The notes under the pieces: model-generated | The model's database searches: none | The model's input: the letters and a program-made list of their open reading frames with translations, nothing else | What the model was told of the DNA's origin: nothing | From: Owenia fusiformis | Lineage: Eukaryota; Annelida; Polychaeta; Sabellida; Oweniidae | Assembly: GCA_903813345.2 (NCBI GenBank) | Contig: CAIIXF020000006.1 | Span: forward strand, 11,166,348-11,230,347 | Direction of reading: 5' to 3' | Length of the DNA: 64,000 nt | Shown here: positions 1 to 64,000 of the stretch, one piece after another | Position numbering within the stretch: the first letter of the stretch is position 1 | How the letters are laid out: every line of letters begins with the position of its first letter | Position numbers and translations under genes: made by a program

Positions 1-850
1 CACATTTCCTTAAATATTATGAATTGTACCTAATTTTTCAAAACATTGCTGCAATTTTAATCAATTTGCCAATGGTGTATATATGTAAACTGCAATATAG
101 GAACAAATTACTGTGTAATTAATCAAGAGAATCTAGCAAATAATATGAATAAACAATATGTGAAACAACAGATTAGTGTCTGTGTATTTCTATTTCTTCA
201 GCAATATATCCATCCTCCATGCCATATATATGTATATATTATTATTCACTGAAAGAGACTGAGAAAACACCTGAATATCCATCCTAATGTGACATTCACA
301 TTCACAAGTTTTACTACATTTTCCATGTTCTGTTCCTACTATTCTGCATGTGACACCCTTGAGAGCAATTGCCATCACGAACTTGGATAATTAACCAAGT
401 ATTTCAAAGTGTCAAATCATTAGAACTTTTGAAGGGACTAATTCATTTTCTCCACGAAGCCCAAATAAGAGAACTTCTTTTGCCAACAGTGCTTTTTGAT
501 ACACATGTGTCATTGTATGTATGCATTGTATTTCTGATTTAAAGAACCAAGTTTTCTTATCTCATTTATACATTCTTCCCGAAAGTAAAGAAAGTAAGAT
601 CCAAAAATTTAAATCCTTACTAGCCCATAGAGTATCTCCATATTGAATATAGCCGATTCTGAAATGATTGCACATACATTATTTGAACAATGAAGAAGGT
701 ACTGTATGATTGGTTTGCATTTCTACAAGTACAATGCGACTCAAGAGAGCAGTGTATGAGTCTGAGCTACTGTTTATGTCATCCCTATTGATCATTGTAT
801 CTCTTGTGTCAGATGTCTTAGTGGATTTCACTATGAATGCCTAATATATA
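1..850. other. UBE2T 3' flank, no gene seen
   Basis: AT-rich sequence downstream of the UBE2T stop codon (that gene runs on the minus strand). It presumably holds the UBE2T 3' UTR and then spacer. The only open frames are short and resemble nothing. No RNA gene or obvious repeat was recognised. Confidence 0.5.
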
Positions 851-3425
<2,575 letters not shown>

Positions 3426-3757
3426 TCTTACACCTTGTTCCTGGTATGTAGTAGATAGTAGATAGTGGACTGATTTGACTGTGGGGTCTCACTGGATTCA
3501 ATCTTTGCCTTGTGATAACGATGTGTGTTACAAAGAACTGCAAATAAATGCATTTGTAATGTAAGCTCATTTTTAACAACAAAAGTAATTCAGACATATA
3601 GACTGTATTGTAACCAGTGAAGTTTGGATTATTCATTAAAGGCCCACTTTGCGTATTTTCAAACCTTATTTTTCATTTGACACAACAACAGCTCAAACAG
3701 ACCACATCAAAGCTTTCTATCTGTCAAGCTTTACACTGTTCCACAACTAGTCACTTT

Positions 3758-4219
3758 GACGGAATGTCAACGTAACAAAATGGATGAACTTCAAAGATAC
3801 GAATTCTTCGTTTTCTCGATTTAAACCGTCGTATAAGTCATGTTGCAGATTATCATTTGGCACAAAGTTACACAGTATAGTCTAGCTTTTAGAAATGCGT
3901 TCGGTTTGGAATTTGATTTTTAAATAAAACTGTAATTCATGCATTTAGACCATCACTTTTGTTACATTGACGTAAGTCGTCAAAATAACATACATTGGTA
4001 ATATAACGGACTTTCGTCAATGTAACAAAAGCGATATATGAATTGCAACTTCATTTACAAAACAAATTTCAAATCGAAGAAACTTATTAAAACTAGACTA
4101 TATTTCTAGCTTTGTGCCAAATTATAATCTGCAACTTGACTTATAAGTAGGTTTAAACCGAGAAAACAAGAAACTCGTAACCAGGAAGTTCATCCATTTT
4201 GTTACATTGACGTTCTGTC
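3758..4219. mobile_element. Foldback element with about 220-bp arms
   Basis: The two halves are near-complete inverted copies. The left half runs outside-in from GACGGAATGTCAACGTAAC, and the reverse complement of the right half starts GACAGAACGTCAATGTAAC. Both continue with AAAATGGATGAACTTC and a shared GGTTTAAACC-type block. The central spacer is only a few tens of bases. No coding capacity, so it is a non-autonomous MITE or foldback. It lies about 330 bp upstream of the UBE2T start codon. Confidence 0.75.
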
Positions 4220-4377
4220 TAATATGGGACAAACCCCGCACCTAGTGCGACACTATTAAAACTCTGATTGTCAAAGTTACTAGGGGCCACCTAAGTGACT
4301 GACACTAGTGACAGTGCAACTGACATCACAAAGGAGAGACGCACAGTGTAGGTCAAGAGGAGGGAAAGCCCGAGAGA

Positions 4378-4985
4378 TTTTTTTTTTTTTTTTATTTATT
4401 TCATTAAAACATGATAACATTTTTACATATTCGTGGTTGTGACACCTACATAGGTATATAATTGACCACATTTAAAATCATTATTCTAAAATTTTCAAGA
4501 GCTTGAAAGTTTAACACAACATGACACTGGGTGAACCATAATTTGTCTCATGAATTAAAAACATTGGTAAAAAATAATGTACAATAAAGAGGATGGAATT
4601 ACCTTATGTTTGCAGAACATCAAAATCAGTATTTTGAAAAAGTGTCATCTTTATAAAGACGTTTTAGTTTATAAATATTATTGGTAAGTTTAATAGTATT
4701 AGGAATTTTATTCCAGATAATTTCACCTTGTACTTTAAAACTGTATCTTAAATAATTGGTTTTGAATTTTGTTACATGAACTTGTTCATTCTGTCTAGTG
4801 TTGTGTTGATGAACACTATTGTTTTTTCCAAAGAAGTCAATAAAAATGTCACTTGGAAAAGAATCGGGTCTGTTAATACATTTGTAAGTTAGTTGCAGAA
4901 TATTAAGGTCATATATGTCAGTAAATTTTAGAATTTTGAATTGTTTAAAGAATGGCCCGGTATGTTCTCTATCAAATTGAATTTA
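4378..4985 (-). mobile_element. 5'-truncated LINE, 3' end of reverse-transcriptase ORF
   Basis: The minus strand reads the C-terminal part of a non-LTR retrotransposon ORF2 up to a TGA at 4628-4626, followed by about 230 bp of 3' UTR and a terminal poly-A (plus-strand T run at 4378-4393). Diagnostic stretches are YDLNILQLTYKC, VHQHNTRQNEQ and GEIIWNKIPNTIK. They match the HNTR...R.....G..IWN.LP pattern that closes many CR1/L2/jockey-type ORF2 proteins. The 5' part is missing, as expected from target-primed reverse transcription. The exact clade was not determined. Confidence 0.75.
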
Positions 4986-5517
4986 TCTCTATTGAATTTA
5001 GAGACAAATGTCTCTTGATTACCACCTTCGTTAGTTCGAATTTTCACTGGCTATTTTCCAAATACTACATTTTGATGTGATTGATGTAGGCATACAGTAT
5101 TCCGTGCTGAACACCTTTCTTTATATTGATGTGAAATAAGAAGCTATGATATAGGTTAACAAGCCAGAAATGAACATAATATTATTCAAAGCATAAATAT
5201 GAAGCCGCCATCGAATCGTCATTTGTTTGTCGATTTTTGACCAATCAGAGATGTAAGTTATGTCATCTCAATACAGGTTTACTTTATAAGCGTATGTCAT
5301 CTTTGAACTATGGGGTCATTCCCCCTCTGGTGTAGATCTCTTCTGTGAGTCACAGTGTCACATCGCGCCATGAGTGTGATCTGAGATTGTCAAAACATTT
5401 GGTCCTTATTTGAATAGATTATAGTATAATTTTAAATGTTTGGAACTTGTTTGAATCTAAAAAATAAGCAATTAAAGGATCATATTGAAACAGAATATGT
5501 AAAAATAGAAACATTTA

Positions 5518-6364
5518 CAGGGTGGTCCAAAAAAGTGAACTCCTGCAACAGGCTATATTTTCCTTAATACATGCATGAATTTGCTCATATTATCACATCT
5601 TGTAAAGAAAGGTCTAAAAATTGTTGATACACATTAGATGATCTTAAAAAGGCTTTCAGTGAGAGATTATACATTTAAACCCAACCATATGACAAATGGG
5701 ACACTATTTGAGTAGAAAACACATTTCACACTTTTATTGACCATTTTGAAGCTGTTTTAACCATTCAACAGTTTAGAGGCATGTTACCTACACAAACGGG
5801 TAGAGGGGGCAAAGTTACCCCTTGTGACCCAAAATCTGAGAAGCCCTTCATATATCTTACAAAAATCAAAAGGAAATCTAATATTCAGTGTTTTGAGCCA
5901 TATTTCATTAGAATTGGTCCATAATTAATTAAGATATTGACATTTTAAGACCATATAGGGTTATGTTGAGATTTCACTGAAAGATGTTCTCGTCTGTGGA
6001 AACATTGAACATTTCTTTTGATCACAATAACTTTGCAACTAACAGAGGTAGGATGCTAATTTTTACATCATATTGTGTGGGATTCAAAACCAAACAAAAT
6101 TAGAAAACGTTAGGTTTCCAAGACTCCAGCTAAAAATATTTCCATGGGAAGATTGTTGAAGGGTTGAAGAATTGCAGATATTGAAGTTCACATTTTACCC
6201 ATTTTCAGTGATGTTTCATTAGGGCTTATAATTTCTGTAAATCTCAATACTAAGAAAAATGTAAAGTACCTTCCTCTACAACATGTGAAACTATGAAAGG
6301 ATTCCTGCAGGTAATAAGGGAAATATAGCCGGTTGCGAGGGTTCACCTTTTTTGGACCACCCTG
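5518..6364. mobile_element. TA-flanked TIR element, CAGGGTGGTCC ends
   Basis: An 847-bp element bounded by TA on both sides (5516-5517 and 6365-6366). The left end reads CAGGGTGGTCCAAAAAAGTG and the right end in reverse complement reads CAGGGTGGTCCAAAAAAGGT. The similarity extends about 45-50 bp inward (GGCTATATTT shared). No transposase frame is visible, so it is probably a non-autonomous Tc1/mariner-type element. It shares the CAGGGTG start with three other elements in this window. Confidence 0.8.
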
Positions 6365-6433
6365 TATATGTCCTAGCTTTTGTATATTTTAGTTTGTTCT
6401 GTAGTTTAGCTATCATATCTGTGGCCTCTTATC

Positions 6434-6629
6434 AGGGCTGTCAACTTGGGACCACCTAATATGAGTGACTTCAAAATGTTGGACACCTAAGTCCAAATCT
6501 GAACACTTTTGTCCAAATTTTGAACACCTTTAGCCAACTTTTAAACACCTTTGGCCAAAGTTTGAGCACCTTTGCCAAACTTTGAACACCTCAAATTTTT
6601 CGCGCTCGCTACGCTCGCGATGTCGTCAA

Positions 6630-6662
<33 letters not shown>

Positions 6663-6940
6663 AGGTACGAAAAATTTCCAATGAACATGCGTGACACATA
6701 CGAGATTCGCGTGACAAATCCTAACAAATTGCGTTCGGTTTTTTCCGGCGTTCGTATTTTTACCGTATCGTAAACATATTTCGAAAAAATTTCTACAGAA
6801 ATATTTTTGCTTGACAATTACCAGGTAAAATGCGTATTTTGCGTGACATTTTCTGTCACGCAAAAAAAACTTGCGTGACTTCAAATTCTTCAGCAAATGC
6901 GTGACAAATACGCAAATTGCGGGACAGTTGACAGGCCTGT
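6434..6940. mobile_element. TIR element containing a 31-base G run
   Basis: The ends are inverted: GGCTGTCAACT on the left and GACAGTTGACAGGCC on the right. Inside are several degenerate tandem copies of a unit like TTTGAACACCTTTGGCCAAA, then G at all positions 6631-6661, then several GCGTGACA-type motifs. An internally deleted copy of the same element lies at 50420-50570, which supports mobility. Superfamily not assigned. Confidence 0.7.
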
Positions 6941-7404
6941 CTTATATATTTTGATGCTTCTCTGCCATGTTATTTTCGAAAAAATAAACATGGCTGAAAC
7001 TCCCTAAATTACAAAAGGCCACAGCTGAGCTTTGCTGCACATTATACATAACTATCTGAAATATACAAAAGTAAGGACTTGTACATATGTTTCCATTTTT
7101 TTCATACTGTTGCAATATAGTCATTTGATTGCTTTTCAAATTCAAAGTAGTTCCAAACATTTAAAATTTTACTGTAGTCTAAGTCTATGCATATAAAGTG
7201 GGAGACATTGATAAACCTCAACCATCAAAAGTTGTCACAATGAGCTAAATTCTAAGTTTCGTGTCTCAAACTCTCCCAAGAGGTAGAAAAATAATTCCTG
7301 TTCACTTTAAGTAGCACAATAAATGAATCCAAAGCTTCATACCTGCAAATGATAGATAAATTCCTACCAAATCAATCGAATGTTTTCATGGATCGCCATG
7401 TTTG

Positions 7405-7940
7405 TGATCCAAGGTGGATTGACTCCCAGAATGCAACATCAGTTAGAGTCCATTTCACTGCTTCATTGCTTCAGTAGAACAGCAAAAATAAGAAATTGGG
7501 AGACCATTGTGCAATAATATATGGAAAGGTATATTCATAATGTACATGAATGACATTTGCATATGTCAGAGTTTTAGTTTTTTGTGCAATAAGCCATATT
7601 GTAATTTGTAATTTGAAGACCTTCAGCCATGTTAATCTGATTGAAAATAACATGGCAGAGAAGCATCCATATATAAGAGGCCACATACTTTAAGCCAAAC
7701 AAGAAGCAATCCAAGATATACAAATGTCATTCATGTACAATAGGAATATAGTTTTCCATATATTATTGCAAAATGATATTTTGATTTCTTATTTTTTTTA
7801 GGTTTTACTGACGCAGTTAAACAGTGAAATGGACTCTAACCTTATTTACTCGTGGCAGGTTTCAAAATGGCGGAACAGCATTTTGAAAGCTAGCACGTGT
7901 CATGTTGCAGTCTGGGAGCCAGTCCTCCTTGCAGCGTAAT
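7405..7940. mobile_element. Foldback repeat (about 160-bp imperfect arms)
   Basis: The left arm (about 7410-7570) and right arm (about 7715-7940) are inverted copies. Shared blocks include GTTAGAGTCCATTTCACTG, AATAAGAAAT, GCAATAATATATGGAAA and GTACATGAATGACATTTG. A related fragment (GCAATCCAAGATATAC) recurs near 52830. No coding capacity is seen. Confidence 0.65.
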
Positions 7941-8609
7941 CGGGCTCCAAAATCACCTCAACATATGAAGAGTCGGCATTAACATGTGAATATCACTTCA
8001 AATTTCTAAGTTCCTATTTGTCATTATGGACACAACTTCCACTATACTATATTTGTACGTTCCTGGACGGAGAAAATAGAGCACTCAATTCACTGAGGTA
8101 AGAATTTATGATATATGTGACAGAATGTATTTTTCATAGTGTTAGTAATTATTTATGTTCACCACTAGTACAATAACATCATTTCGAAGGGCAATATATT
8201 GCCCACAGAAATGACGTTATTAGTATTATTACCGCCGTTAATGACCAGGAATGAAACAACAAGAAAATCTTACGCACTGAACGATATCTAATTTCCCGGG
8301 GAAAATTGCTGGTCAAGAATTGCATTCTTGAGGGCAATATGGACCACCACTATGGCGTCACATATTGCTCAGGTCAATATCTGATATAGTAAAATGAATG
8401 CCTTCTAAAAAGAGGGGGAGAAATCCCAGGGTTCAAAGATGACATACACTTATACTGTAATGTAAATATGTATTGAGATGACATAAAAGGGGGCGAAACC
8501 CTAGACTATATCCTATTTAGTCTGAATTATAGTCAGTCTGTTGGATACATACTAGGAGAAATCCCAGAGTTCAAAGATGACATACGCTTATAATGTAAAT
8601 CTGTATTGA

Positions 8610-8950
8610 GATGACATCGTCGCTGATTGGTTTAGCGAGTCGATCGTTGATTGGTTTAAAACTAGGTCAATTTGAAAACTTTGAAAATCAAGATGGAGGA
8701 TAAGTACTTCTGGGAAAAGAGGTGCGCGAAGGAGGAAATCGTATGTCATCAATTGAATAATGGGGTTTTCCCTCCTCTTAGATGACATCATCGCTGATTG
8801 GTTTAGCGAGTCGATCGTCGATTGGTTTAAAACTAGGTCAATTTGAAAACTTTGAAAACCAAGATGGAGGGTATACGTACTTCCGGGAAAGGAGGTGCGC
8901 GAAGGAGGAAATCGTATTTCATCAATTGAATCATGGGGTTTTCCCTCGTC
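8610..8950. repeat. 171-bp tandem duplication
   Basis: Two head-to-tail copies begin at 8610 and 8781 with GATGACATC(G/A)TCGCTGATTGG. They share GTTTAGCGAGTCGATCGT, AAACTAGGTCAATTTGAAAA and GAGGTGCGCGAAGGAGGAAA with only scattered differences. Related sequence appears inverted near 5230-5330 and in fragments at 8400-8600, so the unit belongs to a dispersed family. Confidence 0.75.
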
Positions 8951-9305
8951 TTCCTTCTAAACTTGGCCTAGCACTAAATACTAAAACCCCTAGAAGTTAG
9001 AACTGATATATTATATGATATGATTTGCCAATGATTGAATGCATGACAGGGCTCTAGTGTAACTTACAAATCTGTCGTTACTAGAACAGTTTACTATCCT
9101 ACTTACCCAGTTAGCACATAATTATTCCTGAATCACTGGAGATATTTACGTAGATTTGATAAGAAAAGAAGTATATTTTGGCAAATTTTGTGACTTTTAT
9201 CTTCCCCGCCATGAATTTGTGTACACAGAAACTGATGACGTACTTCACACCGGAAGAAAGTTTTTTGCCATATATATCCAGAAAATGTTATAAAATACCG
9301 AAAAT

Positions 9306-12300
9306 ATGCAGTTTGTGGAGGAGAAAGAACATGATACTGAGCCAGTCAAGTCTTTGAATGCAGATCTAGAGTCATACGTGACATTTGTTAACAGGTCACC
9401 TAGATACGCGGATGTTTTCTGGGTGAATTATGGAGGGGAACTTGTACAGTATGCAACATTGCCTCCCGGGACAGAGTTCGAGTGCAACACATTTGAGACA
9501 CATCCTTGGGTGTTTAGGGATGCAGAGCACAATGCTGATGTACTTATAGGTGCATTCATGCGCCTCTGGGCCTTTATATATATATCTGAGATTTGTCATG
9601 GCCCTAGAGGCGCATTACCAAGCATTAAAAACCCTAGGCAAGTTGAGATTCTGAAAAACAACGGATCGGTTGTTTTTGCTTTTTCTCGGAGCTCCTTACC
9701 TTAATCTTTAAGATTTTTAGACCACTATGTAGCGACGTTGTTTGTCTTCAAATTGACCCTAGTTGTAATCATGTTTATCGTGGAAATTATATCAAGAAGT
9801 GTCTTTGTATTTTTCAGGGGAGAGAAAGTCGAACGAATTCTCAAAATTGAGTTGACCTACATAATTTATGCGCATGCGTGATGTCACAAGTCACGTGACT
9901 AAATGAATCTGCATATGGTCTAAACAATTAAGAGTCACTTGTTTGGTATTCCTTATTAAAACTAGAAACTATAATAAAAGTCACTGTCTATAATGAGAAT
10001 TCCTTAATTAGACTTCAACATGTGTGATTCACTCCCGGGGATTAACTGTTGAATATTTCTTACTATGCAGTCTGATTGATATGAACTTTATGTAGTAAAA
10101 TAGATGGCATCGTATACATTAGGGTATTCCCTATCTCTTCTCGCGAAGTCTCGTGCCGCTATAGAAAATTTTGAAATAATTTAAAAAGTGATGATTTTCC
10201 TATAGTATCAGCGCAATTACATCGTGCATAACAACTTATGTATGGTAAGTTTAACAATTTATCATATAACATTACATTGGGACAAATATATTAAAAAAAA
10301 CAAATGGGAATCAAAAGAAATCAACTCCAAAGTAGCGCTGGGTTCAAAAAAATTTAATTTTCTGAAGTTTGAGGATTTTAATACAGGTGCATCCACGGCT
10401 CTAGTGACCCTATCAAAACTCCGAGAGTCAAATAAGTCACTAGAGCCGTGGATCCACGTCTAATGTACTTATGGCTAACAAGTCATCAGTATTTAGACCG
10501 AAAGCTTGGCAAGGAGAGGAATCTCGAACAATTGTGTTCATAGATTTGCCAGGTTTGTAAGATCACAGAAACTTATCCTGTGCCAGGACTATAGTCCTCA
10601 TAGCCGTAGGCAGCGGGGGTTCGGTGGGTTCGAACGAACCCCCGGTCAGGATTTCCCAAAATATCATTTTGCGGAAAATTGCCTATAACCAGAAACATTA
10701 AATTACTGTGCTATTTGAAAATGAATTGATATTTGTTATGGTGAACACGAGAGCATTATTTTGTAAAAAAACATGTCATCATGAAGTTACACTTCCCTCA
10801 AAACGTTTGGCAACCTTAGGCACGGGATGAGATTTAATTGTCGGAAGACCCCAGAGCATTAGATTCTACATTTAGAAATAACAATAATTTCGCACAATTA
10901 ACTTAAAAGCTGCTTCTTCTCGGACAAAATAACCCATCTTGGGCAATGGCTAAATCAGTCCTTTGTAGGAATTTTTTAAGCCAGTTCTGGTCCAATTCGA
11001 AGTTATTGAAAGTTATTGAAAACAATGCAGACGTCCCATACTCCAAATGATTTTTACAACATTGACGAATAAATATCTGGAATAGTCGTAATATTGATAA
11101 AACACATGTTCTTTCAAATGTGTAAGCTTACATCTCTGGTTTGTTTTATTTCAATTAAAATTTAAAATATTTCTTGGGACGTCCCTGGGGCTGGGAAGTC
11201 CCCGAAACTAATTGTGTTAAATAATTTAATTAAAAACGTTGTGAAATGAATTATTTAAAAGCGTATATCATTTATAAACACAAGCATTTGTTTTCAAAGT
11301 AAAAGCGATCAGTGCAAAAAATGATTTTGTTTTTTCAGATTTACTCCACTCATCTTGGAGAGAGTATAGAATTCAAATTGTTATCGTTCCAGTTTACTTG
11401 CTCTCCATTTTCATGTTAATGTCATGATATGCTTAGCAAATAAATTACATAATAAAAAACATTGAAAAATCATATGGTATTTTAGCTTCAAATAAAGAAG
11501 CCCTAATTGTCATCAAGCCGTCTGAATTTAACAAAATACGAACAGTCGCTTGTATTTATATAGGATTTATATCCACCAAAACGTTTTTATTATCAATTGC
11601 AGTTGATCTGCTCCGGGGGACTTACCACTGAGCTCTGGGACGTCCAAAGAAATATTTTCGACTTTTTAAAACAAAGCATAACCGAGACCTACTTATTTGA
11701 ATAACAGATGAATAACAGATTACAATAGATGTTTTCATCAGTAATACGACTATCCCGGATAGTTTAAAAAGCCTTCGTGTAAACGTTGTGAAAAGTTGTC
11801 ATAGAAGAACGATCTTTCGGAGTATAGGGTGTTTGCGCCATTTTCAATAACCACGCATTTAATCCGAACTGGCTTCCAACAAAGTTCCTGCAAAATAATG
11901 ATAAGCCATTGCATGAGGTGATTTATTTTGTCCTAGATGAAGTAGCTTAAGTTAAAGAATAAATTGTTGATATTCCTTGGTAACAAATCATGCTCCAGGG
12001 TCTTCCAGAAATCAGACGAAATAATGGTGGATCCGGGGCAAATCAGATTTCAGGATATATATTCAGTAAAAGATTCACCGATAAATATTTTGATGCAGAA
12101 AATTAATTATAAGTTGTTTTTTGCACGTTGCCTGTTTTTTTACTTTGTGAGCATTAAAGTTACAAAGTAGTCTTGCTCAAAGAATGTATCCCCCCCCCGT
12201 CACCTTCACTCTCTTTACCTGGCAATATACAGTCTTGTATACAAGGTCATTTTTGAAAATCATTTTTACGTCCTGTGTTATTTCAATGGGAGAGGTGTCT

Positions 12301-14969
12301 TGATGAAGCCGATTACTTTCAGACTTTGCTTAACGTAAATAAAGACATCATTTTTGTTAAATAAAATTCAAATTCAATTGTCTACTTGATGAAGGTATTA
12401 AAATGAATTATATTCCCCCTCCCAAAATAGTTTTTTCTTTACAAATTATGCATATAAGAATTCAAACTTAAAGATGCTTTAATACATAATCCAATGGGTT
12501 AGTTAGGATTGCCAAACTTTTGGAGGGGGTGTTATTGTACAAATTGCACAAAAATTTGAGGAACCCTAATGAAGGGGGGGGGGGATTTGTGAATAACATA
12601 AAAATAGAACCCCCGGTCACCAAATCCTGGCTACGCCACTGGTCCTGCACCGAGCGCAATCTTTTGCCTGTACTATTACAACTTGGGAGAATTATCTACG
12701 ACCCTTACACTCGAGATATCTACTTCAATAGATTCCTTGGTATTTTAGCATTCTTTTAGTGTAGTTCTTTTCGTGTAGTTGACTGGAAGTACCAATAAAT
12801 GGAGGAATTTGACAGTTGAAATATTAAGTTAAATATTACACGCAAATATTGCGATCAAAAACTAAAATCTCTTCGTTCTGCTGATAATCCCAGACAATTG
12901 TGGATTCAACTACACGAAAAGAATGCTAAGTGTAATGGGCGTCGATAATTCTCCCAAGTTGTAATTGTGCAGGCAAAAGATTGGGCTCAGTCCAGGACTA
13001 TAGTCCTGGCACGGGATAAACAGAAACTTGTATCACTATGATATGCTTATATGCAGAGTCTCTCTATAGCCTATATTAGACTACTGTGTCTCTAGATCTC
13101 TCTCTATTGAGTCCTTATAGAGCCAGCATATCAAAACTAGGTGCTACGAGTTCCTGTGAGTAAGATCCACAGATGGCAGAATTTTTCTTAGGAAATACAT
13201 AAAGAAAAACTACAAAATGAGGAAGGCTTTTTGAAAAGGGTTCAAGGCTTGAGTTAACAATGAAAACATACCACAAAAGGATCGCAGCATTGTCAAATTT
13301 TCGAAGATTGTTGGAGAGTTTGAAATATTGATTGTTGTTCTTCTCATACGGCCAGTGTAACCCTCGAGATGTATCTCTGCGGGTGGAGGGAATTGCGTCT
13401 AATGCGTACCAACTTCGTTTGTGCAAATTTTCACCAGTTAGTTTTTGAATATAACATGTCGTTGTGATGTTTTTATCGTTGTTAACATATCCCTTACACT
13501 TTTCTTTATCTTGATGTGAAAATTTTGAACCACCATATTTGTTTACCGATTTGGACCAATCAGGATGGTATGTTATCTCAATACTAGTGGAACAAGTAAG
13601 TTTTTCAAACATTTTGCTGTTTATTCAGTATCACGAGGCTCAATTATGACCAAGAATAAAGTTAATTTGTTATAAAAAGACCGTAGAAAACCGGAAGTGA
13701 AATTATATCAATTTTTTTCAAAAGCCTACCTCACTTTGTATTTATTTAGGATGTATTTCCTAAGAAAAACTCTGCCATCTGTGGTAAGATCATACAGATC
13801 ATCATGTAAATTAGGAGATGGGTAAGATTTACTTAAGTCTCTAGTAGCTAGCCAAATTACTTGGCTAGAAGACATGGCACATGGACCAACATGCAACTGT
13901 AGTTTAAATGTTTGTCCTACAGAAAAGTAGATTTAATGTTATTTAAAAATCATACTGAGAATATTTCATCAATACTGTAAGAATTGAAAGATACACTGTC
14001 CTTTGTGAGATATTGTTAATGTCTAACATTATAGCTGGTTATAGATTAATAAGAAATTTGAACTAATACATTGATCACTTTGTGTGTGTTTTTGAGGTGA
14101 TAAGACCAAAACTCCCAATTCAAATTGTGAAGTGAAAAAATGGCAGCTTGTTTTTTGTTTTTTATAATGTAAATGAATAAGTGGGAAAAAATGGCAGCTT
14201 GTTGATTTCAAATTTTATGATCAAAACATGCCTGGTATCACAGGCTAGTATCGAAAGATTTGTCCGGTGTGACGGAGCATGCTATTTTTCATAAAAACAT
14301 TAAGAATACTTCACGATTTATTTTTTAACTCGATCATATGTTTCGTTATATCAAAGAAAATTACTTACTCCATGCAATGGATATATCATTTGCGGGTCCT
14401 TCACTTCTGTTTGAAGTCCCATAATGCTGGGAGTAAAAGCTATTGAAAACGGCGCCAGAGTATCTCTAAAATGTGTGGTTTTCTTAGCGTTTTTATGAAA
14501 AATAACATGCTTCGTCACAGTGGACAAATCTTTCGATACCAGTCTGCCTGTGGATATAAGGCAGAAGAAAAACACACAGGGATTTATGATTGGCATAAGG
14601 CTGCAATATAATGGAAGCCTTAGACTAAGGTAAAATGATTTGTGCCCAGGGCATCAAGCTGTTTAGCCTTTGTCCTGCACTGTTCAGACTTGTGCACCCC
14701 TCATAATTATTATAGTTTATGTAATTTACCTTTTAGAAGATTACATGCTTTGAATTATTTGTTTTTCAGTATTTACCCTCAGACAAAGATGCATGCAAGT
14801 AGTGCGTAAAACACATGACTTAGAAACTGCTGATCAACTTGATATTCCATTTACATTGAAATTTGACCTCATTGTCAAAAATAAGTTGAACTTCAATGTG
14901 TATGAACACTACTATACGCCTGTAAATGGAGAGGAGGATAATAACAACCATGCAATTGATGACAACTAA
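9306..14969 (+). CDS. VHL: von Hippel-Lindau (VHL) tumour suppressor, disrupted by a TE insertion
   Basis: VHL is the substrate receptor of the CUL2-RBX1-elongin BC ligase that recognises prolyl-hydroxylated HIF-alpha. Exon 1 (from ATG 9306) encodes the start of the beta domain: FVNRSPRYADVFWVNYGG, YATLPPGTEF and HPWVFRDA match human FCNRSPR, YPTLPPGT and HLWLFRDA. The beta domain resumes at about 10463-10552 (VFRPKAWQGEE then IVFIDLP; donor GTTTGT at 10553). The alpha domain is the last exon, 14770-14969 after TTTTTCAG: VFTLRQRCMQVVRK corresponds to human VYTLKERCLQVVRS, the elongin C-binding helix, and DQLDIP follows. Phase 1 agrees between 10552 and 14770. Between the two beta-domain parts lies a 915-bp inverted-repeat insertion (9548-10462) flanked by 10-bp direct repeats, so the exon 1/2 join is uncertain. 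The only in-phase splice found (donor after 9549, GTGCAT; acceptor after TCATCAG at 10488) would delete about six residues. Gene identity is strong; whether this allele works is unknown. Confidence 0.85.
9548..10462. mobile_element. Inverted-repeat transposon inserted in VHL beta-domain coding sequence
   Basis: The segment is flanked by identical 10-bp copies of ATGTACTTAT at 9538-9547 and 10463-10472, as expected for a target-site duplication. Its two ends are inverted copies over about 90 bp, and each end is itself a hairpin. Left: GCGCCTCTGGGCC ... GGCCCTAGAGGCGC. Right: TCCACGGCTCTAGTGAC ... GTCACTAGAGCCGTGGA. Inner shared blocks include ATTAAAA(A/T)CC. No transposase is visible. The TSD length and complex TIRs are MULE-like, but the superfamily is not certain. 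Confidence 0.7.
10553..14769. other. VHL last intron, filled with inverted repeats
   Basis: The intron runs from donor GTTTGT at 10553 to the acceptor TTTTTCAG ending at 14769. Directly after the donor, TATCC(T/C)GTGCCAGGACTATAGTCC-type sequence (about 10575-10597) recurs inverted at about 12985-13020. Inside are nested foldbacks with arms at 10965-11210/11610-11895, 12640-12770/12900-13010, 13160-13250/13690-13792 and 14235-14310/14480-14560. A sequence CTGGCTACGCCACTGG near 12630 belongs to a G-rich-ended repeat type. A related 11.0-kb arm fragment occurs at 52600-52730. No other gene is seen in the intron. Confidence 0.6.
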
Positions 14970-15187
14970 CATCCACAGGGCAATAGTGAATATGCATTTG
15001 AAAATGAGTCAAATGACCAACATGTATTGGCCAATAGTAGCCATGCTTTGAACAATAATCAACATGCACATCAACGCAATAACAACCATAGATTGGAAAA
15101 GATTGCCCTACAAATGCTAATAACAATGACAGTATGATTGATGTTATTAAAAGTGGAGAAGGAGTTGAACATAGTTATAGGGACTGA
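14970..15187 (+). pseudogene. Decayed Asn/His-rich continuation of the VHL C-terminus
   Basis: Immediately after the VHL stop TAA (14967-14969) the same frame stays open for 56 codons to a TGA near 15135. It encodes Asn/His/Gln-rich sequence (NSEYAFENESND, ALNNNQHAHQRNNNH) of the same style as the last residues before the stop (EEDNNNHAIDDN). A +1 shift near 15095-15105 would carry on as TNANNNDSMIDVIKSGEG to a TGA near 15185. This looks like a former low-complexity tail cut off by one stop and then frameshifted. A sequencing error or polymorphism is possible. Confidence 0.45.
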
Positions 15188-17595
15188 CGAGTTTCATAAT
15201 ATGCAGAATGATTACTTGGAAAATGAATGAGCTCATAGAACTATCAATAGATTACTCTCATATTAAAACAATGTAATAGTCACCTTTTGAAAATTACAAG
15301 AGCACTAATCTGAACTAGTCAGGAACCAATTTATTGAAAATATAGTGTTTTCAAAAAATAGTCTATGTGCCAAAGTCTATGAGCAATACAAATCACAGGC
15401 TGTTATGGTATTTGTAAATGCTTAATAGGACAAGAGTAAAAAGAGTGAACCATTTTAATGGATAAGTGATCTTAAATAGCATGAAGACTGCTACAACGTT
15501 TTACTTTCACCATACTTGATTCTGCTTTATTTCAATTTTATCTTTTTTGAAATTATTGTTACACATATATATCATGTGTTAGGAATATGAGTAATCACAA
15601 TTGGAAGTTACACACATGCTATAGAATATAGTTGGAACAACTGACTTGAAATAATGTAAGAGCTTTTGAGAGAAAAACATGATATTGTACATTGTGAGAA
15701 AAAAATTGTAAATTTTTAATACAGGGTGGGCCAAAAAATGTCCATATTTTTATTTTTGTAATATCTTTCCTGATATGTTTGGAATATCCATAGATTATAT
15801 ATCATAAGAAAGATAATTCACTTTCCAACAATATGATGTATGGTTAATAAAATATGAATGGATATTGGTGACTTCATGATAGTTTACATATCATGAGGTA
15901 GTAACAGTCGAAAACAAGATTTTGCTATATGTTTTGAGCTTATTGCATAATATCACACTTTTAGGCTTTTACAAATAAAGAAATGATAGATTGATTGATT
16001 GATAGATACATTGATTTTTGCTTCAAACAAGTTTTGCAAAGAAACTCAATTGAAATTTTCCCATAATCCATAATATGGAATAAATTTCTATTATTTCCTC
16101 TTCTGGTGTCTATAATTACATTGTCTGCCATTTAAAATGTCAGATAAGTTAAACAACATCATTTTTGCTGATTTCATGATAATTTTAGCCTTAAATAGGC
16201 ATTGTGTCCAAAATGTCTTGAAAATGAGTAAGTATTCAACTATTTGATACAGACTGCACTGCGTTATTTAGCTTATATTACCAATACCTATCAAAATGGT
16301 AAAATAACTCAATAATATTGTATTTGTAAATCAATTTTCTTTCATTTAATACATTAACCAACAATTTTTACCTTCTATAATTAGAATTAGAAAACTGACA
16401 TAGGGGCTATATCTCTCTGGTCAGTTCTTAGCATTCTGTATTCTGCAATTGGTAAATCAAGATTTTGACCCCTGTGGTAATTGAAGTGATATTTTAAGAT
16501 GAATACTCCTTTATATGAAATGAATTATATATCATTTTGTTGGGAATTGAATGTCTTTCCAATGATATATGGTTTATACATTTGTCTGTAATATCAACAA
16601 CGTTGTAGCATAAACAAAATATGGACGTTTTTTAGCCCACCCTGTATATTCCACAAACTTGCCTCTTATCTTTGTTGCTTAGTTGCCATTAAGTTTTATC
16701 AGATGAAGTGATTCTCCTTTTTAAATTTTGTTTAATATTTTACCTTCTGAAAGGATGGAAACAGGGTTGCGTATGATTTGAGATTTTCAACTTAGAGAGA
16801 CTTTCAGATTTTAAACAGGGTGCAGCACGAACATGTAAATGCATTTATATATTTTATTTGTGTTAATATTAGCGAAAATATAATGTACATGCAGAAATCC
16901 AATGGTGATTTAAGTTATGTTATTTCTTGTCCAAGGTCTGAAATTCCTCTATACTTTGCTGTCTACTGGGGCATGGGCCACAGGATTTACAACGTACATG
17001 TATCGTGCAACAACAAGAGGTTTAATTATCATTAAAAGAGATACGTTTGAATTTAAGATGTATACTTTATTTATTCAGCAAGTATTGTACAAAACGTGCA
17101 ACTTCAGAATTTAAATTCTTCGTTAATTGAAAGGCAAGTGGTGCATGGCTTATTGCACTGACGTTAACAAATGTTGAGAATCTATTTTGAATAGATTATC
17201 ACATAAACTGGCATTGGAAATGGATTTATAGTATATAATTACATGTTAATGTGCAATCGTCAATATTTTTTTGTTTTGTTTTGAGTATAAGTGGTCAATT
17301 CAAAGTTTTTTAATATAATGGTATTTGTGGAGCTGATGATGTCAGCTTATCAACTAGCTTATGTTTTTATGTACTGTAGAAGTACGTTCTAAATCGTCAT
17401 CAAAGGTGTCAGTCATATCATCAAATAGAATTAGCCACTTAAAATTGTTCTTTTGGAGAAATAATATCAATTAAATTCAAGACCAGAAATAATGATTTCA
17501 GCGGAATTGTCAATAGCAAAAATGCATATAATGCCAATTAAAGTATGTATTTTAATGCAATAATCCAAATTAGTTAATCTAGGTGGATGTGCATT
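15188..17595. other. Spacer between VHL and the orphan minus-strand gene
   Basis: AT-rich sequence that contains the TA-flanked TIR element at 15722-16644. The remaining parts hold only short frames with no resemblance to known proteins. It must include the 3' UTRs of two convergent genes (VHL on plus, the 17596-18757 gene on minus). Confidence 0.5.
15722..16644. mobile_element. TA-flanked TIR element, CAGGGTGGGCC ends
   Basis: A 923-bp element flanked by TA at 15720-15721 and 16645-16646. The left end is CAGGGTGGGCCAAAAAATG, and the right end in reverse complement is CAGGGTGGGCTAAAAAACG; both continue with TCCATATTTT. No transposase frame remains. It is related in design and end sequence to the elements at 5518, 22231 and 47236. 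Confidence 0.8.
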
Positions 17596-18757
17596 TCATA
17601 CTTCATCGCAGTCGTCATCACTTGAGTCCTGGAGAGCAGCTTTTATTCCTTGGGTCAGCAGTTTCCATTGGCGTTTCTGCTGCCATATCGGCGGAGTCTC
17701 AGCTTGCACCACCTTTAAATCTTCGATATTATTGTAAAATGACTTTAATCTCTCCTCGAATGGTCGCCTGCGTTTGCGTTTCTTTGGTGATTTCATTGCC
17801 ATAACTTCCATCATTACAGCCTCGTTTCCGAAACCAGCAGACGTATAATTTGTGGGTGGCGGAATATCACCAACGTCAGCAAGTTCAATGATAGGAGGAA
17901 GATGATCATTTTGGTTGGATTTTATATTATTCTGTCTTGAACTACTGTGCTCGGTTTTATTATCATCTATTGAAAGTTTGGCAAGGCCATCTGACGCTGG
18001 TTCCATCCAGCCGACCCGTGTTCTTCCAGGCGCCGTTCCGATATCCCTTTTATTTATATGTTCATTTTCAGCCTCTTCTGAAGGTTTCTCGCTTCTGTTA
18101 TGATTAGCAGGTGCTGTAGATAAAAACCTTCTATCGTTTCTGAGCATTATTTCTGGAAGATCTTTATTATGGCCTCGATTGTCTTCGAGTTTGTCTTGAT
18201 TTGTAGCGCCTCTATTACCAGATGGAGTGGGCTGTTGGGGAAGCCGTGTCGGATGGGGTGTAGCCGGTGTCTTTAAATCACGTCGTTTATTTCTACTTTT
18301 CTTCCCAAAGTACCTGAAAATATAACATGATCAAAGATAAGTCCATTTCGACCAACAAATTCAAAATACATTTTCTTGCCAAAAATATGTTATTTTCAAT
18401 TGTCAATGTAGTGGATGAATAGGATGCAGGAATAAGTTCTAGTTTATACGTAATTCTAGATGCAATTGGTAAACTTGCTCGTCCAAGAAGTTCTCATTAT
18501 TATCAACGAATGGGTTCAACTTACTTAACATGCTCCATGGTCAAATCTGATTCACACTTCCTGATCTGCTTTAGGAAATCATACTGATCGTATTTGTCTT
18601 TGTCAATGAGGGATATGTTGTGTGTTTGCTCTCTATTGAAGCCTTCCAGTCTCCTCCTCAGATACAACTCTTGGATGTTGTTCTTGTTGTTTACTCTCTG
18701 TAGGTTCCGCATAGCTTGAGCATGACCGCCGTCAGCGGGTACCCCTTGTGAAGACAT
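17596..18757 (-). CDS. Unrecognised basic, probably nuclear protein (two exons)
   Basis: Exons 18757-18525 and 18313-17596 join in phase 2 through a GTAAGT donor and a TATATTTTCAG acceptor, giving about 316 residues. I do not recognise the family. The N-terminal ~80 residues are charged and helical-looking (NNIQELYLRRRLEGFNREQ, then DKYDQYDFLKQIRKCESD). The middle is low-complexity and polar with TPATPHPTRLPQQPTPSG. Near the C-terminus SPKKRKRRRPFEERLKSF looks like a nuclear localisation signal plus helix, and the protein ends in an acidic SSDDDCDEV. The N-terminal helix and the NREQ motif weakly recall CCDC190-type coiled-coil proteins, but this is a guess. The start is the first ATG in the first exon; a TTG-containing stretch extends upstream without a stop, so another 5' exon is possible. 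Confidence 0.7.
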
Positions 18758-20876
18758 CGGACTCAACTTTTCACTATCTGTGCTTGTGTTTTAATTGAAT
18801 GATTACTCCTATTTGAATTATGTTTATTTTTATTCTAGACCTTGGATTTAATAGCCTGTCAGTAGACTCATTTTTGAAGTTTACTTGTTTTTTACTTGAA
18901 ATATAAAATTTATATGTTTCTCAAGTTGTCAACATCAAAATCCCCAAAAGTCATGTGATACTATATATCCGTTTTGTATTTTATATCGATACTCCATTTA
19001 TTATTTAGTCTTGGAAGAACTAGTTTAATTGTTCTCTCAGTTTTTATAATACATTGGTTCTGTTTTAACATGTATGACTATGAATAATTTACATCCATCA
19101 AATATGTCCTTCATGTCATCCCAAGTCTTTCTCAATGTTATATTCCATTAAAGCTTAATCATTTCAATCCGTATGAATTATGTCGATAACCTTTACACCG
19201 TCCATTAATCTTGCCTCTTTGATTATGGCATTTATTTTGATATGTAACCTCGACTGTTGGTCATTTCTTTATTATGCTCCTTTGGAAACCGTGGATTAAC
19301 CAACATCGGTCTTAATCTCCGCGCTAAGCTCATTGAGATGTCATTGTCTGGAACAATAGGGGCAGCACTTAAGTACTAATATTAATACAATTGGACCCCT
19401 TCGTGGAGTATTTAGGTGTACCTGGGCTTTAGACGATAATCTCCATTTATACATGTTATATTGTTATTTATAGATATGTTATTCACTATTTTGTTCAAAT
19501 TTTTTTTTGTTCTGATAGCATGTTGTGGGGGTAGTTGTTAATGCATTTAATCGTTCAAGTTGATTTGTAAGATTATTATCAATGATAACTTGTCCAGTTA
19601 TTTTTCCAAGATGACATTTGACCTCCTCAACTGTCCTCTTGTAAAGAAAACATTGGTGTCGGAAGGGGGAAGGTGTTGGGGGCGACCGCCCCCCCCCCCC
19701 ATTTTCCCAGGTCTTTTTAGATTTGAAACCGAGCCTAGAATTGAAAGCTCTGGAGCTAATAAAAGTCAAAGTGTAATAATGACAGAAATTATACTATGTT
19801 ATAATCTTGTCTTTATCAAGAGTTTTCTAAATAAAAATTTCTTATTTTTATTATTGGGAATATTGTGCTGAGATATGTTCAGAATGCACCAGAGAGATTC
19901 TTTTGAAAATTTTCTGGGGGCATGCCCCCGATCCACGCTTCACGCACGACCTACCCAAAACTCGCCCCCTCCCTTGGCAAATCCTTCTGACGCCCCTGAG
20001 AAAATCAATATAGTTTTTCATTTCTGATCTCATTTGAGTAAAAGTACTTAAAAACGTCTAAATTATGGATGGAACCGGAGCGTAACATTTGCCAGAATTA
20101 TCCAGATTTTCGCACAATTTAGTTTTGAACTTTAAACTGTTTGATCTTGTACAAAATGAACAACCCCATTCAATGACAAATGAATCACTCTTCTGTGGGA
20201 ATTATGAAGTTATAAAGGATCGTTTTTCTATTATAACTTTTAAGACATTAACACGAAAGCTTATAAAAAATATCCGAGATGACCAAAATAATGAGAACTA
20301 TTTATATTTAATTTAGATAAAGGAGAATGGCAAATAACAATGTAAATATGAAAATGATAATTTATGATCTTATATTGTATGTTTATATAGCCTTACAGTC
20401 TTTACACGTTCATTGACAACTTTGAATCTTTAAAATAAGTGATTTGAAGGACCACATTTCAACGTTTTACGGAAAAATAAAAACATTTGTACCTGCCCTG
20501 ATATTTTGGTTTGTTTTGTAGTCTGGCTATCATACTTTTGGCCTCTTTTATTTTAATGTTTTTGTCATTTTATTCATCCAAAATAAACATGGCCGAAACT
20601 TCCTAAATTACAAAAGTCCACAAGTACCCCCGGCAAGTACCTATCTTTTATGTACAAAAATTAGAACGGACACATAACGGTCCTTTGTTTGTTTATTTTT
20701 TAGATTCATTATTCTCAAGGAAATTGTACTGGAAGAGACTGTTACACCAAAATCCAAAATGTGCATGATAATAATTGAAAACAGTAGATGATTATACATT
20801 TCATCCTTTTGCAAAGGACTTCATTTATGCTTTATTATAAATTGGGCTTTTTAAAGAGATGGGTTGAGAATAACTT
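18758..20876. other. Spacer with one G/C-rich-ended repeat
   Basis: No gene recognised. Between about 19655 and 20000 lies a repeat with G-rich/C-rich blocks at both sides (GGGGGCGACCG followed by a C run near 19690; GGGGGCATGCCCCCG near 19917) that ends in CTTCTGACGCCCCTGAG. Similar CTGACGCCCC or GGCGTAGCC ends occur elsewhere in the window (12630, 50400). The rest is AT-rich. Confidence 0.45.
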
Positions 20877-21509
20877 TCAAAAGAATTGCCACTGAATCAA
20901 GGAGATAAACGTCCTTGTCACAAGTTTGCAATATTTGTGCCGCTGCGACCATGGTCTGCAGACAACCGATTCTGGTTGATGTTGTCGAATATGGAATATG
21001 GCACGACGTTCTTCTGCAATGAAATTAAGCTCATCAGATAAACAATTCAAGTGTACATGCTGAGTAATCAGAACTCCGCTGTGAGCTAAGGTTGAACTAT
21101 TTGCATTACTTTGGGATCGATAAAGTGTATGGTTAGTGATGATGCAGTGAACGAAACGGTCATGTCATATTCTCTTACTATTGATTAACATTAACGTTTG
21201 TTTACCAGCTAAAATGTAATGGAGTTTTGATTTATGGATATTGTTAGTGAAAAGACAAGGGTTCGTCTAGTAGTGCTCCCATCCTATACTTTGATATCAG
21301 CAAAGAGCATCACTCCACCCCCCCTCGCAATACAATTCTGATGTTTCATTCTTTTTCATATAATTTATGTTGATTACATCAGCATAACTAACATGACTAA
21401 CAGTAATACCTGGCAGATAGGTGTCGCTACTAGTCGCACGAGGAGAGGCTGAGAGAGGTAGTAAGCACAAAGATACAGAGACGATGATCGCCTTAACAAC
21501 AAGCGCCAT
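20877..21509 (-). CDS. Candidate small secreted peptide with one Cys loop
   Basis: A two-exon model, 21509-21410 and 21013-20877, with phase 1 on both sides (donor CCAG|GTATTA, acceptor TTCATTGCAG with a plausible CTGAT branch site), gives 78 residues. The first 25 residues are a textbook signal peptide (MALVVKAIIVSVSLCLLPLS then ASPRA). The second exon gives EERRAIFHIRQHQPES, then VVCRPWSQRHKYCKL with two cysteines nine residues apart, and stops 16 residues later. Precursors with a single C-x(9)-C loop are typical of peptide hormones or neuropeptides, but I match no named family, and no dibasic cleavage site directly precedes the loop. The ATG lies 136 bp from the start of the divergent membrane-protein gene. 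The model rests on the signal peptide and phase agreement only; it could be a chance join. Confidence 0.4.
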
Positions 21510-21645
21510 ATTACCAACCTACAAAGGATTATTCTACAATCATGGAGTGTGACTTTAAATACACGTCATGATCATTTTATGATGGATATATTTCTAATCA
21601 AATTATAAATGTAATGTGTGATGGATTTTTTATAAAGATTCCTAT
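21510..21645. promoter_or_regulatory. Short divergent intergenic region
   Basis: There are 136 bp between the start codons of two head-to-head genes, both beginning with signal-peptide exons. If both models are right this must contain both 5' UTRs and a bidirectional promoter. The sequence is AT-rich with no CpG-rich core; TTTATAAAG-like sequence at 21629-21638 sits just upstream of the plus-strand start. Inferred from position only. Confidence 0.3.
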
Positions 21646-24600
21646 ATGGAAAGAACTAAAGATTGGCTATTATTAATCCCCATTGTTCTTGAAATGGGAA
21701 CAACAGGTAAGATCTTTTATTATACGCAGCCATATGACATTGTTTATATTAAATTCCGCAAAAATATGAATATCGTAGCTTGGCAAATGAGTCAAAAGAT
21801 CATATTGTAATTTTGTTTATATTTGTTTTTAAGAAATATGAGAGCTAACCATAACTAATGTATACGTATATGTATCATTTACACGCGTTTGATTGCTTGA
21901 CCATGTAACATAAATAAAATGAATAAAGACGTTGCCATAGCTACGGTGATGCTGAATCTGAGGATGGAGCAACTATTTTCTACTTGAAATAAATCAGGGT
22001 TGAATTTCCGCCCATTATGGTTTCAATTACGGAAAGGGGACTTTTTAGTAAATCAAGTTAAGCATGTTAATAGTCCCGGGGTTAGTAGTGGTCATTTACG
22101 GTCATCTTCTTCCCTTTTCAAAAAACTCACAAAGGAATACAGAGTCATTCTTTATTGGAAGTGTTTATAATGGAAAATAATAGAATATGAATATAAAATA
22201 GTTGTATGACATCGTCACGAAACGTGTATACAGGGTGTCCCAAAAGTAACAGGACTGGTGCTGGCATTTTGTCAATTCTGCACCTAGTGTCTTCAAATTT
22301 TCACAAATTGTACTATTGCAACTAAAGTTTCAGAAAAAATGATATAATGCAGGTAGAGTTATGGTTACTATAGTAACATGACATCACAATACCCGGGGCA
22401 ACTTTTCATGAAAATGCGATATCTAGCATTTTTGTAATACTGAAGAAAGTATCTAATTCACCTGTAACAATACAACATTTCTTGTTTGTTTTATTAATTT
22501 CTTCGTTAATTTCTTCTGGAATATCACCCTGTATAACAGTCTGCACAATTCAAGGTTGAGCTTTTGAAAAGACCCAATTTGAAGCCAGTCATCCACATTG
22601 ATAACGCGCCTGCCCGCAAGTCAGCATCAAAGACCACTGCAGCTATAGAGGAGCTACATGTAGGTCTAGAGGTTTAAGACTATACACCATACTCTTCTGA
22701 TCATGCAATAATCTCATTTTTACTTATATGGATTATAGAATGTTAATCAGCGCGGTAAGACCTTTAAAGATGAGAATGATCTTCTCCAAGCTGTCAAAAG
22801 ACCTTGTGTGACATGTCCTCGAATGGGTTCACTTATGTGTTTGAGTCATGGATACTGAGTGCTACTCTTGTACTGACCAAAGAGGAGCCTATACTTTTCA
22901 AAGTAGAAGATGTATAAGAATATATAATGATGTAAAGCAAATGTAATTCCCACCAGTTGTTGCATTTCAACTTTGATATGGGATGTAAAAAACTTTAAAA
23001 GTCTCTGTAACTTTCTGCGTGGAATGTTACCCCAGGTATTGTGATGTCATGTTACCATAGCAACCATAACTCTACCCGAGTTTCATAATTTTTGTTGAAA
23101 CTTTGCAATCTTAGTTACAATACATGAAAATACATTATGTCAAATTTTGAAGACAATTGGTGCATATTTAACAAAATACCAGCCCCAGTCCTGTTACTTT
23201 TGGAACACCCTGTACACTGGTGGTACGTCAAAAATCATGTCTTGAGCAAATCTGTGGGGAAACCCAGAGAAATACTAAGAATGAATACTGAGACTTCCAC
23301 TCCTTTATAAAAATGGCATTGTCCAGTTCTTTTTGAAACCATTATAAAAAATGAAAAGAAAATGAATAAAATATAATATAAAATTCACATATAGCTATAA
23401 GGTGTGTCCGATTCCAGCCAATCCGAACACAGTATTTCATATAACTGTACACGGTTTATAACCAACAAACCACCAAAGTTTACTTGTTGAATGGTTGTCA
23501 AGGTGACAACTTGACTCTTCAAATTGAAATTCATACATGATTGCCCCTTATCTTTCATAGATTTTTGGACGAAGCAAAACTGTCTTACTACGCACTAGGC
23601 TTTATCCGTCAAGGATTATTGTTGTATTTCATGGATACTGTATGTAGGGGAAAATGGTTAATTTTATTGATCGTTTTATATAAAACTCGTGCAATTCAAA
23701 CATGATGGAAAGTTTTATACCATGATCATTATACCTCCCGGTGAATATTCGCCAGGGAATATACTTGATATCTCAAACATCGCATTCACCTGGTCGTTTC
23801 CATATTGAAGTCGTATGCTCTGGGGGTTTCGTTTATGTATACGAAATTATCTAATCATGTTCAGCTATTCCTATATTCTGAAAATGACAATAAGTTCTTT
23901 AATGCATACCAATAGAGAAAATCTTTGAGTCTAACAATACGCCTTTTAGAGGCTCCACTTTTTATGATTTGTTACAAAATGACTCCGAGGGGAGCAAGCC
24001 CAACTCGACTAATGCACCGGCTCGAACATCATCATATTATAACGAATACAATGTTTTGTGTGGCCATCAAGTTCGTACACCAATAGCGATAGGCCTATAT
24101 TGATATTTCATCCCATGGGATACATTTTCACAATTTTACATCTCTCTAAAACTATCAAACGGTTCACATGGAAACACAATTGCCATTTATTAATTAATTC
24201 ATTGATTAATAAATTTTCTCTACTAGGGGATCATACGCAGGTGATAGAGTCTCTTGTTTGAAAATGAGATAAAAGATAGTTGATTGATCACACATGAATG
24301 ATAATGATAGAGTTGGTAGCTTTACAATTAAAGTATATTCAAATGTGCTTGATTAGAGGATTGATATAAACGATAGAGTATAAATATCAGTTTGGTCGGT
24401 TTCTGGATACACAGAGGTCTGATTGTGCTACTAATGAAAACCAATTAAACCCCTCTTAGATAGGTAGCTACAAAATAGAATGAACTGTATTTCATTTCAA
24501 GGAAAGACAGCTGTAACAAAGAAGAGTACATTCATTTTCTATCGATTTTAAAGAATGGACTATCAAAAACCAGAGCGGTACAAAATACGATTGACAGTTT

Positions 24601-27600
24601 TGATAGTTTTCATCATTTAAAAATGATATAGAAATATGAATGTACTCTTCTTTTGTTACTATGCATTTATTATTTTCTGTTGCAACCTACAATATTGAGC
24701 TAGGCTAACCAGAGACATGTCTCTTGGCTATTTTACAAATTTTCCTCCGTATGAAGTTTGTAGTTAAAAAGTCCCAAATATAGTATAACGGTTAACAACG
24801 GCAAAGCTATGTGTTATATTGTAACAGTGTCTCTGAATAACAGACCAAGATGTAACGATAAAGTGTAACATTATATCTGACTCCCAATCCCATGATATAT
24901 GACAAAGTGTAACAATATCTCTCAAAATTTAGCTCACGATATAAGGTATAATTAGTAATAATTACGAATCACATCTCTAACTAACTAGTGTTGACCTATG
25001 AATGCTATAGGGTAGCAAACATTCTCCATTTCCTTCAATGTAGTCTAACCCACATTGTGTGGGTTAAGATTAAGTACACAATCAATTGAGAGAGGCCAGG
25101 GATATCAAGTACAAAGGAATGTCTTTTATAACAGCAACGTGATTATTGACCAACTTTGTCTTGGATGTTCATTTTTCAAGGTGAAAAATGACAACCAAAT
25201 CAGTCAATCAGAATCCTCATATTGTTACGTACATTTCTTGATGTCATGCTTCTCCGTATTTGTTTATGTCAAAGCCAACCATTAACGTGTGTTCGTTTAT
25301 CTACCTGAAAGGGATATGTTTTATGATTGTTGTGACGCCATACAGGGAACCATTAATGGAGTGTTATCGTCTCTTTGTGGGTTACGGTCGGTAAATAGCA
25401 GTGTCGATATCTAGATCGATTCTATTGGTGTTGTTTTTAGATCGTGCGAAAAAGTATTAAGAATTGTGTGACTATATTAATGATGTACTAGGTTGCTTGG
25501 AGAATTATCGAGTGCACTTTTCTCATCTTAGTAAACCTATATTTTGAAATTCGGTAAAGAACTCGAGGCTGCTATCTCTTTTCTCTGAAATACCAGTATT
25601 ATAAATAAAATGCAAGAAGTGGATTAAATGGTTACATATGGTACACAATACACATTCAAAATTGTCCAAGAAGCACAGCGTTACAAAACGCAACACAACC
25701 CCGGGAGCACAACCTGTCAGAGAACAAACCCTATAGTTAGAGGGTTTAAGGTTTTATATAAAATCAAAACGGTAATCTATCAATCACCCACAAATACAGA
25801 TACATGGAGTTTTCTCACCTAAATAACCGTTCGGTTTCAGTGTTTTTAGACTACATCGCAGCATGTAATATCGCCATTGATAGTACTATAGCTGGATTTC
25901 CAATACATATTTTTAAACGAGCTGATTTCATATATTTGGAGCTAATTCATTATACTTTACATTGTATTCTACAATGTATCGAAATCGAAACCATAGTATG
26001 ACAAAAGAAACGAGTATTATGATTCCCGTTGACACCAACGTAAAAGGATGGGTATCGATGTGGTGAACTTTTTGAACGCACGTTTCTCTTAAACAAGACC
26101 AGTCACCACCAGTCATCAAAGAATTTTGAAAATTTGACACATCGTCAATTTAATCGTCATCTTTTGAATGGTAGCAATATAATTTGAAATAAATATATAT
26201 ACTTTCCTCTATATTATTTTAGAAAACACATCAGACACTTAAAACATGAAAACAGTTATATAAAAAATATATAAATAATTTTCGCCTTAAATCGTTTTCA
26301 ATCAGTCAAAATTACATAAAGGACCGTGTTTTTTACAGAATGTTTTCAATAATTGGTTTAAGCGAAAAACATTGTTGAATTCAGTTTACCATATCGATAA
26401 CAATCCTTTGAAATTTCCTGTTCTAAAAACGAAACCCTGAAACTGAAGTAGACTAAAAGCGCTTGAATCTCAAATGAAACTATATGCGCGCTCGACACTG
26501 ATTCATGTACTTTTCGTTCACGGTTACTTTGTGAAAAGCATTGCAAGCTTTAAAACGCTCTATTGTATGATACAGATGGGATGTATACTTTTCTTCATCC
26601 TAGTGTGTACCTGAATGTGCGGTGCACTTATTTTGTGATGATATATTGAATTTTTAAGCATATAGTGTATACATATGTTATTCTGTTTTCAGAATCTAAA
26701 ACGTGCCTTAAAGATGAATCACTAGGTGACCAACTAGATATTAACTTATATGAATGTAACGACCCATGGGCGACTGAGTGCTGCGTGGTTGATAACGAAC
26801 CAGACTGCTGTCAGTCAGAGAGTATTAAAAACTTGTAAGTACATTAAAGTAGCTCATACTGTAACTCCGATCGTAAGTATTCCAACGGGTTTTAAAATTT
26901 ACTAAATTAAAATACCAGTCGTGTTTTGGCTTTTCGTCACGCTCTTGTTCAAGCACACACGTTGTTGGTTTGTTACAGAATTGCAAAAAGTGACCGAAAC
27001 ACAATAACAAAAGGTTCAAGGTCAAAGAAAACAACCATCTACATGAATATTCAGTTAATGATAAAGTTATAACTCATCCGTTTCCCAGAGAGCATGTCGA
27101 CCAATAATTCAATACCAATGTCTCCAATTTGTCTCTAACGTCCAAATGCCTTTGTCAAGATCTCAATTGTAAATATAGCTCTATGCCGTTGAATAATCCA
27201 TAGTTGTATCTGTCATCAATAACGTCGTCGCAACGATAACAGATTCATTTGTTCGAACGAACAGGACACACAATCCAGAAAAATGACAGATATAACGGGA
27301 ATAAACATAGTTTCTCCAAATCTCCAGATATTTCCGAAGTTTCTTGTTTTCTTTTATCGATTCCACTAAAATTCTTATGTTCTTAAGCATTTAATGGCGA
27401 AATAGAAAAATAATATGAAAATTTAAAGGGGCAACAAGGACTGTAGAGAGAAAATTCGAAATCTTTTATTTTTTCTGAGTTATCGGGTCAATATTTGGCT
27501 TAACATCTTCTTTGACGTACGTATTTTCTTAAAATGTATGGATAAACTATCAATATCAGCATTAAGAAGTGTAAATTCAGTTCAAAGCTTCTATAAAGGG

Positions 27601-30600
27601 AGTCCCACGTATAGATTTTTAAGATCCACCACGTTCAAAAAGAATATCAGGTGAAATAATGTTCATCCAGGGGGTTTCTTTGGAGATAATAAAAATATAT
27701 GATAGCCTGATGAAATATTTAAACTAAATATATTTTGACACTGGTCCATGAACGTTGAATGGCCCCTCTGCACAATTTGTTGCACCTTTAACTTTGGAAA
27801 TCTGATTTAGAAGGAGTCTCAAATAGCTATACAGGTCCAAAGAATTGTGTGGAAGATATTTTTCTTCGTCACAAATATGTAGTTTTTTACGATGATATAC
27901 AGAGAGTTTTTATATCAGGATAATTGATAATGTATAATACCTGTAGTACCATTAAAACTAAATGCAATCTAGCTAACGTCATTATACAGGAAACTAGATC
28001 ACAAAGGGCTTCTGACATAAAAACCAACTTCAGTCTAACGAGAGAATAGTTTGATTAATCAACGCTGGTGCTCTTGCTCTCAATAAGGCGATCACAGGTA
28101 TGATAAATGCTATATTGAACTCGATTGTCCGTGATAAAAACTTCCTATCATGCGAAAAAACAGTATTGCCTTTGTCTGATGATGCTACAGTACTTGAGCT
28201 GCATTTGTCAATTACTCCTCTAGGTATTGTTCAGGGATTCTTGTTCATGTCAGAACTACATTAGTGATGTATTTCCTGTCATATATACACATAATCTATG
28301 ATAAATTGTATTCATAAAAATTCGATCCATGAAAGGTAGAAAAATAAAGGTAACATTTCAAAACAAAACAAGTCCCTGTATTTTTATGTTACTTATTTGT
28401 TCTTACTAATTAATACTACAGTGCTGCACGAAGTATCAACTGCAGAAAATGACATAGAGAAGTTTAAATGTAGGATGGTTAAAATATCCCTTAAAAAATC
28501 ACTAAATATACCTAAATCGACCGCTGTTTCTATTGTTCTATTGTTATGGGGGTCATTGCTGGACGGCTCGATCATTGGTGTCATCAAAGCAGCTGCATTG
28601 CGATTTATTTTCTTGCTCCTATATTTTTTACATCTTGGATGAAATTGTTGCAGTTGGACAACACAAAGTGGTCCTTAAATTCATATATTCTTTACTTCCA
28701 GGCGGGAACGGTTGCAGTTAGACAACTTAAATGGCCCTCATATAAAGGACCACGGAAGGTATCGCAACAGATTTCAGACAGTCATAGGTTGGATTTGGCT
28801 GTTTTCTTATGATTTTAACAGGTACATATGTTAGGCCAATGCATTAACTCCAGGAGAAGAATTCTTAGATATGATAAAATAATTTGTACTTTGAAACAGA
28901 GAATGTGCAAACACCCAGTCTATATATTTTTTCTGAAATGTCCTGATTTTCAACCCTTTCCAAACCTGTTTTCCAATGCTTGATGCATCAATATGTTGCG
29001 TTTTAAGAGACGGTAACCTTTTTAAAGAAAAATTGATTCATGCAAAATAAAGCTGAAAATAATTGATCGCATGAGGTAACTCTGTCTCGAAACGTAACAT
29101 ATTGAATTTATTGATACATCAAAGATTGAAAAAACAGGTGTGGAAGGGGCCGAAAACCAGGACAGCGTTTCAGAAAAATGTGTTTGTGGGGTGTTTGTAC
29201 CTTCCCTGTCTCAAAGTCCAAATTACTTCCATGAGTGCTTGCCCTGGAGTTAATGCATTGGCCTAACATATGCACCTGTTCAAATCCTCAGAAAACAGCC
29301 AAATTCCAACATTTTACTGAATTATGTCTTAAATCTGTTGCAATACCTTCCGAGGTCCTTTATATATTCTTTACTAGGCTGGAACAGTTGCAATTAGACA
29401 ACTTAAATGGCCCTTAAATTCATATATTCTTTACTTCCAGGCTGGAACAGTTGCAATTAGACAACTTAAATGCCCCTTAAATTCACATATTCTTTACTTC
29501 GAGGTTGGAATAGTTGCAGTTGAACAACTTAAATGCCCCTTAAATTCATATATTTTTACTTCCTGGCTGGAACAGTTGCAGTAAGACAACTTAAGTGATC
29601 CTTAAATTCACGTATTCTTTACTTCCAGACTGGAACAGTTGCAGTAAGACAACTTAAATGACCATTAAATCCACATATTCTTTACTTCGAGGTTGGAATA
29701 GTTGCAGTTGAACAACTTTAATGGCCCTTGGATTTATATATTCTTTACTTTCAGACTGGAATAGTTGCAGTTGGACAACTTAATGGCCCTTTAAATCATA
29801 TATTCTTTACTTCCAGGCTGGAACAGTTGCAGTTATGGGGCTCCATCGTTGGTGTTATTGTAGCAGTAGCTATTATATATATATGCTGGAGGAAAGACAA
29901 TTTTTGTGGCACTAAAAAAACATTAAAGGAAAAACTCAAAGATTGCTGTTCTGGAAGGCAAGTACCCCAAGTACGTTTTATTAATTTAGGCATGCTATTC
30001 GCATGGTGGAATAGGTAGGTGGTTATTGACAGTAGTATTGGCATGGACGGAGGGGGTAAATTTCATGTTCTTGATAGTTGTTGTCTATTTAAAGTGTCAC
30101 TTCCTATTGATTTGATCTAATACTATATTCAGAATATTATTACAAGTCAGATGTACATTGATTCTTATTCGAGGTTGATTTTCTAAAATAGGCATAGTCA
30201 TATTACTGTAATATGTTATTATCTCAAAGAAATATACAACCCACGTTTTTATGAACTCTAGAAAAATGAATAACTCAGCAATACACTCCACCATAAATTT
30301 AAACATGCTGCGGATCCAATTCCCATTCAAAGTGGGATAAAAGGATTATTCAAATTGCGCTTGCCTTGATTATGAGAAATCAAACCAACCAGCGCCGCAA
30401 TGAAGAAATAAACAGTAAAAGCATTTAAACATTATACAAGTTGCTCCAATGCACTGAATGCAGTATATCATGCTTTATATGCCATTATCGAAAGAAAAGA
30501 GCAGTGTTGTTAATCCCTCTAGAAATTTATGCCCAGGACACATACTTATTGATCGTTGTAAATTGTTCACCCATTTACAGGTACCAACCGTTTTATAGAT

Positions 30601-32936
30601 TTACGACCTCAAGGTATGAAGGCATTTCATCCAAGCAAAAAATGGTTGAGTCAAAGGCACTTCAAGCATACAAATGGTTTTGAATGATAGCACGGAAATA
30701 AATAATGTGTTTTAAGAGGTTATCCATAAAGATCTTTGTTTGAACAATTACACACAACGATCAAATAATGAAACATAGTGTCTCTGACCTGCACAATTTT
30801 TCGCCTATCCCCAGGCCCAGAACTAAACAAAAAGATAAATCCATTAAAATGCTTTGAGTAAATTACACTAGATCGATACACCTCTTAATTAAATGAATAC
30901 CTGCAAATGCAAATATTCAGGCCATGACCATTACGCTGCATGCAGCTAGCTAACACTAGCTATAGTAACGTACCATATAAAATTATGGATTAATTATGCC
31001 ATCGCTAGTTCAATACCCAGACCTAGTATTTCACTTTTGATTTAAAACTAAACGACAACTGAATGGATATTTTAAAATGAACCACGTTGAACATACTTTG
31101 AGCTATTTACTTCTCTTAATATCCCGATACAAATACACGTACACTTACATTGGCTTCATTTTATCAGATTCAGTTAACTTTTTATTTGTAAGGAACGCAC
31201 TGTGCGAACTGCTACGGAGATCGCTCGAATCCAGATAGGAACCAATGTTTGTAAAATATTAGATTACGAAGAGACATTAATAATATTGTCCTCAATAATC
31301 AATTTTCAATTGTTCAAGGAAAGTAAAAATCACAATGAGAAGATAATATTTCAACATCTGATCTGTAAGTCGTTATGTAGAAGCAATAGAGAAAAGACTG
31401 ACGATGTTTTTTTCATCTTACTGAATATGCAGCACTAAAATCATGGTTATCAAAATCAGCGATCTAGATCGATGAAATTGAAAGAAATATGATTCGATAT
31501 TATATCCAGAATGAAATATATAATCCACACCCTTTTCAGATACAGTTTGCCTTCATTAATCTTGCTTCGAGACGGTGGACCTGACTCCCTATCTTAACAA
31601 CAGAGTTATTAGAGTACAGGTAGTCCCGGGTCTTGAAGCAACACTATTGGTAAACCATGGCATCTCATTCCCTTTTCAAGTCGGGGATGCCATGATATAA
31701 TGAGCACCCTTTTCGATTTTCCTTTTCAAGTCGGAGGACGCCATGATCCTTTTCGATTTTCCTTTTCAAGTCGGGGGATGCCATGATCCTTTTCGATTTT
31801 CCTTTTCAATTCGGGAGTGCCATGATATATTATGAGCACTTTTTAGAACTTGTTTGTATATTTGACTGAAACTGCAAATCGCAGCCTATTTACAAGGTTT
31901 ATAACCTTGGTTCTATATTCTATGACATCCACCATTCATACAAATTTTTGAAACAAAGATTTTATCCTACGCTATTCAAACTTGTCAAATTCAGTGCATT
32001 TTTTATCACAATTGGTCTTATATTCAGCAGTTTTGTATCTGGGAGAGGAGGATTAACTATTTTATAACTTGTCCAGTCTTAGGGATTCCCAATACTTTTT
32101 TCAAATGCTTGAGTGTCTGACTGTTATGGTGGTAGATGAATAGACGATACTTTTCTGCTTTTGTAATTGTGTCTTGCTCCATTGACGTATAGGCCTATGT
32201 GTGGTTGGCTTGAATCTAATTACTCTGTGAGACCACGGCACATTAACATTTCTGAATAGACGCATTCGTAAATGTTACGTTGCTTGTGGGTTTTATCTTC
32301 TGCTTATAAAATTGAAAAGTTTATGATTTCAGGAACAAGAAAGCAGTTAACTCCACAGAAAAGACCGAGTTTACCAGATTTGAGCACACTGAGTTCACAC
32401 CTTCGGTCACTCCAGATGTGAACTTAACTAACATGACAACAGTCCAGTCAAGCCCTACAAATGGTAACATGATTCATACTGACGTGCACCATGATACCAC
32501 ACATACCAATGAGAAACTAACAAACTATGACAATGGCATAAATGATTTAGATGCCAGGCCTTCTACTAGTCGACACAATGATGTACTGAGTGTGGAGAAC
32601 TCAAAAAGAGGCTCTGCCGGATCACATCATTTCTCAGATGATTCTCATGAATCCAAACAGTCAGATACAGCACTCATTAAACAGAACAAATACAATGACA
32701 GTATTGAGATGCAGGACATGGGAGGGAGTAGAACAGATCTACCTGCAAAAACTGCCAAAAAGAAAGGAAAGAGTGCAGGGGGAAAGAAAAATGGAACAGC
32801 AAAATCTCGGGCTGAGCCAGAGTTAAAGACGGAAGATGAAGAGGAAAAACCTTTAAAACCAAACAAACTTAAGAAAAAGAAAAGTAAAAAGGGAGCTTTG
32901 TCGAAAACGACTAGTTTCCCAAATGTTGAAGTATGA
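21646..32936 (+). CDS. Single-pass, Cys-rich membrane protein with long basic cytoplasmic tail
   Basis: Four exons, 21646-21706, 26693-26834, 29817-29957 and 32333-32936, join in phases 1, 2 and 2 to give 315 residues. Exon 1 is a signal peptide (MERTKDWLLLIPIVLEMGTT). Exon 2 is a short ectodomain with seven Cys in the pattern C...YEC...ECC....DCC (YECNDPWATECC, NEPDCCQSES). Exon 3 encodes one transmembrane helix (WGSIVGVIVAVAIIYICW) followed by a basic, Cys-containing juxtamembrane part (KLKDCCSG). Exon 4 is a 200-residue polar tail with a Lys-rich stretch (AKKKGKSAGGKKNG, KLKKKKSKKG) and the C-terminus SFPNVEV, which fits a class II PDZ ligand (V-x-V). The third intron has a GC donor (AAG|GCAAGT). 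The YxC...CC..CC plus TM layout recalls Shisa and WBP1/VOPP1-type adaptors, but there is no PPxY motif and I do not assign it. The acceptor of exon 3 is the last unit of a 63-bp tandem array. Confidence 0.75.
22231..23212 (+). mobile_element. Degenerate mariner-type element, CAGGGTGTCCC ends
   Basis: A 982-bp element in intron 1 of the membrane-protein gene, bounded by TA at 22229-22230 and 23213-23214. The left end CAGGGTGTCCCAAAAGTAAC matches the reverse complement of the right end, CAGGGTGTTCCAAAAGTAAC, and the TIRs go on with AGGACTGG. The plus strand keeps a broken transposase fragment near 22560-22900. It includes PVIHIDNAPARK, the second catalytic Asp motif of mariner transposases, then a PYSSDHA motif (normally PYSPDLA) and further stops and shifts. 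The N-terminal DNA-binding part and third catalytic region are lost or unrecognisable, so it is inactive. Confidence 0.85.
24512..24659. mobile_element. 148-bp MITE
   Basis: Inverted ends GTAACAAAGAAGAGTACATT (left) and GTAACAAAAGAAGAGTACAT (right, reverse complement). The similarity runs inward to the shared ACTATCAAAA, leaving a short centre. It has no coding capacity and lies in intron 1 of the membrane-protein gene. Confidence 0.75.
26042..26411. mobile_element. TIR element, short copy of a two-copy family
   Basis: Left end AAAGGATGGGTATCGATG then TGGTGAACTTTTTGAACG; right end in reverse complement CAAAGGATTGTTATCGATA then TGGTAAACTGAATTCAAC. It is inverted relative to the longer copy at 60266-60913, with which it shares long near-identical blocks such as AACCAATTATTGAAAAC and AAAAAACACGGTCCTTTATG. 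It lies in intron 1 of the membrane-protein gene. Confidence 0.75.
27425..27605 (-). repeat. Dispersed repeat (inverse copy at 52868-53036)
   Basis: Blocks GGCAACAAGG, GTAGAGAGAAAAT, TTGGCTTAACATCTTCTTTG and ATTAAGAAGTGTA recur, in the same order on the opposite strand, at 52868-53036. No ends typical of a known class were found. It lies in intron 2 of the membrane-protein gene. Confidence 0.65.
28400..28640 (+). pseudogene. Possible relic copy of the transmembrane exon
   Basis: An open frame ending at 28642 contains LLWGSLLDGSIIGVIKAAA, which resembles the real transmembrane exon 1.2 kb downstream (LQLWGSIVGVIVAVAI) in both DNA and protein. It sits just before the first unit of the 63-bp array. 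Its preceding acceptor-like site (ACTACAG at 28421-28427) is out of phase with exon 2, so it cannot replace exon 3 directly. It is probably a decayed duplicate. Confidence 0.35.
28640..29830 (+). repeat. 63-bp tandem array carrying 3' splice sites
   Basis: The conserved GTTGCA anchor occurs at 28647, 28711, 29387, 29450, 29513, 29575, 29638, 29701, 29764 and 29826, so the period is 62-64, mostly exactly 63. Each unit reads TATTCTTTACTTCCAG, then GCTGGAACAGTTGCAGTTA, then GACAACTTAAATGGCCC. The last unit is the functional acceptor and first codons (LLEQLQL) of exon 3 at 29817. A 620-bp foldback splits the array at 28743-29362. Confidence 0.9.
28743..29362. mobile_element. 620-bp foldback inserted in the 63-bp array
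   Basis: Inverted ends TAAAGGACCACGGAAGGTAT (left) and TAAAGGACCTCGGAAGGTAT (right, reverse complement), flanked by TA/TATA. The arms share CATATGTTAGGCCAATGCAT and TTAACTCCAGG over roughly 250 bp, with a short AT-rich centre. It interrupts one unit of the array: the unit starts at 28701 and resumes at TATTCTTTACT near 29365. Confidence 0.8.
31665..31840. repeat. Short tandem array, about 42-48 bp unit
   Basis: About four imperfect units built on CCTTTTCGATTTTCC followed by TTTTCAAGTCGGGGGATG and CCATGAT. It lies in the last intron of the membrane-protein gene, about 500 bp before exon 4. Confidence 0.75.
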
Positions 32937-35900
32937 TAAAAGTCGATATTTAAGATAATCTAAATATGGAATGGTTAACCAGTTTTAACTACAGATTAAA
33001 GATCCAATCGGAACATGTGATGATAGTAGTTTGAATCAAGATACGTTCTATGTAGACGCATCTGGATATATGTTCATTTTGCAAACTGTACCTATCTACA
33101 GTACAGTATGAGCAATGGTGGGTGATGGGCTTTGAAAAGCTAGAAAGATCAAAATTAAAGGATCCACGGGGTCCTATATGGTGACGTTTTGAAAACCTAT
33201 GTGACACTATTATTAGGCTATGGGAATACCTGTTGAGTGTAAAGAATATTTACAATGCATGTGGTAAATGTATTTTCTTTAATATTCACTATATATATGA
33301 TCATAAAGACAGTCTCATGGTAATATTTTATGAAATCAATGTACATAAATATTTTCAGCAGTTCAGTCATTCATTCTCATTTCATCAGTCGCGTTACGTT
33401 AGGAAGAACAGGCAGGTTCTGACATGATTGGCATATTTTCAACGTATAGAGGTAAAACGTTCATGTATTCATGCATTTCTGTGATTAAAAATCTTCAAAG
33501 ACTGTGTACAATTAATTTCAAACCTATACGACTATACATCACGCGGGATAACTTTTTAAAAGTTTTTTTTCTTAAAATCTATGCGAAAGTTGGGAGGTCA
33601 GAAAGCAATTGTAAATGTTCATTCAATACGACTATCTCTAGTCTCAATATCTTATACCGAGCTGGGATTGTTTTTTTAAACGACTTGAATAAAATGTATG
33701 GAAAATGAGAGGCCGGATGAGAGGTCAGATTCAACTCAAGACCGCCATGTTTGATGAGTTTTAGCATGGGCTCTCTTTAAAGCCCATGGTTTTAGCCTCG
33801 TTTTTTTATTTTTAATTCCAGATATTCTCCAGCACTATCTATAGTCAGACTAAAATACCGATGTGTTCGACTAGCCATTATTAGACGTTGTAATCCACGG
33901 AAACTGCGTTAATGTCACCATATTTTAACATACACCCCCTCAAAAAGTTTGACAACCAAAGGTCCCCATTAAAGAGCGTGTCAAAAGCCTGCTTACATTT
34001 GAATTTAAATTGTGTCCCTCGGTTCATTAATGACACATTTAATTGATGAAATTATCAAATCGTCAAACATTAACGGACTTATGACTTCTTGTTGCCAATT
34101 TCTGGAGGGAAGTGTAAAAAAGCAAATGTCATCCATTGATTTTCAATTATTTAACTCAAGTCTAAACGACCGGAGTTCTTAGACAAAGGGATGTCAGGCA
34201 GCAAGGCACAGACTGATAAATGATGTAAAGTTAAATCATAAATTACATATCATTTTTATCATGCAAAAGTTGTTGAATATTTTGGAGAATGCATTTTATA
34301 AGAAAGGTAGTGCTATAAATTAGATGACTTCAAAGGCCACTTTGGGACAAGGAACGCGAACTTGGGCGCTTAATCAAAGAAGGTTGGGTGTGGGATTGCA
34401 TCTCTTCCCATTGTGATTTAATCTTATGGCATTTTCTAGAAAGACGTTGTGAATCAAACTGAAATTTAACAACTAGAAGTCGCGTTACATTTAAACAGAG
34501 CTATGTAATAACATTTTCAAAGAGCTTTAAAATCAATTTTTTTTTAATAATCATACACGATGACCTTGACCCACAAAACAGATTGACCGTGTATGACCCC
34601 GATACCGAAGAATTAGTAAGATTAAGATAACAACGAGATTTGCCTTATAGGTGACTGACATGATATTTAGGCGATCGTGTCCTTTATTAACTTAACATCC
34701 ATAGTCTAAACCCCATTGATATTTATGTTGAACTTCATTACCTTGACTGTCTATGACTATTTTGACTGAGACTTAAAATCGTTGGGTAAGACATGTAGCC
34801 TAGATAAGTGAGGTGATTATGATAGTACATGTATACTACTATTCAGCTTACGATTTAACATGTAGTTCTTGTTTCTCACGAATGTGAGTCATAGAAAGAT
34901 AGGAATTGATATAAATAATTGTTAAAATGGGAGTCAACAAGATGGAACATAATTTATAATGCGAAAATGTGTGAATGTGTAAAAGGTGGGGAACGTGTAA
35001 ACCCGGAAGAAATGTTTACCTCGTCAGGTTTATTTTTACATATATATTTGATAATTTTTGTTAGAAATGCACTTTTAAGATACAAGCATATTTCTTTAAT
35101 TTGGATATTAGACTGCACATTGGCTGATACAAAGGAAAAGACTCAGACTCGATATAGTCAGTATATATTTTCATATTTTCCAAAGTGTATATGGACATAT
35201 TGGTATCATACCTATCCCATAGACAAACCATTTATATCTCTGTCAATCGTCCAAACGGATGGCTACAGAATTCATTCACAAGTTGAGGAGGTTATTCGGG
35301 ATCGTGCGTTCGGGGAATGAGAAGTTCCCGCTTCCAGTAATGTAAAAAGAATCGTCTCAAAAGTGAAACAATTACATATTTTATGAATACCCAAAATAAA
35401 TAAAACTATGGTTATTCTAATCAGATTCAGTTACCACACTTTCACTGTCTTGCAAATAGCGGGAATGAAACGTATACTGTATCATGTTTCTGTTCAAGAT
35501 ACGTCAACCCACCCGGGCCAACCCAACAAGAGCAAACATGATTATTCGTAAATAGATATAGAAGGCGACCATGGGTACTTGGGCATTCGTGTGGGGAGGC
35601 ACTTTCAATAGAAGTGGCAGCCATTTTGTTTTAACAATGTATAATATTGTTAATATTAAAACTACATGTATGTAAGCTACTTGCACAAAACAGATTTCTT
35701 GCTTTGACATGTTTTTGCCGGAGAAAACAATATCAAAATTATCATTTATAGTGATATAGTTGTATTCCATAATTGTTGATGGTAAATAGTAAGTGAACCA
35801 TAATATGTTAGGTCTACATATACCATATACATATTTATATTTATATTGTTTTTCAAATCATGAAGTGCTCTTAAAGTGCATACTAGATAGTATCTGATAT

Positions 35901-37300
35901 TACATCTTGTCGACCGTAGAATTTTACATGAGAAACAATGTAGCATTGTACATAATTGTAGCGTGAGTTCTTTGTAAATAAAATATATGCTATTTAGGTT
36001 TAAGAATACGTTTTTCAGTTTTTCATTGGCAGTTTTTAACTCACATGGAGAGCTTTTGCAATCGCTTACTTTTCCATCAATCAAGTCCGTCCATCAAGTC
36101 CGTATGTCCGTCAGTCCTGTCTGTCTGACAACAATAGTGATCAATACAGAAAACCCCACTATAATGACTCCTGATTCAAAATCTCGTCTATTTTCAAAGG
36201 GGCCAACATTTTTGTCTCGCAAATTCACTTTTTGACCAATTAGCTTTCCAAATAATTCCAGGGGTCTTGCATTGTAAAAACTCATATAACTGTAGAAGTT
36301 TAATGAAATAATTTTGCAACAAAAATAAGCAAAGTATATATATTTGCTCGGCCATTTTAGTTAGCATTCATCACTTGTCAAACTGTCCGTCTGTCAACAA
36401 TAGTGCCACGTTTGGCTTTAAAATGCACTGTACATAGGATTCTAGTTTTAAGTTACTTTTGTAAATAACAATTTGGTTAATATACAACAACGATCCCTAT
36501 GACTTCTGGTTCAAAAGCTCGCCAATTTTCAATATGGCCGCCATTTTTGTCTCGCAAATTCACTTTTTGTCCATTTAGTAGTTTTATAAGTAATTCCAGG
36601 TGCCCTGCATTGTAAATGTTCCATTCTATTGAGGGAATATGATATCAAACATTCAATATTATCTTTTTGTCTCTAACAAAACTTAACATTTTTCGCCAAT
36701 GTCACTCTTGTCTTAACAGTCATGGTGATGAGTTCATGGCTATCTCATTTATTTATCATTCGCTTCATCACCAAAAACACGCATAGAAAGACGAAGCCAA
36801 AACATTTTAAATTCGTGAGTAACTCACACAATCAATAGACTTAGTCATGAACAATATTTTCTAAAATATCTGAAAAGTAAAAAAAAAAGTAAGCAGTAAG
36901 TATTATGAAGAGTTCAAAGATATTTTTCAAAGAGATAGCTTGGGATCATTGTATATAGGATCGCGATTACAGCTATTCATTTACTGTCCATCAATATGGC
37001 CGCTAACTGGTCATATGAAAAAAAATGAACGGATGCAAGAACAGTTGGTTAAGGTGGGTACAACCGAAAGAGAAGTGGATTTTGATTTTGTAATTGTTTT
37101 CCAAAAACTAGACATGACACAAAAACGATAGAGAAACAAGGCATCGTTTTGCAACAAATGAAACTGACATCATAGCCACAAAAACAATGAAGTTAATTAA
37201 AAAGTTGAATTAATTTAAAAAATCAATTCGAACTTGTACAGTGACAAAGGCTTACGACAAGAATTGAAAACCGGTTCAGGAAAACAACAATGATGACACT
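32937..37300. other. Spacer with a locally duplicated repeat
   Basis: No gene recognised. A possible polyadenylation signal (AATAAA) for the membrane-protein gene lies near 33688. Two related segments, about 36060-36290 and 36380-36620, share TTTTTGTCTCGCAAATTCAC, TTTTTG(A/T)CCA and AATTCCAGG(G/T)G and resemble the GTCCGTCTGTC-type repeat at 58428-59543. A 133-codon plus-strand frame at 34919-35320 has no recognisable domain. Confidence 0.5.
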
Positions 37301-39415
37301 ATGAATACTAGAATAGAAAAACTGAAAATGGCAAGACGGTCTCATCACATGCAGATATTATCAGTTGCATTGGGAGTTTGCATCCTTTTGTATCTCTATA
37401 TTTTCTCGACGATACGGACGGTTAATGTTAGCGTCTACTATAAACAAAACCAGCCGCCATATCTTGGAGTACCCTATCATAAGAAACACTTAGTATACGA
37501 TTACGAAGAATATGATGAAAAAATAAAGGAATATAAGACTTTGAATACGAATGAATCTGTGAAAATATCAAACTTTCATTTCTCAAATTTGAAGTCTGTC
37601 ATGCCAGATAACCCTCTGTATAAAGAGGAAAGGAGGTCGTTATGGCCAGTTGATCAAATGCAAGGTAGTTTGGACATCAAAAAGTCCCCTGTGATAAATA
37701 TTCTGGCATGGACAGTACACCACGGATCACCAGAACATCAAGGGATGGCCCCCTTCCACAAGTGTCCAATATTTCGCAATTGCAACATCACAAATGACAA
37801 ATCTCTACTGGACAATACAGAATATCTGCTCTTTCATGTTTCTAATATAAATTCCGAAATTCTTCCACCACATCAGAAACCAAATCAAAAATGGATCATG
37901 CATACCAAAGAACCCCCTACTAGATGGTACTTCAAGAAAGTCTTGCTTGTGAAGGATCACATTAACTTTACCATGTCATATTGGGCTGGAAGCGACATAT
38001 TTGTGCCGTACGGCTGGGTGATACACAACGAAACCAAGCACCTAGACCCGAGCCACCAGATCCCCAAGAGTATATTTGAAACAAGGACTGGTGTTGTTGC
38101 TTGGTTGGTGAGCCACTGTGACACACCCAGTGAGAGGGAAGATTATGTGGCTGAATTGGCAAAATACATACAGGTATAGTTTGATGATAATATATCCGGA
38201 CTCTCACAGAGTTTTTTAAAAGAAACTCTTTGACTATCCCAGAACCTTTCATTTCGTTGCCAATAGTAACCATTACCTAGACCAGAGTCTGAATTTTCGA
38301 TAAAACATGCTAATTGTTCGAATTTTAACTGAGCCAAAATCTGATAAAATGTGATAATCGTTAAAATGAAAGTCATTTTAGGGAAGCAATACAATATTTT
38401 ACTAAGGCAAAGGCAATAGTTGGGCAACTTTTATAGCATAGGCCTACATTTTAGCATATTTTGTAAGCATAACATTTATGTTGTTTGGAAACCCAAACGG
38501 CCCAGATGAGCGATTGGACGAAAAAAGAAAATAATATCATTACAATTTCAGGTTGACATCTATGGAAGGTGCGGTAAGCCTTGTCCAAGCGAGGGAGACT
38601 GTCTCAAGATGATAGGTATTGATTAAAATATTTTAATATATCTCAGCAGAACATTCTGCTATATAGACCACAACTTGCAAAATTCACTGAAAATAAAATT
38701 GCATGCAAAAGTCGAATGAATATAATAATCTTGAAGGAAGTAATGTGTTGCTAAAACGTGTACCTTGCGCGTTTATCAGTTTAATGCGTCACCTTATTTT
38801 GGTTCATAGTGGCCCCTCTAAATCGATTTTTTTCAATAAAGTAGTCTAGCCCACCATTTTTGCAGTATAATAATACAAATTACAAAAATTAACGAAACAG
38901 AAACATCATTGTAAAAAGTATATTTTCCCATCATATGGCATATGTTCTTAATTTCAGGTGAAAAATATAAGTTCTACATTGCATTTGAGAATGCGGACTG
39001 TCAAGATTACATTACAGAAAAAGTTTGGCGGAACGCTTTCAAATATAAAATGGTCCCTCTAGTGAGAGGAATCCAAACTTCATTTTCCAAACAACTCCCG
39101 CCAAAATCCTTCATCCATGTTGATGACTTTTCAACAATCAAAGATCTGGCGGCTCACCTTCAGTTTCTGAACACAAATCAAAACGAGTACCTTGAATATT
39201 TAGAATGGACGAAGCATTATGATATAAAAACGTATAACAAGGGTAACTTTTTCTGTAATATTTGTCGGATGTGCAATTATTATGAAGGCAAGACTCACAC
39301 AACAAATCTAGAGTATTGGACAAAAGTGAACAGCCATTGTACGTTGAGCGAGGGATACTATGAATCTCTAAAAGGACAAAATAGAACAGCGGAAGAAATG
39401 ACATACGATGAATGA
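37301..39415 (+). CDS. Alpha-1,3-fucosyltransferase, GT10 family
   Basis: Three exons, 37301-38173, 38552-38615 and 38958-39415 (GT-AG, phases 0 and 1), give 464 residues. GT10 enzymes transfer fucose from GDP-fucose to GlcNAc on glycans in the Golgi. The protein is type II: a short basic N-terminus, a signal anchor at about residues 18-36 (ILSVALGVCILLYLYIF) and a stem. The N-terminal GT10 domain includes WIMHTKEPPTRWYF. The nucleotide-binding C-terminal domain has VVAWLVSHCDTPSEREDYV, VDIYGRCG and the family signature FYIAFENADCQDYITEKVW at about residues 318-336, followed by VPLVRG. Several N-glycosylation sequons are present, as is a Cys-rich FFCNICRMC near the C-terminus. A polyadenylation signal AATAAA lies at 39741. 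Family is certain; acceptor specificity is not predictable, so no FUT number is given. Confidence 0.93.
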
Positions 39416-42400
39416 GATATTAGTATTTTAAAATTATGAAATGTCCCATGAAGTCCAATGTGACCTAACTCTTATTTCCGGTCACGAGGTTTCAATACGA
39501 GCTCATCTTATCTTCACTGAGGCACAGAGCCCAATGTACGTTAGTATAGACAAAGTTCTCTTTTAAATAAGGAAAATCAAACTCATGGAAAAGGTACATT
39601 TATCCCATAATAGGAGAAAGTCTATGTTAAGTGGCCAAACTCCCCAACCACAAAACGATTTCTCATCTAGGCCTATCGTGTTTCACACGCTGGTGATCAA
39701 TAACAAGACTTCGTTCGGAGCATCACATGGTACTTTAATGAATAAAGTTACAAAGTGAACGCATTTAAAGGAGTAGTATGTCCGAATATCTTCTCTGTCC
39801 ATATTGCTTAAACAGACCGTGGACGACAGATTTCACTTAATGTCTTCTACATAATTTTGGTTATAAATAGTTTTAAAATGATATAAAGAAACCTGCTATG
39901 GGCTGCCATTTTGAATTTATGATTTCAATATGGCTGTTACAATAACTCAATTTAACATTGCAAGTTTGAAATTGATATATTTGAATCAATCCCTCTGGAA
40001 CCTCTACAATATTAATATAACATCATTAACTCAAGTGACATTCTACTTCTGAATGTGGATGTTTTCATAAGTATGGTATCAGCAATTTTCTCCAATAAAT
40101 GTAATTTTTAAAGTAAACTGTTTTTGTGTCCATTTTGATTTCAAACTAGGCCAATATGATGATTCTCATAAATCAAGAATCAAAGGTCTTGATTTCGCAT
40201 TTAAGTACATGTGAGTCAAGTAATGTGCAAAAGTTAACAGCATAAAAAGATATTTGGCATAGCTTTCCTTTAAGTCCATCAAGTGTAAACTAGAATATAT
40301 AAAATGAATGCAGCAGGCGCAGGCACTAAATAAGTAAAATGGGCCATGTTTTAAATTTTAATATATACCCTTTTACCTTTTATACTCAAGAGGAAATTAG
40401 TAAATACTACCCTGCAATCCTCTGAATAAGACGATGTATGTAATTTTCATAGCTACTGGTAAGATCTTAATTACACCGAAAAAAAACTATTTTGGTCTTT
40501 CATTTACTTATGAAGTACCCTTTGCATTCGTCTGACTTCACTTCTTAAAAGAGAGCTTCGTCTAGTTTAACTAATCTCTGCACGCAGGGTATGAAGGTAG
40601 AGCGTTCTGTGACTGTAATCCTGATTGTTAAGACTAGATCAATGGTTTTCCTCTCATTCAAAAAGTTTTAAATGAAGCAAAATCAGACTACCGATAAGGG
40701 TATATATAACCTCATTGTTATCAATCTAATTATTTTGCCAATACTATGTAAATACAAGACAAAGTTGATAGTTACCTTTATTACACCATACAGATTATAA
40801 TAAACACATTGCCAATACCCCATTTATGCGCAACAATAGCTTATAAATTTTCCAATAAAACATTGTGTATTGTATTAATGTTATAATTTGCCTATTGTTA
40901 TGCCGCGTGATAAGTGAATTAAGTGTTTTCATTTGTCAAAACAGTGGTAAGGAATAAAAACAGAATTACATAGGTCAAGGTCAAGGCCACAAATGTGTGG
41001 TATTTAAATCAGGTGAGCTCATTAAGATTGCCCCAAAATATATCATAATGGGAGTTTGTAAAATAGTAAATTATGATGAACCTTACCCAGCTGGAAATCA
41101 GTTACCATTCAGTGGAGAATTAATGGAATTTGAAAGAATAGAGAAAATTAGAAATGTCTGAGAACAAATTCTCACTACTCTACGTAGAACAGTGACATTA
41201 CATTATTAAGCAGATCAATATTTAAAATAGCAACCATTGTGCATCTGTTACTGAGAGACACTCGTCAACAATAGCCAATCAGAGACAGGAGAGATGGTAG
41301 ATGAAAGTACATAAAGAGAATGCAATCACTTTGTAATTGCTATTGAATCATACAATGGCATTATCCATTAGTGACATTACACATTTTCAATAATTATATT
41401 CATACATGGATATGTTGCCTGGGTCTACCTGTCATTAATCTGAGGCTTAAATTATAGGAATGCTTATGAATAAACTTTCATTCATTAACTTCTGTGTGCT
41501 TATTAATAATTTACAAAAGTAACTATATCGTGCATTAATCAAACACTCAACAAAGCCCAGGGATCTGAAAAGTACCAATAGAAAGGTGTGATGGGTCGGA
41601 GGTTATTTGTCTGAAAATGCCAATCTTGACCATAAGGGTCAATGTTCATGTGACAAAACAAAAATGTTATATCTAACACAATAAAGGTCACTCAAAGGGT
41701 CAAATCTCAGTGCATGGGTAGACTGGTAGATGATAAATTTTAGAAATTATAAAGGATAACTTATAACCTAAACCCATCAAAGTATTTTCATTTATGCTTT
41801 GCTAGACATGCGCCGTTATCAACATCTTTTTTCAACTTAGTCACAATGACATTTATCATAGTTTGTTAATACTGTCTATAAAGTGCTAGCTGCAATAAAT
41901 GTCAATGTTATTGTGAATGAAGATTATTCTAAGCCTTGTATTAATATGTAGCATCTAATAAATCCAACCATCAAGCAGCGACAGAAAGGAGCTATAAAGT
42001 AAGAACATTTCACTCAGCTGAAGGTTCTTATAATTTACGTCCTCTTTTGCATAATCACAGAAATAGTAAAAGGATGCGATGAATAATATACACATAATAA
42101 ACAATGTAACACTTCGATATCATAGTGATGTTGGTTCATTCTATGGGAATGTAATATGATTCTATATTTGAATGAACTGAACTCCAATTGAACATGTTTT
42201 ACTCAATTCTTATTCTTATTTACCTTTCAAGTAAATTGTACCTTTTGTTGGAAAATCCAAATGACACATATAGTTTCTTCATACTGAAATAACTAAATTC
42301 ATATAACTTATACTTTAAATTTGTAAAGGTAAGTCAACCCTAGTGTCACACAATTAGTTTCCCTTTAAATGTATGCAGCACACTTTCATTAATAAGGGGC

Positions 42401-43814
42401 TCTAATTTTTCAGAACGGTTACAAATTGCTAACAAGGCATTAACATGACAAAATGTCACCACCAGATTTGTATTTCTGAGAACTTGTAGATGATTTTGAA
42501 AAAAATTGGTCAATTTGAAGCAAGATGAAAAAAGTCCCTTTTAACCTTGAGAATGTCTTTGAAGGTCAAATCTTTTTTGACCTTGAGAATGTCACTGAAG
42601 GTCAAATCTATAGTCAGATTTGAACTGTTGAGAACTCGTAGATGATTTTGAAAAAAAATTGGTCAATTTGGAGCAAGTTGAAAAGACCTTTTTGACCTTG
42701 AGAAGGTCATTGCAGAAGGTAAAATCTCAAATTTAAAGTCAGATTTGAACTTCTGATAACTTGTAGATGATTTGAAAAGAAATTGGTCAATTTGAAGCAA
42801 GATGAAAAATGACCTTTTTGACCTTGACCTTTGTCATTGAAGATCAAATTCTTTTTGACCTTGAGAATGTCATTGAAGGTCAAATCTTTAGTCAAATTTG
42901 AACTGTTGATAATTTGCAGATGATTTTGAAAAATAAATTGGTCAATTTGAAGCAAGTTGAAAAAATACCTTTTTGACCTTGAGAAGGTCATTGAAGGTCA
43001 AATCTTAAATCTAAGGTCAGATTTGAAATTGTGATAACTTGTAGATGATTTTAGAAAAAATTGGTCAATTTGAAGCAAGATGAAAAAAGACCTTTTGACC
43101 TTTTTTACCTTGAAAAGGTCATTGAAGGTCAAATCTTGAATATAAAGTCAGATTTGAACTTCTAAAAACATGTGGATGATTTTGGAAAAAATTTAAGTCA
43201 GTCTAAACAGTATTTGTTCAGTTATTGGAAGTTGTAAGAATTTGTAACAGACCCCGATCGCCAACCACTAACCGCCAACCACAGACAAAAAAAAACCGGA
43301 GACCATAACAATATGTCATCACTCTTTGGTGGTGACATAAGAATCCTGCCAATTTGCCAAAAATCCCACTCTGATTTTAAAATGTCAAAGACCAAATACA
43401 AAAACACTAAAAGTTATTTCAAAAGTACATTGTGGTACATATATATTTTAATTATTTCATATTTCTCTCAAACTGCATCAAATCAATGCAATAGAATCAG
43501 GAATAAAGTGTAGATTTACATAGTGTGATTGCACAGTTTATAGAAATCTATTATGCAATCTTTATATCGATCATGCATGATCAAACATCATTCATCATAT
43601 GTCAATTGTGTAACAGTCATTAAAGGTTACCTTATTGTATTATAGAATCACCACTTTTCAATGGTTACATACATAGCTTGAAAGTCTTTGGATCAAGATT
43701 ATAAATTGTAGTCCAGCTATTTTAAATCCATTTCCTGTATTGAGTTATTCTAAGTTGTCCGGCTAATTCAAATTCTTTCATCATTGAATAACTCAATTCC
43801 TGTAAATTGCTATT
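39416..43814. other. Convergent spacer between FUT and EEFSEC
   Basis: It contains the 3' UTRs of two convergent genes and no recognisable gene. The only strong structure is the higher-order tandem repeat at 42465-43200, listed separately. The rest is AT-rich unique-looking sequence. Confidence 0.55.
42465..43200. repeat. Higher-order tandem repeat rich in nuclear-receptor half-sites
   Basis: The anchor GATGATTTTGAAAAA (or close variants) occurs at 42489, 42641, 42766, 42919, 43044 and 43175. Spacings are 152, 125, 153, 125 and 131, so alternate monomers of about 125 and 153 bp make a 277-278 bp higher-order unit. Each monomer holds TTTTTGACCTTGAGAA and GAAGGTCAAATC. The first contains TGACCTTGA, the complement of the extended half-site TCAAGGTCA; at least five intact copies are visible, plus many AGGTCA. 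Confidence 0.85.
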
Positions 43815-46800
43815 TCAAGTTTGTTTCATCAGTTTTTTCGGGTCGTATATGTATCTCTTAAAAGCTAGGGAAAGTGTTATAGTCACTTGGGGTTCCTCTG
43901 TGGCAGTTGATGCTTCTGTTGACTCTTTATTCTTACTTTTTCCCTTGGCCTTTTTCTTACTTGTTAGGGCTTCCTTTGTACTAGCCTCAACTCCATCTAA
44001 AATACATCAGTCTTGCAACATTAAAATATTCAGAAATAAAGGTATTTACGGGAATATTATTCTCACTGGACACATTTTATATCATCTTTACATGGAAGGA
44101 TACTGTATTTAGGTGTGAAATCTGAACAAATAAAAGAGCTGAAAATTTTAAATAAATGGCTCTCACATCAAAAGATTTACCTTTTACCATGAAAATAGGT
44201 TTTGACGAAATTAAAAAATGAGATGACAGGATTCTAAATTATATATGAACTATCTAAAAAAGTTATCCCAAAAGGTAAATGTTTGTGTTCTAAGTCAAAG
44301 GAAAACCATATCTCTGCCATGGCAAAATGCAATAACCTTTTGATGTGAGCGCTACCTTTTGACAATGTTAGGTTTTAAAAGAACAAAGTCATTTTGGCAG
44401 AAAAATATGGTCTAAATAGACCACCATAACATGTAGTTTACCACAGACTATAAAATTTAAAGTAAATCGAAATGTAATTATATCCCATTTATTCTTAATA
44501 GATAACATTCAATAAAAAATAGGTCATACTGATAATTACTCATCTCAAACATTAAATTTGCCATTGTACAAAATAGTGAGTGTTGGTTTCACATGTGTTA
44601 GTTGAAATTGTTCACTAATTTTTTTCATTTTTTTCCTTGTGTTACCCCTTATGTTTTACAACTTAACATATACTAAGAAAACAACAGGAATGGTTGCAGA
44701 AGTCTCCCCAGCATAAATGAGTAATGTGCCAACCTATCAGATTTGAGAATAGGATTGTGACATGTTTTGGCCAATTTGTTCAGATTTGAGAAAAAAAAGA
44801 AATTTGCAAATGCTTGAAAACAATTTTAGGGACAAGGCTGCTTTGAGTTGGAAATAATGCATGCTTCAAGGGAGATACAGTAAGATAAGTTCTTTCCTTT
44901 TTTTCATAATGAATTCCACTCTCAAAATGTCAATGATTCAACTGATCAACACTAATTCATTCAATAAATATATCAAACAGAACATCTGTTTTTCAATTGC
45001 TTACTTGGTATTCTGACTTTGAATTTGCCACTCTGTCCAAATCCTCCTTCAATGGTTCCTGACTCCCCAGTTGATAGCGTCACCTTCAGCCCAACGAACA
45101 ACTCAATATTGCTTTCCTTTTTAAACAAGCCACGACATATCACAGAATAATCATCAGCAAGTCTTTCCACAATGCCTTCCTTTAATTTATTTTTGTAAAC
45201 TTTTAACTTAGGAAGAATAGTTTCAGGATATTTTGGATCAGTGATGGCCTCCAGAAGTTGACCATGGAATGCCAAGCGACAGGTATTCGAGTGAATGTCT
45301 GTGTCTAAACGGGAGCCAATCACAAGGCAGTTTCTTGAGCAGATAACAGGTTTTTCAAGTTCGATTAAGGCGTATTGGCAACTAGGTATCAGAGAACTCT
45401 CTTCAGTGCTTCCTTCATTTGACTTTTTATCACCCTTTCCATGAAGTTCATCCATATACAGATACTCCTTTGTATAATCTATGGCTTTAACTGAACCTGA
45501 TGTATCAAAAATATTTTCTGTATTATTACCGATTGGTGTCTCACCAAAGAAAGATACTCTTCCCATTACAGTTTCATGTCCCATGGTGATATGAAATTTT
45601 GCCTTGGTTGAAATGGTCCCTTTAAAGTAGGGAATTTTCTCTACTGAAACAATTGCTGCAATGATTGTTGGTAGAACCCCCTGGGTACAAACAAGGCCTC
45701 TTTCCAGCAGCTTAGGATCAAACTGGGTGACACAAACACCTGCTCTATCACCCTGGAAACATAGAGAAAATAACTCTTTTATGGCATTGTAATCTAATGA
45801 GTTGACGATTCCATGTGAGCCGATGATATCAAATAAAACTCAAATAAAAATTCAATTTTTATCTTCCTTAACAAATTTTCCTGTATTTGACTAAAGTTAC
45901 CTATACTAGTCCTTATAAATATTAAAGCAAAAGACACTGAGTAAATTTCTTGAATGGATTTTATCATGAACAAATCTCTGGTTTTCATAATTACCTGTTT
46001 AATCTTATCTATTGGTTGTTTAAACATCTGCATAGACTTGATCTTCTTAATTACTTTCATGGATGGGATTTCAACAGTCTAGAATTTGGAAAAAGCATCA
46101 CATTAAGCTACATATATAACAGTGATCTGACATCCTCTGATCACAGGGCTTCAAAATCCAGAACATATTCTTTCTTTTTACCCCTGCAATAAGCAGTTAC
46201 CATTTCCCCGATTAAGAACTCGCAATCTGATTGGCTGTCGCAACACTGCGACAGAAATCATGTATAAGTCATTGCGCATAATTAGATCACGTGATTCAGT
46301 TAAATCGGGCGCGTCCAAATTGATTATAGCAGGGGGAAGAAGGAGGTACGGATTCTGGACACCTGCTTAGGAGGATGGTGATCTGATCACCTAATGATTT
46401 TTCTCAACAGTATGCAAAATCCTATTTTTAGAAAATCCTATTATTTTACCATTTTGGCAAGCTGCATTAAGAATTTCAACATGGTGATATGTATTTTTCT
46501 GCAAACGTTTGAAACAAGTAATGAAAAACTATACAATATAAAAATAAGTCTTTTAATCTTTATTCCTCATGATTATGAAAATGATAAATACATTTATTCA
46601 ATAATATTTATTATTGCACTGTATATTTGCACTAACTCACATCATTGACAGCAATGCTCCCATGCAGAACAGTCCCAGTCATAACTGTCCCCTGGCCTCT
46701 AATGGAGAAACAATGGTCGACAGCAAATATAAAGTCCCCCTCAGGGCTACGTTGAGGCAGATATGTGTTCAGCTTCAGTGTGTCTATGAGTTCTTGAACT

Positions 46801-49800
46801 CCCATACCTTCAGTGTCTGTTCCCTGGAAAAGATCATGAACTCCATTTGTTGACCTGTGCTGTGTGAAATTCAAATATGTTTATAAAGTCTCTTAAGCAT
46901 AATTATTAAAATGAAATACATTTGTACTGGACTTTTTTAAAGCTGTGGAAAATTAATGTTTCAGTGTTTGTGAAGTATTTTCCATAACTATGCAGTAATG
47001 TTTGAAAGATATCATAAGTAATATGGAATAGATGCTATTAATAAAAATTTGACATCTCTAAAGATAACATTTAATAACTCAAAAGCTTTTAAAGTATTGA
47101 TTAAATCAAATAATTAAAGTTAAGTTATTTTAAAGGCAAGACAACTGTTCTGAAGATAATTGATAAAAGCTATTTCAGGAACTGTAACTTGCATATGTGC
47201 ATGTACATTTACACTGTACATGTACTTATACAGTACAGGGTGGGCCAATAAAAATTGGAACATTTTTCTATTTATTCAATTTTCTTTATTATTGCAGTGA
47301 AGTCCACAAATATTCAGATAATGGTAAAATGATTATTTGTGAAAATGTTAAGATAAAAATGTGTATGTATGATTATTTTTGGCTAGTATTGGTCATGATC
47401 TGTATACTGCGTGCGTCATGAAAAATTTCCAAATTTTCTCTGCTTGAGACATCATTTCTGAAAAAACAGTATCTCATACCATACAATATATGCCCTTCAA
47501 ATGGTCTCAACACAATCTACATCAATTAAAACATATGTAGTTATCTCTAAGAGAAGCTAGACATGTCTCCCTTGGATAATATAGGTTAACTGGCCTCAGT
47601 TTTTTTCAAAACTGGCACAATATGGCTCAAAACCTGTCATTCAACCCATGCATAACTGTCAAATACAGCCCAGACTGATTGTTCAGGTGAGTGGGGGACA
47701 TGTTCAGTAATTAAACATTGAGCTTGTTTATTGTATTGTATTGTATATTTATTTACCTCTAATTAATAACAAACAAATATAATTTAAAACATGTTGAATA
47801 AGTGAATAAATGAAATAAGAAATCTATAGTTAATAGACACCGCTATAGTAGAGATCAAGACCATCTTCCCATCTTATTCATATTTACACAACCTGTTGAC
47901 AATGAACTGTTTTTAAATTTCTCAAAGTATTGAAGATAATACAAGACAAACCAAAGAAAAATCAATGGAAAAATGTTCCAGTTTTTTTACTCAACGCAAG
48001 GGTTTCCTGAACATGTCCTCCGCCCACCTGAACAATCAGTCTGGGCTGTATTTGACAGTCATACATGGCTTAATTGACAGGTCTTGAGAAAACTACACAT
48101 GTTTTAATTGATTGAAATTGTGTTGAGACCATTTGAAGGGTACATATTGTATGGTATGAACAATACTGTGTTTTCAGCAGTGATGTCTCAAGCAGAGAAA
48201 TTTCATGACACACGCAGTATACAGATCATGACGATGACAAGCCAAAAATAATCATACATACATATTTTAAACATTTTCACAAATAATCATTTTACCATTA
48301 TCTGAATTTTTGTGGATTGAACTGCAAAAATAAAGAAAATTGAATAGAAAAATGTTCCAATTTTTATTGGCCCACCCTGTACATGTACCACAGCATATTT
48401 GGTACAGCTTGATTTGTAGTCATATATCATATATACCTCAGGTCCACCAGGCTTGGCTGCCACAGGGACAATTGGGCATCCTGCAAATTTTGTATTCTTC
48501 AATGTCATTGTCATCTTTTTCTTCATCTACAAAACCAAATTTTCATTGTCAAATCTACACCAAAATGACTTCATACCCAATACCATGTAATTCCATATGG
48601 GTGTCAAAGATAATAAACACACAAGAAATTCACATTTATAATAAAGTTGAAGTTTTTGCCTCAAGTGTTCATGAGATATAATGACTGAATAGTGAATGTT
48701 TTCTCAGAATGTTTTTCAACTTGATGCAAAAATTCCATCAGAAATAGAAATAGTATCTACAATTTTTTAACTTAAATGTAGCTTTCATGTCATCATCTTT
48801 CAAATGCAGCTCTCATGACACTATAATGGAACTCTAATGTGATATAAATGCAAGCAACTTATAGGCAGAAAAGAACGTGTTTTGAATTGCCAATTGGAGT
48901 CAGATAACATGTCAGGTATACAAGAAAGTTCCCTTAAACTTGAATATTCATCTGTTCATTTGAATCAATTTTCATAATACCCTTACATGATTATCTGATA
49001 GTTGCACAAATGAAAATATGCCAGAAACACAAAACAATATCAGTCCAATAAAATTAAAGATATTTCATTTTTTGTAATTTTATAACATGGGGTCTATGGG
49101 GGATCTCCCTGGGCTTTAGTCACACTTTCTAAGAAATTAATATTCAAAATAACAAACAATTTTTAACCACATTTCTAGATGTAATTTTACATGTAGATTT
49201 CAAAATATAATATCACTTTGACTGAATTTTGAAAATTAAGTGATTTAGTGAGATTATTTCTACTCACATCTAGTCTATTGGATTTAAACTAGATCAGCTG
49301 AATTATCTCTCATACAAGTATGTAGTGTAGACAAAGTTGACCATAAGCAAAGGGCAATACCTTTTCTACTGTTGCCTCTCTCTTTGCCTCTGGAATCAAG
49401 TCCACTTTATTGAGGACGACAATCATTTTATTGCATGCTATCTGACCAATGACAAGACATTCTGCTGTTTGAGTTTGCATCCCCTTGACAATGTCCACCA
49501 CAAGAATCATAAGATCTATGATCTGTGCACCTGGAAATCAATACATAATCAAAATTAAATAAATACTTTAGTGATATTTAATTTGACGAATTTATGGTTA
49601 ATATGCATTTAAGAATAGAATGTAAGTTTTCCATCCAGGATGAAATCAAACCTGGAGGGTAACATAGAATAAACCCTAAGGATAATGTTGGTTAAACCTT
49701 TAATAGATAATATAACATGTCGGATTAATCCTGAAGGACTGGGATTTATCTAGTGGATACCAGGGAATTACATCGAGGAATTTTACAAGAAGATCATGGT

Positions 49801-50961
49801 GGGCATTGCACATCATTAAGGAAGACAAAATGTGTAGCCAACTTGTGTGGGACACAATAAGACAACCTCGATAATATTATAGGAGGATATCATGGGATAA
49901 ACCCTGAAGGTGTCATGATATGACTACATAAATTGCAAGTCAATGATGTCAAAGAAGAATCACAGGTAGGATTCATGGGATAACCTCTGATGGACATTTT
50001 TTGAAAGTACATGTATGTTTTTATAGACATCCTGCAGCTGGGTCAATAAGTATATTGAATCGTATACCACAGACACCAGAAGAGATAGTACAGTTGTCTA
50101 AAAAGAAAATGCCCCCCCCCCCACTCTGTGTACCAATGAAAAGTCTGGGGACAATCACAATGACCTGCAGGAATCCCTCTATATAAAAAATTATCATAAA
50201 TATATATTATATAGAGTATAGTAAATGTTTTATACAAACATCATACACATATCATAAGTGATGAGCATAGCAGGGTGGCGATTGGTGCGCCCCCCCATGA
50301 CTTATAAATTAATAAAGCAACAATCGCACCCTCCATTTGGATTTGCTTATGCGTCGATCGCACCCCTGCACCGCCCCCCCTGCCTGAAAGCTGACTACAC
50401 CCCTGCATATGATATCTGCAGGCCTGTCGACTTGGGAACACCTAAAATAAGTGACTCACAAATGTTGGTCCAAATCTGAACACCTTGGTCCAAATTTGAA
50501 GCAAATGCATGACAAATACGCAATATGGGTGAAAATCCTGAACAAATTGTTGTGGGACAGTTGACAGGCCTTTATCTGTGACCACAGGAACGAGAGTTCA
50601 TCCCCTCCCCCCTCTCACTACGTACCTATGTACAGTGAGGGGGTTGAACTGTTGTTCCTGGGCCTGTAACAGTGTCACATGATCTACCTCCTATAATTGT
50701 CCTTATCAGTCCTGCATGTCCTGGGCAGTCAACTAATGTGTACTGTAACTGTTCATGACCTCCCCCTTGTAAATGTTCTGGAATTTCTACAGTGAAACTT
50801 GAGAAACCCAAATCAAGTGTTATTCCTCGTTCTTTACTCTGTGGATTTTTGTCAAAACTTGCTGTACTAGCTACTGTGCTCAGCGCCTTGGATAGACTTG
50901 TTTTACCACTATCCACATGCCCTAAAACACCAATATTGAAATTCAAAATATTTTTAGCCAT
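43815..50961 (-). CDS. EEFSEC: Selenocysteine-specific elongation factor (eEFSec)
   Basis: Complete gene with seven coding exons: 50961-50688, 49530-49361, 48526-48437, 46823-46641, 46078-45995, 45752-45005 and 43996-43815. All are GT-AG in agreeing phase, giving 576 residues (human about 596). eEFSec carries Sec-tRNA to the ribosome and, with SECIS-binding protein 2, recodes UGA. The GTPase domain shows the P-loop GHVDSGKT (residues 14-21), QSKERGITLDLGFS, DCPGH and the NKVD motif in VVLNKVDLIPE. Later domains contain VDHCFSIRGQGTVMTGT, KVIKKIKSMQMFKQPI and the eEFSec-typical TCRLAFHG. The Sec-specific C-terminal domain IV follows: ADDYSVICRGLFKKES, FGQSGKFKV, a Lys-rich linker and LAFKRYIYDPKKLMKQT, matching human LTFKRYVFDTHKRM. 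An in-frame ATG four codons upstream (50973) is an alternative start. Intron 3 holds a 1.1-kb foldback element. Confidence 0.95.
47236..48379. mobile_element. TA-flanked near-palindromic element in EEFSEC intron 3
   Basis: An 1144-bp element bounded by TA at 47234-47235 and 48380-48381. The left end CAGGGTGGGCCAATAAAAAT equals the reverse complement of the right end. Arms of about 380-480 bp are inverted copies almost to the centre: TTTGAAGGG/CCCTTCAAA, GGTCTCAACACAAT and CAGCCCAGACTGATTG/CAATCAGTCTGGGCTG all pair. They leave an unpaired core of about 47720-48000, and the left arm has roughly 100 bp that the right lacks. The right end lies 57 bp from the exon 3 donor. No transposase remains. 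Confidence 0.85.
50267..50408. repeat. Short G/C-rich-ended repeat
   Basis: Sits in EEFSEC intron 1 and is bounded by GGTGCGCCCCCCCATGA on the left and CACCGCCCCCCCTGCCTG, then GCTGACTACACCCCTGC, on the right. It resembles the CTGGCTACGCCACTGG and CTGACGCCCC ended repeats in VHL intron sequence and at 19.7-20.0 kb. Class unknown. Confidence 0.4.
50420..50570. mobile_element. Internally deleted copy of the 6434-6940 element
   Basis: Starts GGCCTGTCGACTTGGGAACACC and ends GGGACAGTTGACAGGCC, the same inverted ends and subterminal sequence as the 507-bp copy at 6434-6940. It includes TCCAAATCTGAACACC and CATGACAAATACGCAA. The poly-G centre is missing. It lies in EEFSEC intron 1. Confidence 0.75.
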
Positions 50962-51060
50962 GTTGCAATACATGATGACCCACTTAGCGAGTGCGCATGC
51001 GCCAGTTCTACTTCCTGAGAGTAAAGTGAGATTTTGCTGAATTTCTCGTTATTATTTAGA
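50962..51060. promoter_or_regulatory. Divergent EEFSEC / short-transcript promoter region
   Basis: Relatively GC-rich sequence with GCGAGTGCGCATGCGCCAG (contains the palindrome TGCGCATGCGCA-like core, an NRF1-type site) just upstream of the EEFSEC start. CTACTTCCTGAGAG, a pyrimidine-rich possible start site, points the other way. The NRF1-like reading is inferred from the CGCATGCGC core only. Confidence 0.4.
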
Positions 51061-51590
51061 ATATCACCGTTAATATAAATACTTGATTGTGCATAGTTTG
51101 CTATAAGTAAGAATCGATTATAAATAAACATTTTATTGTATATATTCATGTCTCTGTCGTTCTGGAAAGGAAATAGATCGAATTATACGCTGATTATACG
51201 TCGAAATTTCACCTAATATCGCCCATATATATTCACATTTTCAGCTTCATACTTGATACTGTCTATGTTTGTGATGACTAAACACGGGTTTCTCTTAAAA
51301 TTATGAGTTATATAGGTGTCTGACATTCCCTAAGAATTAAAGTAGCCTGAAAGTTTATTTTTATTGCAGTTCAACACCGTCAGAAAAACAGAATCATGCC
51401 CAAGTACAAACCAACAAGGGCAAAGAAGTACTCAGACCCGAAGACATAACCTCATTTGATCCTTTGGTCTAGGTTACTCTAGACCTTACCCAGTAGGTCA
51501 GTAGTCCCTAACAACAACATGGTCAGGATGTCTGTCTTATACAAACATTGCTAATGTGCACTACCGAAAATAAAGTCCCTCAGTAGGTCT
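51010..51590 (+). ncRNA. Candidate short spliced transcript (possible snoRNA host)
   Basis: Possible exon 1 begins around CTTCCTGAGAG (about 51010) with a GTGAGA donor near 51024. Exon 2 starts at 51370 after TTTTTATTGCAG and ends near the AATAAA at 51569. The longest ATG frame in exon 2 is only 17 codons (51396-51449, MPKYKPTRAKKYSDPKT), which I do not recognise. The layout (short exons, pyrimidine-rich start, minimal ORF, box C/D-like sequence 46 nt before the acceptor) is that of a snoRNA host gene, but a micropeptide is also possible. Confidence 0.3.
51265..51330 (+). ncRNA. Candidate box C/D snoRNA
   Basis: Box C GTGATGA at 51271-51277 and box D CTGA at 51320-51323 are 42 nt apart, with an ATGT/ACAT pair outside the boxes. 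The position 46 nt before a 3' splice site is near that of intron-encoded animal snoRNAs. The guide region before box D would be TTATATAGGTGT. The terminal stem is weak, and no C'/D' pair was clear. Confidence 0.3.
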
Positions 51591-52867
51591 AGGCTCTAAT
51601 AGAATGGGACTGACCCCGGAGGGTTCACTTTAAATAATTTTGGAAGGTATGTGCAGCACGGCCAATTTTGGCTTTGGGCATCAACCATGGAAATTGGCGA
51701 ATCTGAGAAAAATGGAAAAATTGTCTAAGACTCTACGAGAGTACCTTTTTGAGGTCAAAAATCAGTTCTTCTACAAAAAATGGTACTAAATTGGCTAAAT
51801 CAGTTGCTGAGGGTCGGGACAAATCAGCCGAAAAGTGAATTTTTAGTCAATTTACCAGTATTTCTGAAAATTTAGTCCCAGCAAACTCCAGAGGAATTTG
51901 ACATGGACATCTATGAAGTTGAGAGGAATAAAATGGACTTTTATAAGTCTGAGAGGAATTTAACATTGAAAGTTTCAAACTTGAGAAAAAATTAACATCG
52001 AAAAAATGCTTAAAATATTGAAGTGAACTTCCTAGGGACTTACCTTATCGATATTTTACAACCAATAATGGTTGTACATGTAAGTACAGTACACATAACA
52101 GTGATCTCCAAAGGATTTTTTCACATGAGGGTGCAAAATTCTCATTTTCACAATTAAGACCAAAATTGGTCAAAATGTGCCCATTTTATGATTTTTGTCA
52201 TTTTCATGATTTTTGTCATTTTCAAGTGGGTGCAAATGGATTTCCAGGTGGGTGCAAGCCTATTTTCAAAGTCTCAGGTGGGTGCTGTGCCCACTTCCTT
52301 TAATGCTGGGGAGATCACTGCATAAGTCTGTAAGTTGTACAGTATTGAATCAAAAAATACTTTTTGAGTTTTAAAAACACCCCACAGACTGAAATAACCT
52401 ACCAAATATAAATTCTTGGGTATATTTTCACGGGGTGCCATCGAATAATTTTGGGGTCGTACCGGAGAATGACATTTTACTAGGAAATGGCAATAATTTA
52501 GCACAATATATTTTTTAACTAGAGTTCTACTTTGATTTTGACAAAAGTAAGTATTCCATGCAATGACTATTACATACATGAGTTTGTAGGAATTCTGTTG
52601 GAGCCCAGTTCTGATCAAGTACGAAGTTATTGAAATCAGCGCAGACAGACTTTACTCCGAAAGATGGTTTTTTGATTATAACTTTTTACAACATTTAAAT
52701 ATAGGCTTTTAAAAAATGTCCGACACAGTCCTTATACTGTTGAATACTCCTGTTAATTCTGATTCACACGTCTAGTCCTAATACTAGATAGTATAAGAGG
52801 CCACGCATTTCATTAGCCAAACCAAAAGCAATCCAAGATATACTGTTATTTAAAAGTGGATTTCCCC

Positions 52868-53036
52868 TTTTTGAGCTGAATGTACACTTCTTAATGCTGA
52901 AATTGATAGTTTGAGTTTATCCTTATATTTTAAGAAAATAGGTATGTCAAAGAAGATGTTAAGCCAAATGCTGCCTTGATAGCTCAGAAAAAGTTGAAAT
53001 TTTCCTATTTTCTCTCTACAGGCCTTGTTGCCACTT
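52868..53036 (+). repeat. Dispersed repeat (inverse copy at 27425-27605)
   Basis: Shares, in order, TACACTTCTTAAT, CAAAGAAGATGTTAAGCCAA and TTTTCTCTCTACAGGCCTTGTTGCC-type blocks with the minus strand of 27425-27605. Coding capacity none. Confidence 0.65.
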
Positions 53037-53188
53037 TAATTTATCAAGTCATGAGTGTCATGCAAAAAATTAGCTTTCTTGAGTAGATTATTTTAATTAG
53101 CCTATTAATTTGGGAATTCATGTGAGAGCTTGAAATAAAACATAATGTCTTTTATAATATACAAATATCATTCAAAGTCATGTAGGCT

Positions 53189-53410
53189 TCACTTGCGGAT
53201 CCAGAAGCCAACAGAGGGGGCACATTTCATGTCGGCAAAAAGATTTAAAACCAAAAATTACGGCCTTTTTTTTATAATTTGGCCCAAAAAAGTCAAGAAA
53301 TGCTAAGTCATGTGCCCAAAAATTTTTGGGACCCTAACATTTTTTTCTAGGCCCACACTAAGGGGGGAGGGGGCATGGCCCCCCTTGGATCCCCCTGGAT
53401 CCGCCAGTGC
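53189..53410. mobile_element. TIR element in an occupied site with an empty-site match
   Basis: Ends CACTTGCGGATCCAG (left) and, in reverse complement, CACTGGCGGATCCAG (right). Poly-purine or G-rich blocks flank an AT-rich centre. The flanks (GTAGGCTT ... CTTACACCATGG) correspond to the uninterrupted GTAGGCTTACACCATGG at about 54191, so this insertion can be read against an empty site; the duplicated target would be CTT. Confidence 0.7.
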
Positions 53411-55780
53411 ACTTACACCATGGCACTAAACATTCCTTGGACTGGGTTTGATTCTCAAACAACTTGATATTTGTAATACATTTCAATTATCTTGAATTTG
53501 ATAATTACCCAGGCCAGGGTTACTGAACACTTCGAGGCGTACACTGATTTTAACTAAACCAAATTTAAATAAGGGTCAATTTGATATATTACATCAATAT
53601 CTTTATTTTTCTATCTACAGTTAAGAAAACGCAGCAGTTTTTAAAGATTATGAGACCGATGCAGAGTTGTTGCAAGTAGCAGAAGATTGGTCAGTGGTCA
53701 TCCAAGTACTACCCAACCATCCCCTATGGTGAGATAATTATTTTAAATACATATTTATTAGATTATATTTGTCTCAATGTATAACTTTTAAGTATAAAAT
53801 TGAAGAATATTCTGAAAAAATATTTATTGAGAAATGCAAAGGGAAAAATTTAAATTCACAATTTTTATATGTTTGTATCTACTCAACTAATTTTGTATTA
53901 TTTTATTTTTCAACTCTGGCACACCCAACCTGATTATGATTTCTGGCGATCCCACGCAACATGACAATGAGAAAGAATGATGGTGTATGATCCTGGCACA
54001 CTCCACCCAACTTTGATTTCTGATGATGATGCATCAAGCTGGAAGTTTAGTGTACACCAACACACATATAATGCTACATCATGTACTTATCTTTGTTAGA
54101 AGGTCCCATGTCATTGTGAAACCGGAAAGTATTTTCAAGAAAAAGTCAAAAGTAATGTGATGTGATTATACAAATATCCTGCAAGTTGTGTAGGCTTACA
54201 CCATGGAACTAATCATTCCTTGGATTGGGTTCAATTCCCAAATGACTTGATATAGTATTCACATTTCACTTTTATTTTGGCTTTTTATAGAAGCATATAC
54301 ATAGTTTCATCTAAAAAGTTTATTTTTTTATTTATTTATTTGCACACACTTTTACAGCAGTGGCACATGGGTCCTTAAGTCCCAGTGCGGCATATTACAT
54401 ATTAAAATTACATAGTATAATATTCAAATTATTTAAAGAACAGTTAAAGGGAGAATCAGATCTATTGGGAGAGACAAATTGCAAGCGACATGTACAGTTG
54501 ACCTACCAATACATGTACATGTATATTCCTTCAGGCTCAAATTAAAATATGATACTATATCTCCCTAAAGATCCATGATACCTGTATGTTATGAACTGGT
54601 GAAATTATCAATTAGGATTCAGTGTGCCAAAATGGGGAAAATTGTTTAAATTCTCCCAAATAAAAATGGTAACCATAAAATTAAAATAGAATGTATTATT
54701 GTAAAAATCCTAAAGTTTTTCTCAAATAATACAGCTGAGCTACATGTACTTTGGGTATTTTAGAAAATAGCATGGGCTTTCAATAGAATATAGGCATGAC
54801 AAGGAATGCTATGAGTCCAAAATATTTTGAAACTAAACAATTTTTGTAAAGAGTAACCATCTGGATTTTGCTAGATCTGCTTCTGCCTTTAAATGGTGCT
54901 GGAATAAAGTCCCAATGGTGCTTGATTGATGCTTGGCTGTGCTTGGCAGTGCTTGAATCACAGGGTAAGACTGGTAATTAATTGTTTTGATGTCCTTTTG
55001 GCTTAAATGAAATAAACCACTGGAAAACACCAGATATATTTATTAAATAAATTATTTATTTAATCATATGCACTCAATGACCCCAAGGGGTTTCCCAGGG
55101 AATTCCCTCCAAAGGTGTCAAACTAGCTCAGTACCAAGGCATCCAGGGCTACCAAATGTTGTATATTTAAGTGTCATTGGCTCAAATAATAGGTTTTTTA
55201 AAGACTATCTACATGATGACATGATAGGGATACTATGAGTTGATGAACCACTGCCAGTTGCCCGGGACCAGTTATCAATGTCAACGAAAAGTCGTACAAA
55301 ACGTCTGCTCCAATGAGGGGGTATGTTCTCTTTTATTAATGGTGTAAATTTCACCAATTTAAGGGAAATGATACATAGGGATCTTATATCAATATTGAAA
55401 TGTAAAATAAGCAACGAAACAGCATGGTTATGGCATATGAGAAGAATTTGTGGGACCTATTTTGAACAATTTTACACTGACTTCCTGTATGAGAGTAAAC
55501 CGGAAGTTGATTTTACTCTCATGCGCAAGAAATGTGCGCAGGAAACTTAAGTGGGTCATCGTGTATTGACCTTTTGATTACTTCCGGTTTCACTTTCGTC
55601 TCGCCTTGATTGAAATGAATATTGCAAAGATAAGACATACTTTTGAGAAATATTTATATGCTTTTCAAATAGTAAATTGTATATTGAATTATAATTATGT
55701 CTAATAATTGGCCGTTTTGCCTGTTTGATTGAGATATAAGCATTTTAATTATTGGCGACGTAACTACCGCCAGTGATTGA

Positions 55781-56262
55781 CAGTTCAAAATGGCGGAAGA
55801 ACTGAAAATAAATTTTGAAGAATTTTATGGATGAAATGTCTCATTTTACAGTATAAGGTGAGTTATTCTTCACATATCGATTTTGCCTATTACAGATATA
55901 CGTCTAATGCATATAATCCGTGCCATATTGTGTCTCTTATAATGAAGATAAGCATAGAAATAATCATTTTTATTCTTTGTTTTGAAAATAAATTATTTTT
56001 CCTGGACAAATTCCAGACATTTCCTCTATGAATGCAACATGGATCAATATCAAAGAATTTATTTCTTGACTTTATGATCACTTTATTGTTTGATTTCATA
56101 GCATATTTTATTTCTTTAGACTACATGACTGCAGCTGTAGATCTGTGTATTGATTTTCAGATTGCTAAGGCACAAGGTAAAGTCCATGTGATGAATTCTT
56201 CTGCAGTTTTGATCTTCCCCATCAAAAGTTTATGATATAAGGAAAATATTACCAAAACAACC
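55781..56262 (+). promoter_or_regulatory. Probable WDR47 5' leader with an upstream ORF
   Basis: The region around CAGTTCAAAATGGCGG holds a 14-codon frame (ATG at 55790, MAEELKINFEEFYG, stop 55834) followed by TATAAG|GTGAGT, a strong donor after 55857. An acceptor (GATTTTCAG at 56152-56160) and further sequence lead to the WDR47 start at 56263. This fits a non-coding 5' exon with an upstream ORF, but exon limits are inferred. Confidence 0.4.
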
Positions 56263-59200
56263 ATGCCAAGCACAATATTTAGTTTTGCTGAGGTGGATGT
56301 CATCAAACTTGTATCAGAATTCCTTCAAAACAGGGACTTGAACATTTCTATGTTATCACTTGAGCGTGAAACTGGGGTGATAAATGGAGTCTACTCAGAT
56401 GATGTTTTGTTTCTCAGACAGTTAATTCTTGATGGACAGTGGGATGATGCTCTTGAGTTTATTCAGCCACTTGGCAAGGCAGACAGCTTCAACTTGAAGC
56501 TGTTTATGTACTTGATTCTGAAGCATAAATATCTAGAGTTACTATGTTTGAAAGAGGAGACAGGAAACCATGAGTTCACAGTTGACGAAGTTGTGACATG
56601 CTTGAATTCGCTAGAACAATATTGTCCTAATAAGGAAGATTACAGTAATTTATGCTTATTATTGACATTGCCAAAACTTTCTGAGCACCATGACTACCAA
56701 AATTGGAACCCTAGCAATGCAAGAGTACAATGTTTTAAGGATGTATATCCATTGGTTGAAATGTTATTGAATGACAGAAGAGCGGAACATGCAGTTGCAG
56801 TATCGAAAAATGACAGGCTGATTCAATTATTGATCAAAGGATTGTTATATGAATCTTGTGTTGAGTTCTGTCAAAATAAAGCAACAAGCTCGGATTCAGA
56901 TTCCAGTAAACTACAAATGTCAACTATTTTGAATGGAACTGGATTTAGCGATGCTGACATGAGCTTGTTATCCTGGCTCCAGAGTATCCCGCATGATACA
57001 TTTGGATGTCCATTTGAACAAAAAATGTTAAACATTGACATTAAACCACTAGAAAAACCTTCTCTTGACGCATCCTGGTCAGAGCAAATCTTGGTGACTC
57101 CCATAAAGCCAAAGATGTTTCCGCACAGTGCAGTTCCAACATCAAGACCACGCTCTGCAGAGTACATGTCTCGATCTATGATCCCACAATTTGAAGGTCT
57201 TGCCCAGGGTCTTTTACAAGGCAGGGCAGATATATTCAACAGATCATCACCAAGCAGCAATCCTCTTTCGCGATCCTATCATAACGCCAGCTTTCAGTTA
57301 AATCCTACTCACGCTCCACAGAAGCGTGACATAATGAGCACTTCTATTGACAAACTTTTCCAAACATCTGAGTATATAGATACTCAGTGTAATGTCTCGA
57401 GTGAATTTGAAAACACTCCTCCTAAGCCATATCCAAAGATGCCAACACAGTCTGTCACCCCACCCCAGAGTCCCAGATCAAAACCTTCAGAGAAGTATAA
57501 CACATCCCCTGAAAAGGGTTATAACAATGGAAAATCGACACCAGTTCAAGCAAACACCCCACAATCTTCCATGAAGGAGAGCATGCATGATTCAAGTGCT
57601 GAGCTGTTCAAAGAATACCAGAAACAGAAGCTGAAACTCCAGGAACAGCTAGCGATGCAAGAGAAACAACGTTTGGAGATGCAGAAGCAACTTTTAGAGA
57701 TGGAGATTCGAGAAAGAACCAGCATCGATGACACACAGTTGAATAACAGTGCAGAAATGTATACATCATACAATTCAAATATCAAACTTGACAACCAAGG
57801 TATGTTCCCATTAAGCTGCCTTAATTTTGATTTTTTTTGCATTAAAACCTTTATTTTCCTATCTCTGTGGGGGTTAACATGGTTAAAGGGTCGCAAAACT
57901 ATTTTTGAGTCTGTGACCCTTTATTGTAAACTCTTCCTTAATAAAAGTGCTTACATGTAGTACATTTTTTGAAGAGATCGAGTTATATTTAATTTTTAAA
58001 ATAAATTGCTACACTGTATTTTCAATCATTGATTTTCTCTTGTATTTATTGAGGGAATATCAACAACTGCTTGCTTGCTATTTAAAGATTATTTCAACTA
58101 CATGTGCCACAATTATTTTCATATAGATATTGATAGATAAATTAGGCATCATCTACATTCAATTCTTCATGTAATCAGTTTTCCTGTGGGTGGAAGGTTT
58201 CGTTAACTTAAAAGTTTAAAACCTTTAAGAGTACCTTTTTGATTAAAAAAAATTCCAAAATGGCTGTTTAGTTGTAGCAAAGACAGGAAGATGGGTTAGG
58301 CGTGACATAGATTACTTGAAGAATTTAGTGTGAATGTTTTAAGACAACCTCAATTATTTTTTGAGATTAGCACTTGGTGTTTTGAACACATGACTGTATT
58401 ATATGTATTGTTTTGTCTTCATTATTATCCCAACGAACGAAGTTCGTTAGGGATATAGTGAAGCCCTCCATCCGTCTGTCCGTCAGTGTTTCCATGGACT
58501 AAAACGTTAAACCCACCTATGCCCAGTCACAAGCCTGAGGAACCTGCTTTTATATCTAATGTGGATTTTTATCTTACCAATCATGACTTAAATATTAATA
58601 TGGGTATTTCCTATAATTAATATATACTGGATTTTAACTTACCAAATATGACTTCAATATTAATATGGGTTTAAACCTATAATGTATTAAATACTGGATT
58701 TGATAAGTAAATAAAATCAATTATAATCTACCTATATGATGTAGATATCCAAATGTTGGTCTGAATTTATCTTTGTGGAAAGATATTGTATGCTTCAGTT
58801 GCTCTTTAACAAAACATGTGGGACAGTGTATCTATATATTACAAGATGTCCGTCAGTCAGTCAGTCTGTCCGTCTGTCCGTCTGTCCAGAAGATAACTCA
58901 AATACTAGTTGACAGATTTTCTTCATATTTAGTGGAAAGATGTATATTGGTGAATAGTTTTACGCAATAAAACGATTTTTCAAGATGGCCGCCGCTTTAA
59001 AAATAACGGGACTTTTTCGCAAAAATCATAAATTTTTCATTCTCAACCAAAGTAATTAATATTATTGTTTGAAATTTTGGTAGTATATTCACAACATTTA
59101 TCTATTTCACATATATTCCGTGTTTTTCATCCTGACCCCCAGGGGCCATGTATGGGGGGTCAGGAAAACAAAAATTTTCGCTAATTTTTAGATCTTTCTG

Positions 59201-62049
59201 AAGTATAGCTTTATTATACTCAAATGAAAGGCAATTAAGAGTAAATCGCAAATATTGTATCTTTTTTCTGATTCGAGCCTCGTAAAATCCAAAATGGCCG
59301 TCTAATGTACGATTTCGCAATAATTTTTCGATCCCTTCAAAGTATGGCTATATTATACTCAAATTGAAAGAATTTTGGAGTAAATCACAATTATGGTATT
59401 ATTTTTCAGATTTGTACCTCAGAAAATTCAAAATGGCTGCTTTGCAGGAACTCGCAATTCTAAAATCTAATTTTTTCATTTTCAACCAAAGTAATGAGTA
59501 TAATTGATTGGAATTCGGTAATTGATATTTTGTTCGTTGGGATTTGCTACTCCGAGGAGTTGCCGTTATCTAGTTGTCCATGTAAACTGTATGTTGTGTG
59601 TCATATTTTGCTTGTTTGTTGATGTTTACATAGAAATGCATGCTTTGCACTTGAATATTTATGATTTTAGCCCAGACACACGCATCTCCAACATCAATGC
59701 TTGAACATTTAGAAAAAGGAGACTATTTCCAAGACACCCTCGATAAAAACTCCCCCGTCCTAAATCCTACAGTGCCAACACAATCAAAACACCTTGATCT
59801 CACATTCAGTCCTGCCAATCTACCCATCCATGGGGTCAAGAAGCATTCTGAGAAACACTCAGCTTTTGCATCCCCCGTCCCTGGTTCTGACCCCCAAGAA
59901 AAATTCTCTGATTCACCAAACGCCATAAAAAACCTTCAGAAATCATTTGAAGATGTGGAGCATGAAACGGAAAATACTCAAGAAGTTGAACTGTGTTTAA
60001 AAGATCTCAGTTCTGATTTAAACAGAGGTTTGTGCTTATTTTTATGTTTTTCCTGTTATCACACACACTTATCTACAGTATTTTTACTAAGTAACATGTT
60101 CTATATTTTCCTCAAAGTTTTTCTACATCTATTAGATACTTTTTACATTCACAATCAACTCTGCCAAATGTTTAGGTGCTTGCTGAAATAACTATACATT
60201 CTTATTAGTAAATCATAAAATCTCAAAAATTGAACCATTCATACATCCTTGAAGATTTCGATTTTGAAAGGATTGGTATCGATATGGTGAACTGAATTCA
60301 ACAATGTTTTTCTCTAAAACCAATTATTGAAAACGCTCTTTAAAAAACACGGTCCTTTATGTAATGTTTACTGATTGACAACAATTGAATGTGGAATTGA
60401 TTTATGCCGATTTTATATCACTGTTTTTGTTAACATTTTTTGTTTTTTAGTGCAATTGTTTTTTGTTCCTTTCTACCAATTCTTGAGAATGAAATAAAAT
60501 ATCTTTCCAAACCTTGTTGGAACAAAATAGCATATACAACATTTTTAAGACCTCTCAATATTGAAGTTATACAAGGGACATTTTGGTTGATTTAACAAAA
60601 AGTATTCAAAAAATTTAAAAAAAAAAATAGATAAAAATTAAGATAAACCTTTTACTTCATTAAAAACACGTTGTGTTTATGTCATTTTTTACCAATGAGG
60701 TTCGGATAGATGTTACATTTCATTCCGAACATATGATACCAAGAACAAAAGAAATGTATGTTATGTTTTCTAAAACGATATAGAGAAAAAAAATTTTCAA
60801 ATTACATTGTTACCATTCAAAAGATGACCATTAAATTGACGATGTGTAAAAATTTCAGAATTTTTTGATGATGGGTTTAAGAGAAACATGTGTTCAATAA
60901 GTTCACCATATTGAGTAGGAGTAGTTAATAGTTGTGTTTGTATGCACTCTAGATTGTATTGAATTTATTGTAATTATATGCACTCTGTTAATCTGTCTAT
61001 CTGTTCCCTTTAAGGCAGGCCAAGTAAAATAATTCATTTAAAAGTAAATGCATTTGGCCTTCCTTAATCTGCTTCTGTGTTTGAGATTCTTTCTCAACTG
61101 TTAGCGTTTAAATCAGTGATATTTTATTTATTTTCCGTCCATGTGCAGCTAGTAAAGTAAAATCGGGCATTACTATGAAGCCTGTAGGAGCGAGTCCTAA
61201 AGTGATGCCTCGCAGAAATCCTCTGTCTCTGACAGGTTAGATGTCAACATATCTGCATGCATAATCCCAATATATACAGTACATGATGTTTCATGATGAC
61301 CCCCCCCCCCCCATTAATTATTACCAATCCTTATATATATGTTATATATCATATGAAAGCTCTTTCAATTTTGGACTTATTGAAACAACTTTAACTAAAT
61401 TAAGTAGCTTTTACTTCTTGTAACGGAAAGAGAAGCATTTTCAATTATGGGATACATCAGAGTTTATCCCTCGGGATATATGGGTATCTCCCCCAGTCTC
61501 TGCATTTCATCGGGGGATCACAAATATTTTTCATTGTGATAAATCCTTTATCCCGAACCCCAAACTTTTATAACTATATCCCTTATGCATCTTCTTTTTC
61601 AAAATTAATTATGATAAAAAAATTCTTCTCGCACATTATTGCCTTTGGATCACATATGATTGAACAGGAATACTTTAATATCTGGTCATTATTTGAGTTA
61701 TGAAAATACAATGTATATTGTATTAAACCTCTCTACTCTCTTGGTTATCTTTAAATGTTATTCTTTACCAAGAGGTCAATTTTCAAATTTAGAAATTGTA
61801 AAGCATTTAAATGTAGCACTGTTAGCACAGATTTCACCCTGTGTTTTTTTATGAACAAACACTCAATTGTTCTGTATACTTTGATGCCTTTTACGAAGGT
61901 CGTCATCCAAAATGGATATTCATAAATCTGGTTTACTTCCAGCAACGCCAGTGAAGAGTGAGGTAGAGAATAGCAGTCTACATATGTCACACCTGGACAA
62001 CACTAACATACCTGAAGCATCCTCACCAAGGGTCACAACTCCAAGGAAG
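56263..62049 (+). CDS. WDR47: WD repeat-containing protein 47 (N-terminal half; runs off window)
   Basis: WDR47 (nemitin) is a microtubule-associated protein that stabilises microtubules in neurons and cilia, in part through CAMSAP proteins. Coding exons seen: 56263-57799, 59671-60027, 61149-61235 and 61943-62049 (phases 1, 1, 1, 0). The N-terminus carries the LisH/CTLH region: VIKLVSEFLQNRDLNISML, SLERETGVINGVYSDD and [20 protein letters not shown] align with human WDR47. EYCPNKEDYSNLCLLLTLP, NWNPSNARVQCF and LIKGLLYESCVEFCQNKAT follow, then SLLSWLQSIP and FEQKMLNI. After that comes a Ser/Pro-rich linker and a Gln/Lys/Glu coiled coil (FKEYQKQKLKLQEQLAMQ). The C-terminal WD40 propeller is not in this window. 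The last visible exon ends in VTTPRK at a GTATGTG donor that opens a nine-copy 126-bp array. Start is the first in-frame ATG matching the family. Confidence 0.93.
58428..59543. mobile_element. 1.1-kb TIR element in WDR47 intron
   Basis: Ends ATCCCAACGAACGAAGTTCG (left, itself partly palindromic) and AATCCCAACGAACAAAAT (right, reverse complement). Inside lie a GTCCGTC/GTCAGTC microsatellite (about 58850-58890) and repeated segments containing AAATGGC(C/T)G and a TTCAACCAAAGTAAT block. Related GTCCGTCTGTC sequence occurs near 36100 and 36390. No coding capacity; family not assigned. Confidence 0.65.
60266..60913. mobile_element. TIR element, long copy of a two-copy family
   Basis: Left end AAAGGATTGGTATCGATA then TGGTGAACTGAATTCAAC; right end in reverse complement TGGTGAACTTATTGAACACA then TGTTTCTCTTAAACCC. 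It matches both ends of the 370-bp element at 26042-26411 in opposite orientation but keeps about 280 bp more of AT-rich interior. It lies in a WDR47 intron. Confidence 0.75.
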
Positions 62050-63058
62050 GTATGTGTATCTTCAATTTTTAGAATTTCGCTCCCTCCCCCTCTTGCTATC
62101 TCTTGTACCTAATATCAATGTGGTAACACAAACATGCATGAAACATCCTCACCCAGGGTCACAACTCCAAGGAAGGTATGTGTATCTTCAATTTTTAGAA
62201 TTTCTCTCCCTCCCCCTCTTGCTATCTCTTGTACCTAATATCAATGTGGTAACACAAACATGCATGAAACATCCTCACCCAGGGTCACAACTCCAAGGAA
62301 GGTATGTGTATCTTCAATTTTTAGAATTTCTCTCCCTCCCCCTCTTGCTATCTCTTGTACCTAATATCAATGTGGTAACACAAACATGCATGAAGCATCC
62401 TCACCAAGGGTCACAACTCCAAGGAAGGTATGTGTATCTTTGATATTTAGAATTTCTCTCCCTCCCCCTCTTGCTATCTCTTGTACCTAATATCAATGTG
62501 GTAACACACACATGCATGAAGCATCCTCACCAAGGGTCACAACTCCAAGGAAGGTATGTGTATCTTTGATATTTAGAATTTCTCTCCCTCCCCTTCTTGC
62601 TATCTCTTGTACCTAATATCAATGTGGTAACACAAACATGCATGAAGCATCCTCACCCAGGTTCACAACTCAAAGGAAGGTATGTGTATCTTCAATTTTT
62701 AGAATTTCTCTCCCTCCCCCTCTTGCTATCTCTTGTACCTATTATCAATGTGGTAACACAAACATGCATGAAGCATCCTCACCAAGGGTCACAACTCCAA
62801 GGAAGGTATGTGTATCTTTAATATTTAGAATTTCTCTCCCTCCCCCTCTTGCTATCTCTTGTACCTAATATCAATATGGTAACACAAACATGCATGAAGC
62901 ATCCTCACCAAGGGTCACAACTCCAAGGAAGGTATGTGTATCTTTGATATTTAGAATTTCTCTCCCTCCCCCTCTTGCTATCTCTTGTACCTAATATCAA
63001 TGTGGTAACACAAACATGCATGAAACATCCTCACCCAGGGTCACCATTCCTAAGGTAT
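62013..63058 (+). repeat. 126-bp tandem array carrying 5' splice sites
   Basis: The junction AGGAAG|GTATGTG occurs with GT at 62050, 62176, 62302, 62428, 62554, 62680, 62806 and 62932, exactly 126 bp apart; a degenerate ninth (TAAG|GTATGTA) is at 63055. Each unit holds CATCCTCACC(A/C)AGGGTC, then ACAACTCCAAGGAAG (the 3' end of WDR47's exon), the donor, and intronic CTCTCCCTCCCCCTCTTGCT. Units are nearly identical. The exon frame meets TAA (TGTACCTAATATC) in every unit. Confidence 0.95.
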
Positions 63059-63062
63059 GTAT

Positions 63063-63340
63063 AGGGTGAAGGGGTATAACGTCGACACCATTTTGGGGGA
63101 ACTTCGACATATGGGGTAGCTTCGACACCTTGTTGTTTATTTGCTCTAATTTCTGATAGTAGGGGGAAGCCATGTTTTTTCTCGCATGGATTGAGATATC
63201 GCAAAATTTTATTTTTCCAGAAATCAAACATGGCCGGAAACGGAAATTCTAAATTCTAATAAGTAAGTGTCAAAGTTTCCCCATTTCTCATGTCGACATT
63301 ACCCCACACATAGATGTTACACCCCTTGGCCCTACTACAG
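63063..63340. mobile_element. Short TIR repeat with GTCGACATTACC-type ends
   Basis: Left end AGGGTGAAGGGGTATAACGT followed by CGACACCATTTTGGGG. Right end in reverse complement GGCCAAGGGGTGTAACATCT, then GTGGGGTAATGTCGACATGA. The ends are imperfectly inverted over about 50 bp. It directly follows the 126-bp array in the WDR47 intron. Confidence 0.5.
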
Positions 63341-64000
63341 TATACAAGAATCAAAACTTAACTAAAACAATACTTTCAAAATACAAAATAAAGTCCATAA
63401 ACAGCTGGTGTTGCAGGTGATTTTGTAACACCTTATAACCATTTAAGAAAAGATAAATGCATAATCTCTACTGACTTTATATTACATGTATGTTTTTCAT
63501 TGATCCACACCTGTGGGAAATGATGTAGAAATGTCTAAATTCATTAAAATCGAATAAGGGGACATCTATTTTGATAAAATCAAAAAAAAAGTATTTTCAT
63601 TAAATGGTGACTCTTGGCATTCAAGGATTTTTCCCATCAACTCATCTTAATTTTTTGTTATACCTGTTAAAACATATCAAAAATAGAGTAGAGTAGTAGT
63701 AGTATAGAGTAGTAAAAATAGTTCATTTAAAATGATACTGTATAAGCTTATATTCACCTCTACTGTAAAAAACATCTGCCTTTGAACCGTATGTTGTGGT
63801 TCATGAGACAAGGCAACATATGTATCATTTACAGTTAAGTTTCATCTCAGAATGACATTTCTCAGTTAGAACTCATCGTGTATACAGTGTCACCATGACC
63901 TCCACATCCTGTTATCATGTATTTTGATGTCATATATACTCAAACTATTGAAAATAGAAAGTTGTCAGAAATAGATTTTGAATATGCCACTTTGGAAACT
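63341..64000. other. WDR47 intron, no further exon seen
   Basis: AT-rich sequence with a small TAG/GAGTA-rich simple repeat near 63685-63715. No exon for the WDR47 linker or WD40 domain was found before the window ends. Confidence 0.5.

Follow-up and report, generated by a model that had tools for sequence, protein, structure and literature searches.

A nine-copy splice-donor minisatellite at an exon boundary of WDR47 in the annelid Owenia fusiformis, probably a neutral intronic array

The human gene IFI6 (6-16, G1P3) reportedly carries a splice-donor minisatellite, described by Turri, Cuin and Porter in 1995. The units of the IFI6 repeat are 12 nt long and extend the exon in frame. Downstream repeat units of the IFI6 minisatellite serve as donors (PMC4526556), in human genes of segmental duplications variable internal tandem repeats at exon-intron boundaries change splicing (PMC2812944), introns were gained in Drosophila from a tandem-duplicated AG/GT proto-splice site (PMC2891723), and intron gain by tandem duplication is also the subject of another study (PMC4974935). 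Here, we describe a 126-bp tandem array from the annelid Owenia fusiformis, in which the end of exon 3 of the gene WDR47 and the adjoining splice donor are present in nine copies. The array is located on the forward strand of a 64,000-nucleotide stretch of contig CAIIXF020000006.1 (positions 11,166,348 to 11,230,347), called the window below. Positions are counted from the window start, also in the DNA that follows it (L002), except those prefixed L002, which are counted from the start of that piece (L002:525 is 64525).

The closest known case is the donor minisatellite of human IFI6, and the WDR47 array resembles it in being a minisatellite that offers multiple donors. However, the unit in WDR47 comprises 126 nt, and every extension of the exon to a further donor meets a stop instead of continuing in frame. 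Donor use has been reported for IFI6, whereas the WDR47 array is known here from its sequence alone. The repeats of human segmental duplications share with the WDR47 array the expansion of a minisatellite at an exon-intron boundary, where it can alter splicing; they belong to recently duplicated human genes with transcript support (PMC2812944), whereas here a single WDR47 gene is described from genomic DNA only. As in the gain of introns from proto-splice sites, each unit contains AAG/GT, so that a splice between donor n and the AG in unit n+1 would take out exactly one unit. In contrast to that process, the duplicated WDR47 segment already held a real donor and intron, and the AG adjoining GT scores poorly as an acceptor in units 2-8 (30.9-52.0 percentile; 92.4 in copy 9). 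Such an array in WDR47 was not found in the titles and abstract starts among the literature matches listed, and one may still be in print; the word WDR47 was absent from the microexon matches listed.

The open frame from 56263 encodes WDR47, as the preliminary description had stated. A stretch of 505 residues in it, at 56266-57780, matches the WDR47 chains of PDB 7wej and 7wek (E-values of 1.4e-96 and 1.5e-90), and it matches the Pfam family WDR47_COR (PF25602; E-value of 1.5e-30). Mammalian WDR47 has been tied to microtubules and cilia. The exon boundaries (Table 1) were placed according to reading frame and splice consensus and not from transcripts. When exons 1, 2 and 3 are joined to six WD40 exons by way of an exon at 68954-69652, the frame stays open for 1231 codons (counted from codon 2), up to the end of the WD40 part; the last seven exons of this model lie in L002. 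Splice sites were scored with a mammalian-style weight matrix, which allows only a rough ranking: several of the accepted junctions have low scores, among them the acceptor chosen for exon 5 (68954-69652; 24.8 percentile), the start of which is uncertain, with better-scoring AGs nearby. A retrocopy of WDR47, which would show the spliced mRNA, was not found; exon 1 and a large exon of the gene span (Table 1) gave one match each in a search that can miss weak matches.

Table 1. Coordinates of WDR47 exons, array units and adjoining features, counted from the window start.
Feature	Coordinates	Strand	Remarks
WDR47 exon 1 (N-terminal LisH/CTLH part)	56263..57799	+	donor CAAG/GTATGT; ends in phase 1; 5' boundary need not be the transcript start
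WDR47 exon 2	59671..60027	+	phase 1 to phase 1; boundaries placed by open frame, splice consensus and in-frame join
WDR47 exon 3	61943..62049	+	boundaries placed likewise; ends AGG AAG, phase 0
Unit 1 (alpha)	61999..62124	+	51 nt exonic and 75 nt intronic, with donor 62050; from TRF and donor spacing
Units 2-8	62125..63006	+	seven complete 126-bp copies; donors 62176, 62302, 62428, 62554, 62680, 62806, 62932
Copy 9 (omega)	63007..63061	+	partial edge copy; donor 63055; 3-nt deletion relative to unit 1
Acceptor-like AGs of CACCCAG	62155-62156 (unit 2), 62281-62282 (unit 3), 62659-62660 (unit 6), 63037-63038 (copy 9)	+	
Dispersed short element	63062..63334	+	about 273 bp; terminal inverted repeats; MITE-like; abuts the donor of copy 9
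Large coding exon in WDR47 gene span	64525-65495 (L002:525-1495)		971 nt

The array spans 61999-63061. TRF reports it as one array at 61999-63044, with a period of 126, 8.3 copies and 96% matches, and the nine GTATGT starts listed in Table 1 confirm that the exon end and its donor were copied nine-fold. The left edge is at 61999, 14 nt further left than the start at 62013 given previously, whereas the exact 126-bp spacing over eight copies holds for all seven distances between donors 62050 and 62932; the last distance, before 63055, is 123 bp. Each unit consists of 51 nt that are the same or nearly the same as the exon 3 end, followed by 75 nt of intron. The last 51 nt of exon 3 form the first, alpha, copy of the exon-like part, and only the donor of this copy is continuous with the known exon, as had been noted. 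The copies follow each other head-to-tail, begin inside the exon and contain an intact donor each, as expected of a splice-donor minisatellite. A search of the assembly (498 Mb, 525 contigs) with one unit gave nine matches, all of them in the array, although weak matches can be missed. Nine of the eleven AAGGTATGT words on the forward strand of the 84 kb examined lie inside the array, which is beyond chance.

The ninth copy has the donor ascribed to it, but it is an edge copy, which has the 3-nt deletion and three more changes close to its exon-like end, and a dispersed element begins right behind its donor. The inverted repeats of this element (63062-63083 and 63313-63334) are 82% alike, and at least 39 further near-full-length places with 87-89% identity were found among the 40 scored of 361 candidates. 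Homology of the DNA behind the element to the intron part of the unit was considered and rejected (score of 7 versus a shuffled mean of 8.1, p 0.94).

Units 2-8 differ pairwise by 3.6% on average; unit 2 is identical to unit 3, and unit 4 to unit 8. The units are nearly identical, and their homogenisation was therefore recent, in line with the preliminary description. The first and last copies, alpha and omega, differ in the exon-like part at eight sites and by one 3-nt indel. All seven inner units agree with omega at sites 6, 12 and 14 and with alpha at sites 39, 41 and 48, and are mixed at sites 19 and 30. Unequal exchange between two copies that had diverged would be expected to leave this distribution. 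Based on it, an order of events can be proposed. A segment spanning the junction of WDR47 exon 3 and the adjoining intron would long ago have been duplicated in tandem, leaving two copies, which then diverged: alpha, the present exon end, and omega, the present last copy. Unequal exchange between alpha and omega would have created a hybrid unit, the amplification of which would have produced the seven near-identical inner copies. We infer that a two-copy stage came before the amplification. Third codon positions account for five of the eight differences between alpha and omega (one-sided p 0.088), and the sole indel, the exact gap place of which is ambiguous, is 3 nt long; the third-position bias and the length of the indel give a weak hint that omega may once have been coding.

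All nine array donors have the same matrix score of 4.83, which corresponds to the 98.9 percentile among the 4479 GT of the forward strand of the 84 kb, equals the score of the exon 1 donor and is slightly under those of the exon 8, 9 and 10 donors. Thus, as judged by score, nine equivalent donors stand in a row. The suggestion that the downstream donors are usable alternatives did not fare as well, since the extension of exon 3 to each of donors 2-9 ends at one shared stop, 20 codons beyond exon 3, in all eight cases. Splicing from donor 1 yields the open WDR47 frame of the joined model. Because donor 1 alone gives a plain full-length frame, WDR47 pre-mRNA would be spliced mainly from this donor, and donors 2-9 would be intronic decoys that cause, at most, occasional truncated and decay-prone transcripts.

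Constraint on the units, including their copied coding part, is not visible. Among units 2-8, 5 of 51 sites vary in the exon-like part and 6 of 75 in the intron-like one. Selection on the array donors was not detected either: the donor sits in a 21-nt gap free of variation, which is matched by 42% of random placements. We consider it likely that the array is a neutral or near-neutral intronic minisatellite, which originated from an old duplication at the exon 3/intron junction of WDR47 and was amplified later. Nothing observed calls for a function, and the array is probably neutral. Several points count against this reading: the weak hint of a formerly coding omega, four downstream acceptors that score like accepted WDR47 acceptors, five of 18 combinations of array exons that stay in frame, the incomplete gene model at the large exon, and the nominal excess of splice junctions in local duplications (both below).

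The acceptors in question are the CACCCAG sequences of units 2, 3 and 6 and of copy 9. Their scores of 3.35-4.17 (97.4-98.5 percentile of 4397 AG on the forward strand of the 84 kb) are comparable to those of the accepted acceptors of exon 3 (4.04) and exon 9 (2.96). Units 4, 5, 7 and 8 have CACCAAG in the same place (score of -0.23; 87.6 percentile), and ATGAAG, which occurs only in units 4-8, scores -7.3 to -4.8. Potential microexons would be 19 nt long from CACC(C/A)AG (16 nt in copy 9) and 32 nt long from ATGAAG. All of the short exon-like stretches end in a donor, and those of units 2, 3 and 6 and of copy 9 alone begin at an acceptor that is strong in this matrix. The earlier proposal that an AG before the copied coding part makes each unit a possible microexon has therefore sequence support in these four of the eight downstream copies, but not in the other four, which lack a good acceptor.

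Reading frames were followed through ten chosen combinations of 19- and 16-nt exons with the large exon and ten without it. Six of the 20 combinations run to the normal end; array exons are present in 18 of the 20 and in five of these six. Without the large exon, the normal end is reached by three of ten combinations, which contain no array exon, three 19-nt exons, or two 19-nt exons and the 16-nt exon. A single 19-nt exon shifts the frame, with a stop 8 codons beyond exon 3, and when only the 16-nt exon of copy 9 is included, the stop comes after 4 codons, so that single microexons are not borne out for transcripts that lack the large exon. With the large exon, one, four or seven 19-nt exons lead to the normal end, again in three of ten combinations.

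Regular use of some of donors 2-9 or of the microexons would truncate WDR47 transcripts or target them for decay, and the length of the array could then tune the level of WDR47. The nine high-ranking donors, the CACCCAG acceptors, and the stop introduced by all eight extended exons and by the copy-9 microexon alone are in favour of such a switch, and human IFI6 offers a precedent for the use of downstream repeat units as donors (PMC4526556). However, the units show no visible constraint, and units 4, 5, 7 and 8 have no strong acceptor. We regard this explanation as unlikely.

The frames also allow a different arrangement, in which 19-nt array exons shift the phase so that the 971-nt exon is read in frame, whereas the short form stays in frame with none or three of them. 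With 0 in-frame stops versus 21 and 63 in the other frames, the large exon is clearly coding; it is rich in charged residues and gave no Pfam match. The acceptors found at its start have phase 1 or 2, out of phase with donor 1; among the phase-0 AGs within 64521-64800, the best one has a score of -1.07 and is located inside the coding stretch. Since no good acceptor at the start of the large exon fits the phase of donor 1, the gene model is incomplete there. The combinations that reach the normal end with and without the large exon agree with a phase switch, but the phase-1 acceptor of the exon is weak (64.0 percentile), strong acceptors are present in only four downstream copies, and unit 6 has private changes within its 19-nt stretch. 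Moreover, ATG ATG is located close to the start of the large exon, so that the exon may begin a transcript of its own. We give this arrangement very little credence. It is equally improbable that the array is a counting device, in which the number of 19-nt microexons modulo three picks between a short linker form and a form with the extra exon of about 320 codons; were this true, isoform choice would be tuned by array length and unit type. Multiplication of the copies by the assembler, which the identity of unit 2 to unit 3 and of unit 4 to unit 8 could suggest, is hardly credible in view of the ordered pattern of private or shared variants across the units, although the precise number of copies may not be correct.

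Repeats of several kinds occur at other places in the DNA examined. At window positions 29362-29835, a 63-bp array (TRF 7.6 copies, core motif eight times) contains repeated copies of a sequence that resembles a 3' splice site (TTTACTTCCAG then RCTGGAACAGTTGCA). It precedes an open frame that includes a segment resembling a membrane span, as a mirror image of the donor array; the AG is lost in one copy (CCTGG), and two copies have CGAGG. A second copy of the WDR47 exon 9 acceptor (TATATTCCCAG then GTCACATCTA) stands 93 nt upstream of it (L002:7380-7600), and another WDR47 junction is therefore locally duplicated. A perfect 27-bp array of 4.1 copies (L002:1498-1608) starts from the third intron base behind the large exon, and the next WDR47 exon contains a 45-bp coding minisatellite of SSPTNLRPHSPRKE-like repeats (L002:5259-5494). 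The neighbouring gene on the minus strand (window 44973-51048) resembles the selenocysteine elongation factor EEFSEC in its sequence.

We compared 27 splice junctions, 20 from WDR47 and seven from a minus-strand neighbour, with 2045 sampled positions, which include the arrays themselves. At a score threshold of 28, three junctions (the exon 3 donor, the large-exon donor and the exon 9 acceptor) lie in local duplications versus 117 sampled positions, the expectation being about 1.5; the counts are two versus 111 at a threshold of 30 and one versus 81 at 40. Within the gene span alone, 7.0% of 696 positions are in local duplications at 28. The acceptor array at 29.4 kb, which belongs to a gene without a model, was left out of the 27 junctions and would be a fourth hit. 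A special tendency of tandem DNA toward splice junctions is not clearly favoured, as three of 27 is nominally above 5.7% but the number is small.

If the downstream donors of the WDR47 array are used, the locus would be a natural experiment on donor choice by the splicing machinery, with nine donors of equal score at 126-nt intervals. If they are unused, it would be a clean case of an exon boundary copied many times without harm, the history of which may be read as a two-copy ancestor, a hybrid unit and its amplification.
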